Source: Trichomonas vaginalis G3
Taxonomy: Eukaryota > Parabasalia > Trichomonadida > Trichomonadidae
DNA: 64,000 nt
Direction of reading: 5' to 3'
NCBI RefSeq assembly: GCF_026262505.1
Contig: NC_067204.1
Span: forward strand, 19,797,976-19,861,975
In this document: positions 1-64,000 of the stretch, piece by piece
Layout of the letters: the number at the start of each line of letters is the position of its first letter
Numbering within the stretch: the stretch's first letter is position 1
The notes under the pieces: generated by a model
Told to the model about the DNA's origin: nothing
The model's input: only the letters and a program-made list of their open reading frames with translations
The model's database searches: none
Position numbers and translations under genes: made by a program

Positions 1-249
1 TTTTTATAATAAAAGTGAACTCAGTCCTTTACCAATATTTGAGCAAGGCATATAGTTAAATTTTAATATTTATATCAATGATTTCACTGCAAATCAGAAT
101 TGTTATTTCTAAAATCTAAAAGCCCTGTCAACTGTGCTATAATCATGATGAACTTTTGATAAAATTATTATAAATAGAATGTCAATATATAGAAACAAGC
201 AGTCCAGCATTTCGAAAGTAGTAGGATATGACGGGTTTAGTGACTTTTT
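1..249. other. host flank left of copy A
   Basis: AT-rich sequence with no credible open reading frame. It ends where the poly(A) start of the terminal repeat begins. Nothing else recognised. Confidence 0.5.
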
Positions 250-426
250 AAAAAAAAAAAAAAAAAAAAAAGGTAGTGGGGCTTCCAGGCACTTCGTGCC
301 CTCTAGCCCTGAAGATGATTAGTATAATGAAGTTTTTATTCGGAAAATTGTTTGTCTTCTGGTGTGAATTCGGAGGACTCTTCTTCTTCCTCCATTGCTT
401 CTGGGTCGAAAACATTATATAATGTG
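250..426. repeat. left terminal inverted repeat of copy A
   Basis: 22 A residues are followed by GGTAGTGGGG and about 150 bp that match, as reverse complement, 54213-54438 at the right end of copy C. Relative to that end it lacks the repeated acidic-codon segment. It holds a stem-loop (GGCAC, loop TTC, GTGCC) inside an outer GGGGCT/AGCCCT stem. Published Mavericks usually begin AG, so a poly(A)-GG end is a variant. No target duplication can be assigned because the partner end is not in the window. Confidence 0.85.
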
Positions 427-512
427 TCGCTTTTCACAAATTATATATGTTTTCATGCTTTGTCACTTTTCTGTCACTTTTCGGGTAAAAACATTTTTAT
501 TATTATATATAA

Positions 513-1331
513 ATGAATTTTACAAAACCACCGTTACCGTTCTTTGGAAATAAGAGTAGATGTAAAGATATTATATTGAGAGAACTTAAGAAACTACCGA
601 ATGGTCTAACATTTGTAGATTTGTTCGGTGGAAGTTTCTATATATCCCATTTGTGCCATATAATATTCCCAGACTCAAAGATTATATGCAATGACTTCGA
701 CAACTATATGGACCGTCTCAAACATATTCCAGACACAAACAATATATTGAAAGAGTTAAAAGAAAAGATACCTATAGGTAAGATGGAACGTATACCATTA
801 GATAAGAAAAATATTGTGAGAGAGGTTTTGAAAAAAGCAGAATATATAGACTGGAATAGTATATCTGCTAGACTATTATATAGTGGTGCTATAAGAGTTC
901 ATGACATTGAAACACTTATGTCAAAAGTTTTATATCTTAACTATACAAATGTTTTCAAAGAGGACATAGAAAAATATATTGAGGGTATAGAGTTTGTGAG
1001 ATGTCATTGGACAGATTTGTATGAAAAATATAAAGACAAGGAAAATGTTTTCTTTATAGTGGACCCGCCGTTCTATAACACATGGGATTTTCAATACCAA
1101 GTAGACTGGACTTTGAGAGACTCTTTAGAAACTTTAGACGTTATACATAACCATCCATGCTTTTACTTTACATCCGATAAAAGTGGTTTGGAAACCGTTA
1201 TGAGATGGTTAGAGGACATACATGACTATGAGTTTATATATGACAAGATAGAATATGAGAGAGGTCCTATAAACTGGAGAAAGTGTCATAACAAAGAAAT
1301 TTTATTAGTAAGTAAATGTGGTTTGAAATAG
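513..1331 (+). CDS. D12-class DNA adenine N6-methyltransferase
   Basis: 272 aa. It transfers methyl from S-adenosylmethionine to adenine in DNA. Visible motifs in family order: FGNK (11-14, motif X), DLFGGSF (36-42, AdoMet-binding motif I) and DPPF (184-187, catalytic motif IV, a variant of DPPY). The length is normal for Dam-like D12 enzymes. The start follows a T-rich tract and TATATAA directly before ATG, as for other genes here. It is the first gene after the terminal repeat. Its last 16 bases overlap a small membrane-protein frame. It may mark element DNA or alter host chromatin; the recognition site cannot be read from the sequence. Copy B has the same gene split by a transposon. Confidence 0.9.
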   Translation: MNFTKPPLPFFGNKSRCKDIILRELKKLPNGLTFVDLFGGSFYISHLCHIIFPDSKIICNDFDNYMDRLKHIPDTNNILKELKEKIPIGKMERIPLDKKNIVREVLKKAEYIDWNSISARLLYSGAIRVHDIETLMSKVLYLNYTNVFKEDIEKYIEGIEFVRCHWTDLYEKYKDKENVFFIVDPPFYNTWDFQYQVDWTLRDSLETLDVIHNHPCFYFTSDKSGLETVMRWLEDIHDYEFIYDKIEYERGPINWRKCHNKEILLVSKCGLK

Positions 1332-1447
1332 GACTACTTGTTTTAGGTTTTTTCCATTGTGTCATTTATTTATTTGACGTGGCAGAAAAGTACAGAGAAT
1401 ATGAAGATGAACCAATGCCTGCAAATGTTCAGTATATGTACTCGTAA
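1316..1447 (+). CDS. small predicted membrane protein, 43 aa
   Basis: The frame starts inside the methylase 3' end (16-base overlap) and reads a short acidic lead, one hydrophobic segment (residues about 5-20, GLLVLGFFHCVIYLF) and a charged tail EKYREYEDEP. Copy B keeps exactly the same length and frame (21504-21635) although its neighbouring gene is frameshifted, which favours a real gene. Function unknown; a single-pass membrane protein is the plain reading. It has no T-tract promoter of its own, so it may be read from the methylase transcript. Confidence 0.55.
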   Translation: MWFEIGLLVLGFFHCVIYLFDVAEKYREYEDEPMPANVQYMYS

Positions 1448-1470
1448 GAGATATTTTTATCTAATATTAA

Positions 1471-1833
1471 ATGGACGCACAGAACTTAGCGAATGCACAG
1501 CAACCTGGACAACCAAACCCAGAGAATATTCCAAATGAAGTTAGAATACAAACTGCAATGGCAAACTATGGTCAAGTGCCAACAGATGTACAAATGCAAA
1601 CTGCCATGTCAAATGACGCTGCGTTAGGTTTGCCACCATGGTATGCAAATATGAGATGGAAAGAGTTTTATACAAACCCTGAAGTGGGATATAAACAACT
1701 TTATGCAGATGACGCGAACACAGGAGTTGACCCAGAATATGTTTTCTACCAGAGGAGAAACAGAATGTATGAGCTCCAGTTAAAGAATGCTATGGAACTC
1801 AACAGGAAACGTAAGAGACTAGGCGGACATTAG
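1471..1833 (+). CDS. unknown protein, 120 aa, basic C-terminus
   Basis: Start follows TTTTTATCTAATATTAA. The N-terminus is rich in Gln, Asn and Pro. Residues about 24-50 contain two similar blocks (QTAMANYGQVPTDVQ and QTAMSNDAALGLPPW). The end is basic (NRKRKRLGGH). No family recognised. Placed between the methylase and the amphipathic 80-aa protein, it may be a small virion or DNA-associated protein, but that is inference. Copy B has a one-base deletion near codon 20. Confidence 0.7.
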   Translation: MDAQNLANAQQPGQPNPENIPNEVRIQTAMANYGQVPTDVQMQTAMSNDAALGLPPWYANMRWKEFYTNPEVGYKQLYADDANTGVDPEYVFYQRRNRMYELQLKNAMELNRKRKRLGGH

Positions 1834-1851
1834 ATTTTTACATATAGTAAA

Positions 1852-2094
1852 ATGGGTTTCTTTGGAAGAATAGGAAACTTCTTTCGAAATGTTGGAAGAG
1901 GTATATGGAATGGAATAAAAACCGTAGGAAGAGGAATTTGGAACGGTGTCAAAAATATTGGTAAAAGAGTAGGTCAGTTCGTTGGTATTATACCTAAAGA
2001 CCCTGAACCAGAAGAACAAGCTCCTGTTATACAACAGCCTGAACCTGCACCACAGTCTAGTTGGCAACCAAATCCAACACCTCAACCGTATTAA
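1852..2094 (+). CDS. amphipathic 80-aa protein with Pro-rich tail
   Basis: Start follows TTTTTACATATAGTAAA. The first 45 residues are glycine-rich and amphipathic, with two near-copies of VGRGIWNG[IV]K plus Lys/Arg at intervals, so a membrane-active helix is plausible. The rest is Pro/Gln/Glu-rich and probably disordered. Size and pattern recall small membrane-lytic or core peptides of adenovirus-like virions, but I cannot assign homology. Intact in copy B (22039-22281) with changes mostly in the repeat region; only its 3' part survives at 31693 in copy C. Confidence 0.7.
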   Translation: MGFFGRIGNFFRNVGRGIWNGIKTVGRGIWNGVKNIGKRVGQFVGIIPKDPEPEEQAPVIQQPEPAPQSSWQPNPTPQPY

Positions 2095-2098
2095 AAAA

Positions 2099-2947
2099 TT
2101 ATATTTTTACCGTTCGATAGTAGTTGTATATGAAACTAAGTTCTAAGTAAAACGCATGGTATAATGGAATTATTCTTTTTCTTCCATCTGTAGTAAACCA
2201 TACTTGAAAGTCTGAAATACTTCCACTCGGCGGTTCGTATAACTTTGTAGGTTTTTCGTAAAAGTCATTTGCCAAGCATAAGAAAGAGTTTTGGGCGCCA
2301 GAAAATGAAGCATGAACTATCACAGCATCTTGGTCGAAAACATCTTTAAATAAATATGGTTCATCTCTTGCATATCGACTGTAAATATTTGCTAAAGGAA
2401 GTTCGACTTTCTGATTTAACATTCTTTGCAAATAATACCATGACATTGCAGTGAATTCTGTATATATTTGTTCGTCTTTATTTGGATTGTTTTCGTAGAT
2501 TTGAAATGACACTTGTGAATTTTGTTTGTCATATACAATTCTCACATAAAGTGTGCTCTCGGTATTTGCATATTCATCAGCATATTTTGCATAACATGAA
2601 TTTATTTTATCTTCTATATTTTTTAACGCAGTCTGTAGAGAAGATGAAAGGTCAACTTGTATTAGCTCAATTTCTTCCCACATTTTTCGTTTCCCTTCAG
2701 ATATATAATCTATATGAAACTTTACAATAAATGGAAAACTTTTATCTTCTACAGACACAAACTTCATTCTACGAAAGCCAATAGCTTTTGTGACAGATGG
2801 GTCTCTTAGCCATCTTAATGGGTAGTCAAAACGATAGCCTTCATGCTTTACGGTCTCTGTCTCAAACTTTTGACCGACATTAGTAAAAAGTTCATCTAAT
2901 GGTTTAGTTGTAGCAACTCTTGAATTTTCTTTTTCTATTGGAAGCAT
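2099..2947 (-). CDS. variable-centre protein, 282 aa
   Basis: Unknown family. Residues 1-63 and about 204-282 are nearly identical between copies A and B, while residues about 65-203 are largely different in sequence. The C-terminal block contains HASFSGAQNSFLC and a motif SDFQVWFTTDG. A paralogue with the same end blocks lies at 7707-8567. The gene is divergent from the tail-fibre gene across an 18-bp shared promoter and tail to tail with the 80-aa gene. Conserved ends with an exchanged centre suggest a surface or receptor-contact protein in a fixed scaffold, which is inference only. Confidence 0.75.
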   Translation of the reverse strand: MLPIEKENSRVATTKPLDELFTNVGQKFETETVKHEGYRFDYPLRWLRDPSVTKAIGFRRMKFVSVEDKSFPFIVKFHIDYISEGKRKMWEEIELIQVDLSSSLQTALKNIEDKINSCYAKYADEYANTESTLYVRIVYDKQNSQVSFQIYENNPNKDEQIYTEFTAMSWYYLQRMLNQKVELPLANIYSRYARDEPYLFKDVFDQDAVIVHASFSGAQNSFLCLANDFYEKPTKLYEPPSGSISDFQVWFTTDGRKRIIPLYHAFYLELSFIYNYYRTVKI

Positions 2948-2965
2948 ATTTTATCTAGAATAAAA
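2948..2965. promoter_or_regulatory. 18-bp bidirectional promoter
   Basis: Only 18 bp separate the start codons of the divergent 282-aa and tail-fibre genes. Both strands read a T-rich tract followed within about 10 bp by A-rich sequence and ATG. The same spacing and near-identical sequence recur at 32674-32691 in copy C. Confidence 0.6.
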
Positions 2966-4639
2966 ATGTCAAATGAAACAGCGTCTATGAGAGAAATACA
3001 ACACAACCGACAACTCATTGTGCAAGCTCTAAATAAGAACACAACAAACTTTTCAAACTATTCTAAGATATCTGAGTCATTGAAAGAAGGAAACTTAAAA
3101 CTGACATTAAACCCAATGACAGATGAGTTTCTGTTTCAAGACAATAAGAACCATACTGTCTGTATAAATCCAACAAAAGGAACTTTAAACGAGAAACCTA
3201 TAAATGAACTTCTTTTGAAAGCAGATGTTGACAACAAAGCTGACAAAGAATATGTAGACGATGCAATAGCAAAAGAAGAAGAAAGAGCTAACAATGCTTA
3301 TGCAACAAAAGAACATACTCATCCTGAACTAGCAGACAAAACATATGTTGACAATAAAATGTCAAGTGAAGTGACAAAAGCTGAAAACGAATATTCTAAA
3401 AAGACTCATACACATTATATTAACCAAATACCAAGTCTTAAGGAAACATTAGAGACAAAAGCAGATAAGACTCATACACATACCATTGCAAATATTACAA
3501 ACTTACAAGAAACCTTAAACAGTAAAAGTGACGTTGGACATACACATTCTATATCTGAAATAACAGACTTAAACGTTAGCCTTGAAAATAAAGCAGATAA
3601 GGAATATGTGAATGAAATATACCAAAGTTTGATAGGAACAACAAAAAATATTGAAACTATTGTTGGCGACTTTTCTGTCGATGAAGAAAATAAATATTTT
3701 AGATGGCAGTTTGTACATTCCTTAAGAAATGGTACACGGTATAAACTCATTCCGAAAAATAACAATGAAATGTATGTAAGCTATATAAAGAATGATGGTA
3801 CACAAGTTAAAGTTCCATTAGACAACAACTGTTACTTAAACTTATATGGAGACGAACAAAAGAAATATTTAAGAGTTTATGAAATGGCAGATATGACATT
3901 GCCTGACCCAGCTCCAATACCATATTATTATGACTATGGATATGACGGCGGAGCACAACATGCAGATGAACAAAAGTTAACATTATATTTAGATTATTAT
4001 AGATATAAAAGATATAATGCAATAGAAAAAACGAGAATAGTATATTATTATACAGATGACAGAAATAAATATTATAGTCAAGATTTTACCTACCCCGAAA
4101 ACATAAGATTATATTATAAAAAATATTCTGACACAAACCAGAAGAAACCTGAAATGGTTGCACTATATTTTAAGTTCAAAAGAGACAATCCTATATTATC
4201 TCATATGTTTGATTTAATGAACCCAGTAGGTTCTATTTATACATCTATGGATGTAAGAGGTCCTCAAGCAATGTTTGGTGTTGGTGCATGGGAACAAATA
4301 GTCGACAGGTTTTTGTATTGTGCAAACTCTTCAAAGGAAACAGGTGGAAGTAAAACGATTTCAGGTGAAAATTTACCTGCACACAGTCATTACGTAAATT
4401 TAAGTACATCTCAAGAAGGTTGGCATAAGCATAGATATTGGGATTGGACAGGAATGACAAAAGGTAAAGGATATGATGTTAAAGACGACGTTAAGTTTGC
4501 TATAAATTGTTACTGGGATGACACTTGGGGAGAAGGAGACCATACACATCGCGTTACAGGATATACGCAAACAACGGGACAAAGTAAAGAATACATGCCA
4601 CCTTACATGACAGTTTACGCATGGTATAGAATTGCTTAG
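2966..4639 (+). CDS. phage-type tail fibre / collar-domain protein, 557 aa
   Basis: The N-terminus (about 1-95) is conserved between copies. The next part has repeats of the phage-fibre type, with HTH plus ISEITDL or IANITNL and ETL/KAD units (about 110-220). A tyrosine-rich region then follows (about 300-400). The C-terminus is a tail-collar-like domain: PVGSIYTSM, W-Q-I-DRFL, a GGS turn, NLPAHSHY, a second HTH and a final MPPYMTVYAWYR. HxH motifs coordinate metal in phage short tail fibres (T4 gp12 family knowledge). Likely trimeric and used for attachment, by inference. Divergent from the 282-aa gene; its stop overlaps the integrase stop. Copy C has a 399-aa version with a different middle. 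Confidence 0.8.
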   Translation: MSNETASMREIQHNRQLIVQALNKNTTNFSNYSKISESLKEGNLKLTLNPMTDEFLFQDNKNHTVCINPTKGTLNEKPINELLLKADVDNKADKEYVDDAIAKEEERANNAYATKEHTHPELADKTYVDNKMSSEVTKAENEYSKKTHTHYINQIPSLKETLETKADKTHTHTIANITNLQETLNSKSDVGHTHSISEITDLNVSLENKADKEYVNEIYQSLIGTTKNIETIVGDFSVDEENKYFRWQFVHSLRNGTRYKLIPKNNNEMYVSYIKNDGTQVKVPLDNNCYLNLYGDEQKKYLRVYEMADMTLPDPAPIPYYYDYGYDGGAQHADEQKLTLYLDYYRYKRYNAIEKTRIVYYYTDDRNKYYSQDFTYPENIRLYYKKYSDTNQKKPEMVALYFKFKRDNPILSHMFDLMNPVGSIYTSMDVRGPQAMFGVGAWEQIVDRFLYCANSSKETGGSKTISGENLPAHSHYVNLSTSQEGWHKHRYWDWTGMTKGKGYDVKDDVKFAINCYWDDTWGEGDHTHRVTGYTQTTGQSKEYMPPYMTVYAWYRIA

Positions 4640-5580
4640 TCGTCATTTTCAACTTCTTTAGCATATTCGTCAGGAGTTGTCTTATATTTGTTAGGAACTG
4701 TCTTTGAAAGTATACCACCTTGAACTTTGACAAGTTTGAAACGAGGTCTGACAATAGTAGTTTTATCTTCTGCTTGCAGTGTGTACATTTTGCCATGTTT
4801 GCCTAAAACTTCATAATATTTCTCTTGTATACTTTCTTCTATTTTTACGAACACGAATGTGAGTACCTGTCGGGTTCCCATTGTTGTCATAGTCAATAGT
4901 ATTTTCATATGGGTCGCGTTTAGGTATTTCTATTTTACTTTGTCACCTTTCTGAAGTTTGAAGCCCGGCATTCTTTCTTGTTTGTTCTTTTGACTAATAT
5001 TAAATATATAGTCTTTCTCTAAGTCAGGGTTGTTTTTTCATTTCTTCGGGGAGTGGTTCCCAAACCTTTTTGTTTACGGTTATTGTAAATATTTAAAACT
5101 TGTCTCATCTTTGCCATGGAGAAGTGTCTATATTTGTCGTCATATGACATTTCATTTGCTTCACCCCTTGTGGTTGGTTTAAGTCTCTTAACATTTTTAT
5201 ACAACCGTCAATGACACAAGAGCAAATGGTTTTGGTCGACAATGAAATATTGGTTTACATTTTTTGAACGCAGATAGTTTTTTATATCATCTGATTTGAA
5301 AGAACTTCACAGTCAGATGTCAGTTTTGTTGGATGTATTTGTCAACGAATATTGTCAAAGCAGTTTCACATCTAAATATTTTTGGACCATAATGGTATGG
5401 CTTCACAGTATCTTGTGTTTTGACCAACAAATATAACCAGTATGGAGGTCCATCTTCTCTATACCTCGGAATGTTTTCCAAGATATCCATAAACCAAGCA
5501 TTTGTGTTGAACTAAAATTTTATCATGAGTGCTTTCTTTGTCGCTTTAGAAACATAGGGGTCCTTGTTTGGATTCGTCAT
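4636..5580 (-). pseudogene. integrase, frameshifted
   Basis: Homologue of the intact integrase at 33888-34847 with several one-base indels, so no long frame remains. Blocks from the C-terminal SH3-like part and the catalytic core are recognisable in different frames. The third catalytic position is again GAC (Asp). Confidence 0.8.
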
Positions 5581-5597
5581 TTTTTAACCCATAAGAA

Positions 5598-5997
5598 ATG
5601 GGTTTATTTGGCGCATTAGCAGGAGTTGCATCAGATTTTTGCCCGCAGTGGGAACAATAGCTAGAGGTGCTTTTGGAATTGGAAGGAAGATTTTGAGTAC
5701 ATTAGGTATACTGAAAAGAGAAAGCACAACCTATTATACAAACTGTACAGAAAGGTTGGAGGTAGCACGAGATGCAGCAAATCTTATTCCAAATCCTGAA
5801 ACAAGAGGAAAAGTTCAAGGATGGATGGACAATGTAGGAAGACAAGCAGGAAACTATTATAACAAAGCAAAGACTACTATAACCAAGCAGGACACTATAT
5901 GGACCAAGGTGAAAGATTCTTTAACAGAGGATATAACCATGCACAACAATGGGTAAACAATAACCAACCTCAACCGCCTCAAACGTGGGGAATGTAA
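5598..5997 (+). pseudogene. 133-aa amphipathic protein gene, frameshifted
   Basis: Starts MGLFGALAGVAS like the intact gene at 34865-35266. It loses one base in the codon run after VAS and has further indels, so the middle and end are in other frames. Divergent from the integrase over 17 bp. Confidence 0.75.
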
Positions 5998-6017
5998 AAT
6001 TTTTTTACTGAGATGAA

Positions 6018-6179
6018 ATGAACAATACAGCATTGAGACAAATGGGTTCAAGATGGATTTGTCGACTTCCAGCAGTTACACCACGTGTTTGTCAAGTTCT
6101 TCCTATACCTCAGGAAGTTTTAGACCGACTTAAAAAACAACAACCAGTTGAAACAAACCAAACTAAAATTTTTTACTGA
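6018..6179 (+). CDS. small unknown protein, 53 aa (altered C-terminus)
   Basis: Counterpart of the 51-aa gene at 35286. The upstream motif TTTTTTACTGAGATGAA directly before ATG is shared. Two three-base deletions and one single-base deletion change the last residues. It keeps WICRLPAV and RVCQVLPIPQEVLDRLK. Function unknown. Confidence 0.5.
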   Translation: MNNTALRQMGSRWICRLPAVTPRVCQVLPIPQEVLDRLKKQQPVETNQTKIFY

Positions 6180-6185
6180 GATGAA

Positions 6186-6770
6186 ATGACCGAAGAAGTT
6201 GAAACGGTAGATTTGACACCACAAACAAAAAGTTCAGAACCATTGTCAAAACCTGTCAAAGAACTTACAGATGAAGAGAAAAATTCAATAATAGAAAGTG
6301 CCAGGTCTGGAAATACAAACCCTAACTATAAAGTCACTTTTCATAGAAATGGAACGGCTAGTATCTCAAAAAGAAACAGACTCTCACAAATAAAATATTG
6401 AAGTCTGAAGGAGCTTTCGAGACAACAGATGGAAAAGTTTACTTCACTGACCAACAGTTCTATTATAGAACATCTCATTGACTTAGAGTCGAAATATTCT
6501 AAACTTTACAACAAACACAAAAAGTTGAAAGGAAAACAAAAACAAATGGCATATGATATTTATGAAGATGTTGACGACACAACTGTTCCTGCAGTGGGGT
6601 AAAACCCGAGGAACCGAAAAGTGACGAAAAAACCGATAGAAGAAGAAAAACCAAAAACTGAAGATAAACCAAAACCAAAGTTTAGTTTCCAAACTAAACC
6701 AAGTCAACCTTCATTAGCTGGTATGGGTTGGCGTCAAAGACTTATGGTAGCAGGAGGTTATGTAAAGTAA
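6186..6770 (+). pseudogene. 194-aa Lys/Glu-rich protein gene, frameshifted
   Basis: Same start context and N-terminus (MTEEVETVDLTPQTK) as the intact gene at 35461-36045. A one-base loss in an A run ends the frame at 6401; later parts continue in other frames up to the GYVK stop. Confidence 0.75.
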
Positions 6771-6803
6771 AGAAAAAAAAAACATTTTTTTATTTTTATA
6801 AAA

Positions 6804-7049
6804 ATGCCCCCATATAGAATGGATAGAAAATCTGCTAGAATAAAAGCAGAGTTGCAAAGATATGGTTGGAGAGTTTCGAAGAATTTTAAATATAGGAAGG
6901 GAAGACCCATAAAAGTCTATGACAAATTGTCTGGTCTTCGCTACGAAATGGACTTAGAAACAGCGCGCGCCAATTATCCAAACAGACTAGAGAGGTTAGA
7001 AGAAGAACGTCTTATGGACATGCCTTTCGATGTGTTAAACATTGCATGA
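6804..7049 (+). pseudogene. DNA polymerase B gene with large internal deletion
   Basis: The first 76 codons match the intact polymerase at 36079. The sequence then jumps to the last codons (ending in AAACATTGCATGA), so about 1.9 kb with all catalytic motifs is gone. The 81-aa leftover frame is open but cannot be a polymerase. Confidence 0.8.
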
Positions 7050-7097
7050 AGTAAAAATTTATTTTTAAAAAAGTGACATTTTTTTATTTTATTTGAA

Positions 7098-7682
7098 ATG
7101 TACGCTGAGTTTGTTGGAGAAGACCGTTGGGAAACTTGTTTGTTAGATGAGAAATATGAAATTCACTGTTGTGAGTCATTTGAAGTCAGAAACAAAAAGA
7201 CAAAAGGAGTTTTAAGCGAATGGGAGCGAAATAACGGATATGTTGATATGAAGATGGGTGGAAAACACTATCTTAAACATGTTGTCATTGCAACTCATTT
7301 TATACTGAATCCTAACAATTTACCTTTTGTAGACCATATAAACCATATAAGAAACGACAATAGACTTGAAAACTTACGTTGGGTCACTTATTCTGAAAAC
7401 AATAAGAACAAAGGCAAATTTGGAGATATTGTATACGAATTTGTCGACGAACTAGAAGATGAAACAATTGAAATTACAGACTATGGCAAGCATACGTTTG
7501 AGTTTTACTACTATAGCGAAGAACAAGACTCTTTCTACTTTTATACCGGCGTAAACTATAGGAAATTACAAGTATATTTTACTAAGGCGGGCTATGCTTA
7601 TGTAAACACTAGAGATACAGATGGAAAATACGTTCAAATACATCTTAACAAATTCAAGAAGCTATATGGCATACCATTTTAA
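7098..7682 (+). CDS. HNH endonuclease (phage/homing type), 194 aa
   Basis: The family pattern is visible: VVIATHFI, then PNNLPFVDHI, NHIRNDNRLENLRWVT and SENNKNK (about residues 66-118). These are the His-Asn-His core of phage and intron-type HNH nucleases. The N-terminus resembles a NUMOD4-like lead. The C-terminal 75 residues (Tyr-rich) are unknown. It lies right after the polymerase gene, a usual place for homing-type nucleases. Copy C has no such gene there but another HNH protein at 38735. Copy B keeps only fragments. Promoter T-tract and TTTGAA precede the ATG. Confidence 0.8.
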   Translation: MYAEFVGEDRWETCLLDEKYEIHCCESFEVRNKKTKGVLSEWERNNGYVDMKMGGKHYLKHVVIATHFILNPNNLPFVDHINHIRNDNRLENLRWVTYSENNKNKGKFGDIVYEFVDELEDETIEITDYGKHTFEFYYYSEEQDSFYFYTGVNYRKLQVYFTKAGYAYVNTRDTDGKYVQIHLNKFKKLYGIPF

Positions 7683-7706
7683 AACAATATATTTTACATA
7701 TATTAA

Positions 7707-8567
7707 ATGCTTCGGGTTGAAAAACAAAGAACAAAAGTAGCAGATACAAAACCGTTAGACTATATCTTTACAAATGCTGGTAGGACTATTTCAGATGAAG
7801 AAATTTCATCCCGAGCATACAGGTTTGACTATCCAATTCGTTGGCTTCAAAGTCCTTCAGATGCAAAGGCAATAGGATTTAGAAGAGTTTTGTTTTCAAA
7901 TAGAACTAACGCATTTATGTTCGCAGTATATTTTCATGGGCAGTATAAAGGTCCTGATGGTCTAATAGACAAATTTGACGAAATGAGAATCTTTACAGTT
8001 CGTTCAGACGAAAGTCTTGAGAAAACTCTAAATGACTTTCAAACTCAAATGAACAAATATTATTGGGAATTTCAAGAAAAATACGACTCTTTACTAAATG
8101 GAACATACTATCTGAAACTAGAATATGACAAGATGAACTCCACCGTTTCATTTCAAAAGATTGAAATTAACCCTCCAAGAGATACACAGTTTTTATTTTG
8201 GGAAGTAGACAAACGTTCTTGGGCACAATTTCTTCGGTTACTAAACCAGAACGAACCATTACCACCAGATGGTCCATTTCAATTTATACTTCCACCAGCA
8301 GATTTGATGGTTTATAGAAACGTGTTTGACCCTCAAAATGTTATGTGTCATGCAAGTTTCAGTTCAAGCAACAATAGTTTTCTATGTATTGGTAAGGACT
8401 TTTATGACTTTGCTTCTAAATTCTACGAACCATCTAGTAACAGTTTCTCTGACTTTCAAGTTTGGTTCACAACAAATGGTGTGCAACATATTATTCCATT
8501 GTACTATGACTTTTATCTCGAATTGTCTTTCATATATAACTACGGAAAAGTGCTGAAAAAGTATTGA
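7707..8567 (+). CDS. variable-centre protein paralogue, 286 aa
   Basis: Shares end blocks with the 282-aa protein: KPLDYIFTNAG, RFDYPIRWL, AIGFRR at the start and HASFSSSNNSFLC, SDFQVWFTTNG, LELSFIYNY at the end. The middle is unlike either 282-aa version. Unknown function. It is in the accessory zone after the HNH gene and is truncated at 30038 in copy B. Duplication and divergence of a surface-type scaffold is an inference. Confidence 0.7.
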   Translation: MLRVEKQRTKVADTKPLDYIFTNAGRTISDEEISSRAYRFDYPIRWLQSPSDAKAIGFRRVLFSNRTNAFMFAVYFHGQYKGPDGLIDKFDEMRIFTVRSDESLEKTLNDFQTQMNKYYWEFQEKYDSLLNGTYYLKLEYDKMNSTVSFQKIEINPPRDTQFLFWEVDKRSWAQFLRLLNQNEPLPPDGPFQFILPPADLMVYRNVFDPQNVMCHASFSSSNNSFLCIGKDFYDFASKFYEPSSNSFSDFQVWFTTNGVQHIIPLYYDFYLELSFIYNYGKVLKKY

Positions 8568-8693
8568 AAAATATAATTTAGGTGAAGATATTAGAAAATA
8601 ACATTTTTTCTAACATCGTAGAAAACTCATGAAAACAATTTATTTTTGACACTTTCACAAAAAACATAAAAAAGTGAAGTTAAACGTTAAGGT

Positions 8694-9059
8694 TTACTGA
8701 ACTGGCTGAATGTCGCCTTCTGTAGTTATGTAGAATGGTTGACCCGAGAAGTGGAACAGTGCTCTGAGAATTTGTATAATTCGTGGAATTGGACTCTCTC
8801 TGTTTGGAAGTTGTATCCAAGGACGTTTGTTTAGGAACTTAACAAGAGCTTCTCTTTTGGCGTCCTTTATGTCGTCGTAGGCTGTCCCGTCTGGTATTTG
8901 AATTGGAATTCCAGTCGAAGTCTCGAGATTCAAGGCAGCCCTTCCCGTTATCCAACAGTTAACAAGCTTGCCTTTTACATTCTGCCTGAGGAAGTCTTTA
9001 ACAAGCTCGTTAATTTCAATTAGGTAAATTGCCTCATCTAATGGCTCGATGTTGTCCAT
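8694..9059 (-). CDS. unknown accessory protein, 121 aa
   Basis: Reads DEAIYLIEINELVKDFL near the start, then a block around ETSTGIPIQIPDGTAYDDIKDAK and KFLNKRPWI, ending ITTEGDIQPVQ. No family recognised. A homologue with one frameshift is at 40073-40464 and a fragment at 59490-59564. In all three copies the start abuts a tandem-repeat array, with the Pro/Gln-rich gene on the other side, so the pair is divergent across the array. Confidence 0.65.
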   Translation of the reverse strand: MDNIEPLDEAIYLIEINELVKDFLRQNVKGKLVNCWITGRAALNLETSTGIPIQIPDGTAYDDIKDAKREALVKFLNKRPWIQLPNRESPIPRIIQILRALFHFSGQPFYITTEGDIQPVQ

Positions 9060-9333
9060 TGCTACTGTCAGTAAAAGTACTGCTACTGTCAGAAAAAGTA
9101 CTGCTACTGTCAGAAAAAGTACTGCTACTGTCAGAAAAAGTACTGCTACTGTCAGTAGCAGTACTGCTAGGAGCAGTAAAAGTACTGCTAGGAGCAGTAA
9201 AAAGGAAAATTTGAGAGGGTTTTCGACGATAAAGTACTGCTACTGTCAGAAAAAGTACTGCTACTGTCAGTAAAAGTACTGCTACTGTCAGAAAAAGTAC
9301 TGCTACTGTCAGTAGCAGTACTGCTAGTAGCAG
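9060..9333. repeat. 21-bp tandem repeats between divergent genes
   Basis: Units of 21 bp (TGCTACTGTCAGAAAAAGTAC) repeat on both sides of a short unique core (about 9200-9230). Several units carry AGTACTGCTACT facing its own complement, so hairpins are possible. The equivalent site in copies C and D has 22-bp units of different sequence sharing only CAGAAAAAGT. Confidence 0.85.
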
Positions 9334-9374
9334 AGATTTTTATCGTTGTGGTCCGATGGTTAAGCCACCAACGA

Positions 9375-9694
9375 ATGTCCCACGTCCCACCAACCGAGTC
9401 CAATCTCAATCCAGAAGAACCACAACAGTCTCCTCAGCAACCTCAGTTCCAGCAATTCCAATCTCAATCCAAATTACTACCAATTCCAATACAAATCGAA
9501 GAAGGTCTGAACCGCTTACGCAAAGAGTATGCTACAGCTCCAACCCTTGGTTGTTCCAGCAATTTCCACCTCAATCCAAATCGAAGAGAGACCAAGAGTT
9601 CGAAGAAGGTCTGAACCGTTTACGCAAAGAGTATGCCACAGCTCCAATTGAGAGAAAGTTGTTGCTAAATTCAGTAAAAATAATGTTTAGGTGA
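9375..9694 (+). pseudogene. Pro/Gln-rich protein gene, degenerate
   Basis: Begins MSHVPPTE like the intact gene at 40689 (MSDVPPTE) and keeps the Pro/Gln stretch and EEGLNRLRKEYATAP, which appears twice in different frames after indels. The C-terminal domain is missing. Confidence 0.65.
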
Positions 9695-10640
9695 AGAGGT
9701 GAGATTTCACCTCTTTTTTCACCTGTTTTTTCACCCTCTTGAATTTTCATGAATTTTCACGAATTTTATATATTAATGTTTTCGTTAAGCCACTTTGTGC
9801 CGTCAGTCAGTCAGTCAGTTTAGGAAAGACTTTAGAAAGTTGTTGGAAAATAAGTCCTGGGAAGAGTATTATAAGGCATTTTGTGAAGAATATAGCAACC
9901 GCCGGAATTCAGACGGTTGCTTTTTATACAAAATTCATGCGGGAAATTCTTGAGTTTTGGTTGAAAGAATACGGTGGAGCCAAAAGTGGCTCGACCTCAA
10001 AACAAGCATTTTATGAGCTTACAAAGGGTGTTATGAATGAATTCAAAGGTATTTACATACATCCTGACCTCGTTCATTTTGTTGCTGAATTCAGCAAAAA
10101 TAATGTTTAGGTGAAGAGGTGAGATTTCACCTGTTTTTTCACCTCTTTTTTCACCTCATGAATTTTCATGAATTTCTTCGTAAATGTTTTGTCAAAACTT
10201 CTTCGTAAATGTTTTGTCATGATTTCATCGTAATGAGCGTAAATCAGACAAAAATAATGTTTAGGTGAAGAGGTGAGATTTCACCTCTTTTTTCACCTCT
10301 TTTTTCACCTCATGAATTTTCATGAATTTTATATATTAATGTTTTGTCAAAACTTCTTCGTAAATGTTTTGTCATGATTTCATCGTAATGAGCGTAAATG
10401 ACCAAAAAATAATGTTTAGGTGAAGTGGTTAGATCTAACCTCTTTTTTCACCTGTTTTTTCACCCTCATGAATTTTCATGAATTTTATATATTAATGTTT
10501 TGTCAAAACTTCTTCGTAAATGTTTTGTCATGATTTCATCGTAATGAGCGTAAATGACCAAAAAATAATGTTTAGGTGAAGAGGTGAGATTTCACCTCTT
10601 TTTTCACCTCTTTTTTCACCTCAGTTATTTTCCCGAAATA
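9661..10640. repeat. upstream block of composite palindromes (GGTGA type)
   Basis: Five copies start near 9690, 10110, 10259, 10428 and 10573. Each has GGTGA twice, then TCACC two or three times separated by TCTTTTTT, and often ends with CATGAATTTTCATG. The outer side has GAATTCAGCAAAAATAATGTTTA or TCAGACAAAAATAATG. The 10428 copy has GGTTAG/CTAACC in its inner stem in place of GGTGA/TCACC. Between copies lies a repeated spacer with CGTAAATGTTTTGTCA and CATCGTAATGAGCG. They precede the 313-aa gene and are mirrored after it. Confidence 0.85.
9800..10110 (+). pseudogene. KilA-N gene remnant
   Basis: Matches the KilA-N gene at 63607-63986 from SLGKTLESCW onward but with indels. A later block ends IHPDLVHFVAEF, a typical KilA-N end. 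A (GTCA)n run at about 9804 sits where the N-terminal part is lost. Confidence 0.6.
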
Positions 10641-10698
10641 AAAAATAAAGTTAGTTTTATTTTTTATTTTATTTATTTTTTTATTTTGTATAAAAAAT
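10624..10698 (+). promoter_or_regulatory. accessory-cassette leader
   Basis: CCCGAAATAAAAAATAAAG, GTTAGTTTTA and a T/A-rich run ending TTTTGTATAAAAAAT directly before ATG. Nearly the same leader precedes the genes at 12297, 42055, 59574 (minus), 60838 (minus), 62091 and 63607, unlike the shorter T-tract promoters of core genes. Confidence 0.55.
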
Positions 10699-11640
10699 AT
10701 GATTTCAACAATCGGCACAACAACAGTTCAAACAACTACAGCACCAAACTCGTTAGTTATGAATCCAACATCTATGTTGGTAGAGATGAAAAGCTTCATT
10801 CCTTCTTCATATACTTTTGAAACAAAAATCCAGAAGATAAAGCAGGAATTGTTAACAAGTAATTTAGACTGTAGTGCGAAAAATGAAACAAATGAACAGT
10901 ATCTTTATGAAATGCAGGACATTATTGACCATTTACCCAAATTGCCTGAAATCCAACAACAAAAACTCACTATTCCTGAATTTGACGAAATTGAAGTCAA
11001 AGCAACTGACTCGGTAGAAATAAAGAAGTTCATACGAAAGGTAAATTATGAATTCCTTGGTTTTCATTGCAACCATAAAGTTATGGACAAAGATTGCGAC
11101 ATGTTATATAAGAACATCTCTGACCTTTACAAATCCGAAGAATTTAAGACCTACGACAACTTTGTTTCATTAGTTGCAAAATGTGTTTGGGAAATAAGAG
11201 ATAAAGATAGTAGGGGTAAGGTATGGAACGAACAAATAAGACCCGCTATGTTCGAGATGAAGAGAGCAATTGACGCCTTAGTTGTTTTAGCAGGTAAGGT
11301 TTCAGAATATAACGCAAAAATGAACCCGCAATGTTCTAAATGTAAAGCAGCAATTAGGAAATATAACTACTCCGTCAAAGAGATAGAAAGAATGCGAAAC
11401 GACTATGCAGACTTAAAGAAAGAAGCAGAAAAGCCAGCAGAAGATAAAATGGACATGTTAGAATTTCTGAACAAAAACTATCCAACAGCAGAAGATTTCC
11501 TTCTATCTGACGTCAAGAAGAAGTATAAAGAAACTTTCGGTATCGTTAAAACATTCGATGTACTGACAGAAGAAATAGAAGCTACGAAATTGTTTAGGAT
11601 TTCAAATATACATCATACAATTCATGTAAAACGCTTATAA
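10699..11640 (+). CDS. cassette protein, 313 aa, CxxC motif
   Basis: Unknown family. Helix-rich and charged. A CSKCKAAIRKYNYSVKEIERM segment lies at about residues 208-230 (one CxxC, so a partial metal site is possible), followed by a coiled-coil-like stretch. Homologues are at 42055-42969 (304 aa, intact) and 62091-63052 (broken). The gene is enclosed by inverted blocks of composite palindromes. The stop reads TAAA. Role unknown; the context of KilA-N and GIY-YIG cassettes hints at DNA-linked or regulatory work. Confidence 0.75.
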   Translation: MISTIGTTTVQTTTAPNSLVMNPTSMLVEMKSFIPSSYTFETKIQKIKQELLTSNLDCSAKNETNEQYLYEMQDIIDHLPKLPEIQQQKLTIPEFDEIEVKATDSVEIKKFIRKVNYEFLGFHCNHKVMDKDCDMLYKNISDLYKSEEFKTYDNFVSLVAKCVWEIRDKDSRGKVWNEQIRPAMFEMKRAIDALVVLAGKVSEYNAKMNPQCSKCKAAIRKYNYSVKEIERMRNDYADLKKEAEKPAEDKMDMLEFLNKNYPTAEDFLLSDVKKKYKETFGIVKTFDVLTEEIEATKLFRISNIHHTIHVKRL

Positions 11641-11645
11641 AATAA

Positions 11646-12130
11646 CAGGTGAAAAAAGAGGTGAAATCTCACCTCTTCACCTAAAATATATTTTTATTGA
11701 ATTCAGCAACAAAATTCTGAGTAAAATAATTTTTAGGGCTTGTGTCAAACCGTTGAGTTTTCACAAAATTTAAAAAATAACGTTTACCATGTGAAACGCT
11801 TATAAAATAACTGAGGTGAAAAAACAGGTGAAAAAAGAGGTGAAATCTCACCTCTTCACCTAAAATATATTTTTGGGTCATTTACGCTCATTACGAAGAA
11901 GTTTTGACAAAACATTTACGATGAAATCATGAAAATTCATGAGGTGAAAAATGAGGTGAAAAAAGAGGTGAAATCTCACCTCTTCACCTAAACATTATTT
12001 TTGGGTCATTTACGCTCATTACGAAGAAGTTTTGACAAAACATTTACGATGAAATCATGAAAATTCATGAGGTGAAAAATGAGGTGAAAAAAGAGGTGAA
12101 ATCTCACCTCTTCACCTAAACATTATTTTT
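11646..12130. repeat. downstream block of composite palindromes (GGTGA type)
   Basis: Four copies near 11649, 11814, 11940 and 12068 in the opposite orientation to the upstream block: GGTGAAAAAAGAGGTGA, AATC, then TCACCTCTTCACC. Flanked by TTGAATTCAGCAACAAA and by GTCATTTACGCTCATTACG. A CTCGG/CCGAG hairpin follows at about 12181-12195. Confidence 0.85.
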
Positions 12131-12296
12131 ATTGAATTCAGCAACAAATTTCATGAGTAAAATGGCATAAGATTGCTTCCCTCGGAAAACCGAGAGAAAG
12201 GGATTCCGTATGAAAATCATGAATTTCCTTAAGATAGAAAAAATAAAGTTAGTTTTTTATAAAATATTTTTTTTTATTTTGTATGTAAGAACAGAT

Positions 12297-12770
12297 ATGA
12301 CAAACATTGAGTTTGAAACAGTTAGAAAGATAGACAATGACACCAAATTGGTTAGAATAGGTGATTTAAACGTAAGATACTCAAAGAAATACAACAAATA
12401 TTCTTTGTCAGACATTTTCTCTCCATCTGGAAAGAGACCGAAGGACTGGGTTAGAATTGCTTCTACTCAGAAAATTTTGACAAGAAATCCTGAGCTTATG
12501 ATATCGGTAAGATTCTATGGAACTGCAGCATATCTCATCGACAAAAGTCTTATACCAATAGTTTTGTTATGGTTAGACCCAGTTGTTGGATATAACTTCA
12601 TAACATATGGTTCATTCGATACGGAACGTTGCAGTGAAGGCTTACTTTACATCGTTCAGAAACCGAAGGACTTCAATACAAAAAGATATAAGATAGGAAG
12701 AACATATAATATAACTCTAAGATATGACAGTACAGTCAATAGAATAGCAGAAATAAATGAGCAAGACTGA
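12297..12770 (+). pseudogene. KilA-N + GIY-YIG protein gene, truncated
   Basis: Starts MTNIEFETVRKIDND after the cassette leader and matches the 203-aa gene at 60838-61449 through its KilA-N domain and the first part of the GIY-YIG-like domain (LLYIVQKPKDF, YKIGRTYNI). It is cut off at the junction with inverted capsid-arm DNA, so the nuclease domain is incomplete. Confidence 0.75.
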
Positions 12771-13253
12771 AATATGGGTAAAAGTTTCCCATTCACAAAA
12801 TATTATTTGTAACTGGAAAGAAAACCGAATGGCTACAAAAACATATATTTGGAAACGAGCTTATTCCATATGGACAAGCTCTGTTTTGAAGAGCTTGAAC
12901 CGGAACCTCAGGAAAGAGTCATGCAAACAATACGCGAAGACGTCAAATACAAACTATGACAAAATCTTTTAGGATATAGGTACCTGGATGACGCGGGGCC
13001 GACCAGGCCAAAGCAAAAAGGCACATGGGAAATTACACATACTAGGTGAACATGCAGGCAAGATGGCAACAACTTGAAGCAGGAGGGCAAGTTACCAAAG
13101 CGACACCAAAGAGAAGAAGTAGAACAAACAGTGAAAGTAGTGAGAAGTAAACTTCATCTAGTGAAAGTTAGTGGCAATGATAGGAAAAAGAAGAGTTAAA
13201 ACTACAGCCAGGAGAAAGTAAAAGCTTGTCCGGTGGGTTCTATTATGACACAT
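12765..13253 (+). pseudogene. 3' fragment of the 1072-aa structural gene
   Basis: Matches, in the opposite orientation, the last about 160 codons of the gene at 49768-52986, with many substitutions and indels. The original stop is altered. It marks the rearrangement breakpoint of copy A. Confidence 0.7.
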
Positions 13254-13283
13254 ATCCAACTATTCTATATTTTTACCATATGA

Positions 13284-14927
13284 ATGTACGCTGCTCAGAA
13301 TATACGCAACAGTTTCTGAATGGCCATGAAAGCGAAATGTTTTCCGAATGTATAAGAATGCGACGGGCAGGGGGTGCCGAATGCCATTACGAAGGTCAGA
13401 AATAGTCTCTTGGACTTACGAATATACAACTGCTGTTCTTTATGGAATGTAGGTGCGTTCTGAGAAGGTTCTTTCAAGCAACAGTAGATATTGGCTTCGG
13501 CGACAGGTTTCAACATTATCTCTACTTGACAACTCATTCTTATACGTGGAACAAAAGACATTGAAATGAACCTTACCTGCCAAGTTTGTCTGACAAGAAA
13601 GGTCTGCAATGGATTTTCTATGTCGGATACAATCATGCTCCATGAAGTTTTCATGGGATATAAGATATATTCTAACTCTGATCTTAGTTCAAACAGTAAC
13701 GATGGGCCACTATGAATGGTTTCGCTTGAGAAACTCAGTACACCACAGGCTAGAGAACAAACAGACCCAGTATGCAAATATTGAGAAATAAGAAGACTTG
13801 ACCTAACGTTCCACGGAGTATTTGTTAACCTTTCTGGACAAACTGCAGGCAGCAGTAACAAGTAAAAAAACTGAAACATTAGAGTTGCCTTTGTCATTTT
13901 CCTCCATGACTCAGTTTTTAAGATACTTGCAACTGGCAGGAAAATTTCTAAATGAACTTACTTCCAAGCAAAAATAAATTAGTCATTGCACAACAACAAA
14001 CCCATTCACTCTTAAGATAAGCTGGTGGAGCAAAGTTATGTGACCTTTTGCAAAGACAAAGTTTGACTTCATGACTTTGTTTTCAAACTTCAACAATGAA
14101 GTAAACTATTATTTCAATGCTGCTGAACTGCTGGACCCGCAGTTAAGTTTCCATGCGAAAATTCTGGAGTGAATGCAAGAGAATAGAAAGCAGACTGCAG
14201 TCTATGATGTTGAGATATTTCAAAATGCTTTAGCTGCCAAATATATTCAGTTTCCACTATGTTCCATATACACATCAATATCTGTCAAAAAGACTTTCGG
14301 TGCAGTTTGGAACCACAAGTGCTCGACGCCAGGTGCAAGAACAGATATTGCTTTAACAACTGCAATGAAACATCCAGATCACTATGTTGTGTACTGGTGT
14401 CGCGACGAACTATAAATGACTATTCTTGTTTCTACAACCCCGGTATTAAATATATATAAACATAGATTGTGCAAATATTATCCAGAGAAGAAATAATTCT
14501 AACAGTTGAGGATATGAGGTCAATGACAACTTCACATTAAGTCTATGAACTTTAACAACACTTCACAAGCAACCTATAACCCTGAAATGCAAAGTTCTAT
14601 TATGCCATATGTGAGTATGACTTCATACAGGAAGGGTCAAAAAACTCATATACAAACTGGAGAAACGTTACAAAACTTTTGCTTGGCATTCATTTGGCTG
14701 CTCAGAAGTTTATGGGTGGTATTATTCAAACTGTTGTACTGTACAAATACAATATACTGTGACAGAGACGGTCCAGATGAATGAAGCAAAGAAGTTTACA
14801 AAAGCCAATAGCACTTTTCACGGAAGATCTCTTTTGAAGATTCGTTCGATGAAACCTGCTTGGGGCTCCTTCCAGATTGGCATAACGACAGCTTTCCATC
14901 GAGCAGATTTGGCAGCAGGGTCAGTAA
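13284..14927 (+). pseudogene. major capsid protein gene, decayed
   Basis: Begins with ATGTACGCTGCTCAGAAT and ends with the GCAGCAGGTCAGTAA-like stop seen at 48128. Blocks of the 535-aa capsid protein appear in all three frames. Many point changes plus indels show older decay than in the left half of copy A. Confidence 0.75.
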
Positions 14928-15260
14928 GTTGTTCTTGACTGAGTTCTCTCGCGTCAAATATTGACAGTACGCCAGTTTTGACATAATATTGTAAGATAAA
15001 CTTACCTTTAGAAATACTCTGTAAGTTTTGAAGTTATATTTTTGTCTCGCTTCAAGAACTTTCCGCATGTTCAGTTATAACCAACTTTCTTTGGCTTTAT
15101 GAAATATTATAGGTTACAAAGCCACTGCTCAATTCTATAACATTTAGCGGATTGTTTGTGTAAAAAAAACTTATTCTGTCAATGTATCTGATGTATTGTT
15201 TGTGTGTGTACAACTTTGTTCTGCTTAATTCAAAGTGCGGGAGAAATCGAATACGTCCAT
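14818..15260 (-). pseudogene. 139-aa gene homologue, decayed
   Basis: Matches the plus-strand gene at 47815-48234 in reverse. It overlaps the capsid gene end in the same way. Stops interrupt the frame. Confidence 0.6.
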
Positions 15261-15280
15261 ATTTTTAATTCTAAAGTAAA

Positions 15281-15870
15281 AGTCATTTCCTAAAAATAGA
15301 AGCGTGAGTGTTCAAAAGGTTTAAATGGCGGTGGGCAGATGTGAAGTTAAATTCACCTAACGGTCAAACAGCAACAGTCAAAGTGTTGTTGTCATGTCAA
15401 AGACAGAGTATGTTGAAGTGGGGGAACCATACGAAGACGAAAATGGTAGTATGACAAATTGTTCCTGTAAAAGAAACAAACTAATATCCTGAAGTTTAGC
15501 AGAGAGCTTTAAGTTCTTTTGGCTGATCATTCGAAACGACTACCACAACTGAAAGACAAAACTTCAAAACTCAGGGACGAACGATTTGTCAGGCTTTAAG
15601 TATAATGTTAAACTTGGTCGAATTCAGCACCCTGTAAAAGTGATCATTGTCATATGCACTCACTGAAGTTTTGAAAAGAACTATTGAAACTTTTGACAGA
15701 GGACGACGAATATAAACATTCAAAGAAATAGAACCCGACATTAGTGTGGCTCGTGAGTGTTATTAAATGTCTTGACAAGAATATAACGTTGATGAAAGGA
15801 GGCTGAAACGTTGGAAGCTTAAAGTATAGTTTTCCCGCAACGTCATAAAAATATTTGAAGACCAGCTATA
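15281..15870 (+). pseudogene. 193-aa gene homologue, cut by gap
   Basis: Matches the gene at 47215-47796 (block SFPKNRSVSV, later PYEDE). The start codon has lost its AT. Several indels. The 3' end runs into the N gap. Confidence 0.6.
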
Positions 15871-15970
15871 NNNNNNNNNNNNNNNNNNNNNNNNNNNNNN
15901 NNNNNNNNNNNNNNNNNNNNNNNNNNNNNNNNNNNNNNNNNNNNNNNNNNNNNNNNNNNNNNNNNNNNNN
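15871..15970. other. assembly gap, 100 N
   Basis: Exactly 100 N, a standard placeholder of unknown size. Element DNA is on the left and non-element DNA on the right. Confidence 0.95.
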
Positions 15971-18900
15971 GACTAGCCATTTGATTTGTAGAAGGATGGT
16001 TTTGATTTTTCTGGTTCTAAATCTGTAGAGTCTGCAATAATTTGAATTTTCGGAGGCGAATTGGAAGGCATCTGAACCTTGATTTGTATCGGCTTGCTCA
16101 AAATTAGTTTGAAATTGGAGTGGATGAATTAAAATCTGGTGATTTAATGTTTTATTAAATAATGCATAAGTATTTTTCTCTTTTTCATTCAGTAATCTAG
16201 AACATAAGCTGGACCTTCTTGATCATATTGAAAAACAATTATCGAAAATGCGCTCGTTATTGGGAATTCTTCCTACTACAAATGCTATTGTTGGGCCGTC
16301 AAAACAAGTTTCAGTTAATAGCAAGCAAAATTCTGAAAAAAATAAGAAAAAATCTTCCATAACAACAAAATCAAACAAAAAAACAAAAATTCATCGACAA
16401 TCCTCCTAAACGTAAAGCTCCTATTTCGGAAAGGATTCTCAGCGATAATAACTTATATTTTCAAGTTCATCGAAAGAGATCGAAAAGCAAACGTTCCACA
16501 TCTACAGAGAAAAAGAATTGATATAGGAAGTCTAATTCCTTTTATAACTACTATATTTTTATTCTTATGACTAAAAATAATATATTATTTAACAATTTTC
16601 ATTTTTTTCTTTTAACAATTTCGTTTTATTTCCATTTATTGTTAAATGATTTTTAGCATACACCTTTCTTTGTTCATCTTCTAAATACAATTTATTTTTT
16701 CTTAGATATAATTCTATTCATTCAATTCGATCGTCATTTTTCAGTACATGATCGTAATTTTCAATTATTGATCGCGATTTTACTTCAGAATTTGTTCGCA
16801 ATATTGCTTATCAAAATTATATCTCTATTCTCTCATTTCTGTTTAGTCAATATCATTACACTCCTATTGTCTAATAACATGCTATTAATTTTCTTAAAAT
16901 TAAAAAAAATATCAACTTTTAAAAACAGAAACTTAACATCCTTAGGTCAATGGATTTTGATGTGAATACATTTAATCTGTTTTCTTTTTTTTATTTTAAA
17001 TAATTGAATATTTATAGTTGTTATGGGTCTTACATCATGTAAAACGAATTTTCTTAAAGTAAATTTACTTTTTCTTCAATCTTTCTTACATATTTATTAA
17101 AAAAAATTATCCAAAAAAAGATGTTTTAGAATGAAAAAAAATAGAAAAATCTTCATTTATAGTCTTTCTTGAATGTATACGTTTTGATTTTTTTCTTTTT
17201 TAAAAAAATTCAATTTCTAGAAAAATCGAGAAAAAATCATTTTCTTCTATTTTTTTAGGACGCCATACCCCATTGAAATCTCCTCTCAGGATGCCATAAA
17301 CTATTCAATTATGGTGTAAACTTCTCAAAAATTGAATAGTTTACATCAGGACGCCTTAGGACGCCAACCCTTTACGCGCCCTGATTTTTTGTTCGATTGA
17401 GTTGAATAAAGTTTGGTGATCTGTAGTGCGAATATATATATTTACTACATTCCTTTAGGCCAAAAAATCATATTTGATCAACTATAATTTCGGGCCTCAG
17501 GTGGGGTGCTTGCCCGAAGGGCAAGCACCCCACCTTCGGCCAAATATATATAATTAATTATATGATATGTACTGTTTTAATTCTATCGGAAATATTGAGG
17601 GGATTTGTACTAGCTTCAGGGGTGAAATTCTGAAGTTTACAATTCCAAACAAAAGTCTGTTTTCTGACTCCTCTGTTATGTTTAAACTAGAATAATAAAA
17701 TGAAATATAAAATTCTATATGAGATAATGCACATATATCATTTTGAGACTCTGCTGTAAAAAATAATACCCTCCATTTCCAGGAATTACCGTCACTTTTT
17801 TCACACCATCTAAAAAAGCTTCTATATCTCGACATATATAGACATTTTCAAAGCTTTTTAAACGAGTATATGATAGATAAAATGTTGAATTTTATGATTT
17901 TGTACTTTGTATGGAAATATGAGATATGAGATTTAATATGATTTGATTGCAAGTTGAAATTTTTGATTTTTATTGGATAGCATTTTTATGATAGAGAGTG
18001 TAATTATGATAAAATTTTTGCTCAAAATCAAAAATTTTAATAAAACGGTAATTTCTGGCTGACGTTAAAATATGTTTTATTCTCCACTAAAAATAGTATT
18101 TAATGATATAAAAATCATAAATTTTGAGTATTCATAGACTTTTTTGTTGAAACTTCGAACGCATGAAAACGACTATTAGAATAGATTAGATTGAAAATAA
18201 ATAGCGAAAATAAATTCAGAACATATTGTATGATTTGATGATGTGACAAAAGTATATTATTCACACTCAAAGGAAAATCTGATTATCCCAATAAAATAGA
18301 AATGAATCAATAAAAAGTAAAATAGATGCATTCTATTTGGATGATGATACTATATCATTTATCAAATTTTGAAAATACTCATTTTTCACGAATTCGAACC
18401 AGAACAAGACCTTGAAAGCGTCAAAATTTTAAAAAATGAATATTTCTCAAAATAAATGCAGGATTTGTTGATTTTATCATTAATACTCCATTCTTTTAGT
18501 AAATATATGCGCATCAGCCTTTTCCTTGCAAAAGATTGAAATCGAAAATACAATTTATTCGAATTAAAATGTATCTTTCGTTTATTTATATCTATGTAAA
18601 TACATTAAACATCATCGAACTTTGAAATACTATTGTTTTCGTAATCAATTTCTTATCCTTATCATTTCTACAATTGGGATTATTCACTTCATAATATAAA
18701 AGTTCTAAAAATGTCAAAAAGTATTCATTTTAGGAATAAAAGACTTAATTTAAATTTAATATAATTATTTTTATATCTATACAAACAAATTGTGAGAACA
18801 TTCAGGCGGCCCCATAAGTAATAACATATCAGTATTTTGATATGATTCCTCATATATAAGGTATGATTAGAAAGCTGAATTCAGCTTTTTCAATTTTTCA

Positions 18901-19259
18901 TCAGCGAAAATGTTCGATACCTCATACCTATTAAAATTGCCTAATTTCAGTCCCATCCCTCTATTATTCGTTGAGATAAGGAGATTTGAAATTATGCAAT
19001 TTCGACGCCGTCACCATCTCCATTTGCCTCAAAAATGTAAGGGATATATAGTACTGTTGTATAAATTAATATTTGATTGTTATTTTTTTATAATAATACT
19101 TCAATCATCCTAAAATTGCATTTTTTCTATACAAAAATAACCTTAAACGGTAATACCTGGAAATGCAGGGTATTGTTGGGGCATTTTCTTAGGAGAGGGT
19201 AAATTTGAATACCATTCAAAAGTAAAAATTCACAATTTGTTCGATTTGGACATATAATC
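15971..19259. other. AT-rich host sequence
   Basis: No match to any of the element copies. It holds a lysine/serine-rich frame (about 16190-16410), a possible 93-aa minus frame (17554-17835) with no recognised family, an inverted repeat (TAAACTATTCAATT and complement, about 17291-17342) with GGACGCC copies around it, and the hairpin at 17500. No gene called with confidence. Confidence 0.5.
17500..17534. repeat. perfect 16-bp GC-rich hairpin
   Basis: Arms GGTGGGGTGCTTGCCC and GGGCAAGCACCCCACC with loop GAA, in DNA that is otherwise very AT-rich. Partly extended by GGCC on both sides. Purpose unknown. Confidence 0.85.
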
Positions 19260-19448
19260 AAAAAAAAGGTAGTGGGGCTTCCAGGCGCGTTGCGCCCTCT
19301 AGCCCTGAAGATGTTTAGTATAAATGAAGTTTATATTCGGAGGGCTTCCAGGCGCATTGCGCCCTCTAGCCCCGAAGATGTTTAGTATAAATGAAGTTTT
19401 TATTCGAAAAATTGTTAGTCTTCTGGGTCGAAAACATTATATAATGTG
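19260..19448. repeat. left terminal inverted repeat of copy B, internally duplicated
   Basis: Eight A residues, then GGTAGTGGGG and the hairpin GGCGC-GTT-GCGCC. A second partial copy of the hairpin (GGCGC-ATT-GCGCC) and its flank follow at about 19341, so about 70 bp are duplicated. The loop and stem differ from those of copies A and C while pairing is kept. Confidence 0.8.
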
Positions 19449-19562
19449 TCACTTTTCACAAATTATATATGTTTTCATATTTGTCACTTTTCTGTCACTT
19501 TTCGGGTAAAAACATTTTTATTATTATATATAAATGAATTTTACAAAACCACCGTTACTGTT

Positions 19563-20722
19563 GTTGTAAGACGAGTTACGGAAAGTGAGGTGAACCGAAA
19601 AAGTGACACTTGTTTGGTCGGATAAATTCCCTATATATTTACTTGTCAAAAAAAATCAGACTTTTTTTGCTTTAAAAAATTTATAAGTTAATTATTGAGA
19701 ACGAAGGTGAAAGGAAATGGATATCTCTTACCTTTCATTCCCTCGAGAAAGTTCAAAAACTTGGGTGCAATCAGTTCTGATTGCACCCAAGTTTTTGAAC
19801 TTTGTATAAGGAATTGTTGGCTATGATGTACTGATCATGAATCAGTACATCATAGCCAACAATTCCTTCGCAAACAACGGGAAACTTTGTCTGAATAGTT
19901 TAACATTCAGACAAAGTTTCCCGCTGTCAGAGAGGGAATGGAAGGGTAAGAGGTATATATTCATAATGTATACCTCTTACCCTTTCATTCCCTCGAGAAA
20001 GTTCAAAAACTTGGGTGCAATCAGAACTGATTGCACCCAAGTTTTTGAACTTTGTATAAGGAATTGTTGGCTATGATGTACTGATCATGAATCAGTACAT
20101 CATAGCCAACAATTCCTTCGCAAACAGCGGGAAACTTTGTCTGAATAGTTTAACATTCAGACAAAGTTTCCCGCTGTCAGAGAGGGAATGGAAGGGTAAG
20201 AGGTATATATTCATAATGTATACCTCTTACCCTTTCATTCCCTCGAGAAAGTTCAAAAACTTGGGTGCAATCAGAACTGATTGCACCCAAGTTTTTGAAC
20301 TTTGTATAAGGAATTGTTGGCTATGATGTACTGATCATGAATCAGTACATCATAGCCAACAATTCCTTCGCAAACAGCGGGAAACTTTGTCTGAATAGTT
20401 TAACATTCAGACAAAGTTTCCCGCTGTCAGAGAGGGAATGGAAGGGTAAGAGGTATATATTCATAATGTATATTCTATAATTATTTAAAATAATGAAAAA
20501 GTTGATTTGTGAATCATTGAAATATTAATGCTGTTATATATATATATCAGATGATATAAGATGATTTTTTTAAATAAAAAATAAAATTTAATTTTTTAAT
20601 TGTTAAAATAAGAATAGTAAGCTTGACAAGTAATTTAAGTTTTTGCTTTGTAAAGTTATTTGGTTGGCAAATGCATTGTGTCACTTTTTGTTTGAGTTCA
20701 CTTTCCGTAATTTGTCTTATGA
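19563..20722. mobile_element. 1160-bp non-autonomous DNA transposon
   Basis: Inserted in the methylase gene. The flanks duplicate TACTGTT (19556-19562 and 20723-20729), while uninterrupted copy A has one TACCGTT. The ends are imperfect inverted repeats of about 47 bp (TTGTAAGACGAGTTACGG left, TCATAAGACAAATTACGG right as complement, then GAAAGTGA and AAAAGTGACAC). No transposase frame. The interior is mostly the hairpin array. A 7-bp or slightly longer duplication does not fix the superfamily. Confidence 0.8.
19722..20470. repeat. 250-bp tandem unit made of four hairpins, three copies
   Basis: Exact period 250 bp (CCTTTCATTCCCTCGAG at 19731, 19981, 20231). Each unit is four consecutive inverted repeats: arms of 24 bp (19751-19800, loop 2), 28 bp (19808-19868, loop 5), about 20 bp (19877-19926) and about 26 bp (19931-19996). 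The arms pair almost perfectly, so nearly every base is in a stem. The last unit is cut short. Confidence 0.9.
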
Positions 20723-21503
20723 TACTGTTCTTTGGAAATAAGAGTAGATGTAAAGATATTATATTGAGAGAACTTAAGAAACTACCGAATGGTCTAACAT
20801 TTGTAGATTTGTTCGGTGGAAGTTTCTATATATCCCATTTATGTCATACCGTATTTCCTGACTCAAAGATTATATGCAATGACTTCGACAACTATATGGA
20901 CCGTCTCAAACATATACCAGACACAAACAATATATTGAAAGAGTTAAAAGAAAAGATACCTATAGGTAAGATGGAACGTATACCATTAGATAAGAAAAAT
21001 ATTGTGAGAGAGGTTTTGAAAAAAGCAGAATATATAGACTGGAATAGTATATCTGCTAGACTATTATATAGTGGTGCTATAAGAGTTCATGACATTGAAA
21101 CACTTATGTCAAAAGTTTTATATCTTAACTATACAAATGTTTTCAAAGAGAACATAGAAAAATATATTGAGGGTATAGAGTTTGTGAGATGTCATTGGAC
21201 AGAGTTGTATGAAAAATATAAAGACAAGGAAAATGTTTTCTTTATAGTGGACCCGCCGTTCTATAACACATGGGATTTTCAATACCAAGTAGACTGGACT
21301 TTGAGAGACTCTTTAGAAACTTTAGACGTTATACATAACCATCCATGCTTTTACTTTACATCCGATAAAAGTGGTTTGGAAACCGTTATGAGATGGTTAG
21401 AGGACATACATGACTATGAGTTTATATATGACAAGATAGAATATGAGAGAAGTCCTATAAACCGGAGAAAGTGTCACAATAAAGAAATTTTATTAGTAAG
21501 TAA

Positions 21504-21635
21504 ATGTGGTTTGAAATAGGACTACTTGTTTTAGGTTTTTTCCATTGTGTCATTTATTTATTTGACGTGGCAGAAAAGTACAGAGAATATGAAGATGAAC
21601 CAATGCCTGCAAATGTTCAGCATATGTACTCGTAA
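21504..21635 (+). CDS. small predicted membrane protein, 43 aa (copy B)
   Basis: Same frame, length and overlap with the methylase 3' end as 1316-1447. One residue differs near the end (NVQHMYS). One hydrophobic segment. Function unknown. Confidence 0.55.
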   Translation: MWFEIGLLVLGFFHCVIYLFDVAEKYREYEDEPMPANVQHMYS

Positions 21636-21658
21636 GAGATATTTTTATCTAATATTAA

Positions 21659-22020
21659 ATGGACGCACAGAACTTAGCGAATGCACAGCAACCTGGACAA
21701 CCAAACCCAGAGAATATCCAAATGAAGTTAGAATACAAACTGCAATGGCAAACTATGGTCAAGTGCCAACAGATGTACAAATGCAAACTGCCATGTCAAA
21801 TGACGCTGCGTTAGGTTTGCCACCATGGTATGCAAATATGAGATGGAAAGAGTTTTATACAAACCCTGAAGTGGGATATAAACAACTTTATGCAGATGAC
21901 GCGAACACAGGAGTTGACCCAGAATATGTTTTCTACCAGAGGAGAAACAGAATGTATGAGCTCCAGTTAAAGAATGCTATGGAACTCAACAGGAAACGTA
22001 AGAGACTAGGCGGACATTAG
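21659..22020 (+). pseudogene. 120-aa gene with one-base deletion
   Basis: Nearly identical to 1471-1833 but lacks one T around codon 20. The downstream frame remains open, so this may be recent or a sequencing error. Confidence 0.65.
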
Positions 22021-22038
22021 ATTTTTACATATAGTAAA

Positions 22039-22281
22039 ATGGGTTTCTTCAGTAAGATAGGAAACTTCTTTCGAAATGTTGGAAGAGGTATATGGAATGG
22101 AATAAAATCTGTCGGAAGAGGAGTATGGAACGGTGTCAAAAATATTGGTAAAAGAGTAGGTCAGTTCGTTGGTATTATACCTAAAGACCCTGAACCAGAA
22201 GAACAAGCTCCTGTTATACAACAGCCTGAACCTGCACCACAGTCTAGTTGGCAACCAAATCCAACACCTCAACCGTATTAA
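22039..22281 (+). CDS. amphipathic 80-aa protein (copy B)
   Basis: Intact homologue of 1852-2094 (MGFFSKIGNFFRNVGRG start). Differences lie in the two VGRG[IV]WNG repeats. Pro/Gln-rich tail unchanged. Same T-tract promoter. Confidence 0.7.
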   Translation: MGFFSKIGNFFRNVGRGIWNGIKSVGRGVWNGVKNIGKRVGQFVGIIPKDPEPEEQAPVIQQPEPAPQSSWQPNPTPQPY

Positions 22282-22285
22282 AAAA

Positions 22286-23134
22286 TTATATTTTTATCGT
22301 TCGATAGTAGTTGTATATGAAACTAAGTTCTAAGTAAAACGCATGGTATAATGGAATTATTCTTTTTCTTCCATCTGTAGTAAACCATACTTGAAAGTCT
22401 GAAATACTTCCACTTGGTGGTTCGTATAACTTTGTAGGTTTTTCGTAAAAGTCATTTGCCAAGCATAAGAAAGAGTTTTGGGCGCCAGAAAATGAAGCAT
22501 GAACAATAATAGCATCTTGGTCGAAAATATTTTCATATGTTCCATTAGGGTTTTCGACTTCATAATAGTCCGGGTGTACTGGATATGCTGCAGGCTGATT
22601 TAACATCCTCATAAATCTATACCATGCCAAGTTGTTATATTTTGTAGAAATATAAACGTTTTCTCCAAGGTCTTCTATTTTATTGATTTTAACAGTTGCA
22701 TTTTTCCTGTCATAAATAATATCGAGATGGTATTCTCCTTCGTCAATGTTAAACTGGTTTGCATATTCAATATAGATATCGATTATTTTTTCTTGAAAAG
22801 CTTGAAGAGTTGTTTCTAAATTTATAAGCAAACTAACTTGTAAAAGTTTTCCCTGTTCAAATTTCTCATACATACGTTTTTCTTTGTTATAGTATCGAAC
22901 TTCAAAACCGACCGTAAATGGGAAACCATGTATGGCTTCTGAAATGAACTTCATTCTACGAAAGCCAATAGCTTTTGTGACGGATGGGTCTCTTAACCAT
23001 CTTAATGGGTAGTCAAAACGATAGCCTTCATGCTTTACGGTATCTGTCTCAAACTTTTGACCGACATTAGTAAAAAGTTCATCTAATGGTTTAGTTGTAG
23101 CAACTCTAGAATTTTCTTTTTCTATTGGAAGCAT
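22286..23134 (-). CDS. variable-centre protein, 282 aa (copy B)
   Basis: Same length as the copy A protein. Residues 1-63 and from FDQDA (204) onward are almost identical to it. The centre is different (for example GFPFTVGFEVRYYNKEK and RFMRMLNQPAAYP). The related but broken gene of copy C (31822-32673) has this same centre type. Divergent from the broken fibre gene at 23153. Confidence 0.75.
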   Translation of the reverse strand: MLPIEKENSRVATTKPLDELFTNVGQKFETDTVKHEGYRFDYPLRWLRDPSVTKAIGFRRMKFISEAIHGFPFTVGFEVRYYNKEKRMYEKFEQGKLLQVSLLINLETTLQAFQEKIIDIYIEYANQFNIDEGEYHLDIIYDRKNATVKINKIEDLGENVYISTKYNNLAWYRFMRMLNQPAAYPVHPDYYEVENPNGTYENIFDQDAIIVHASFSGAQNSFLCLANDFYEKPTKLYEPPSGSISDFQVWFTTDGRKRIIPLYHAFYLELSFIYNYYRTIKI

Positions 23135-23152
23135 ATTTTATCTATAATAAAA

Positions 23153-24885
23153 ATGTCAAATGAAACAGCGTCTATGAGAGAAATACAACACAACCGACAA
23201 CTCATTATGCAAGCTCTAAATAAGAACACAACAACTTTTCAAACTATTCTAAGATATCTGAGTCATTGAAAGGGGGTGACTTAAAACTGACAATAAACCC
23301 AATGACAGATGAGTTTCTGTTTCAAGACAATAAGAACCATACTGTCTGTATAAATCCAACAAAAGGAACTTTAAACGAGAAACCTATAAATGAACTTCTT
23401 TTGAAGGCAGATGTGACAACAAAGCTGACAAAGAATATGTAGACGATGCAATAGCAAAAGAAGAAGAAAGAGCTAACAATGCTTATGCAACAAAAGAACA
23501 TACTCATCCTGAACTAGCAGACAAAACATATGTTGACAATAAAATGTCAAGTGAAGTGACAAGAGCTGAAAACGAATATTCTAAAAAGACTCATATACAT
23601 TATATTAACCAAATACCAAGTCTTAAGGAAACATTAGAGACAAAAGCAGATAAGACTCATACACATTCTATATCTGATATTACAAACTTACAAGAAACCT
23701 TAAACAGGAAAAGTGACGTTGGACATACACATACCATTGCAAATATTACAAACTTACAAGAAACCTTAAACAGGAAAAGTGACGTTGGACATACACATAC
23801 ATCTTCTGAAATAACAGACTTAAACGTTAGCCTTGAAAAGAAAGCAGATAAAACATATGTCAATGAAATATACCAAAGTTTGATAGGAACAAAAAAATAT
23901 TGAAACTATTGTTGGTGACTTTTCTGTCAATGAAGAAAATAAATATTTTAGATGGCAGTTGGTACAGTCCTTAAAAATGGTACACGGCATAAACTCATTC
24001 CGAAAAATAACAATGAAATGTATGTAAGCTATAAAAGAATGATGGTACACAAGTTAAAGTTCCATTAGACAACAACTGCTACTTAAACTTATATGGAGAC
24101 GAACAAAAGAAATATTTAAGAGTTTATGAAATGCAGATATGACATTGCCTGACCCAGCTCCGGCACCACATTATTATGACTATGGAGATGACGACAGAAC
24201 ACCACATGTAGATGAACAAAAGCTAACATTATATTTAGATTATTATAGATATAAAAGATATAATGCAATAGAAAAAACGAGAATAGTATATTATTATACA
24301 GATGACAGAAATAAATATTATAGTCAAGATTTTACCTACTCTGAAAACATAAGATTATATTATAAAAAATATTCTGACACAAACCAGAAGAAACCTGAAA
24401 TAGTTGCACTATATTTTAAGTTCAAAAGAGACAATCCTATAATTATCTCATATGTTTGATTTAATGAACCCAGTAGGTTCTATTTATACATCTATGGATG
24501 CAAGAGGTCCTCAAGTAATGTTTGGTGTTGGTGCATGGAACAAATAGTCGACAGGTTTTTGTATTGTGCAAACTCTTCAAAGGAAACAGGTGGAAGTAAA
24601 ACGATTTCAGGTGAAACTTTACCTGCACACAGTCACTACATAGATTTAAGTACATCTCAAGCAGGTTGGCATAAGCATAGATATTGGGATTGGTCAGGAA
24701 TGACAAAAAGGTAAAGGATATGATGTTAAAGACGAGGTTAAGTTGCTATAAATTGTTACTGGAGTGACACTCAGGGAGAAGGAAACCATACACATTTCGT
24801 TTCAGGATATACGCAAACAACGGGACAAAGTAAAGAATACATGCCACCTTACATGACAGTTTACGCATGGTATAGAATTGCTTAG
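23153..24885 (+). pseudogene. tail fibre gene, frameshifted
   Basis: Homologue of 2966-4639 with several single-base indels. Its HTH/ITNLQETL repeat region has one extra unit compared with copy A, showing repeat-number change. The collar end (MPPYMTVYAWYRIA) is kept. Confidence 0.8.
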
Positions 24886-25841
24886 TCGTCATTTTCAACT
24901 TCTTTAGCATATTCGTCAGGAGTTGTCTATATATTGTTAGGAACTGTCTTTGAAAGATTACCACCTTGAACTTTGACAAGTTTTGAAACGAGGTCTGGCA
25001 ATAGTAGTTTTATCTTCTTGCTTGCAGTGTGTACATTTTGCCATGTTTGCCTAAAACTTCATAATATTCTCTTGTATACTTTCTTCTATTTTTACGAACA
25101 CGAATGTGAGTACCTGTCGGGTTCCCATTGTTGTCATAGTCATAGTATTTTCATATGGGTCGCGTTTAGGTATTTCTATTTTTACTTTGTCACCTTTCTG
25201 AAATTTGAAGCCCGGCATTCTTTCTTGTTTGTCTCTTTTGACTAAATTATTAAATATATAGTCTTTCTTCTAAGTCAGGGTTGTTTTTCATTTCTTCGGG
25301 CGAGTGGTTTCCCAAACCTTTTTGTTTACGGTTATTGTAAATATTTAAAACTTGTCTCATCTTTGCCATGGAGAAGTGTCTATACTTGTCGTCATATGAC
25401 ATTTCATTTGCTTCACCACCTTGTGGTTGGTTTAAGTCTCTTAACATTTTTATACAAACGTCAATGACACCAAGAGCAGAATGGTTTTGGTCGACAATGA
25501 AATATTGGTTTACATTTTTTTGAACGCAGATAGTTTTTTACATCATCTGATTTGAAAGAACTTTCACAGTCAGATGTCAGTTTTGTTGGATGTATTTGTC
25601 AACGAATATTGTCAAAGCAGTTTTCACATCTAAAATATTTTTGGACCATAATGGTATGGCTTCACAGTATCTTGTGTTTTGACAACAAATATTAACCAGT
25701 ATGGAGGTCCATCTGTTCTAACTCTCGGAATGTTTTCCAAGATATCCATAAACCAAGCATTGGTGTTGAACTAAAGATTTTTATCATGAGTGCTTTCTTT
25801 GTCGCTTTAGAAACATAGGGGTCCTTGTTCGGATTCGTCAT
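24882..25841 (-). pseudogene. integrase, frameshifted
   Basis: Homologue of 33888-34847 with many one-base indels. Catalytic block reads NHSALGVID with Asp at the third acidic position. Confidence 0.8.
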
Positions 25842-25858
25842 TTTTTACCCTATAAGAA

Positions 25859-26262
25859 ATGGGTTTATTTGGCGCATCAGCAGGAGTTGCATCCAGATTT
25901 TTGCCCGCAGTGGGAACAATAGCCAGAGGTGCATTTGGAATTGGAAGGAAGATTTTGAGTACATTAGGTATACTTAAAGAGAAAGCACAACCTATTATAC
26001 AAACTGTACAGAAAGGTTGGGATGTAGCACGAGATGCAACAAATCTTATTCCAAATCCTGAAACAAGAGGAAAAGTTCAAGGATGGATGGACAATGTAGG
26101 AAGACAAGCAGGAAACTATTATAAACAAAGCAAATGACTACTATAACCAAGCAGGACACTATATGGACCAAGTGTGAAAGATTCTTTAACAGAGGATATA
26201 ACCATGCACAACAGTGGGTAAACAATAACCAACCTCAACCGCCTCAAACGTGGGGAATGTAA
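25859..26262 (+). pseudogene. 133-aa amphipathic protein gene, frameshifted
   Basis: Open for 92 codons from MGLFGASAGVASRF, then an inserted A shifts the frame before the Tyr/Asn-rich end. Confidence 0.7.
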
Positions 26263-26281
26263 ATTTTTTTACTGAGATGAA

Positions 26282-26433
26282 ATGAACAATGCAGCATTGA
26301 GACAAATGAGTTCAAGATGGATTTGTCGGCTTCCAGCAGTTACACACGTGTTTGTAAAGTTCTTTCCTATACCTCAGGAAGTTTTAGACCGACTTAAAAA
26401 ACTAAACAACCAGTTGAAAACAAACCAAACTAA
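26282..26433 (+). pseudogene. 51-aa gene, frameshifted
   Basis: Homologue of 35286-35441 with indels after LPAVT. Preceded by the same ACTGAGATGAA motif. Confidence 0.6.
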
Positions 26434-26452
26434 AATTTTTTACTGAGATGAA

Positions 26453-27038
26453 ATGACCGAAGAAGTTGAAACGGTAGATTTGACACCACAAACAAAAAGT
26501 TCAGAACCATTGTCAAACCTGTCAAAGAACTTACAGATGAAGAGAAAAATTCAATAATAGAAAGTGCCAGGTCTGGAAATACAAACCCTAACTATAAAGT
26601 CACTTTTCATAGAAATGGAACGGCTAGTATCTCAAAAAAAGAAACAGACTCTCACAAATAAAATATTGAAGTCTGGAAGGAGCTTTCGAGACAACAGATG
26701 GAAAAGTTTTACTTCACTGACAAACAGTTCATTATAGAACATCTCATTGACTTGAGTCGAAATATTCTAAACTTTACAACAAACACAAAAAGTTGAAAGG
26801 AAAACAAAAACAAATGGCATATGATATTTATGAAGATGTTGACGACACAACTGTTCCTGCAGGTGAGGTAAAGTCAGAGGAACCGAAAAGTGACGAAAAA
26901 CCGATAGAAGAAGAAAAAACCAAAAACTGAAGATAAACCAAAACCAAGTTTAGTTTCCAAACTAAACCAAGTCAACCTTCATTAGCTGGTATGGGTTGGC
27001 GTCAAAGACTTATGGCAGCAGGCGGTTATGTAAAGTAA
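26453..27038 (+). pseudogene. 194-aa gene, frameshifted
   Basis: Homologue of 35461-36045. A missing base after the codons for SEPL ends the normal frame early. Confidence 0.7.
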
Positions 27039-27067
27039 AGAAAAAAATATTTTTTTATTTTATAAAA

Positions 27068-29228
27068 ATGCCCCATATAGAATGGATAGAAAGTCTGCTA
27101 GAATAAAAGCAGAGTTACAAAGATATGGTTGGAGAGTTTCGAAGAATTTTAAATATAGGAAGGGAAGACCCATAAAAGTCTATGACAAATTGTCTGGTCT
27201 TCGCTACGAAATGGATTTGGAAACAGCACGTGCAAATTATCAAACAGACTAGAGAGGTTAGAAGAAGAACGTCTTATGGACATGCCTTTCGATGTTTAGT
27301 GAACCTCAAGTTGAAGGACACGACGGCTTTGCCAGATTCTACTGGAAACATGACGAACAATTGCATCCTTGAGAAGGAAAAAAGGAAAAGGTGAAGACAC
27401 ACATGCTCCCATGGAAAGAACAAAGATATGCATATGAAAAGTATCGTGAAGTTAGAAGTCAAATTACATCTGGTCGAACCTTTACAGTAAACTTTGACGA
27501 AGGAAAGAACAAAGAAGGCTTCATGGGAGTACTTGCTGCAATTCAAGACGGAAATAAGAAAGGACACAATCTCGGATTGACCATAACAGATTTGGATGGT
27601 CACATTTACTATGCACATGGCAATGAACAAACAGCGCGCAAAACTTCTTGACGCTTTCAAGACTACAAAGAGAGAACAAATGGTTGACTCCGACTCAGAC
27701 ATTTTGAATGCAATTGAAGGAATTGCAAGTGTCAAGTTCGAATGTACCAACCTAACCCTCAAGCAGTCAGACAACATGCTGGATACTTCCCGTTCATAAA
27801 TAAGTCTGACATTGACTTGACAAGGTATGGAATTTACAATTCAATTGAAACAATTGTCAATGAACCTTGTATTCTTACATGTCTCAGGAACTCTGGTCTT
27901 GTTACAGATGAGAAGATGAAAGTATCTTGAGTCATGTGTGAAGACAAGGTACATTCTCAGAGGTCAATTGGCAAAAATTGCACCGTTGGCAAATGTCAAT
28001 ATCCGAGTCAACATACCTACAGCTAAAGGTTCTTCACATGACGACTATGTTGTTGACAAAGACTTACCATGGTTGAAGATTGTAATTGTCCACAACCACT
28101 TCATGTTGAACGAAAGTCCTTACACACCCATTCTTTGGTAAAAGTAAGTGCAACATTGTCAGAGCTGTAAACATTCTTTTCGAGAAAGGTTTGTTGGAAC
28201 CAATTCCAGATGACAAGCTGACAGAAACTTTTGTACCAAAAGACGAAACAAACTTTTCATTGTTAGCAATACCAAAAGTTGTTCCAGACAAAGTTCTAGT
28301 ACAAAAGAAGTACACAGTTCCACAAGGAGTTGGTATGTTCGGATACCAACCTGAACCAGAAGAACTTCCAATGAGGTTGCAAGAACTTCAAAGATGCTAT
28401 AAACCAACTTCCATTGAGAACATCCAATTGACGTCAAATTGTATTGGAGAGCATCTGAGTTAGGTCAGAAGGTTTTATATGAAACAGGTTGCTTCGACGA
28501 TGTTTATGAGATAACAGGAGAAGTTTCTCAGAAGATAAGAGACTCACTTGAATTTCCACAAACTGGACCAATTGGTTGCGACAAGTTCGACTCAGATGAA
28601 AAGATATTCTATGTCGACCTTAACGCTGCATACATGAGGTTTGTCAATATATTCGACTGGAATTCCAAACGAAGATGGTGAGTTTCCGGGAAGGAACTAT
28701 ACAGTTGGAAAAGTCATACAACAACTGTATGATATTAGGAAAGCTTCAAACCCCAAACTTGCAATGACACTCAAATTGCTTATGAATTCGACATGGGGAT
28801 ATTCCATTAAGAAACTTCAAGAGATGAAGAGTAAACATTATGAGAAGGTCGACAACTTTGTTGAAAGGTTTTCTCCTTTTGTTTTTGAAGTACGAATTCA
28901 CTCAAGGTCAAAGTGGCTTAGTAACCAGCATTAAAAACCTATTGTCGAACATTGGTCTTACCCTCAGTTCGCAAAGGCAGTCCTTGACAACTACAACAAA
29001 TTCTTCTCCGAAGTCAAATCCAAAAGTCAAGGTTTACTATGAGAACATTGACGCACTCATGACGAAACGAGAGAAGGGTACAACAAACTCATTGAAATGG
29101 GAATGGTCGGTGAAAAGATGGGCCTGTTTTAAGCTAGATAAGGTATTTTCCGAAGTTCATGTAATATCGAAAAGGAAATATTGGGCATACTTGAAGACGG
29201 CACAGAAATAAAACATTGCATGAAATAA
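27068..29228 (+). pseudogene. DNA polymerase B gene, frameshifted
   Basis: Full-length relative of 36079-38232 (2161 against 2154 bp) with many single-base indels. Motif A (YVDLNAAYM), motif B (LLMNSTWGY) and motif C (YYENIDALM) are all readable in separate frames and unchanged in the key residues. Confidence 0.85.
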
Positions 29229-29281
29229 AAAATTTATTATTTTTAAAAAGTGAATTTTTTAAATTTTATTTGAAATGATGG

Positions 29282-29306
29282 NNNNNNNNNNNNNNNNNNN
29301 NNNNNN
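29282..29306. other. short gap, 25 N
   Basis: Low-quality or unresolved bases next to the deleted HNH gene. Confidence 0.9.
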
Positions 29307-29308
29307 GA

Positions 29309-29392
29309 AATGTACGCTGAGTTTGAGTGAACCTCAAGTTTGAAGGAAACTTGTTTGTTAGATGAGAAATATGAAAATGGCATACCATTTTA
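29309..29392 (+). pseudogene. HNH endonuclease remnant
   Basis: Only the start (MYAEF), a small middle piece (LLDEKYE) and the end (GIPF) of the 194-aa HNH gene remain, joined with a scrap resembling polymerase sequence (EPQV). The catalytic core is deleted. Confidence 0.6.
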
Positions 29393-29416
29393 AAACAATA
29401 TATTTTTACATATTAA

Positions 29417-30038
29417 ATGCTTCAGGTTGAAAAACAAAGAACAAAAGTAGCAGATACAAAACCGTTAGACATATATCTTTACAAATGCTGGTAGGACTAT
29501 TTCAGATGAAGAAATTTCATCCCGAGCATACAGGTTTGACTATCCAATTCGTTGGCTTCAAAAGTCCTTCAGATGCAAAGGCAATAGGATTTAGAAGAGT
29601 TTTGTTTTCAAATAAGAACTAACGCATTTATGTTCGCAGTATATTTTCATGGGCAGTATGAAGGTTCTGATGGTCTAATAGGACAATTTGACGAAATGAG
29701 AATCTTTACAGTTCGTTCAGACGAAAAGTCTTGAGAAAACTCTAAATGACTTTCAAACTCAATGAAACAAATATTATTGGGAATTTCAAAAAAAAATACG
29801 GACTCTTACTAAATGGAACAATACTATCGAAACTAGAAATATGACAAGATGAACTCCACCGTTCTCATTTCAAAAGATTGAAATTAACCCTCCAAGAGAT
29901 ACAGAGTTTTTATTTTTGGGAAGTAGACAAACGTTACTTGGGCACAATTTCTTCGGTTACTAAACCAGAACGAACCATTACCACCAGATGGCTCCATTTA
30001 AATTTTATACTTCCACCAGCAGATTTGATGGTTTATAG
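29417..30038 (+). pseudogene. 286-aa paralogue, truncated and frameshifted
   Basis: Homologue of 7707-8567 with several indels. Homology stops exactly after the codons for DLMVY, where non-element DNA begins. Confidence 0.75.
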
Positions 30039-30550
30039 TATCAGTAAGACGAAATGTGGAAGTGAACTCAAAATAAGAGGTATTAGGTTATTTGCCGACC
30101 AAATATATTTTACAAGGCAAATAATCAATATTACATGTCAACCTATTATCAGTATGTTTTGATAAAAAATTTTATCAAATATCATATTAAAATTAACATC
30201 TATATCTATATTCAATATCTACACTATAAATTTTTTTATTCAATATCATAGATTTCAAAAATATATTTCAATTTAAATAATAATTTGGTTCATCAAAATT
30301 GTTTTTTATTAAAAGCATGTTTCACAATTTTTACGGTTTCTTTCAAAAGTTTATAAAAGAGAGTCAATAAGAAAATTTCAACGCTTCAAGAAGGAATCAA
30401 AGAAATTGACGAAGATTCCAGAATTTTATTCAACAATTCTTAATCAATATAACAAAACTATACCGAAACTTATCTTACCATCCAAATCAAATCACATTAC
30501 ATACGGAATAAACATTTAATCTTTTACCAATTAAAATTATATTTATACGT
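30039..30550. other. AT-rich non-element DNA
   Basis: About 500 bp with no reading frame of note and no match to other copies. Probably host sequence between the broken end of copy B and the next transposon. Confidence 0.5.
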
Positions 30551-31692
30551 TATTTAATTTTTTTTACGTCTAAGTTGAATAGGATAATAGCCGAAGATAT
30601 AAAGTAACTATAGTACAAGCAAGGCGAACAAATCAGCATTGAAACTAAAATGCTGAATATTATAATAAATTGAAGAAATACTGTGATAGAATACCTAGTT
30701 ATTACTAGGATACTAATTATAATATGAATTCATTTGAATATTGATATCGATAATAAAAGGCGATGTATTTATTGTCGTCTGGCGGTTTTAGACGACAATG
30801 CGAATTTTCAAATAATAGGATTTTTAGCCAGATAAAGAGCTATCATATAATCATTGACTGTTTGCCATATATATACATAAATGGAATTGATTTCTTCTTT
30901 ATTTCAGGTACCGAAACATGCTTGAAAAATCGTATTTTTTAGCGACAATGATAATTTTGTCACTTTTCCAGACGACTATAAAACGTCCTCATAATAAAAA
31001 ATCGATGAAATATAATTAAAATGAGAATAAATTAATAATGACGATTATAACATTAGAATTATTTCTCTTTTATTTAAAATAAAAAACATTGTTTCTATTT
31101 AAATTCAATAAAGAAGTACGAAAAGTTGTATTGGAATTACGGTCATGACTAGATTGCCGATGCTTCTGTAACACTATTGATAACACGAATAATAATACAT
31201 ATCATGATAAAAAAGCTAATATGCTTAATATCGAGTATTCTAACTTTTTACTAGCGAAAATATTCCAAATACGTTATTTTTAAATGAAAAGATAAGCATA
31301 CCATTATGCCCAAATTTCACAGTTTTGCGCCACGAACACACTCATACTCAGTAGCCTGAACAATGGAAAGTTCGTCTCTAATCTCGAACTTGATGTCTGT
31401 CAAAATGACGTTCAAGTTATTAAAAAGTTATTTAAGTATATGTATGATGTGCCCGATCGTTTGGTAACACTATGTAGAAATATAAGCCATATAATGATAG
31501 ACAAAGCCAATATGCCTTCAATCATCCGGTAATTCTAATTTCTTTCAACGAAACTTATTTCAAATACGTTACTTTTTTAGTTATCTCAACTAGCTAGATT
31601 TGTTCCTAGCTACTGTTAAAACTACTAGTACACTTATAATACTTCGGCAATTATCCTATTCAACTTAGACCCAGGAGTCAAAAAATTAAAAT
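30551..31692. mobile_element. probable small DNA transposon, about 1.1 kb
   Basis: Inverted ends: GTCTAAGTTGAATAGGATAA at 30568 and its complement at 31651-31670, with CCGAAG and TATAA further in on both sides and TTTAATTTTTT outside. No long open frame. It separates copy B from copy C, whose sequence resumes at 31693 within a gene. Exact outer ends and target duplication are unclear. Confidence 0.6.
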
Positions 31693-31819
31693 AGTAGGTC
31701 AGTTCGTTGGTATTATACCTAAAGACCCTGAACCAGAAGAACAAGCTCCTGTTATACAACAGCCTGAACCTGCACCACAGTCTAGTTGGCAACCAAATCC
31801 AACACCTCAACCGTATTAA
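31693..31819 (+). pseudogene. 3' part of the 80-aa gene
   Basis: Begins at the codons for VGQFVGI and keeps the whole Pro/Gln-rich tail. The amphipathic half is lost at the junction with the upstream transposon. Confidence 0.75.
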
Positions 31820-31821
31820 AA

Positions 31822-32673
31822 TTATATTTTTACCGTTCGATAGTAGTTGTATATGAAACTAAGTTCTAAGTAAAACGCGTGGTATATATGGAATTATTCT
31901 CTTTCTTCCATCTGTTGTAAACCATACTTGAAAGTCTGAAATACTTCCACTTGGTGGTTCGTATAGCTTGTAGGTTTTTCGTAAAAGTCATTTGCCAAGC
32001 ATAAAAAAAGAGTTTTGTGCACCAGAAATGAAGCATGAACTATAATAGCATCTGAGTCGAAAACATTTTCATATGTTCCATTAGGGTTTTCGACTTCATA
32101 AAAGTCCGGGTGTACTGGATATTCTGCAGGCTGATTTAACATCCTCATAAATCTATACCATGCCAAGTTGTTATATTTTGTAGAAATATAAACGTCTTCT
32201 CCAAGGTCTTCTATTCTATTGATTTTAACAGTTGCATTTTTCCTGTCATATATATAATATCGAGATGGTACTCTCCTTCGTCAATGTTGTACTGTTTTTG
32301 CATATTCGAGATAGATATCGTTTATTTTTTCTTGAAAAGCTTGAAGAGTTGTTTCTAAGTTTACAAGCAAATTCACTTGTAAAAGTTTTCCCTGTTTCAA
32401 ATTTCTCATACGTACGTTTCTCTTTGTTATAGTATCGAATTTCAAAAGCGACCGTAAATGGGAAACCATGTATGGCTTCTGAAATGAACTTCATTCTACG
32501 AAAGCCAATAGCTTTTGTGACGGATGGGTCTCTTAACCATCTTAGTGGGTAGTCAAAACGATAGCCTTCATGCTTTACGGTCTCTGTCTCAAACTTTTGA
32601 CCGACATTCGTAAAAAGTTCATCTAATGGTTTAGTTGTAGCAACTCTTGAATTTCTTTTTCTATTGAAAGCAT
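31822..32673 (-). pseudogene. variable-centre protein gene, frameshifted
   Basis: Homologue of 22286-23134 with the same centre type. Indels near the start (a T lost in the run after the ATG), the centre and the end break the frame. Confidence 0.75.
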
Positions 32674-32691
32674 ATTTTATCTAGAATAAAA
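32674..32691. promoter_or_regulatory. 18-bp bidirectional promoter
   Basis: Same short divergent spacer as 2948-2965 (ATTTTATCTAGAATAAAA), between the broken variable-centre gene and the intact fibre gene. Confidence 0.55.
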
Positions 32692-33891
32692 ATGTCGAAA
32701 GAAACAGCGTCTATGAGAGAAATACAACACAACCGACAACTCATTTTGCAAGCTCTAAATAAGAACACAACAAACTTTTCAAACTATTCTAAGATATCTG
32801 AGTCATTGAAAGAAGGAAACTTAAAACTGACGATAAACCCAATGACAGATGAGTTTCTGTTTCAAGACAGTAAGAACCATACTGTTTGTATAAATCCAAC
32901 AAAAAGAACTTTAAACGAGAAACCTATAGATGAACTTCTTTTGAAAGCAGATATTGACAACAAAGCTGACAAAGAGTATGTTGACGATGAGTTAGCACGT
33001 ATGGCTAGTGCGTTAGATAAGAAGGCAGATAAGGAATATGTGGATGAAAAAGACAATGAAATTAAAGAAAGGGTTGAATGGTACCATGAACGGACTTCAA
33101 AGATTTTAAAAACTAAAGCCGATACAGGATGGGTTTCAGGGTGTTTAGACCTTAAAGCCGACAAAGAAACTGTAGATATGTTGACACAAACGGTTTCAAG
33201 TCATACCAGAGGTTTAATGGAAGATGGACAACAGTTGAAAGAGCTTGAGAAAGGTGTTACAGAGTTAAGGAATACAAAAGCAGACTCGACATGGATAGCT
33301 GGATATGTAGATGCAACAAAAGAGTATATTTTCAGATGGACAGAAGGAACATACGCACAAAAATATCATAGACATAGCATCTCTGACGTAAATGAACTTG
33401 AAGAAAAGTTATATAAAAAAGCTGACAAAACAGAGCTTCAAACATTAAAGACAGAAATACTTCAAACACTATATCCTATAGGTTCTATTTATACGTCAAT
33501 GAACTCTACCAGACCAGAAGTAGTACTTGGTCTCGGAACTTGGACTCAAATAGTCGACAGGTTTTTGTATTGTGCAAACTCTTCAAAGGAAACAGGCGGA
33601 AGTAAAACGATTTCAGGTGAAAACTTACCTGCGCACAGTCACTACGTAGATTTAACTACAGCTGAAGCAGGTTGGCATAAGCATAGATATTGGGATTGGA
33701 CAGGAATGACAAAAGGTAAAGGATATGATGTTAAAGACGACGTTAAGTTTGCTATAAATTGTTACTGGGATGACACTCAGGGAGGAGGAAGCCATACACA
33801 TCGCATTACAGGATATTCGGAAACAACGGGACAGAGTAAAGACTACATGCCACCTTACATGACAGTTTACGCATGGTATAGAAATGCTTAG
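32692..33891 (+). CDS. phage-type tail fibre / collar-domain protein, 399 aa
   Basis: N-terminal block (1-95) and collar end (from about 255: YPIGSIYTSM, IVDRFLYCANSS, NLPAHSHY, MPPYMTVYAWYRNA) match the 557-aa protein. The middle is unrelated to it: heptad-like helices with KADKEYVDE and TVSSHTRGL, one HRHSISDVNELEEKL unit, and no Tyr-rich domain. Such shaft exchange is common in phage fibres (family knowledge). Two HxH pairs are kept. The gene's stop overlaps the integrase stop by a few bases. Confidence 0.85.
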   Translation: MSKETASMREIQHNRQLILQALNKNTTNFSNYSKISESLKEGNLKLTINPMTDEFLFQDSKNHTVCINPTKRTLNEKPIDELLLKADIDNKADKEYVDDELARMASALDKKADKEYVDEKDNEIKERVEWYHERTSKILKTKADTGWVSGCLDLKADKETVDMLTQTVSSHTRGLMEDGQQLKELEKGVTELRNTKADSTWIAGYVDATKEYIFRWTEGTYAQKYHRHSISDVNELEEKLYKKADKTELQTLKTEILQTLYPIGSIYTSMNSTRPEVVLGLGTWTQIVDRFLYCANSSKETGGSKTISGENLPAHSHYVDLTTAEAGWHKHRYWDWTGMTKGKGYDVKDDVKFAINCYWDDTQGGGSHTHRITGYSETTGQSKDYMPPYMTVYAWYRNA

Positions 33892-34847
33892 TCGTCATTT
33901 TCAACTTCTTTAGCATATTCGTCAGGAGTTGTCTTATATTTGTTAGGAACTGTTTTTGAAAGTATACCACCTTGAACTTTGACAAGTTTGAAACGAGGTC
34001 TGACAATAGTAGTTTTATCTTCTGCTTGCAGTCTGTACATTTTGCCATGTTTGCCTAAAACTTCATAATATTCTCTTGTATACTTTCTTCTATTTTTACG
34101 AACACGAATGCGAGTACCTGTCGAGTTCCCATTGTTGTCATAGTCAATAGTATTTTCATATGGGTCGCGTTTAGGTATTTCTATTTTTACTTTGTCACCT
34201 TTCTTAAGTTTGAAGCCTGGCATTCTTTCTTGTTTGTCTCTTTTGACTAAACTATTAAATATATAGTCTTTCTCTAAGTCAGGGTTGTTTTTCATTTCTT
34301 CGGGGGAGTGGTTTCCCAAACCTTTTTGTTTACGGTTATTGTAAATATTTAAAACTTGTCTCATCTTTGCCATGGAGAAGTGTCTATATTTGTCGTCATA
34401 TGACATTTCATCTACCTCACCACCTTGTGGTTGGTTTAAGTCTCTTAAGATTTTTATACAACTGTCAATGACACCAAGAGCAGAATGGTTTTGGTCGACA
34501 ATGAAATATTGGTTTACATTTTTTGAACGCAGATAGTTTTTAATATCGTCTGATTTGAAAGAACTTTCACAGTCAGATGTCAGTTTTGTTGGATGGTATT
34601 TGTCAACGAATATTGTCAAAGCTGCTAAGATATCTAAAATATTTTTGGACTGTAATGGTATGGCTTCACAGTATCTTGTGTTTTGACCAACAAATATAAA
34701 CCAGTATGGAGGTCCATCTTCTCTATATCTCGGAATGTTTTCCAAGATATCCATAAACCAAGCATTTGGTGTTGAACTAAAGATTTTTATCATGAGTGCT
34801 TTCTTTGTTGCCTTAGAAACATAGGGGTCCTTGTTTGGATTCGTCAT
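33888..34847 (-). CDS. retroviral-like integrase (Maverick type), 319 aa
   Basis: Inserts element DNA into the host chromosome. The RNase-H-like core is visible: Asp33 (AWFMDIL), Asp92 (LTSDCESSF), then exactly 35 residues to Asp128 (NHSALGVID). The third acidic residue is therefore Asp where retroviral integrases have Glu; copies A and B agree. The C-terminal half has a basic SH3-like part (about 215-285: KLKKGDKVKIEIPKRDPY, then YYEVLGKHGKMYRLQ). No chromodomain and no N-terminal zinc finger in this frame. Divergent from the 133-aa gene across 17 bp. Confidence 0.9.
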   Translation of the reverse strand: MTNPNKDPYVSKATKKALMIKIFSSTPNAWFMDILENIPRYREDGPPYWFIFVGQNTRYCEAIPLQSKNILDILAALTIFVDKYHPTKLTSDCESSFKSDDIKNYLRSKNVNQYFIVDQNHSALGVIDSCIKILRDLNQPQGGEVDEMSYDDKYRHFSMAKMRQVLNIYNNRKQKGLGNHSPEEMKNNPDLEKDYIFNSLVKRDKQERMPGFKLKKGDKVKIEIPKRDPYENTIDYDNNGNSTGTRIRVRKNRRKYTREYYEVLGKHGKMYRLQAEDKTTIVRPRFKLVKVQGGILSKTVPNKYKTTPDEYAKEVENDD

Positions 34848-34864
34848 TTTTTAACCCATAAGAA
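34848..34864. promoter_or_regulatory. 17-bp bidirectional promoter
   Basis: TTTTTTAACCCATAAGAA lies between the two start codons. Both strands show the T- or A-rich tract and an A-rich start context. Present with small changes in copies A and B. Confidence 0.55.
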
Positions 34865-35266
34865 ATGGGTTTATTTGGCGCATTAGCAGGAGTTGCATCC
34901 AGATTTTTGCCCGCAGTGGGAACAATAGCCAGAGGTGTATTTGGAGTTGGAAGGAAGATTTTGAGTACATTAGGTATACTGAAAGAGAAAGCGCAACCTA
35001 TTATACAAACTGTACAGAAAGGTTGGGAGGTAGCACGAGATGCAGCAAATCTTATTCCAAATCCTGAAACAAGAGGAAAAGTTCAAGGATGGATGGACAA
35101 TGTAGGAAGAGAAGCAGGAAACTACTATAACAAAGCAAATGACTACTATAACCAAGCAGGACACTACATGGACCAAGGTGAAAGATTCTTTAACAGAGGA
35201 TATAACCATGCACAACAGTGGGTAAACAACAACCAACCGCAACCGCCTCAAACGTGGGGAATGTAA
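34865..35266 (+). CDS. amphipathic 133-aa protein, possible minor virion protein
   Basis: MGLFGALAG fits an N-myristoylation pattern (Gly2, small residue at 6). Residues 5-45 are hydrophobic with Arg/Lys (FLPAVGTIARGVFGVGRKIL). The rest is amphipathic with a Tyr/Asn-rich repeat (YYNKANDYYNQAGHYM) and a Pro/Gln end. The build resembles membrane-active minor capsid proteins, but I see no family signature. First of a run of plus-strand genes leading to the polymerase. Confidence 0.7.
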   Translation: MGLFGALAGVASRFLPAVGTIARGVFGVGRKILSTLGILKEKAQPIIQTVQKGWEVARDAANLIPNPETRGKVQGWMDNVGREAGNYYNKANDYYNQAGHYMDQGERFFNRGYNHAQQWVNNNQPQPPQTWGM

Positions 35267-35285
35267 AGTTTTTTACTGAGATGAA
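35267..35285 (+). promoter_or_regulatory. repeated upstream motif ACTGAGATGAA
   Basis: TTTTTTACTGAGATGAA lies immediately before the ATG at 35286 and again before the ATG at 35461 (35442-35460). Identical 17-bp leaders in front of two successive genes argue for a shared start signal. Confidence 0.6.
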
Positions 35286-35441
35286 ATGAACAATACAGCA
35301 TTGAGACAAATGGGTTCAAGATGGATTTGTCGACTTCCAGCAGTTACACAACCACGTGTTTGTCAAGTTCTTCCTATACCTCAGGAAGTTTTAGACCGAC
35401 TTAAAAAACCTAAACAACCAGTTGAAAACAAACCAAACTAA
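35286..35441 (+). CDS. small unknown protein, 51 aa
   Basis: Starts at the ATG right after the conserved leader. Reads SRWICRLPAV and RVCQVLPIPQEVLDRLKK with two Cys. Counterparts at the same place in copies A and B. The stop reads TAAA. Function unknown. Confidence 0.6.
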   Translation: MNNTALRQMGSRWICRLPAVTQPRVCQVLPIPQEVLDRLKKPKQPVENKPN

Positions 35442-35460
35442 AATTTTTTACTGAGATGAA

Positions 35461-36045
35461 ATGACCGAAGAAGTTGAAACGGTAGATTTGACACCACAAA
35501 CAAAAAGTTCAGAACCATTGTCAAAACCTGTCAAAGAACTTACAGATGAAGAGAAAAATTCAATAATAGAAAGTGCCAGGTCTGGAAATACAAACCCTAA
35601 CTACAAAGTCACTTTTCATAGAAATGGAACGGCTAGTATCTCAAAAAAGAAACAGACTCTCACAAATAAAATATTGAAGTCTGAAGGAGCTTTCGAGACA
35701 ACAGATGGAAAAGTTTACTTCACTGACCAACAGTTCATTATAGAACATCTCATTGACTTAGAGTCGAAATATTCTAAACTTTACAACAAACACAAAAAGT
35801 TGAAAGGAAAACAAAAACAAATGGCATATGATATTTATGAAGATGTTGACGACACAACTGTTCCTGCAAGTGAGGTAAAGTCAGAGGAACCGAAAAGTGA
35901 CGAAAAACCGATAGAAGAAGAAAAACCAAAAACTGAAGATAAACCAAAACCAAAGTTTAGTTTCCAAACTAAACCAAGTCAACCTTCATTAGCTGGTATG
36001 GGTTGGCGTCAAAGACTTATGGCAGCAGGCGGTTATGTAAAGTAA
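35461..36045 (+). CDS. Lys/Glu-rich protein, 194 aa
   Basis: Same leader as the 51-aa gene. N-terminal acidic part, a block NPNYKVTFHRNGTASISKKKQ (about 49-70), a short helical region (DQQFIIEHLIDLESKY) and a C-terminal Lys/Glu/Pro tract (about 140-170) ending GMGWRQRLMAAGGYVK. No family recognised. It lies just before the polymerase and shares its direction; a terminal or DNA-binding accessory role is possible but unproven. Confidence 0.7.
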   Translation: MTEEVETVDLTPQTKSSEPLSKPVKELTDEEKNSIIESARSGNTNPNYKVTFHRNGTASISKKKQTLTNKILKSEGAFETTDGKVYFTDQQFIIEHLIDLESKYSKLYNKHKKLKGKQKQMAYDIYEDVDDTTVPASEVKSEEPKSDEKPIEEEKPKTEDKPKPKFSFQTKPSQPSLAGMGWRQRLMAAGGYVK

Positions 36046-36078
36046 AGAAAAAAAACATATTTTTTTATTTTTATAAAA

Positions 36079-38232
36079 ATGCCCCCATATAGAATCGATA
36101 GAAAATCTGCTAGAATAAAAGCAGAGTTGCAAAGATATGGTTGGAGAGTTTCGAAGAATTTTAAATATAGGAAGGGAAGACCCATAAAAGTCTATGACAA
36201 ATTGTCTGGTCTTCGCTACGAAATGGATTTGGAAACAGCACGTGCCAATTATCCAAACAGACTAGAGAGGTTAGAAGAAGAACGTCTTATGGACATGCCT
36301 TTCGATGTTAGTGAGCCTCAAGTTGAAGGACACGACGGCTTTGCCAGATTCTACTGGAAACATGACGAACAATTGCATCCTTTGAGAAGGAAAAAAGGAA
36401 AGGGTGAAGACGCACATGCTCCCATGGAAAGAACAAGATATGCATATGAGAAGTATCGTGAAGTTAGAAGTAAAATTACATCTGGGCGAACCTTTACAGT
36501 AAATTTTGACGAAGGAAAGAACAAAGAAGGCTTCATGGGTGTACTTGCTGCCATACAAGACGGAAATAAGAAAGGATACAATCTCAGACTAACCGTAACA
36601 GATTTAGATGGTCACATTTACTATGCAAATGGCAATGAACAAACAGCTGCAAAACTTCTTGACGCTTTCAAGACTACAAAGAGAGAACAAATGGTTGACT
36701 CCGACTCAGACATTTTGAATGCAATTGAAGGAATTGCAAGTGTCAAGTTCGAATGGTACCAACCTAACCCTCAAGCAGTCAGACAACATGCTGGATACTT
36801 CCCGTTCATAAATAAGTCTGACATTGACTTGACAAGGTATGGAATTTACAATTCAATTGAAAAAATTGTCAATGAACCTTGTATTCTTACATGTCTCAGG
36901 AACTCTGGTCTTGTTACAGATGAGAAGATGAAGTATCTTGAGTCATGTGTGAAGACAAGGTACATTCTCAGAGGTCAATTGGCAAAAATTGCACCGTTGG
37001 CAAATGTCAATATCCGAGTCAACATACCTACAGCTAAAGGTTCTTCACACGACGACTATGTTGTTGACAAAGACTTACCATGGTTGAAGATTGCAATTGT
37101 CCACAACCACTTCATGTTGAACGAAAGTCTTACAAACCCATTGTTCGGAAAAGGCAAGTGCAACATTGTCAGAGCTGTAAACATTCTTTTCGAGAAAGGT
37201 TTGTTGGAACCAATTCCAGATGACAAGCTGACAGAAACTTTTGTACCAAAAGACGAAACAAACTTTTCACTGTTAGCAAGACCAAAAGTTGTTCCAGACA
37301 AAGTTATAGCACAAAAGAAGTACACAATTCCACAAGGAGTTGGATTGTTCGGATACCAACCTGAACCAGAAGAACTTCCAATGAGGTTGCAAGAACTTCA
37401 AGATGCTATAAACAAACTTCCATTGAGACATCCAATTGACGTCAAATTGTATTGGAGAGCATCTGAGTTAGGTCAGAAGGTTTTATATGAAACAGGTTGC
37501 TTCGACGATGTTTATGAGATAACAGGAGAAGTTTCTCAGAAGATAAGAGACTCACTTGAATTTCCAAAAACTGGTCCGATTGGTTGCGACAAGTTCGACT
37601 CAGATGAAAAGATATACTATGTCGACCTTAACGCTGCGTACATGAGGTTCGTCCAATATATTCCAACTGGAATTCCAAACGAAGATGGTGAGTTCCCAGG
37701 AAGGAACTATACAGTTGGAAAAGTCATACAACAACTGTATGATATTAGGAAAGCTTCAAACCCCAAACTTGCAATGACACTCAAATTGCTTATGAATTCG
37801 ACATGGGGATATTCCATAAAGAAACCTCAAGAGATGAAGAGTAAACATTATGAGAAGGTCGACAACTTTGTTGAAAGGTTTTCTCCTTTTGTTTTGAAGT
37901 ACGAATTCACTCAAGGTCAAGGTGGCTTAGTAACCACAGTAAAACCTATTGTCGAACATTGGTCTTATCCTCAGTTCGCAAAAGCAGTCCTTGACAACTA
38001 CAACAAATTCTTCTCGGAAGTCAAATCCAAAGTGAAGGTTTACTATGAGAACATTGACGCACTCATGACGAACGAAGAAGGATACAACAAACTCATTGAA
38101 ATGGGTTTAGTCGGTGAGAAGATGGGTCAATTCAAATTGGACAAAATTTTCACCGAAGTTCATGTCCTCTCCAAGCGTAAGTACTGGGGCATACTTGAAG
38201 ACGGCACAGAAATAAAACATTGCATGAAATAA
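36079..38232 (+). CDS. polB: protein-primed family B DNA polymerase, 717 aa
   Basis: Replicates the element from a protein primer at the termini (Maverick/phi29-type knowledge). Motif A is YYVDLNAAYM (Asp516), motif B KLLMNSTWGY (Lys569, Asn573), motif C YYENIDALM (Asn658, Asp660), followed by KRKYWG (Lys701, Tyr702). Motif C has Asn where most enzymes have the first Asp; the second Asp, the metal ligand, is kept. The A-to-B distance is only about 53 residues. The N-terminus is basic (first 45 aa). I could not place the three exonuclease motifs. The protein is shorter than usual for Maverick polymerases. TTTTTTATTTTTATAAAA precedes the ATG. Confidence 0.85.
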   Translation: MPPYRIDRKSARIKAELQRYGWRVSKNFKYRKGRPIKVYDKLSGLRYEMDLETARANYPNRLERLEEERLMDMPFDVSEPQVEGHDGFARFYWKHDEQLHPLRRKKGKGEDAHAPMERTRYAYEKYREVRSKITSGRTFTVNFDEGKNKEGFMGVLAAIQDGNKKGYNLRLTVTDLDGHIYYANGNEQTAAKLLDAFKTTKREQMVDSDSDILNAIEGIASVKFEWYQPNPQAVRQHAGYFPFINKSDIDLTRYGIYNSIEKIVNEPCILTCLRNSGLVTDEKMKYLESCVKTRYILRGQLAKIAPLANVNIRVNIPTAKGSSHDDYVVDKDLPWLKIAIVHNHFMLNESLTNPLFGKGKCNIVRAVNILFEKGLLEPIPDDKLTETFVPKDETNFSLLARPKVVPDKVIAQKKYTIPQGVGLFGYQPEPEELPMRLQELQDAINKLPLRHPIDVKLYWRASELGQKVLYETGCFDDVYEITGEVSQKIRDSLEFPKTGPIGCDKFDSDEKIYYVDLNAAYMRFVQYIPTGIPNEDGEFPGRNYTVGKVIQQLYDIRKASNPKLAMTLKLLMNSTWGYSIKKPQEMKSKHYEKVDNFVERFSPFVLKYEFTQGQGGLVTTVKPIVEHWSYPQFAKAVLDNYNKFFSEVKSKVKVYYENIDALMTNEEGYNKLIEMGLVGEKMGQFKLDKIFTEVHVLSKRKYWGILEDGTEIKHCMK

Positions 38233-38391
38233 AAAATTTTTATATTCCTTCCTAGCTAATTTCCGTTTAATTTCATGGTCGCCCTCGGAGTCTTTGAATC
38301 GGACAGGTCGAGTTACACCATTCTTGGTCTCAAACTCATATATAACCTGTTTGTCTGTATTTTCGTCGACTATGGCACGAGACACGAACAT
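38107..38391 (-). pseudogene. fragment of an unknown gene
   Basis: From an ATG at 38391 the frame reads MFVSRAIVDENTDKQVIY and FETKNGVTRPVRFKD, which looks coding. It then runs antisense into the polymerase end. Composition changes at about 38236, so only 38236-38391 is probably real and the rest is fortuitous. Unknown family. Confidence 0.35.
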
Positions 38392-38421
38392 TGACCAAAC
38401 GGACAAAAAGTGTCATTTCGG

Positions 38422-38685
38422 ATGGTCAAGCAGCCAATCGCATTCGAGCACTTCGAAGAAGCCTTACGTTCCAAGGGAGAGGGTGTCTGGTGCAAGGGAG
38501 AGGTCATGAGACTCTACGAGCAGTACATCCTCAATGCCTGGGAGGACAAATCGTCCTTGGATTGGCAAATCTACCAACTTCTCTGGGACGACCTCCTACG
38601 CAACTGGGATGACGAAAGAGTCCAATTCAAAGGTCGGGAACTAATTTTGCAAATTGACCTTAATTTCACATACTTATCCAAATAA
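38422..38685 (+). CDS. unknown protein, 87 aa
   Basis: Starts MVKQPIAFEHFEEALRSKGEG and is rich in Trp and acidic residues (WEDKSSLDWQIYQLLWDDLL). Higher GC than the core genes, like the whole stretch 38240-41500. No family recognised. Start choice uncertain; GTG at 38410 is in frame. Confidence 0.5.
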   Translation: MVKQPIAFEHFEEALRSKGEGVWCKGEVMRLYEQYILNAWEDKSSLDWQIYQLLWDDLLRNWDDERVQFKGRELILQIDLNFTYLSK

Positions 38686-38734
38686 ACGCCTAAATTTACT
38701 CGGGGTTTCCCCCTAAAATAAAATTTTTTTACTC

Positions 38735-39430
38735 TTAGAACCACTCGAGGTTCTCCTTACGGTTGTTGAGCTTGTCACCGTCAATGTGTCTGACCTTCGT
38801 CTTCTTGTTTGGATTTGGAACCCATTGAATTGCGACAAGCTTGCCCATGGAGATTGAACCGCGATTCCGAAGGGTAAGGTTCAAGTGTCCCAAGTTGTTG
38901 AGGACTGGGGTAAGAACCTTGCCGGTCTCCCTGTTGCGGATTTGGTATGGGTAGGGTTGGGAAATTTCATAACTGTCATCGGCAACAAGGGTTGCCCAAA
39001 CTTCCTCTTCTTCGTGTTTCTCTTCTTCCTCTTCCTCTTCTTCGTGTTTCTCTTCTTCCTCGACAATTCCTTCTTCAATTCTGTGTTCACGAATTACGGT
39101 GTTGGAGGTTCTGTCCTTTCCGAGTACCTTCCAGATGGCGTCTATCTCTTCGAAGAAACGGTAGATGAGTCTGGCAAGGTCTCGGTTCTCTCTCGCGTAA
39201 ATGCGCAAGGTTTCCGCGAAATCGTTCAGGACTTTCTCATTGGAAGCATGGTTCGTGAGGACATTGGCTTTAAGTCCCTTCATCTCTTCCATAAGACTAC
39301 TTTGGAGAGTCTTAACGGTGTTTGTCAGATGAGCTTTCAAATTCAAAATTTGAATTTGAACTGGGCGCTTGTCTGGCAACATTGAAAGGACATCTGCCAT
39401 TGTGTTCGGCTTCGGTGCTTGTTCGGACAT
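38735..39430 (-). CDS. HNH-domain protein with Glu-rich linker, 231 aa
   Basis: Helical N-terminus (about 1-110), then a Glu/Lys/His low-complexity linker (about 122-142, EEEEKHEEE units), then a C-terminal HNH-type domain: SYEISQPYPYQIRNRETGK and KVRHIDGDKLNNRKENLEW at the very end. The last part of the usual HNH fold is short, so activity is uncertain. It lies near the polymerase end, where copies A and B have a different HNH gene. The same KHEEE coding repeat is in the gene at 53422. Confidence 0.65.
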   Translation of the reverse strand: MSEQAPKPNTMADVLSMLPDKRPVQIQILNLKAHLTNTVKTLQSSLMEEMKGLKANVLTNHASNEKVLNDFAETLRIYARENRDLARLIYRFFEEIDAIWKVLGKDRTSNTVIREHRIEEGIVEEEEKHEEEEEEEEKHEEEEVWATLVADDSYEISQPYPYQIRNRETGKVLTPVLNNLGHLNLTLRNRGSISMGKLVAIQWVPNPNKKTKVRHIDGDKLNNRKENLEWF

Positions 39431-39462
39431 CGAAAAAATGAAGTGGTTTGAGAATGACGGTT

Positions 39463-39764
39463 TTACTTCAAAAAGCTTGTTATGACGGTTAAGTCATACA
39501 ACAAGTTTAAAATAATATCTTGTTCTTCTTCTGAACGTTTGTTGTCTCTTCCGATAAAAGTTTCGAACATGAGAACCAAAAAACGTTTTTTGAGATTGCG
39601 GAAGAGTTCAGGCAAACGTTCATATTCTGGATATGTTGGGAGCAGTTCGAAACATCTGAGCTGATTTCGGACAAAATTGGGACAATGTCAGAAAATTCAT
39701 CTTTGGTCGGATTGCTTGAAGGTAAGTCCCTTACATGTAAGTAGCTCTGGTAAAGTCTTCTCAT
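39463..39764 (-). pseudogene. unknown gene with one frameshift
   Basis: The first part (MRRLYQSYLHVRDL) and a second part in another frame (ELLPTYPEYERLPELFRNLKK, EEEQDIILNLLYDL) both look coding. One indel around 39665-39690 would separate them. The frame is also open upstream of the ATG. Function unknown. Confidence 0.45.
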
Positions 39765-39811
39765 TTCTGCTAACTTTTGGAGTATAGCTTCGTAGTTTAG
39801 AAGTTTTAATT

Positions 39812-40045
39812 TTAAATGTCTATTCCACTCTTGACATCTAAACGGTAACTATCCATGAGGTCAAGAGTAGCTTTGGTAGCTTTAAGTGGAGCTATCTCTT
39901 CTTTGACTTGTGCAATTTTGGTTGCAATTGTGGTTTGAGCTCCTTCAAGTTCGCCGTCTATGTCGTTCTCAACGCCTTCAACCATGGCTTGAAACTCTTC
40001 ATCGGTCCATTGAGATTGGTGTGGGACGAATTTAACTTGCTTCAT
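39812..40045 (-). CDS. small coiled-coil protein, 77 aa
   Basis: MKQVKFVPHQSQWTDEEFQ followed by a predicted coiled coil (AKIAQVKEEI, LKATKATLDL). Preceded by T-rich sequence and TTGA before ATG. Unknown function. Confidence 0.55.
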   Translation of the reverse strand: MKQVKFVPHQSQWTDEEFQAMVEGVENDIDGELEGAQTTIATKIAQVKEEIAPLKATKATLDLMDSYRLDVKSGIDI

Positions 40046-40072
40046 TCAAAAAATGAAAAAAAATGTTTTTAC

Positions 40073-40464
40073 TCAAAACGTTAAGGTTGACTGAACTGGT
40101 TGGATGTCGCCTTCACAGGTTATGTAGAAACGGCTGACCCGAGAAGTGAAGGAGAGACTGAAATTGCCAATTTCATATGGGGTAGGGGGTTCTCCTTGTT
40201 TTGGTATTTTTATCCAAGGACGTTTGTTTAGGAACTTAACAAGAGCTTCTCTTTTGGCGTCCTTTATGCCATCGTAGGCTGTCCCGTCTGGTATTTGAAT
40301 TGGAATTCCAGTCGAAGTCTCGAGCTGAAGTGTAGACCTTCCAGAAATAGTGGTGAACTTGACCTTGGCTTCATTACCCTGCGCAAGTACTGCTTAACAA
40401 CTTCATTTATCTCTATAAGGTAAATTGCCTCGTCAAATCCTTCTGGTATTCCGAGTCCTTCCAT
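40073..40464 (-). pseudogene. 121-aa accessory gene homologue, one frameshift
   Basis: Starts MEGLGIPEGFDEAIYLIEINE and, after a shift near 40380, continues with ETSTGIPIQIPDGTAYD and KFLNKRPW as at 8694-9059. The stop is a few codons later than in copy A. Confidence 0.65.
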
Positions 40465-40688
40465 CCGACAGGAAAATATTTTCCCGACAACTGGAAAAAA
40501 TTTTCCCGACGACAGGAAGGACGCTTCCAGTTGTCCGTCCGTAAACCATTCAAATTTTCGAAAATTGAGAACTTTTGGTCGAACTTCAGAAAAAGTTTTT
40601 CCTTCCGACAGAAAAAGTTCTTCCTTCCGACAGAAAAAGTTCTTCCTTCCGACAGAAAAAGTTCTTCCTTCCGACAGGACACAAACGA
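40465..40688. repeat. mirrored 22-bp repeat array between divergent genes
   Basis: On the right, four close units of TTCTTCCTTCCGACAGAAAA plus AG. On the left, shorter units in the opposite sense (GACAGGAAAATATTTTCC, GACAACTGG). They face each other across a core with CAAATTTTCGAAAATTGAG and GAACTTTTGG. The same core and repeats are at 59206-59489 in copy D. Confidence 0.8.
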
Positions 40689-41282
40689 ATGTCCGACGTC
40701 CCACCAACCGAGCCGATTCCCAAACCAGAAGAACCGACAGCCCCAGCGCCACAACAGTCTCCTCAGCAACCTCAGTTCCAGCAAGTCCCTCCACCAAATT
40801 ACTACCAATTTCCACCTCAAGGTTACTACCAATTTCCACTACAAGGCTTCCCGAACTACCCTCCTCAGCCTATGCCTTACTTCCCCAACCCTTGGATGTT
40901 CCAGCAAGCTCCACCCCAGCAATTCCAATTCCAATCTCAATCGAAGAGAGACCAAGACTTCGAAGAAGGTCTGAACCGCTTACGCAAAGAGTATGCCACA
41001 GCCCCGATGGAAGATGACAGGCTTTCAGTCTCTTCCCTCAAATCGACCGATTCGACTCGTACCACAGATTCGGTTCGTGACCGTGAAGACTACCTCAAGC
41101 AGTCTGAGAGACTCTTCATCCTACAACCATTTACAGTTGGAGCTCTCAAGAACATGCGCAATTACGAAGGTCAGACACCAGCTGGGAACCGCAAAACAGA
41201 CGTACTCGCAAGAGCAGTCCAACTGGTCAAGACAAAGACTGAGATAGTCGACTTCATTCTTGCAGCTTGCCCATACAAGTAA
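40689..41282 (+). CDS. Pro/Gln-rich accessory protein, 197 aa
   Basis: The start is set at MSDVPPTEPIPKPEEP because the upstream open frame is only the repeat array. Residues 15-85 are Pro/Gln/Tyr/Phe-rich (YYQFPPQG repeats). The C-terminal 110 residues are helical (EEGLNRLRKEY, LFILQPFTVGALKNM, KTKTEIVDFILAACPYK). No family recognised. Degenerate at 9375, truncated at 59128. The stop reads TAAA. Confidence 0.65.
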   Translation: MSDVPPTEPIPKPEEPTAPAPQQSPQQPQFQQVPPPNYYQFPPQGYYQFPLQGFPNYPPQPMPYFPNPWMFQQAPPQQFQFQSQSKRDQDFEEGLNRLRKEYATAPMEDDRLSVSSLKSTDSTRTTDSVRDREDYLKQSERLFILQPFTVGALKNMRNYEGQTPAGNRKTDVLARAVQLVKTKTEIVDFILAACPYK

Positions 41283-41310
41283 AAAAATAAACAAGTACGA
41301 GTTAAACTTT

Positions 41311-41508
41311 TTATTCTTTCTTTTCTGAGTTGTTTAGAGCTGGTTTCTCTTGTAGAAACCTTTCGTACTCTTCCATGGTCATGTAATTGCGAATTTGGTA
41401 CGCAATTCCAGGTTCGTTTTTTTGAACCTTACGTAGTAACGCTTCATCCTCCTCAGGGAAGTAAGCTGCTAACATCTGACCAAGTTTTCTCGGTGACTCG
41501 GAGCTCAT
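41311..41508 (-). CDS. small unknown protein, 65 aa
   Basis: Start ATG follows GTGACATTTTT. Reads MSSESPRKLGQMLAAYFPEE and YMTMEEYERFLQEKPAL. Convergent with the Pro/Gln-rich gene. No family. Confidence 0.5.
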   Translation of the reverse strand: MSSESPRKLGQMLAAYFPEEDEALLRKVQKNEPGIAYQIRNYMTMEEYERFLQEKPALNNSEKKE

Positions 41509-41559
41509 AAAAATGTCACTTTTTAAACGTTAAGTTTTTAGTCTTATTTTACCCTTTGT

Positions 41560-41753
41560 TTACCCTTTGTTTACCCTTTGTTTGTCAATGTAGTATTGGA
41601 GTGCAATTTCTCCAAATTCTCTGTGTCGGAGTTCTTCAGCATTTTCCAAGGTGTGCCTGGAGAACTCAAAGAAGTTGTCAAGAACATACTGCCATGCTGC
41701 TCTTCTGAGTTCGTCGTATTTTGGAAGTGTTGCACCTTCGAGTCTTCGGACAT
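41560..41753 (-). pseudogene. small unknown gene, frameshift near the start
   Basis: The ATG at 41753 (MSED) is in one frame, while the protein-like frame (RRLEGATLPKYDELRRAAW, FGEIALQYYIDKQ) lacks an ATG. One indel in the first codons would explain this. The 3' end has three copies of CAAAGGGTAAA. Confidence 0.45.
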
Positions 41754-41798
41754 GAAAAAATAACACTTTTTCTATTAAACCGTTTACAATTTGAATTT

Positions 41799-41995
41799 TG
41801 TTGCTGAATTCGGCAAAAATATAATTTAGGGTAGATGGGTATATCTAACCTCTTTTCTAACCTCTTTTCTACCCTCATGAATTTGTCATGAGTTTTATAC
41901 AGAATTCGGCAAAAATATATTTTAGGGTAGAAGGGTATATCTACCCCGTTTTCTACCCCGTTTTCTACCCTCATGAATTTGTCATGAGTTTTCCC
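41799..41995. repeat. composite palindromes upstream of 304-aa cassette (GGGTA type)
   Basis: Two copies (about 41827 and 41922): GGGTAGAAGGGTA, then TATC, TACCCC and further TACCC units. The first copy mixes GGGTA left arms with TAACC right arms. Outer side GCTGAATTCGGCAAAAATAT; inner side CATGAATTTGTCATGAG. Then the accessory leader. Confidence 0.85.
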
Positions 41996-42054
41996 GAAAT
42001 AAAAAATAAAGTTGGTTTTTTTAAAAAAATATTTTTTATTTTTATTGTAAGAAC

Positions 42055-42969
42055 ATGTTAGCAACAACAGCACCAAACTCGTTAGTCATGAACCCAACTT
42101 CAATGTTAGTAGAAATGAAAAGCTTCATTCCTTCTTCATATACTTTTGAGACAGAAATCCAGAAGATAAAGCAAGAACTTTTAACAAGTAATTTAGACTG
42201 TAGTGCGAAAGATGAAACAAATGAACAGTATCTTTATGAAATGCAGGATATTATTGACCATTTACCCAAATTGCCTGAAATCCAACAACAAAAACTCACT
42301 ATTCCAGAATTCGATGAAATAGAAGTCAAAGCAACTGACTCAGTAGAAATAAAGAAGTTCATACGAAAGGTAAACTATGAGTTTCTAGGATTTCATTGCA
42401 ACCATAAGGTTATGGACAAAGATTGCGACATGGTATATAAGAATGTTTCTGACCTTTACAAAACCCGGGAGTTTAAGACCTACGACAACTTTGTTTCGTT
42501 AGTTGCAAAATGTGTATGGCAGATAAGAGATAAAGATAGAAGAGGTAAGGTATGGAATGAACAGATAAAACCAGCAACTTTTGAGTTAAAGAAAACCATT
42601 GACGCTTTAGTTGTTTTAGCAGGTAAGGTTTCAGAATATAACGCAAAAATGAACCCGCAATGTTCTAAATGTAAAGCAGCAATAAGAAAATATAACTACT
42701 CCGTCAAAGAGATAGAACGTATGCGAAACGACTATGCTGACTTAAAGAAAGAAGCAGAAAAGCCAGCAGAAGATAAAATGGACATGTTAGAATTTCTGAA
42801 CAAAAACTATCCAACAGCAGAAGATTTCCTTCTATCTGACGTCAAGAAGAAGTATAAAGAAACCTTCGGCATAGTTAAAACATTCGATGTACTAAAAGAA
42901 GAAATAGAAGCTACAAAACTGTTTAGAGTCTCACGAATTCATAACGTTTACCATGTAAAACGCTTATAA
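42055..42969 (+). CDS. cassette protein, 304 aa, CxxC motif
   Basis: Homologue of 10699-11640 lacking nine N-terminal residues, with the same CSKCKAA segment and about 90 percent visible identity. Enclosed by inverted composite palindromes of the GGGTA type rather than the GGTGA type of copy A. Leader with GTAAGAAC before ATG. Function unknown. Confidence 0.75.
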   Translation: MLATTAPNSLVMNPTSMLVEMKSFIPSSYTFETEIQKIKQELLTSNLDCSAKDETNEQYLYEMQDIIDHLPKLPEIQQQKLTIPEFDEIEVKATDSVEIKKFIRKVNYEFLGFHCNHKVMDKDCDMVYKNVSDLYKTREFKTYDNFVSLVAKCVWQIRDKDRRGKVWNEQIKPATFELKKTIDALVVLAGKVSEYNAKMNPQCSKCKAAIRKYNYSVKEIERMRNDYADLKKEAEKPAEDKMDMLEFLNKNYPTAEDFLLSDVKKKYKETFGIVKTFDVLKEEIEATKLFRVSRIHNVYHVKRL

Positions 42970-43175
42970 AATAACTGGGGTAGAAAAGAGGTTAGAAAAC
43001 AGGTTATATCTAACCTTCTACCCTAAAATATATTTTTATTGAATTCAGCAACAAAATTCTGAGTAAAATGACATATGGAACACATACTTTTTTCAGTAAG
43101 GACATATGGGGTAGAAATGAGGGTAGAAAACGGGGTAGATATACCCTTCTACCCTAAAATATATTTTTGCTGAAA
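42970..43175. repeat. composite palindromes downstream of 304-aa cassette (GGGTA type)
   Basis: Two copies near 42978 and 43108 in opposite orientation to the upstream block. The first has GGGTA outer and GGTTA inner arms (matching TAACC and TACCC). Followed by TTGAATTCAGCAACAAA. A GACCG/CGGTC hairpin is at about 43207-43225. Confidence 0.8.
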
Positions 43176-43311
43176 AAAATGACCAAATTTCATGAAATTT
43201 CTCTAGACCGACTTTTACCGGTCTAGCCTAAAACTCATGAAAATCGTAAAAAATAAGAGAGTATTTTGACAACTTCAAACAAGCAGTCTAAGACTAAAAC
43301 ACTTACATTTT

Positions 43312-44184
43312 TCAAGCTTGACTTTTTACAATTTGAACTTTGTTCGCGTAGATATGAATTCTGAAAGAAGTATGAGGGTCTTGTATGACTTTGTACTTCT
43401 CCATAGTTCATGTCTGTCAAACTTACCTGCCATGGACTCTTTCATAAGTTCCATGAAATCGTCTTCGGACAATCCAGGGAAAAGTATGATATCAGTAAGT
43501 ATTCTTTTAACATCCTTACTTAAACTCTTTGCTGTCTGTACACAAATGACAACAGATGTTAAAGTGTCTGAGCTTCTTAAGAATTCGACACATGTCTTGT
43601 TCTCTGTTCTTTAACAAAGGATGAGAAGCAAAGTCATCTAAGATAAGAAGACATCTATGAGGGTAAGTCTTTCCAATCGTAAGATTGCAATTTCTTCGAA
43701 ATGTATTCTATCTCTTTCTGTTTGTTTCTGAAGTGTTTCTTCTCTAATATTCTCTGCATTTCCTCATTTGGGTCTTTGAACTTAGAATTTATATACTCAT
43801 TTATAGCATTATACTTCAAAACTCTTCTTTGGTACTTCTTTATCCAATCTAACAACTCAGTATCCTTTATACATACTAACTTAGACTTCTTTATAATATC
43901 TTTGAACGAATTGACGGTTTGGTCAAATTGACCAGAAGTACTACAAATGACAACTAACTCATAGAATGGGTTCTTCTCATCTAGTTCTTGTTGTTGTGCA
44001 GCCATTTTAAGATAAGTGAAAGTCTTACCCGACCCAGGTGGTGCAATTAGACCTGTTATACCATTCTGAGCAAATAAGAACTTGTCATGTATGGGTTTTA
44101 TCTGAGCATTTTCTAACTTCTCTTGTTCTTGTTTAAAACATTCTCAAATTTCTTGTCAATGTCAGCAAACTTTTTTTCTAACAT
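43312..44184 (-). pseudogene. A32/FtsK-like packaging ATPase, frameshifted
   Basis: Would package element DNA into capsids. The central frame (43655-44005) and flanking frames carry the family order: Walker A (APPGSGKT) near the N-terminus, VVICSTSGQ, later LLILDDFA (Walker B) and VICVQTAKS. At least two one-base indels, one an extra base at about 43670, break it. The homologue at 58234 is broken elsewhere. Confidence 0.8.
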
Positions 44185-44220
44185 ATTTTTAGAAAAATTA
44201 AAATTTTTATCTTTTAGGAA

Positions 44221-44669
44221 ATGTCTAGCGATTTCGCTATCTATATTCGAGACAAGCTTTTCGACAGCAAAACATCTGTAGACCATAAAATCTTACATAG
44301 TGTAAACAAGAAAGGTGAATTTGTTCTAAAGTTCTGTTTCTGGGAATATGACAAGAACCATAAAACATTAGCAGAGAAGTCTTTAAGTTTGTCAATGACA
44401 GACTTGTTGACAGAGATGACGCCGATTGGAAAGCTGAAGTCCAACAAAAGTTCTTAGAATGCAAAGAAGACACATGCGCTGTTCTTGAAGATGAAATAGA
44501 AAACAGAATAGAAGAGCTATTAAAGGACAAAGACCTTTTACAAAAATATGGTTCTGAGAAATTTGACATAACTCCACCAGAGAAGAAGAAGAAGAGAGAG
44601 AAGAAAGAAAAGAAAGTAGAAGAAGAGAAGAAAGAACCTGAACCAGAGAAAAAGAAATTTGACATGTAA
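44221..44669 (+). pseudogene. about 149-aa Lys/Glu-tailed protein gene, one frameshift
   Basis: Starts MSSDFAIYIRDKLFDSK after TTTTTATCTTTTAGGAA. A base is missing around 44375, after which FVNDRLVDR and a tail of EKKKKREKKEKK with PEPEKKKFDM continue in another frame. Copy D homologue at 57748-58197. Divergent from the ATPase. Unknown function; basic/acidic tail. Confidence 0.6.
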
Positions 44670-44685
44670 AAATAAAATTTTATTT

Positions 44686-45105
44686 TTAGAACATTTCTGG
44701 GTCAATGTCAATGTTCTCTTCCTCTTTAGGAGCAAACACTGGCTTAGACTCTAAAATCTTTTTACCCAATTTACCTTGAACTTCAACTATCTTAGACTCA
44801 TAATATTCATAGTCGTCTGCTTTCTTTGGTTCATAAGGTATAACAAGTTTGTATGCTTTGCCTTCTTTAAGGTTTGAGAACCTTCTGTCAAAATTTTCTT
44901 TGACTGCTAACAAACCTTCTATGTCTAAGTCTTCAAATTTCGCACCATTTTTAGTCACAATAGCAAACTTAACTGGTTCGATGTTCCAAACTTTGCTGAA
45001 TGAAGACTTTTCAAAATGGTAGAAGTAAACATTCAAATAAGCGAATGGGTCTAGTTCTTCTTTGACTTCTGACATATATTTGTTGACTGAAATATATTTC
45101 GTCAT
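44686..45105 (-). CDS. unknown conserved protein, 139 aa
   Basis: MTKYISVNKYMSEVKEELDP start, then VYFYHFEKSSFSKVWNIEPVK, YKLVIPYEPKKADDYEYYESK and an acidic end NIDIDPEMF. Compact and without a membrane segment. Position between helicase and ATPase, and a beta-rich look, would fit a replication accessory such as a single-strand binding protein, but no motif proves it. Promoter TTTTTTTATCCGATAGAAAAG. Stop TAAA. Copy D has a one-base deletion. Confidence 0.65.
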   Translation of the reverse strand: MTKYISVNKYMSEVKEELDPFAYLNVYFYHFEKSSFSKVWNIEPVKFAIVTKNGAKFEDLDIEGLLAVKENFDRRFSNLKEGKAYKLVIPYEPKKADDYEYYESKIVEVQGKLGKKILESKPVFAPKEEENIDIDPEMF

Positions 45106-45141
45106 CTTTTCTATCGGATAAAAAAATGTTTTTTTTTAAAT

Positions 45142-46377
45142 TTACTCAGAAAAATTTTTCTTTGTATATACGCCGTTCTGAACATCTAAAAGATTTTTGA
45201 CATTTGCCAAGAATGTACGTTTAGAAGCTGCCATATAACCATATTCTTGACAATATTGTTTATATTCATCGTACAATGACCTTTCATCTAAACACTCAAA
45301 GTTAGTCTCATCTATAAACAGTTCATATACACTCTTGTTTGCTTCTAACAACGTTTGTCTTTCTTCGGTATGTGGAATTTGTCTTGGATTGAACTTTGAA
45401 ATATCTAATGTCATGAAATATGAGAACAAGTGGTTGTAAAAGTCAGATGTTAAGGTTTCTGCTAAGTCGTCAAAATATTCTGTATCTTGCATATGAGAAT
45501 CTGACGTTCTGACAACTACATATCTTCTGTCGGAACTTTCTAACTTCATCGGAACGGCATTGTTTGAAACCATGATGAAATTTGCAACATTTTCACAAAC
45601 TCTTTGGTCTTTATATTTTCTTTCAACAACTCCAACTTTGTCTGTTATAAGACTCTTCAAAGCATCCGAGTTTAAAACCTTTGTTGTATCTATACTTTGA
45701 AGTTCGTTACATACTATAAGTTTCATATTCTCTATTGAAGAGTTAAATTTACCGCAGATGTTTTCTAAGTTTGTCATATTAGGGTTCGAATAGCCCTCTA
45801 ACAGTTTGCACAAGATATCTGTAAAGAAAGTGTTCTTACCAGTTCCTTGTTTTCCAATTATAATGAGAGCAGTTTCATTTTTAGCACTTGGATGTTGTAA
45901 GATGTTTGCAAACCAACATAAGATATACTCATAGACTCTTTCGTTTCCATTGCATATAATTTCTTTGACATGGTCTAACCAAGCTTCTATAACATTTTCT
46001 TTCCATTCTACTTGTTCGTATTTATATCCAGTGAAGATAGAATAGAAGTTTGGAGATGGTGTATAGAACTTTATACCACGAACTGAAAAATCTTCTAACT
46101 TTGACAATAAGATATCCCAAGCATCTAACATCTTCATACCAACTTGTACGACTTTTATTTTCTTAAGTTTCTGTCTACATTCTTGTTCTGAAACTATGGT
46201 TGCTCTTGGTTTGTTAAAGACAACATCCCATTCTTTCATGACATAACATTCTGGGGCAGAGTCGACATAAATGACTAAACGTTTCAAATTCTCGACTGCT
46301 TTGTTATAGTCTCTAAATGGACACATATTTCTGAACGCTTGGAAGTCATAAAAATCTGAAACGTCTATTCTGTACAT
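45142..46377 (-). CDS. SF3/D5-like helicase, 411 aa
   Basis: Unwinds DNA for element replication. Walker A GKQGTGKN at 175-182, followed by FFTDIL. Walker B region LIVCNELQSI, then NFIMVSNNAVP (sensor/motif C) and SDRRYVVVRTSD (arginine-finger region), the order of D5/DUF5906-type SF3 helicases. The N-terminal 150 residues show no primase motifs, so this is a stand-alone helicase. C-terminal about 60 residues (YKQYCQEYGYM, KRTFLANVK) look like a small winged-helix part. Copy D homologue is frameshifted. Confidence 0.85.
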   Translation of the reverse strand: MYRIDVSDFYDFQAFRNMCPFRDYNKAVENLKRLVIYVDSAPECYVMKEWDVVFNKPRATIVSEQECRQKLKKIKVVQVGMKMLDAWDILLSKLEDFSVRGIKFYTPSPNFYSIFTGYKYEQVEWKENVIEAWLDHVKEIICNGNERVYEYILCWFANILQHPSAKNETALIIIGKQGTGKNTFFTDILCKLLEGYSNPNMTNLENICGKFNSSIENMKLIVCNELQSIDTTKVLNSDALKSLITDKVGVVERKYKDQRVCENVANFIMVSNNAVPMKLESSDRRYVVVRTSDSHMQDTEYFDDLAETLTSDFYNHLFSYFMTLDISKFNPRQIPHTEERQTLLEANKSVYELFIDETNFECLDERSLYDEYKQYCQEYGYMAASKRTFLANVKNLLDVQNGVYTKKNFSE

Positions 46378-46406
46378 TTTTATAAAAATAAAAAAAAATA
46401 TTTTTT

Positions 46407-47210
46407 TTATTCTTGACTTTGTTCCATTTGTTCCATTTGTTGCATTTGTTGTTCTTGAGCTATTTGTTGTTGAAGTTGTTCTTGTAGTACAATACTTTCA
46501 CCAGTTGCATCTTCCAATTCGAAACTTTCTGCCGTCATTGACAAATACATAGGACATAAAAGTTTTACAGGAACAAAGTTTGCGTCAACTAAGGTTAAGT
46601 TTATGTTTGCTAAAGTGTTTGAGTTTACTAAAGCTGAAAACTCTGCATTCGAATGAACAATAGGCAAACCAGCAGAGAAAGTGTTGTTTATACGCATGAG
46701 TATCTTTTGGTCATAGTAGTTTCTGTCGACATTCGAATAGCACTTTGAACCTAAGTTTGAAACAATATATAAAATAGGTGTACTTAAAGTCAATGGAACA
46801 GACATTCCTTGTATGACACCTTTTCCTGTTATAGGAAACTGTTGGTAGTAAAAACCAGATATAAGTTTTGTATTATAGCTCATATCGTTTATACTAAACT
46901 CAGTCGGACATCCAAACATAATGAAACCTGCTCTAGTTGCAGCACATGTTACATCCGTCCTTAAAGTATTAAATAAGTCAACAAAACCTGTTGGTGGTAT
47001 ATCTGAGTAAGTATCTTCAAAGAAGTATTTTTTACCATTCACAACAACAAAGTCTTCTGGTGTCAAAAGAGCAAAACAGGCTTTAGTCGTCATCGTGTTT
47101 AAGGTCAGTTTACAATATCGTCCTTGAGGACTTTGTAAGTTTGTTGTTATAGAATTATATGACTCAGGGTTTTTAGTCGTAATAGTATAAACCACTATGT
47201 CTTCTGCCAT
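46407..47210 (-). CDS. probable minor capsid (penton) protein, 267 aa
   Basis: Beta-rich throughout with a short Gln-rich acidic C-terminus (about 240-267). Its size and its position close to the capsid gene fit the single jelly-roll penton of polintoviruses; no sequence motif is diagnostic, so this rests on context. TTKACFALLTPEDFVVV and AATRAGFIMFG are the best conserved blocks against copy D (55213). Four bases separate it from the 193-aa gene upstream. Confidence 0.6.
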   Translation of the reverse strand: MAEDIVVYTITTKNPESYNSITTNLQSPQGRYCKLTLNTMTTKACFALLTPEDFVVVNGKKYFFEDTYSDIPPTGFVDLFNTLRTDVTCAATRAGFIMFGCPTEFSINDMSYNTKLISGFYYQQFPITGKGVIQGMSVPLTLSTPILYIVSNLGSKCYSNVDRNYYDQKILMRINNTFSAGLPIVHSNAEFSALVNSNTLANINLTLVDANFVPVKLLCPMYLSMTAESFELEDATGESIVLQEQLQQQIAQEQQMQQMEQMEQSQE

Positions 47211-47214
47211 TTAC

Positions 47215-47796
47215 TTAGCAACTAAATTTTAATGAAATGTTGTGGTCGTCAAATATTTTTATGACGTCTGGGAAACTATATTTTAAGTTCAACGTTTCAC
47301 CTCCTTTCATAACGTATATCTTGTCAATGACATTATATGAAACACCACAGCAACTAACGTCGGGTTCTATTTCTTTGATGTTTATATCGTCTGCCTCTGT
47401 CAAAAGTTTCAATAGTTCTTTCAAAACTTCATGAGGTGCAATGACATATGAGTTCACTTTTACAGGGTTGTGTTCGACCAAGTTTAACATTATACCTAAA
47501 GCTTGACAAATCTTCTCCTGAGTTTTAAGTTTGTCTTTCAGTTGTTGGTAGTCGTTTCGAATATCTGCAACAGAACTTAAGTCTCTGCTAACTTCAGGGT
47601 ATGTTGGTTGTTCTTTTACAGGAACTATTGTTATACCATCTTCGTCTTCGTATGGTTTCCCCACTTCAACATCTCTTTCTTTGACATTGACAACAACACT
47701 TTGACTGTTTGTTTGAGTTGGTGAATTTAACTTCACATCTGCCACCGCCATTAAACCTTTTGAAACACTTACGCTTCTATTTTTCGGAAATGACAT
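47215..47796 (-). CDS. unknown protein, 193 aa
   Basis: Start placed at MSFPKNRSVSVSK because TTTTTATTCTAAGTAAA lies directly before it; the longer open frame upstream would cross the divergent gene. Middle has DYQQLKDKLKTQEKICQ (coiled coil), later two Cys (SCCGVSYN). No family. Transcribed toward the penton and helicase. Confidence 0.65.
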   Translation of the reverse strand: MSFPKNRSVSVSKGLMAVADVKLNSPTQTNSQSVVVNVKERDVEVGKPYEDEDGITIVPVKEQPTYPEVSRDLSSVADIRNDYQQLKDKLKTQEKICQALGIMLNLVEHNPVKVNSYVIAPHEVLKELLKLLTEADDINIKEIEPDVSCCGVSYNVIDKIYVMKGGETLNLKYSFPDVIKIFDDHNISLKFSC

Positions 47797-47814
47797 TTTA
47801 CTTAGAATAAAAAG
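47797..47814. promoter_or_regulatory. 18-bp bidirectional promoter
   Basis: TTTACTTAGAATAAAAAG lies between divergent starts of the 193-aa and 139-aa genes. Very similar to the spacer at 2948-2965. The decayed copy A version (about 15261-15280) keeps the layout. Confidence 0.6.
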
Positions 47815-48234
47815 ATGGACGTATTTGAGTATCTCTTCGAATTGAAGCAGAACAAAGTTTACACACACAAACAATACAAATACATTGACAGAATAGTTCT
47901 TTATACAAACAATGGAAAATGTTATAGAATAGCAGTCTTTGCTGAACCAAAATATTTTCATAAAGCAAAGAAAGTTGGTATAACCGAGATGGTGAAAGTT
48001 CTTGAAGCAGACAAAAATATAACAACAAAACTTACAGATATTTCTAAAGGTAAGTTTATAATACAATTTTATGTCAAAACTGGCGTACTGTCAATATTTG
48101 ACGGAGAGAAGTCAGTTCAAGAACAACTTACTGACCTGCTGCCAAAATCTGCTCGATGGAAGCTGTCGTTATGCCAATCTGAGGAGCCCCAGCAGGTTTC
48201 ATCGAACGAATCTTCAAAAGAGCATCTTCCGTGA
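47815..48234 (+). CDS. unknown protein, 139 aa, overlaps capsid gene end
   Basis: MDVFEYLFELKQNKVYTHKQ start, beta/alpha mix (VLYTNNGKCYRIAVF), C-terminal about 36 residues encoded antisense to the last codons of the capsid gene (107-bp overlap). Copy A keeps the same convergent overlap. No family recognised. Confidence 0.6.
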   Translation: MDVFEYLFELKQNKVYTHKQYKYIDRIVLYTNNGKCYRIAVFAEPKYFHKAKKVGITEMVKVLEADKNITTKLTDISKGKFIIQFYVKTGVLSIFDGEKSVQEQLTDLLPKSARWKLSLCQSEEPQQVSSNESSKEHLP

Positions 48235-49735
48235 AAAGTGCTATTGGTTTTGTAAACTTCTTTGCTCTCAATTCATCTGGACCGTCTCTGTCACCAGTAT
48301 ATTGTATTTGTACAGTACCAACAGTTGAAATACCACCCATAAAGTCTTCTGAGTCAGCAAATGGAATGCCAAGCCAAAAGTTTGAACGGTCTCCATTTGT
48401 ATATTGAGTTTTTTGACCTCCTGTATGAGTCCATACTTTCACATATGGCATAATAGAACTTTGCATTTCAGGGTTAATGGTTGTTGTGAAGTTGTTGTTA
48501 AAGTTCATAGCATCTAATGTCAAGTTGTATGACCTCATATCCTCAACTGTAGAATATTCTTCTCTTGGATAATATTTGCCATCTATGTTTATATGATATT
48601 TAATACCAGGGTTGTAGAAGCAAGAATAGTCATTTATAGTTCGTCTGAACAGTACAAACATAGTATCTGCATGTTTCATTGCAGTTGTTAAAGCAATATC
48701 TGTTCTTGCACCTGGGTCAGCACTTTGGTTTCCAACTTCACCTGCAAAGTCTTTGACAGATATTTGGTGTATAGGGAACATAAGTGGAACTGCAATATAT
48801 TTGGCAGCTAAAGCATTTGAAATATCTGGGTCCAACATATAGACTGCAAGTCTGCTTTCTATTCTCTTGCATTCAAACTTTTCGCATGTGAACTTAACTG
48901 GGTCCCAAGCATCTCCAGCAGCATTGAAATAATAGTTTACTTCAGTGTTGAGGTTTGAGAAACCAAAGTCTAAGTCAACTTTGTTTTTGCAAAAGTCGGC
49001 GAATGACATTTTATTTGTTCCCACTACTTCTGTAAGAGTGAATGGGTCTTGTGTTGGTGCAATGACTAAGTTATTTTTGCTTGGAGTAAGTTCGATAGAA
49101 ATTTTTCCTGCCCAGTTTGGCAAGTATCTTAAAAACCTGAAGATGAGGAAAGATGACAAAGGAACTCTAAGTTTCAATTTTACTTTGGTTACTGCTGCTG
49201 CAGTTTGTCCAGAAAGGTTAACATAAACTCCTGGAACGTTAGGGTCAAGTCTTCTTATTTTCTCAATAGTTGCATACTGGTCTGTTTGTTCTCTAGCTTG
49301 TGGTTGTACTGAGTTTCTCAAAGCGAACCATTCATAGTTTGCCCATGTTACTGTTTGAACTAAGTCAGAGTTAGAATATATCTTATATCCCATGAAAACT
49401 TCTGGAGCATATTGGTATCCGACATAGAAAATTCCATTGCAACCTTTCTTGTCAGACAACTTGGCAGAAGGTTTTATTTCAATGTCTTGTTCCACGTATA
49501 AGAAAGAGTTGTCAATAGAAATTATATGAAACCTGTCGCAAGCAATATCTACTGTTGTTGAAGAACCTTCTCCAAACTCACCTACGTTTCCATAAGAAAC
49601 AGCAGTTGTATATTCGTAAGTTCCAGGAACTATTTCTGACCTTCTAATGGCATTGTCGCATTCGTTATACCATTCGGAAACATTTCCATTCATAGCATCC
49701 AAAACTGTTGGCGTTATATTCTGAGCGGCGTACAT
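48128..49735 (-). CDS. major capsid protein (double jelly-roll type), 535 aa
   Basis: Forms the icosahedral shell. Assigned from length (usual for polintovirus capsid proteins), beta-rich make-up, and its place beside the penton and a large structural gene. Readable blocks: MYAAQNITPTVLDAMNGN start, SIDNSFLYVEQDIEI, PLSSFLIFRFLRYLP, ISIELTPSKNNLVI and an Ala/Gln end EQILAAGQ. Start follows TTTTTACTCATATGAA. A decayed homologue is at 13284. Structure prediction would be the proof; I rate the call as probable. Confidence 0.7.
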   Translation of the reverse strand: MYAAQNITPTVLDAMNGNVSEWYNECDNAIRRSEIVPGTYEYTTAVSYGNVGEFGEGSSTTVDIACDRFHIISIDNSFLYVEQDIEIKPSAKLSDKKGCNGIFYVGYQYAPEVFMGYKIYSNSDLVQTVTWANYEWFALRNSVQPQAREQTDQYATIEKIRRLDPNVPGVYVNLSGQTAAAVTKVKLKLRVPLSSFLIFRFLRYLPNWAGKISIELTPSKNNLVIAPTQDPFTLTEVVGTNKMSFADFCKNKVDLDFGFSNLNTEVNYYFNAAGDAWDPVKFTCEKFECKRIESRLAVYMLDPDISNALAAKYIAVPLMFPIHQISVKDFAGEVGNQSADPGARTDIALTTAMKHADTMFVLFRRTINDYSCFYNPGIKYHINIDGKYYPREEYSTVEDMRSYNLTLDAMNFNNNFTTTINPEMQSSIMPYVKVWTHTGGQKTQYTNGDRSNFWLGIPFADSEDFMGGISTVGTVQIQYTGDRDGPDELRAKKFTKPIALFTEDALLKIRSMKPAGAPQIGITTASIEQILAAGQ

Positions 49736-49767
49736 TTCATATGAGTAAAAATATAGAATAGTTGGAT

Positions 49768-52700
49768 TTATATGTCATAATAGAACCCACGTGGACCAAG
49801 CTTTACTTTCTTCCTGACTGAGTTTTTAACTCTTCTTTTTCCTTCATTGCCCTCTGCTTGAAGTTGTTGCATCTTTGCATTATGTTCATCTAGTATGTTG
49901 CAAATTTCCCATGTCCTTTTTGCCTTTTGGCTCTGGTCGCCCATCTCAGGTAACCTATATCCTAGAAAGAGTTTGTCATAGTCTGTATTTGAGTCTTCGC
50001 GTATTGTTTGCATGACTCTTTCCTGAGTTTCCGGTTCAAGCTCTTCAAACAGTGCCTGTCCATATGGAATATGCTCGTTTCCAAATATATGTTTTTGTAG
50101 CCATTCTGGTTTTCTTTCCATGTTACCAACTATATCTTTTGTGAATGGGAAAGCTTCTACCCAATCTTTCAGTCTTGCGTCGTTTATTTCTGTAGTTGGT
50201 TTTATTTTGTCAAGGAACATGTTTTTCAATACTAACATTTCATCTGGTACTGTCCATTTGAGTTTTCTTAAATATTCATCCCTTCTCAGTTCATTGTCTG
50301 CAAAGTAAGTTTTTATGACATTTTGTAAACTTTCGTTTGCAAGGTCATGTACAATAGGTTCTCTTCCTTCGCTCTCCCTAACTTTCTTTCTAAACTCTTC
50401 ACCAAATATACCATCTCTATGGTTCTGTGTAGTTCTTTGAGATAAATGTTCTAGAACGTCAGGTGTTATATTTCCATCAGCCATGTTCATTTCATACTGG
50501 TTCAAAATATCTGCATCTTTCATATCTTTCAATGGCATTAAAGCCGCGCTGAAAATACCAGCTATATCTCGTTCACCATTCGCTTCCATTGCGTCTACAA
50601 CTTCTTGGAATTGAGGTTGTAAGTTTATGAACCACCTATCCGGGTTAGCTTTATGACCCCATCTCATTGTAGTTCCATCGTCTGCAGAAACAAAAGTAGG
50701 TTTGTTTCCATCTTGGTTAGGTTCTGAATGAACTTTAAACAATGTTTCATTTCTATATGTTTTCTTGAAATTTAACCTTTTATTTTCACCGAGTTCATCC
50801 GAAGATTGAACGTTAAATGCTCGTAAGTAAAAAGGGTTGTTGTATTTGTGTACATTTTCTTTCAGTACTTCCATTCTATGCTGAATATTTTCATCTGGTG
50901 TTGGAGTCTTTTGTATGTCGGCAAACATTTTTCGATATTCTTCTACTATGTCAGCCGAATTTTTTTTAGACTCTTGGAAATATTCCATATTCTCCGCATA
51001 CTCTTGTTGAGGGTCAAGAATTTTCGGCTGTTCCAAATCTTCATCTAGTTCTGTGAGGTTAGTTTCCAAAGGAGTGACTTGTTCGTTTCCTTCAGGCTCT
51101 TCTAGCTGTTGTTGCTGAACTATTTCTTCCATGTCTGGTTGTATCTGAACTAGTTCTTCCTGTGGAGTTTCTTGTACCTCATCTGCTGGCATTTCATATA
51201 TTCCGAGACCGTTTTCAACAAGTTCCCTTTCTAAGTCATCCGGACTCATAAACCTTTCTTCTTTCGTTCCGTCTCTATTTTTTACGCGTTTCATGAAGAG
51301 AGTTAAATTGTCATTTAGCTCTGACATCAAATATCTCGGAGTAAATTCGTTCATGTCATTTGGATGATATGCTATTAAATCATATCCCTTAGCGAGCTTG
51401 TATTTTCCAGGTTTGAGATTATATCCCCTTTGGTGCAGAGCCATAAAGCTAAATAGGTTCGGGTCAGTATTTCCATCCTTGAACTTTCTAATAGCTTCTT
51501 TATATCTGTCACTAAAGTCAATAGTATCTGGGTAACCATAGTCTTCTTTAAGCATTTTTAAGAATTCTTGGTTTCCTTGTTCTCTACTTCTTTTATGTCC
51601 TTGCTCTGGTTGTGGAGGTGGTTGTTGTGCAGGGTTTTGAACTGTTGGTTGTGCTGGATTTTGAACTGTTGGTTGCTGTGCTGGATTTTGAACTGTTGGT
51701 TTTGGTGCATGCCTGTGTCTGTGTCCATGTGACGATGTAAATGTTTTAGGTAGTCCTGGTGCAGGTGCTTCTCTTGGAGGGTTTGGTGGTATATAAGTTC
51801 CACTAGCTAGTATATAAGTTCCACCAGCTGGCACATATGTTCCATCTGCAGCGTAATGTCCTACCTGACTTTTCGTTCTTAAGAAAGCATTTACTAGGTC
51901 TGTTTTGGTCTGTTGTAACTCTTTTTCTTGACTTTCCACAACAGTTGCTCTAACGGCGTCATAGGCACTTTGAACTGCCTGTCTCGTTGCTGCATCTGTT
52001 ATTTTCGTCATATTTTGTGCTACTTCTCTTAACTCGTTGTCGAAACCTTCAGACTTCAGTTTCTTTCCAGATGAGAAGTCGTTCACTTGTTTCACCTTAC
52101 TATGAAGAGCTTCGAAAGCGTTCTTAAAGTCAGCATTTGTTAAAGCTTCATTTGAACTATCTTCATCCGCTTGTATTTTTGTCCTTATTGACCCTATAAG
52201 TTGGGCTGCTTTAGCGTTGGCTTGGGCATCTAACCAGTCATTGTTAGCTTTTATATATTCTGCGCTTTTCATTGCCTTTTGCATAGCCGCGTCGTTATTT
52301 TTACTTTCTTGTGCTAAGTTTTCATACTGTACGGTTTGGTTTTGCAACTGTAAAAGTTTTTCTGCCTTTACATTTGCTTCAACTTCTTTTTTATACTCAT
52401 CGCTATCCATATATGTCTTCAGGGCTTTTTGTTTTATCTCTTCATCTTTCAGTATTTTATATTGAGTAGTATGGTTTTTCAAATTTATGACATCTTGTTC
52501 CATTTTTGCTACTTCTGCTGCTTTTTCTGACACTTTTTTCGCATATTCCTCTGTACTTAGTTCTTTCAGTTGTTCTTCTTTCTTCTTTTTCTCTACGTTT
52601 AACTCATTGAGTTTCTTTGTGTGTCTGTCATATTCTAGTTTCTTTTCGTTTTCGCTTATTTGCTTCTGTATGTCTATGTTTGACTTTTTGACATCTGTTA

Positions 52701-52986
52701 TTTGATTTTTGAGTGAACTCAAATTCATTTGACTTTGAGGGTTATAGGCTGTTCCGTCTGCAGCTCCACCATAGCCTGCCATTTTCGCTAAAAGTGCCGC
52801 TCTTAAACCTCCACTCTGTGCACCAATGACTCGGTTTAAAAGCATAGGATTGCTTGACATTTGTTGCAACATAGTGGGGTCATTCAGCATTTGTTGTTGC
52901 AACTGTTGTTGTGGTGTCAGTTTTACTATTGGATGTTTCAATGCTCTCTTCCTCTTACGTATATTCTTACGTAGCTTACGTGGCAT
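49768..52986 (-). CDS. large structural protein candidate, 1072 aa
   Basis: Start set at MPRKLRKNIRKRKRALKHP, since TTTTTTACTTCACTTAAA directly precedes it; an upstream in-frame ATG would add 20 residues. Order: very basic N-terminus, Gln-rich stretch (QQQLQQQ), Ala-rich coiled coil (about 90-300), Pro/Gln linker with four VQNPAQ-type repeats (about 430-470), a long acidic/Gln part, then a helical domain with GRKPE/LQKHIFGN blocks and a basic end (RRVKNSVRKKVKLGPRG). No enzyme motif. First gene at the right arm, 33 bp upstream of the capsid gene. A core or internal virion protein is likely but inferred. Confidence 0.7.
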   Translation of the reverse strand: MPRKLRKNIRKRKRALKHPIVKLTPQQQLQQQMLNDPTMLQQMSSNPMLLNRVIGAQSGGLRAALLAKMAGYGGAADGTAYNPQSQMNLSSLKNQITDVKKSNIDIQKQISENEKKLEYDRHTKKLNELNVEKKKKEEQLKELSTEEYAKKVSEKAAEVAKMEQDVINLKNHTTQYKILKDEEIKQKALKTYMDSDEYKKEVEANVKAEKLLQLQNQTVQYENLAQESKNNDAAMQKAMKSAEYIKANNDWLDAQANAKAAQLIGSIRTKIQADEDSSNEALTNADFKNAFEALHSKVKQVNDFSSGKKLKSEGFDNELREVAQNMTKITDAATRQAVQSAYDAVRATVVESQEKELQQTKTDLVNAFLRTKSQVGHYAADGTYVPAGGTYILASGTYIPPNPPREAPAPGLPKTFTSSHGHRHRHAPKPTVQNPAQQPTVQNPAQPTVQNPAQQPPPQPEQGHKRSREQGNQEFLKMLKEDYGYPDTIDFSDRYKEAIRKFKDGNTDPNLFSFMALHQRGYNLKPGKYKLAKGYDLIAYHPNDMNEFTPRYLMSELNDNLTLFMKRVKNRDGTKEERFMSPDDLERELVENGLGIYEMPADEVQETPQEELVQIQPDMEEIVQQQQLEEPEGNEQVTPLETNLTELDEDLEQPKILDPQQEYAENMEYFQESKKNSADIVEEYRKMFADIQKTPTPDENIQHRMEVLKENVHKYNNPFYLRAFNVQSSDELGENKRLNFKKTYRNETLFKVHSEPNQDGNKPTFVSADDGTTMRWGHKANPDRWFINLQPQFQEVVDAMEANGERDIAGIFSAALMPLKDMKDADILNQYEMNMADGNITPDVLEHLSQRTTQNHRDGIFGEEFRKKVRESEGREPIVHDLANESLQNVIKTYFADNELRRDEYLRKLKWTVPDEMLVLKNMFLDKIKPTTEINDARLKDWVEAFPFTKDIVGNMERKPEWLQKHIFGNEHIPYGQALFEELEPETQERVMQTIREDSNTDYDKLFLGYRLPEMGDQSQKAKRTWEICNILDEHNAKMQQLQAEGNEGKRRVKNSVRKKVKLGPRGFYYDI

Positions 52987-53039
52987 TTTAAGTGAAGTAA
53001 AAAACGGTTTTTGACAGATGTTTATATGACACTTTTTGT

Positions 53040-53421
53040 TCAGCACAAAAAACTACTCGGTCAAAGTGTTGTCAGTTTTGTAAAATAACCGTCCTATCTC
53101 ATTCTATAAGGGGGAAAGTCTTCTCAAAGTATACTTCCTTGGAACGCCCGTAACTTTTCCTGTAGCGACGATAGACCCTTACTTGTCCGGACAAAGTTAT
53201 ACTATTTTGAGTGCTCTACAAAAAAGTCAACGGCGACGACTCTCAAAAACCGTTGTGTAAAAAGTTTTACCGTTGGACAAAAAAGTATGTATAGAAAACA
53301 AAAAACGTTTATAGTTCATTCAATATTTGAGATGGAACGGTTTGCCAACGGAGACTTTTCAATAAAATAAAAAAATAGAGGGGGTTACCGTTGACGAAAA
53401 CGGTTTATTTTAAACTTTTCT
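53040..53421. promoter_or_regulatory. intergenic region with CAACGG/CCGTTG cluster
   Basis: About 380 bp between divergent genes with no frame. It holds five exact CAACGG or CCGTTG words and further AACGG words between about 53225 and 53410. CAACGG fits the Myb recognition core YAAC[GT]G (general knowledge). It may be the control region for the right end. Confidence 0.45.
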
Positions 53422-54336
53422 ATGAGTAGTCCGAAAAAAACAGTTTATTTTTGTCTAATGGAAGCCAACATTAACAATTCTCAACCGCTAACCAAAGCCA
53501 AAGCCCCACAACCTCCAAGAACTGGCACAGCTGTTAGAATAACCACCAAAAAGTCTAACAGCGAATTAAGAGAAATTCTTCAACAAATTTGCTCTAAATA
53601 TCTCAAAGACGCCGAAGAAAATACACAACCAGACGCTACATACAATACTCAGTTCTGTGAAGTTCTGAACAAAGCAATTGCTAGTTCAATTGAACTTACT
53701 AAGACAATTCCAAGTCCAATTGAGCTTAGCGATGTCTTAGTTCAGTATTTTCCAACATTTACTAAGCTTATAATGTTGAGAACTTTATACCAAGTTCGTC
53801 AAAATCTTCCTCGTAACATCCAACGGTCATTCGACAAGACAATTGCCGAATTCCAAGTCTTTAGTTACGGATATGACCAAGATGAATACGTTGACGAGTT
53901 CGGAGACAACTGTACAAAATGGTTTGAATGCTATACGACAACACAATTTGAATTCGACTTTCTCGAATTCAACGCAGCAACCATTTATATCATTGCTCTT
54001 TACCTTTCCGAACAACAACAAGACCTCGCAGATGGAGATGTTGTTACCGTCGTCATGGAAACTCCTGAACAATTCGGAAAAAAGAAGTCTCTAATTGCCA
54101 AATTTGTTCCAGGACATCAGCTTTTCCAACGCACAGAAGTCTTCTGTATTCCTGGAACTAAGTTCTTTGTCAAGAGCGAACTCAAACAAAGATATAATGT
54201 GTCATTCAATTACACATTATATAATGTTTTCGACCCAGAAGAAGACTTCTTCCCAGAAGCAATGGAAGAGGAAGAAGAAGAGAAACACGAAGAAGAGAAA
54301 CACGAAGAGTCCTCCGAATTCACACCAGAAGACTAA
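53422..54336 (+). CDS. unknown protein with acidic tail encoded in the terminal repeat, 304 aa
   Basis: Reads MSSPKKTVYFC then MEANINNSQPL (alternative start at 53458). Helical middle with SDVLVQYFPTFTKLIM and QVRQNLPRNIQRSFDK, then beta-rich EFDFLEFNAATIYIIALY. The tail is Glu-rich with EEKHEEEKHEE and ends SSEFTPED. The last about 40 codons lie in the terminal inverted repeat, so the left end of each element carries a copy of this tail-coding sequence. Higher GC than the capsid genes. No family. Confidence 0.65.
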   Translation: MSSPKKTVYFCLMEANINNSQPLTKAKAPQPPRTGTAVRITTKKSNSELREILQQICSKYLKDAEENTQPDATYNTQFCEVLNKAIASSIELTKTIPSPIELSDVLVQYFPTFTKLIMLRTLYQVRQNLPRNIQRSFDKTIAEFQVFSYGYDQDEYVDEFGDNCTKWFECYTTTQFEFDFLEFNAATIYIIALYLSEQQQDLADGDVVTVVMETPEQFGKKKSLIAKFVPGHQLFQRTEVFCIPGTKFFVKSELKQRYNVSFNYTLYNVFDPEEDFFPEAMEEEEEEKHEEEKHEESSEFTPED

Positions 54337-54438
54337 CAATTTTCCGAATAAAAACCTCATTTTATACTAAACATCTTCGGGGCTAGAAGGGGCGCAGCCC
54401 CTGGAAGCCCCACTACCTTTTTTTTTTTTTTTTTTTTT
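54213..54438. repeat. right terminal inverted repeat of copy C
   Basis: Reverse complement of 250-426 and 19260-19448, ending CCCCACTACC and 21 T. Hairpin GGGGC-TGC-GCCCC on the complementary strand. Has two GAAGAGAAACAC repeats and a GAAGAAGACTTC segment missing from the left ends. Confidence 0.85.
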
Positions 54439-54977
54439 AATAGAATTTATATACTATTCATCTATTAGTAAACACTACCGTATATTATTTTTAAGCTATC
54501 TTATTTTTTGAACTTTTATTCAAATCTTTGGTCGCAAGAAGAATTGCATGATAAATAAAAACATTTAATCAAAGTCAATTTTATTTTTCATATTCAAATG
54601 GACTGAGTGTTAACATTTAACATTTTTTGCTAATTGTCGTCAAAAATTAGGCGTAAAGCAAAAATTGATATTTCATATGGTTTTATGATAGATAAGCATT
54701 ATATTCCCACTCATTATATTCGTAAATTTTGAGGTTTATCCTTCGCTTTTAAGATCATTGAATTTGATTTTTATATAAAATAGTTATATATTAGAAAATA
54801 ATATGAGTTTATGTGATATTATTTTTCAGAAGATTTTGTGTTCTTCTTCAAAATTTTATTTTTTTATTAAAAAGAATCTTTACAAAATATACATTTACTT
54901 TAATTAATATTTAAAAACGTGCTCTATCAAAAGTTCCAAAAATTCAATATTTTAGCTTTTCTGAGGTGTCACTTTTG
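54439..54977. other. AT-rich DNA between copies C and D
   Basis: No frame and no match to element sequence. The junction with copy D is not marked by a terminal repeat, so copy D is truncated on this side. Its exact start is unclear. Confidence 0.5.
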
Positions 54978-55202
54978 ATGAATTTCTGTTTACAACAGAA
55001 GAAAAATAATATAGACTTTATTTCATGTAAAGGACTTTACACACTTTTGAACGATATGAAAGACCCTGTTTTGTTTGTTCGTGTAGACAAAGGAAAGTTC
55101 TATGTCTTTACAAAATATTTGAACTTCTTAGACAGAGAACTTCAAGAAACCTCATGTGAAAGTTTAGATGAAGTTCTTCTCCACTTTCAGAAAAACTTTT
55201 AA
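54978..55202 (+). CDS. unknown protein, 74 aa
   Basis: MNFCLQQKKNNIDFISCKGL, then LNDMKDPVLFVRVDKGKFYVF. Ends 10 bp before the penton start. Copy C has the unrelated 193-aa gene in this position, so the neighbourhood of the penton differs between copies. GTG at 54966 is in frame. Function unknown. Confidence 0.5.
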   Translation: MNFCLQQKKNNIDFISCKGLYTLLNDMKDPVLFVRVDKGKFYVFTKYLNFLDRELQETSCESLDEVLLHFQKNF

Positions 55203-55212
55203 ATATATATAA

Positions 55213-56011
55213 ATGGCAGAAGATATAATGGTTTATACTATTACGACTAAAAACCCTGAGTCATATAATTCTATAACAACAAACTTACAAAGTCCTCAAG
55301 GACGGTATTGTAAACTAACTTTAAACACAATGACGACTAAAGCCTGTTTTGCTCTTTTGACACCAGAAGACTTTATTGTTGTGAATGGTAAAAAATACTC
55401 CTTTGAAGATACTTACTCAGATATACCACCAACAGGTTTTGTTGACTTATTTAATACTTTAAGTACGGGTGTAACATGTGCTGCAACTAGAGCAGGTTTC
55501 ATTATGTTTGGATGTCCGACTGAGTTTACTATAAACGATATGAGCTATAATACAAAACTTATTTCTGGTTTTTACTACCAAACAGTTTCCTATAACAGGA
55601 AAAGGTGTCATACAAGGAATGTCTATTCCATTGACATTAAGCACACCAATCTTATATATTGTTTCAAACTTAGGTTCAAAGTGTTATTCGAATGTCGACA
55701 GAAACTATTATGACCAAAGATACTTATGCGTATAAACAATACTTTCTCTGCTGGTTTGCCTATTGTTCATTCGAATGCAGAATTTTCAACCTTAGTGAAC
55801 TCAAACACTTTGGCAAGTATATACGTTGACATTAGTTGACGCAAACTTTGTTCCTGTAAAACTTTTATGTCCTATGTATTTGTCAATGACGGCAGAAAGT
55901 TTCGAATTGGAAGATGCAACTGGTGAAAGTATTGTATTACAAGAACAACTTCAACAACAAATAGCTCAAGAACAACAAATGCAACAAATGCAACAACAAA
56001 GTCAAGAATAA
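55213..56011 (+). pseudogene. penton gene homologue, frameshifted
   Basis: Near-identical to 46407-47210 for 123 codons, then an extra A at about 55582 shifts the frame. More indels follow; the Gln-rich end is readable. Confidence 0.75.
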
Positions 56012-56040
56012 AAAAAAATATTTTTTTTATTTTTATAAAA

Positions 56041-57272
56041 ATGTACAGAATAGATGTTTCAGATTTTTATGACTTCCAAGCATTCAGAAATATGTGTCCA
56101 TTTCGAGACTATAACAAAGCAGTCGAGAATTTGAAACGTTTAGTCATTTATGTCGACTCTGCCCCAGAATGTTATGTCATGAAAGAATGGGATGTAGTCT
56201 TTAACAAACCTAAAGCGACAATAGTTTCAGAACAAGAATGTAGACAGAACTTAAGAAAATAAAAGTCGTACAAGTTGGCATGAAGATGTTAGATGCTTGG
56301 GATATCTTATTGTCAAAGTTAGAAGATTTTTCAGTTCGAGGTATAAAGTTCTATACACCTTCTCCAAACTTCTATTCTATCTTCACTGGATATAAATATG
56401 AACAAGTAGAATGGAAAGAAAATATTATAGAAGCTTGGTTAGACCATGTCAAAGAAATTATATGCAATGGAAACGAAAAGGTTTATGATATATCTTATGT
56501 TGGTTTGCAAATATCTTACAACATCCAAGTGCTAAAAATGAAACTGCTCTCATTATAATTGGAAAACAAGGAACTGGTAAGAAACACATTCTTTACAGAT
56601 ATTTTGTGCAAACTGTTAGAAGGTTATTCGAATCCGAATATGACAAACTTAGAAAACATCTGCGGTAAATTTAACTCCTCAATAGAGAATATGAAACTTA
56701 TAGTTTGCAATGAACTTCAAAGTATAGATACAACAAAAGTTTTGAACTCAGATGCTTTGAAGAGTCTTATAACAGACAAAGTTGGAGTTGTTGAAAGAAA
56801 ATATAAAGACCAAAGAGTTTGTGAAAATGTTGCAAACTTCATTATGGTTTCAAAAATGCTGTTCCGATGAAGTTAGAAAGTTCTGACAGAAGATATGTAG
56901 TTGTCAGAACGTCAGATTCTCATATGCAAGATTCAAAATATTTTGACGACTTAGCAGAAACTTTGACATCTGACTTTTACAACCATTTGTTCTCATATTT
57001 TTATGACATTAGATATTTCAAAGTTCAATCCAAGACAAATTCCACATACCGAAGAGAGACAAACATTGTTAGAAGCAAACAAGAGTGTATATGAACTGTT
57101 CATAGATGAAACTGACTTTGTGTCATTAGATGAAAGGTCATTGTACGATTCGTATAAACAATATTGTCAAGAATATGGTTATATGACAGCGTCTAAACGA
57201 ACATTCTTGGCAAATGTCAAAAGTCTTTTAGATGTTCAGAATGGTGTATATACAAAGAAAAATTTTTTCTGA
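56041..57272 (+). pseudogene. SF3 helicase gene, frameshifted
   Basis: Homologue of 45142-46377 broken into four frames by single-base indels at about 56248, 56490-56575, 56855 and 56995. The Walker A area itself is hit by an indel. Confidence 0.8.
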
Positions 57273-57312
57273 GTAAATTTTAAAAAAAATATTTTTTTAT
57301 CCGATAGAAAAG

Positions 57313-57731
57313 ATGGCAAAATTCATCTCAGTAAACAAGTACATGTCAGGACTTAAAGAAGAACTAGACCCATTCACATATTGAATGTTTACTTCTACCA
57401 TTTTGAAAAGTCTTCATTCAGCAAAGTTTGGAACATCGAACCAGTTAAGTTTGCTATTGTGACTAAAAATGGTGCGAAATTTGAAGACTTAGACATAGAA
57501 GGTTTGTTAGCAGTCAAAGAAAGTTTTGACAGAAGGTTTTCAAACCTTAAAGAAGGCAAAGCATACAAACTTGTTATACCTTATGAACCAAAGAAAGCAG
57601 ACGACTATGAATATTATGAGTCTAAGATAGTTGAAGTTCAAGGTAAATTGGGTAAAAAGATTTTAGAGTCTAAGCCAGTGTTTGCTCCTAAAGAGGAAGA
57701 GAACATTGACATTGACCCAGAAATGTTCTAA
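57313..57731 (+). pseudogene. 139-aa conserved gene, one frameshift
   Basis: Starts MAKFISVNKYMSGLKEELDP. A base is lost around 57380; the rest is open and close to 44686-45105. Confidence 0.7.
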
Positions 57732-57747
57732 AAAAAAAATTTTATTT

Positions 57748-58197
57748 TTACATGTCAAATTTCTTTTTCTCTGGAACTGGCTCTGGTTCTTTCTTCTCTT
57801 CTTCTACTTTCTTTTCTTTTCTTTTCTTTCTTCTTCTTTTCTGGTGGAGTTATGTCAAATTTCTCAGAACATATTTTTGTAAAAGTTCTTTGTCCTTTAA
57901 TAGCTCATCTATTCTGTTTTCTATTTCATCTTCAAGAACAGCGCATGTGTCTTCTTTGCATTCTAAGAACTTTTGTTGGACTTCATCTTCCAATCGGTGT
58001 CATCTTGTCAACAAGTCTGTCATTGACAAATTTTAAGACTGCTCTGCTTAATGTTTTATGGTTCTTGTCATATTCCCAGAAACAGAACTTTAGAACAAAT
58101 TCACCTTTCTTGTTTACACTATGTAAGATTTATGGTCGACAGAAGTTTTGCTGTCGAAAAGTTTGTCTCGAATATAGATAGCGAAATCGCTAGACAT
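57748..58197 (-). pseudogene. Lys/Glu-tailed protein gene, frameshifted
   Basis: Homologue of 44221-44669 with a start in the same leader opposite the ATPase. Indels differ from those of copy C, so both copies broke independently or suffered sequence errors. Confidence 0.6.
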
Positions 58198-58233
58198 TTT
58201 CTAAAAGATAAAAATTTTAATTTTTCTAAAAAT

Positions 58234-59108
58234 ATGTTAGAAAAAAAGTTTGCTGACATTGACAAGAAATTTGAGAATGTTTTAAACAAGAACAAGAGGA
58301 AGTTAGAAAATGCTCAGATAAAGCCTATACATGACAAGTTCTTATTTGCTCAGAATGGTATAACAGGTCTAATTGCACCACCTGGGTCGGGTAAGACTTT
58401 CACTTATCTTAAAATGGCTGCACAACAACAAGAACTAGATGAGAAGAACCCATTCTATGAGTTAGTTGTCATTTGTAGTACTTCTGGTCAATTTGACCAA
58501 ACCGTCAATTCGTTCAAAGATATTATAAAGAAGTCTAAGTTAGTATGTATAAAGGATACTGAGTTGTTAGATTGGATAAAGAAGTACCAAAGAAGGTTTT
58601 GAAGTACAATGCTATAAATGAGTATATAAATTCGAAGTTTAAAGACCCAAATGAGGAAATGCAGAGAATATTAGAGAAGAAACACTTCAGAAACAAACAG
58701 AAAGAGATAGAATACATTTCGAAGAAATTGCAATCTTACGATTGGAAGACTTACCCTCATAGGTGTCTTCTTATCTTAGATGATTTCGCCTCTCATCCTT
58801 TGTTAAAGAACAGAGAACAAGATATGTGTCGAATTCTTAAGAAGCTCAGACACTTTAACATCTCAGTTGTCATTTGTGTACAGACAGCAAAGAGTTTAAG
58901 TAAGGATGTTAAAAGAATACTGACTGACATTATACTTTTCCCCGGATTGTCCGAAGACGATTTCATGGAACTTATGAAAGAGTCCATGGCAGGTAAGTTT
59001 GACAGATATGAACTATGGGAGAAGTACAAAGTCATACAAGACCCTCATACTTCTTTCAGAATTCATATCTACGCAAACAAAGTTCAAATTGTAAAAAGTC
59101 AAGCTTGA
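58234..59108 (+). pseudogene. packaging ATPase gene, one frameshift
   Basis: Open from the start through Walker A (GLIAPPGSGKT) to KKYQRR, then an insertion near 58600 shifts the frame. The remainder (58572-59108) is open and holds LLILDDFA and the end. Break point differs from copy C. Confidence 0.8.
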
Positions 59109-59127
59109 AAAATGTAAGTGTTTAGTC

Positions 59128-59205
59128 TTAGTAAGTCTGTTGTGGTGCTGGGGCTGTCGGTTCTTCTGGCTTTGGAAGGCATTCAGGAAGAGGAACGTCA
59201 GTCAT
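59128..59205 (-). pseudogene. Pro/Gln-rich gene, 5' fragment
   Basis: Reads MTDVPLPECLPKPEEPTAPA, like 40689, and is cut after about 25 codons where ATPase-side DNA begins. Confidence 0.6.
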
Positions 59206-59489
59206 CCGTTTGTGTCCTGTTGGAAGGAAAAACTTTTCCTGTCGGAAGGAAGAACTTTTCCTGTCGGAAGGAAAAACTTTTTCTGTCGGAAGGAAAAACT
59301 TTTTCTGAAGTTCGACCAAAAAGTTCTCAATTTTCGAAAATTTGAATGGTTTACGGACGGACAACTGGAAAAATTTTTCCTGTCGGAAGGAAAAATTTTT
59401 TCTGTCGGAAGGAAAAATTTTTCCTGTTGGAAGGAAGAGTTCTTCCTGTCGGAATGAAAATTTTTTCCTGTCGGAAGGAAGGACTCGGA
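59206..59489. repeat. mirrored 22-bp repeat array (copy D)
   Basis: Reverse orientation of the copy C array, with more units on each side: GTCGGAAGGAAAAACTTTTT-type repeats flank the core CTCAATTTTCGAAAATTTGA. Loop-side spelling varies (CCTGTCGG or CTGTTGG). Confidence 0.8.
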
Positions 59490-59564
59490 ATGCCAGAAGG
59501 ATTTGACGAGGCAATTTACCTAATTGAGCTACTTGAGCCATCTGAAGTCAAGCTTGAAAAATAA
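59490..59564 (+). pseudogene. 121-aa accessory gene, 5' fragment
   Basis: Reads MPEGFDEAIYLIEL and then diverges within 10 codons. It marks a recombination point next to the KilA-N cassette. Confidence 0.6.
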
Positions 59565-59573
59565 ATGGTTCAT

Positions 59574-60413
59574 CTACTCTACTTGTTTGAAGTTGTCAAA
59601 ATACTCTGTTATTTTTTCCTTTAACAATGGCAAATCTTCTTTGAATGTAAGTATTGTACAACCTTTCATATCATAGTGTGTTTGAGGTAAAGTATCTTGA
59701 ACTATTTGTTTCACATCTTCATTTGGGGTCATTGAAATCGGTAAGTTTTCGCGATAGAACCAATTTCTGTCAGATTTGTAAATCTTAGCAAGGTCGTAAA
59801 AGCTTTTGTTGTTTCTTCTGACTAAATGCAACATAACCATATCTTTATCTTCTTCATTTTCCATCTCTTCAGTATAAATCATATACTTATAGTTCTTTTC
59901 CTTTCCTTTTGGTACCGAACGTGGTATTCTTTTCTGAATGTTTTTGTCTTTTGCTTCAAGCTTGTTCTCTAGCTCTTCACGTTCTTGTCTATGAATTTCG
60001 TCAAGAAGTCTGTAAATATTCCAAGCATAACGAGGCGAAGCCCACATTGCAACAGCATTTACAAGAAGTCTATGTACATACCAACCTCTCAAACCATTTG
60101 GCAATTTTTCACGATTTTCATAGAGTTTTGGCGACTGGGGTTTTTTACCTACTCGCTGTTCTTCACTGTTTTCAGAAAAAAGTATGTCTCGCTGTGCTTC
60201 GCTTAAGAGTTCAATGGTGCTTTGGTTCCTAAACCAGTCTTTAGGAAGCTTAGTGTCTGGAGCAAAACAAGCCGTCAAAATACTTTGCATCTGGTACATA
60301 TCGTCTTTGACCGAACGAATGAGACGGAGTTGTTTGTTAAACTGTATGTACTCATATTCTTCATTTATAGCTTCATGGACTATAACTGTTGTTGTGTTCT
60401 CTGTTGTTGACAT
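59574..60413 (-). CDS. KilA-N protein with DUF3627-like C-terminus, 279 aa
   Basis: Likely DNA-binding regulator. Start at MSTTENTTTV, following the accessory leader; an ATG 6 codons upstream is in frame. The KilA-N domain spans about 25-160 (PKDWFRNQSTIELL, GLRGWYVHRLLVNAVAMWAS). A coiled stretch follows, then a C-terminal domain with YKYMIYTEEME, MVMLHLVRRNN and SDRNWFYRENLPIS that resembles the DUF3627 partner of KilA-N in large DNA viruses. Intact in a decayed element. Confidence 0.8.
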   Translation of the reverse strand: MSTTENTTTVIVHEAINEEYEYIQFNKQLRLIRSVKDDMYQMQSILTACFAPDTKLPKDWFRNQSTIELLSEAQRDILFSENSEEQRVGKKPQSPKLYENREKLPNGLRGWYVHRLLVNAVAMWASPRYAWNIYRLLDEIHRQEREELENKLEAKDKNIQKRIPRSVPKGKEKNYKYMIYTEEMENEEDKDMVMLHLVRRNNKSFYDLAKIYKSDRNWFYRENLPISMTPNEDVKQIVQDTLPQTHYDMKGCTILTFKEDLPLLKEKITEYFDNFKQVE

Positions 60414-60479
60414 ATCTGTCTTTACATACAAAATAAAAAAATAAATAAAAATAAAACTAACTTTATTTTTTCTATCTTA

Positions 60480-60836
60480 AGGAAATTCATGAATTTCATA
60501 GAGTTTTATGCAAGACCGAAAAAAGTCGGTCTAGAGAAATTTCACTGTTTTCATAGAGTTTTGGCGACTAAGTTTTTTTACCTACTCGCTGTTCTTCATG
60601 ATTTTCATAGAGTTTTGGCGACCCAGATAAAAGTCGGTCTCGCTGTTCTTCACTGTTTTCGTACGGAATCTCTTCTCTCGGTTTTACATGGTAAGCAATC
60701 TTATGCCATTTTACTCAGATTTTTGTGCTGAATTCAGCAAAAATAATGTTTAGGTGAAGAGGTGAGATCTCACCTGTTTTTTCACCTAATTTTTCACCTC
60801 TTTTTTTCACAACCGTTTTACATGGTAAACGTTATT
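60480..60836. repeat. KilA-N-derived repeats plus composite palindrome (GGTGA type)
   Basis: 60490-60660 holds partial copies of a 50-60 bp coding segment of the neighbouring KilA-N gene (CATAGAGTTTTGGCGAC, then TACCTACTCGCTGTTCTTCA), without an open frame. A hairpin GACCG/CGGTC lies at about 60515-60531. At 60728-60805 a composite palindrome with GCTGAATTCAGC and GGTGA/TCACC arms follows. Confidence 0.75.
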
Positions 60837-60837
60837 T

Positions 60838-61449
60838 TTACATGTATTTTTCAGCAACTTCGTCAAATAATTTTATAGCTTTATCTATCTCATCTACTTC
60901 AAACGTTTCTTTACCTTTTATGGGAGCACCATACATTTTCTCAAACTTTTCAAGTAGTTCTGTTTCAGCAGCTCTCATATCGTTAACGAACACAACCTTG
61001 ACTCTATTGACTGTACTGTCATATCTTTGAGTTATATTATATGTTCTTCCTATCTTATATCTCTTTGTGTTGAAGTCCTTCGGTTTCTGAACGATGTAAA
61101 GTAAGCCTTCACTGCAACGTTCCGTATCGAATGAACCATATGTTATGAAGTTATATCCAACAACTGGGTCTAACCATAACAAAATTATTGGTATAAGACT
61201 TTTGTCTATAAGATATGCTGTAGTTCCATGAAATGCTACTGATATCATAAGCTCAGGATTTCTTGTCAAAATTTTCTGAGTAGAAGCATTTCTAACCCAG
61301 TCCTTCGGTTTCTTTCCAGATGGAGATATAATGTCTGACAAAGAATATTTGTTGTATTTCTTTGAGTATCTTACGTTTAAATCACCTATTCTAACCACTT
61401 TGGTGTCATTGTCTATCTTTCTAACTGTTTCAAACTCAATGTTTGTCAT
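60838..61449 (-). CDS. KilA-N + GIY-YIG (T5orf172-like) protein, 203 aa
   Basis: Residues about 1-105 are a KilA-N domain (KYNKYSLSDIISPSGKKPKDW, PELMISVAFHGTTAYLIDK, LWLDPVVGYNFI). Residues about 118-195 are a GIY-YIG-like domain of the T5orf172/MUG113 kind (GLLYIVQKPKDF, RYKIGRTYNITQRYD, ETELLEKFEKMYG, GKETFEV). DNA recognition with a possible nuclease fits homing or regulation. Truncated homologue at 12297 in copy A. Palindrome blocks of different types lie on its two sides. Confidence 0.85.
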   Translation of the reverse strand: MTNIEFETVRKIDNDTKVVRIGDLNVRYSKKYNKYSLSDIISPSGKKPKDWVRNASTQKILTRNPELMISVAFHGTTAYLIDKSLIPIILLWLDPVVGYNFITYGSFDTERCSEGLLYIVQKPKDFNTKRYKIGRTYNITQRYDSTVNRVKVVFVNDMRAAETELLEKFEKMYGAPIKGKETFEVDEIDKAIKLFDEVAEKYM

Positions 61450-61529
61450 TTCTGTTCTTACATACAAAATAAAAAAATAAATAAAAATAAAACTAACTTT
61501 ATTTTTTCTGTCTTAAGGAAATTCATGAA

Positions 61530-61620
61530 AATTCATGAGGTTAGAAAACGTGTTAGAAAACGTGTTAGATCTAACATTCTAACATAAATTATATTTTTAC
61601 TGAATTCAATAAAAATAAAT
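61530..61620. repeat. composite palindrome, GTTAG type
   Basis: About 61538-61590: GTTAGAAAACGTGTTAG with GATC centre and CTAACATTCTAACA, the same architecture as the GGTGA type but a different word. Outer side TACTGAATTCAATAAAAATA. Pairs with 61945-62012 around the 78-aa gene. Confidence 0.85.
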
Positions 61621-61627
61621 GGTTCAT

Positions 61628-61864
61628 TTACTCACAATATTTTTTTACAAAACGACCCCAAACTTTTAACTTCTTTTCTGCAGCTTCAAATGCTATCTTA
61701 GCGAGTTCATATTCTCTAAATTCTCTCTTTAAATCTTCTTGTTCCCATTGGTCTAGTTCGTATGGAGAATCTCTATAACCATAATATATCTCACGTTCAT
61801 GTTCTAATTGTTTTTCACACATTTTTCCAACTTCTTCTTCGAACAAAGGTTTAGCATTCTCCAC
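61628..61864 (-). CDS. small charged helical protein, 78 aa
   Basis: Glu/Lys/Tyr-rich helices (KQLEHEREIYYGYRDSPYELDQ, REYELAKIAFEAAEKKLKVW). The frame seems to continue upstream (LDEEELEDTVENAK) to an ATG at 61914 in another frame, so a one-base loss near 61890 is possible. Sole gene between two GTTAG-type palindromes. Function unknown. Confidence 0.5.
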   Translation of the reverse strand: MENAKPLFEEEVGKMCEKQLEHEREIYYGYRDSPYELDQWEQEDLKREFREYELAKIAFEAAEKKLKVWGRFVKKYCE

Positions 61865-61914
61865 TGTATCTTCGAGTTCTTCTTCATCTAATTTCCTTTG
61901 TCAAGATTCTTCAT

Positions 61915-62035
61915 CGTAATTGAGGTAAATCAGACAAAAAAATAAGTTTATGTTAGAATGTTAGATCTAACACGTTTTCTAACACCGTTTTTCTAACACG
62001 TTTTTCTACCCTCATGAATTTTCATGAATTTCCCG
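61915..62035. repeat. composite palindrome, GTTAG type, inverted partner
   Basis: GTTAGAATGTTAGATCTAAC then CACGTTTTCTAACACCG and more CTAACA/TACCC units, ending CATGAATTTTCATGAATTT. The last arm reads TACCC, a mix with the GGGTA type. Followed by the leader of the next cassette. Confidence 0.85.
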
Positions 62036-62090
62036 AAATAAAAAATAAAGTTAGTTTTATTTTTTTTATTTTTTTATTTGTATAAAAGAT

Positions 62091-63052
62091 ATGATTTCAA
62101 CAATCGGCACACAAACAAAAATTCAAACAACAGCACCCAAACTCTTTAGTCATGAATCCTACGTCAATGTTAGTAGAGAATGAAAAGCTTATTCCTTCTT
62201 CATATACTTTTGAAACAGAAATCCAGAAGATAAAGCAGGAACTTTTAACAAGTAATTTAGACTGTAGGGCGAAAGATGAAACAAATGAACAGTATCTTTA
62301 TGAAATGCAGACATTATTGACCATTTGCCTAAATACCTGAACATCCAACACAAAAAAACTCACATATTCCTGATATTCACGAATTGAAGCAAAGCAACTG
62401 ACTCATTAAAATAAAGAAGTTCATAACGAAAGGTAGAAACTATGAGTTTCTGGATTTCAGTTGCAAACCATAAGGTTATGGACAAGATTGCGACGATGGT
62501 ATATAAAAATGTTTCTGACATATTATAAATCTGAAGAATTTAAGACCTACGACAACTTTGTTTTCGTTAGTTGCTGAATTGTTATGGCAGATAAGAGATA
62601 AAGATAAAGATGTAAGGTATGGAATGAACAAATAAAACCAACTGCTTCAGATTTAAAGAAAACCATTGACGCTTAGTTGTTTTAGCAGGTAAGGTTTCAG
62701 AATATAACGCAAAAATGAACCCGCAATGTTCAAAATGTAAGGCAGCATAGAGGAATATAAACTTACTCCGTCCCTCAAAGAGATAGAAAGAATGAGAGAA
62801 ACGACTATGCAGATTTAAAGAAAAGAAGTGAGAAAAGCGCGAGCAGAAGATAAAATGGACATGTTAGCATTTCTGAACAGACAAAATTATCCAACTGCTG
62901 ACGATGTTGCTTCTATCTTGACGTCAAAGAAGAAATATAAAGAAACTTTCGGTATCGTTAAAACTGTTGACATACTGACAGAGAAATAGAAGCTACGAAA
63001 TGTTTAGAATTTCAAATATACATCGTACAATTCATGTTAAAACGCTTTATAA
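62091..63052 (+). pseudogene. 313-aa cassette gene, heavily frameshifted
   Basis: Homologue of 10699-11640 with more than ten single-base indels. CSKCKAA region readable. Downstream block of GGTGA palindromes matches copy A. Confidence 0.8.
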
Positions 63053-63545
63053 AATAACAGGTGAAAAAACCGGGTGAAAAAAACAGGTGAAGATCTCACC
63101 TCTTCACCTAAAATATATTTTTGTCTGATTTACGCTCATTACGATGAAGAATTTTGACAAAACATGTACGAAGAAGTTTTGACAAAACATTTACGATGAA
63201 ATCATGACCAAAACATTTACATGAAATTCATGGAAAATTCAAGAGGTGAAAAAACGGGGTGAAAAAACAGGTGAATCTCACCTCTTCACCTAAAACTTTA
63301 TTTTGTCTTCTGATTTACGCTCATTACGAAGAATTTGACCAAACATTGTACAGAGAAGTTTGACAAACATGTACTGAAGAAGTCTGACAGAAACATTGAC
63401 GTATGGAAATCTATGACAAAACATTTACGATGAAATCATGAAAATTCAAGAGGGAAAAAAACGGGTGAAAAAAGGTGAGATCTCACCTCTTCACCTAAAC
63501 TTATTTTTAGCTGAAAATGACCAAATTCATGAATTTCCTTAAGAC
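63053..63545. repeat. composite palindromes downstream (GGTGA type), copy D
   Basis: Three copies near 63058, 63244 and 63455 with decayed spacers (ACGAAGAAGTTTTGACAAAA and TTTACGCTCATTACG). Same orientation as 11646-12130. Confidence 0.8.
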
Positions 63546-63606
63546 AGAAAAAATAAAGTTAGTTTTATTTTTTTAATTTTTTTTTATTTTGTATGTAAGA
63601 ACAGAA

Positions 63607-63986
63607 ATGGTCAGTCGAAGCAAAAAAACGTTCACGAACAAATCTAAGTGGCAGAAACATTCACAAAAGGTACTTATAACGGTATTGAAGTCTTACGTAG
63701 AGACAAGGATAGTTACTTAATGCAACAAATATGTGTCAGCAGTTTAGGAAAGACTTTAGAAAGTTGTTGGAAAAATAAGTCCTGGGAAGAGTATTATAAG
63801 GCATTTTGTGAAGAATATAGCAACGCCGGAATCAGACGGTTGCTTTTTATCAAAATTCATGCCGGAATTCCTGATGAAATCAACAGGTTAGAGGAAACGT
63901 ATGTAGACCCAAGACTTATAAACTATATAGCTAGTGTGGCTTCTCCAAAATATTGCATAGCAGTTGGAAAAATTAATGGACCATAG
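63607..63986 (+). pseudogene. KilA-N gene, early frameshift
   Basis: The leader ATG at 63607 is in one frame (MVSRSKKTF). The KilA-N domain is in another from 63648: GTYNGIEVLRRDKDSYLMQQI, GKTLESCWKNKSWEEYY, EETYVDPRLINYIASVASPK. One indel near 63640 separates them. Only the KilA-N domain is present before the stop. The remnant at 9800 is related. Confidence 0.7.
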
Positions 63987-64000
63987 GGACAAGAAAGTTC

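Follow-up and report, generated by a model that had tools for sequence, protein, structure and literature searches.

In T4-type phages, promoter-stem-loop cassettes (Arbiol et al. 2010) reportedly place stem-loops between small accessory genes and would mediate the shuffling of gene modules; each unit is said to carry an early promoter and to point one way. Among bacteria, REP/RAYT units have inverted hairpins around a resident gene, and integron cassettes form gene arrays with hairpin-like sites. We know of no account of how Mavericks exchange genes. According to PMC8263062, Odn is a chimeric T5orf172 nuclease which needs the iterons of a satellite's replication origin, and which is linked there to module swapping. 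According to PMC7845603, Mavericks make up about 73 Mb of the Trichomonas vaginalis genome, and KilA-N genes as well as subclass-specific ORF orders have already been published for them. No description of the composite palindromes reported here was found in the literature searched, which was mainly openly accessible, nor in the available portions of PMC10120064 and PMC12589397.

Judged by analogy, the closest working parallels are the T4 stem-loop cassettes and the iteron-dependent T5orf172 nuclease. With the former, the Trichomonas sites share a hairpin between exchanged modules (based on four folded sites and on breaks in gene order at site arrays, in loci whose choice is biased), but their host is a virus-like element of a eukaryote, they face one another across a gene, and their words have 12-bp spacing and covarying types. 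Similarly to Odn, T5orf172 may be joined to a DNA-binding domain and the repeats resemble Odn's semi-palindromic target; however, the DNA-binding domain of Odn is RepA_N-like, not KilA-N, and the Trichomonas sites, at which cutting and binding are putative, flank genes and are not in a known origin. MITEs and other transposons with terminal inverted repeats likewise have such repeats on both sides of one gene and occur as gene-less copies, whereas the Trichomonas sites have no target duplications, are many per side, enclose different genes and show reversals at one slot; in place of one recognisable transposase in the full copies, KilA-N or T5orf172 occupies two of the pairs. From REP/RAYT units and integrons they differ in site structure, and Pfam scans of 27 ORFs of the window revealed neither a RAYT-like transposase nor a tyrosine recombinase, and no integron-type combination of tyrosine integrase and attC-type sites, the only integrase being of the rve type.

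Composite palindromes and genes of the window

The window, i.e. the whole analysed stretch of 64,000 nucleotides of T. vaginalis G3, carries elements which are probably Mavericks/Polintons, with D5-type primase domains over the Pfam cut-off and an rve integrase at 32.3 bits (cut-off 32.6); T5orf172 and HNH genes are present in the same elements. Each site is a composite palindrome of about 63 bp, in which an AT-rich outer edge is followed by two forward words, then by a GAT centre and, as a rule, by three reverse words. A profile derived from 106 copies of the site bears out the initial annotation of five sites before and four behind the 313-aa gene of copy A, the two groups being in opposite orientation (Table 1). 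This annotation overlooked, however, a KilA-N gene fragment between the first two + sites, which is chimeric, with an allele B part at 9816-9944 and an allele A part at 9937-10092. The outer GCTGAATTCAGC-like and inner CATGAATTTTCATG sequences that it had assigned to each site are common neighbours but vary between sites, and its extension of the scheme to copies C and D was right in that both are bounded, although copy C has GGGTA/GGTTA words and not GGTGA. Copy C (41816-43167) encloses the same gene family as copy A, DUF3839, and copy D (60740-63507) consists of two adjacent facing pairs, one with T5orf172 and the other with a frame-broken DUF3839. The gene adjoining the - sites of copy A is of the same family as the T5orf172 gene of copy D, and no site was found on its far side.

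Table 1. Positions of the sites and genes of copies A, C and D within the window
Feature	Position	Strand	Evidence
Copy A, composite palindrome, + site 1	9677..9760	+	profile E 6.5e-21
Copy A, chimeric KilA-N gene fragment between + sites 1 and 2	9816..10092	+	tblastn
Copy A, + site 2	10097..10178	+	profile E 3e-22
Copy A, + site 3	10251..10332	+	profile E 4.9e-22
Copy A, + site 4, inner word GGTTA	10406..10488	+	profile E 6.1e-19; word type
Copy A, + site 5	10562..10638	+	profile E 1.4e-19
Copy A, DUF3839 gene, 313 aa	10699..11640	+	ORF; Pfam PF12943 E 3.2e-156
Copy A, - site 1, overlaps 3' end of DUF3839 ORF	11621..11694	-	profile E 3.2e-15
Copy A, - site 2	11788..11873	-	profile E 2.2e-20
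Copy A, - site 3	11919..12001	-	profile E 1.5e-21
Copy A, - site 4	12047..12129	-	profile E 1.6e-21
T5orf172-family gene adjoining - sites	12210..12770	+	Pfam T5orf172 18.5 bits, cut-off 20
Copy C, two + sites, GGGTA words	41816..41997	+	profile, word type
Copy C, DUF3839 gene, 304 aa	42055..42969	+	ORF; tblastn
Copy C, two - sites, GGGTA/GGTTA words	42952..43167	-	profile, word type
Copy D, + site, GGTGA words	60740..60824	+	profile, word type
Copy D, T5orf172 (GIY-YIG) gene, 203 aa	60838..61449	-	Pfam T5orf172 34.9 bits
Copy D, - site, TGTTA words	61515..61597	-	profile, word type
Copy D, C-terminal KilA-N gene fragment	61631..61894	-	tblastn
Copy D, + site, TGTTA words	61940..62037	+	profile, word type
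Copy D, frame-broken DUF3839, reversed relative to T5orf172 and long KilA-N	62137..63047	+	tblastn pieces; gene order
Copy D, three - sites (63037, 63217, 63428)	63037..63507	-	profile
KilA-N gene part, allele B, cut by window end	63651..63974	+	tblastn

The 313-aa protein was assigned to DUF3839 in the Pfam scan, and the best 120 of its 280 matches are all named T. vaginalis G3. Copies are very many in the genome, where 150 of 3,365 first-look candidates were scored and all exceeded the cut-off; the same search yielded none in 14 control genomes, and no relative was found in viral contigs. Searches of Pfam, PHROGs and PDB sequences recovered neither a recognised relative of known function nor similarity to transposases. 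DUF3839 proteins appear in some public records under the name 'organellar and viral DNA polymerase type B'. A 717-aa ORF of the window (36079-38232), which has no Pfam match, contains what we take to be polymerase-like motifs; since this ORF looks more polymerase-like, the name may be misplaced on DUF3839.

The KilA-N proteins of loci L078 (2006-2671) and L080 (1996-2658) have about 40 N-terminal and 95 C-terminal residues in common, while the central DNA-binding domains are about 31% identical; the difference is, judged from the two sequences, a domain swap inside one KilA-N gene. Allele A lies beside GGTGA sites in six of six loci (L061, L063, L078 and L081-L083), a count that leaves out five chimeric fragments (window copy A, L048, L049, L059, L060), two of which have a GGGTA/GGTTA site alongside. 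The neighbours of allele B are GGTGA sites (L084, window copy D), GGGTA sites (L085) or sites whose type is different or mixed (L080, L040, L041); in L086 it has none. A strict match of allele to word type thus fails, as allele B is located between GGTGA sites in L084, and the link between the two is suggestive at most. The T5orf172 protein of copy D scores over the cut-off for that domain and under it for KilA-N (16.2 bits).

Abundance, words and orientation of the sites

The palindrome-bounded pattern is real and genome-wide. An exact 24-base core occurs 904 and 978 times on the two strands (1,882 copies in 180.85 Mb, 86 contigs) and its reversed pattern 0 and 0 times, so that the core is commoner than expected by chance; no exact core was found in viral or prokaryote genome contigs. 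Three related palindromes, GGTGAGATCTCACC (4103 copies), GGTTAGATCTAACC (3504) and TGTTAGATCTAACA (2989), add up to 10,596 copies genome-wide. The mixed form of GGTGAGATCTCACC and GGTTAGATCTAACC was found 270 and 237 times, whereas about 4,000 copies would be expected by our own arithmetic if the arms were independent, a comparison in which the copies share ancestry and are hence no independent events. The reversed controls of all three palindromes and of the mixed form gave 0 throughout the genome.

Word parsing covered 133 unique copies, of which 111 have three reverse words, 17 have another number and five have a degenerate forward word. The three reverse words are spaced by exactly 12 bp in 98 of the 111. 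Four word types occur among the sites, and the first reverse word is of the same type as the inner forward word in 102 of 111 (expected 60) and still of one type with it in 24 of the 33 in which the inner word is not GGTGA. Words which do not need to pair match as well (W1 and the first reverse word in 95 of 111, W2 and the last in 87 of 111), and where a site has two word types (n=15) the paired words match in 10 and 9; thus, part of the covariation is uniformity of the entire site, and covariation specific to pairing is weaker than it appeared. After removal of one unparsed pair, 30 of 37 cassettes have the same inner word type in both arms, compared to a shuffled mean of 22.7, with two of 5000 shuffles as high. 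The GATC centre was also considered as a methylation target and dropped, as GATT stands at this place in 1,882 sites and as a nanopore study reports no 6mA enrichment in TEs (PMC12695648).

The initial annotation had asked whether the site always lies in inverted pairs around single genes. Among 100 listed places of the 24-base core, all on contig C1, which group into 42 clusters when gaps of at most 3 kb are allowed (27 of these contain two or more sites), 58 neighbouring pairs were oriented +- in 25, ++ in 14, -- in 19 and -+ in no case, so none was divergent. The +- distances were 245-421 bp in six pairs and 1053-1505 bp in 19, 18 of which contain DUF3839; L054 departs from this in having an additional site as well as a methyltransferase-like fragment. 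In a second survey of 49 non-overlapping sequences with all word types pooled, neighbours were ++ in 47, +- in 45, -- in 58 and divergent in only two of 152. Facing pairs do lie around single genes, but nearly always around DUF3839 (36 of the 45, in addition to one KilA-N, one T5orf172 and seven without a gene), and neighbours of the same orientation are many. KilA-N genes are flanked by two like-oriented sites more often than by facing ones, and + and - sites pivot on DUF3839 even with other genes in between.

A search for empty cassettes had been suggested as well. The seven gene-less pairs exist, but at least five come from one intergenic slot of which no filled version was seen. Five keep the same 38-bp piece of a KilA-N gene (100% in three, 97.4% in two), and a methyltransferase-like or DUF4106-type neighbour gene is found in five of the seven, pointing to one slot and perhaps one event.

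The sites are confined to the accessory-gene zone of Mavericks. Among the 42 clusters, 30 loci were tested; 27 of them show similarity to a protein that the window or another locus encodes, a count which includes matches to DUF3839 itself and is not fully independent; L030, L057 and L058 gave no match to these proteins. Sites within 250 bp of the 77 other Maverick ORFs of at least 130 aa in nine large sequences were found downstream in eight cases and upstream in no case.

Gene order at the sites

Gene order was collinear in 519 of 1452 comparisons across 65 site arrays (902 not, 31 inverted) and in 5400 of 6086 at random positions off the sites, most loci having been chosen via sites or DUF3839, which biases them toward breaks at sites. 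In the nine large sequences, 190 of 627 comparisons were collinear at site arrays versus 500 of 661 at gene gaps without sites, where breaks are also frequent (161 of 661). Free of site bias is a set of 14 loci picked by the integrase 3' end alone, one being the query's own locus. The gene behind the integrase is DUF3839 in 11 of these, KilA-N followed by DUF3839 in L078, KilA-N between a + and a - site in L080, and neither in L077; with matches of 99-100%, the 11 loci seem to belong to one Maverick lineage.

Where integrase, KilA-N and DUF3839 follow each other in this order, DUF3839 has the same sense in L061, L063, L078 and L084 but the opposite one in L082 and L083, L081 being outside this count as it ends before DUF3839. 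Same-sense and reversed loci are alike up to the site and change at its inner edge. Similarly, DUF3839 of copy D is reversed relative to T5orf172 and long KilA-N, which lie on the same strand as DUF3839 in the 17 other loci showing both, by our own count. L063 contains three tandem KilA-N units (99.3-99.8% alike), and the match listing shows tandem KilA-N matches in three more regions, two spaced 841 bp and one with four at about 912 bp.

Possible roles of the palindromes

These data lend partial support to the proposal of the initial annotation that genes are swapped through the palindromes: single genes between facing sites, a slot with varying gene content, reversed and tandem copies, pairs without a gene and the lack of target duplications all agree with it, so that the pattern was recognised correctly and its meaning only in part. 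On balance, we lean towards the view that the palindromes serve an accessory-gene zone of T. vaginalis Mavericks as recombination boundaries, recombination being visible here by its outcome in sequence. In this zone composite palindromes stand between DUF3839, a short KilA-N and a T5orf172 gene, + and - sites lying on opposite sides of DUF3839. Exchange between facing sites would flip a cassette, exchange between same-facing sites would duplicate or remove it, and exchange between elements would place a different gene in a slot. The sites themselves would mediate these exchanges, which might be plain homologous recombination or be started by a break at the palindrome, with resident T5orf172 or HNH nucleases as candidate cutters. 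Flips, duplications, slot exchange and absent target duplications would be expected from recombination between sites. As multi-copy repeats provide homology in any case, the sites may be passive.

The chief rival, which is compatible with recombination boundaries, regards rearrangement as a by-product of repeated homology and the sites as putative binding arrays, i.e. operators or replication iterons whose words would be bound by KilA-N or T5orf172 proteins controlling flanking genes or replication. The exact word spacing, the four word types with their agreement between cassette arms, the KilA-N and T5orf172 genes in the same zone, the exchanged DNA-binding domain and a phage T5orf172 nuclease dependent on iterons (PMC8263062) make this a tentative but serious possibility, while allele B between GGTGA sites in L084 speaks against strict pairing and the lack of upstream sites at the 77 other ORFs argues against a general regulation of the element. 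It is rather unlikely, although conceivable, that cassettes home, in that resident KilA-N/T5orf172 nucleases with exchangeable DNA-binding domains would cut particular word types, repair would copy, flip and swap cassettes, and conflict between Maverick lineages would have driven the word types apart as specificity classes. If, alternatively, DUF3839 were a transposase, the sites would be its terminal inverted repeats and the gene-less pairs its MITEs. The frequent enclosure of the very numerous DUF3839 copies and the pivoting of the sites on this gene would fit, but we consider this improbable, as ordinary MITE termini with target duplications, which the initial annotation had named as evidence against cassettes, were not observed. 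None of 44 pairs has a target duplication, the longest shared flank word being 4.55 versus 4.58 in shuffles on the inner and 4.82 versus 4.82 on the outer side; abutting duplications of at least 3 bp occur in 0 of 44 pairs, and since shuffles also gave 0.0, the shared-word test is the informative one. Thus, the sites are not ordinary MITE or transposon ends. In addition, KilA-N (L080) and T5orf172 (copy D) are enclosed without DUF3839, gutting of a KilA-N unit, not of a DUF3839 one, accounts for five of the seven pairs without a gene, and DUF3839 has no transposase similarity in the databases searched. Still less probable is a role as hairpin terminators of transcription or as signals for the 3' ends of Maverick genes. 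Four window sites do fold as hairpins (z -2.4 to -5.0, DNA parameters) and a - site overlaps the DUF3839 stop region; however, sites also stand upstream of genes in mirror orientation, and the downstream count of eight in 77 sets back a role as general Maverick terminators.

Swaps, flips and duplications of genes at the palindromes suggest that the gene content of these elements is reshuffled at these points. With over 12,000 copies of a boundary element that follows a strict orientation rule, gene exchange in Mavericks becomes directly testable: slot content, orientation and word type can be read once other strains have been assembled from long reads. Where nuclease and DNA-binding genes have exchanged their binding domains and adjoin covarying sites, they would also be a test case for conflict between mobile elements.

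Several minor observations were made. Half sites (L059:3871, L077, L038, L039, L041) are few and mixed, and a break exactly at the palindrome centre, or a hotspot there, is thus not claimed. Those in L038, L039, L041 and L077 continue into a dispersed sequence of another kind (TCACCAGGTC...CATGACATTT-like), which makes a second type of junction that recurs. In L081 and L082 a short insert, made up of two mini-hairpins, separates the two forward words of the site behind the KilA-N gene, and similar mini-hairpins occur without a composite site in L086. The reverse strand of L068, one of the 11 integrase-chosen loci with DUF3839, encodes DUF3839 to about residue 242 and then, in frame, T5orf172, possibly a new fusion. 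Phage tail-repeat and baseplate Gp10 C-terminal domains were detected by Pfam in the Mavericks at window positions 2966-4639 and 32692-33891. A tandem 21-bp palindromic repeat with about ten copies in register is located at 9060-9330 of the window, just outside the first + site, and sites at exact 128-bp steps in G000 (C1:2025596-2026364, seven matches) and in L032 represent a local expansion of one unit.
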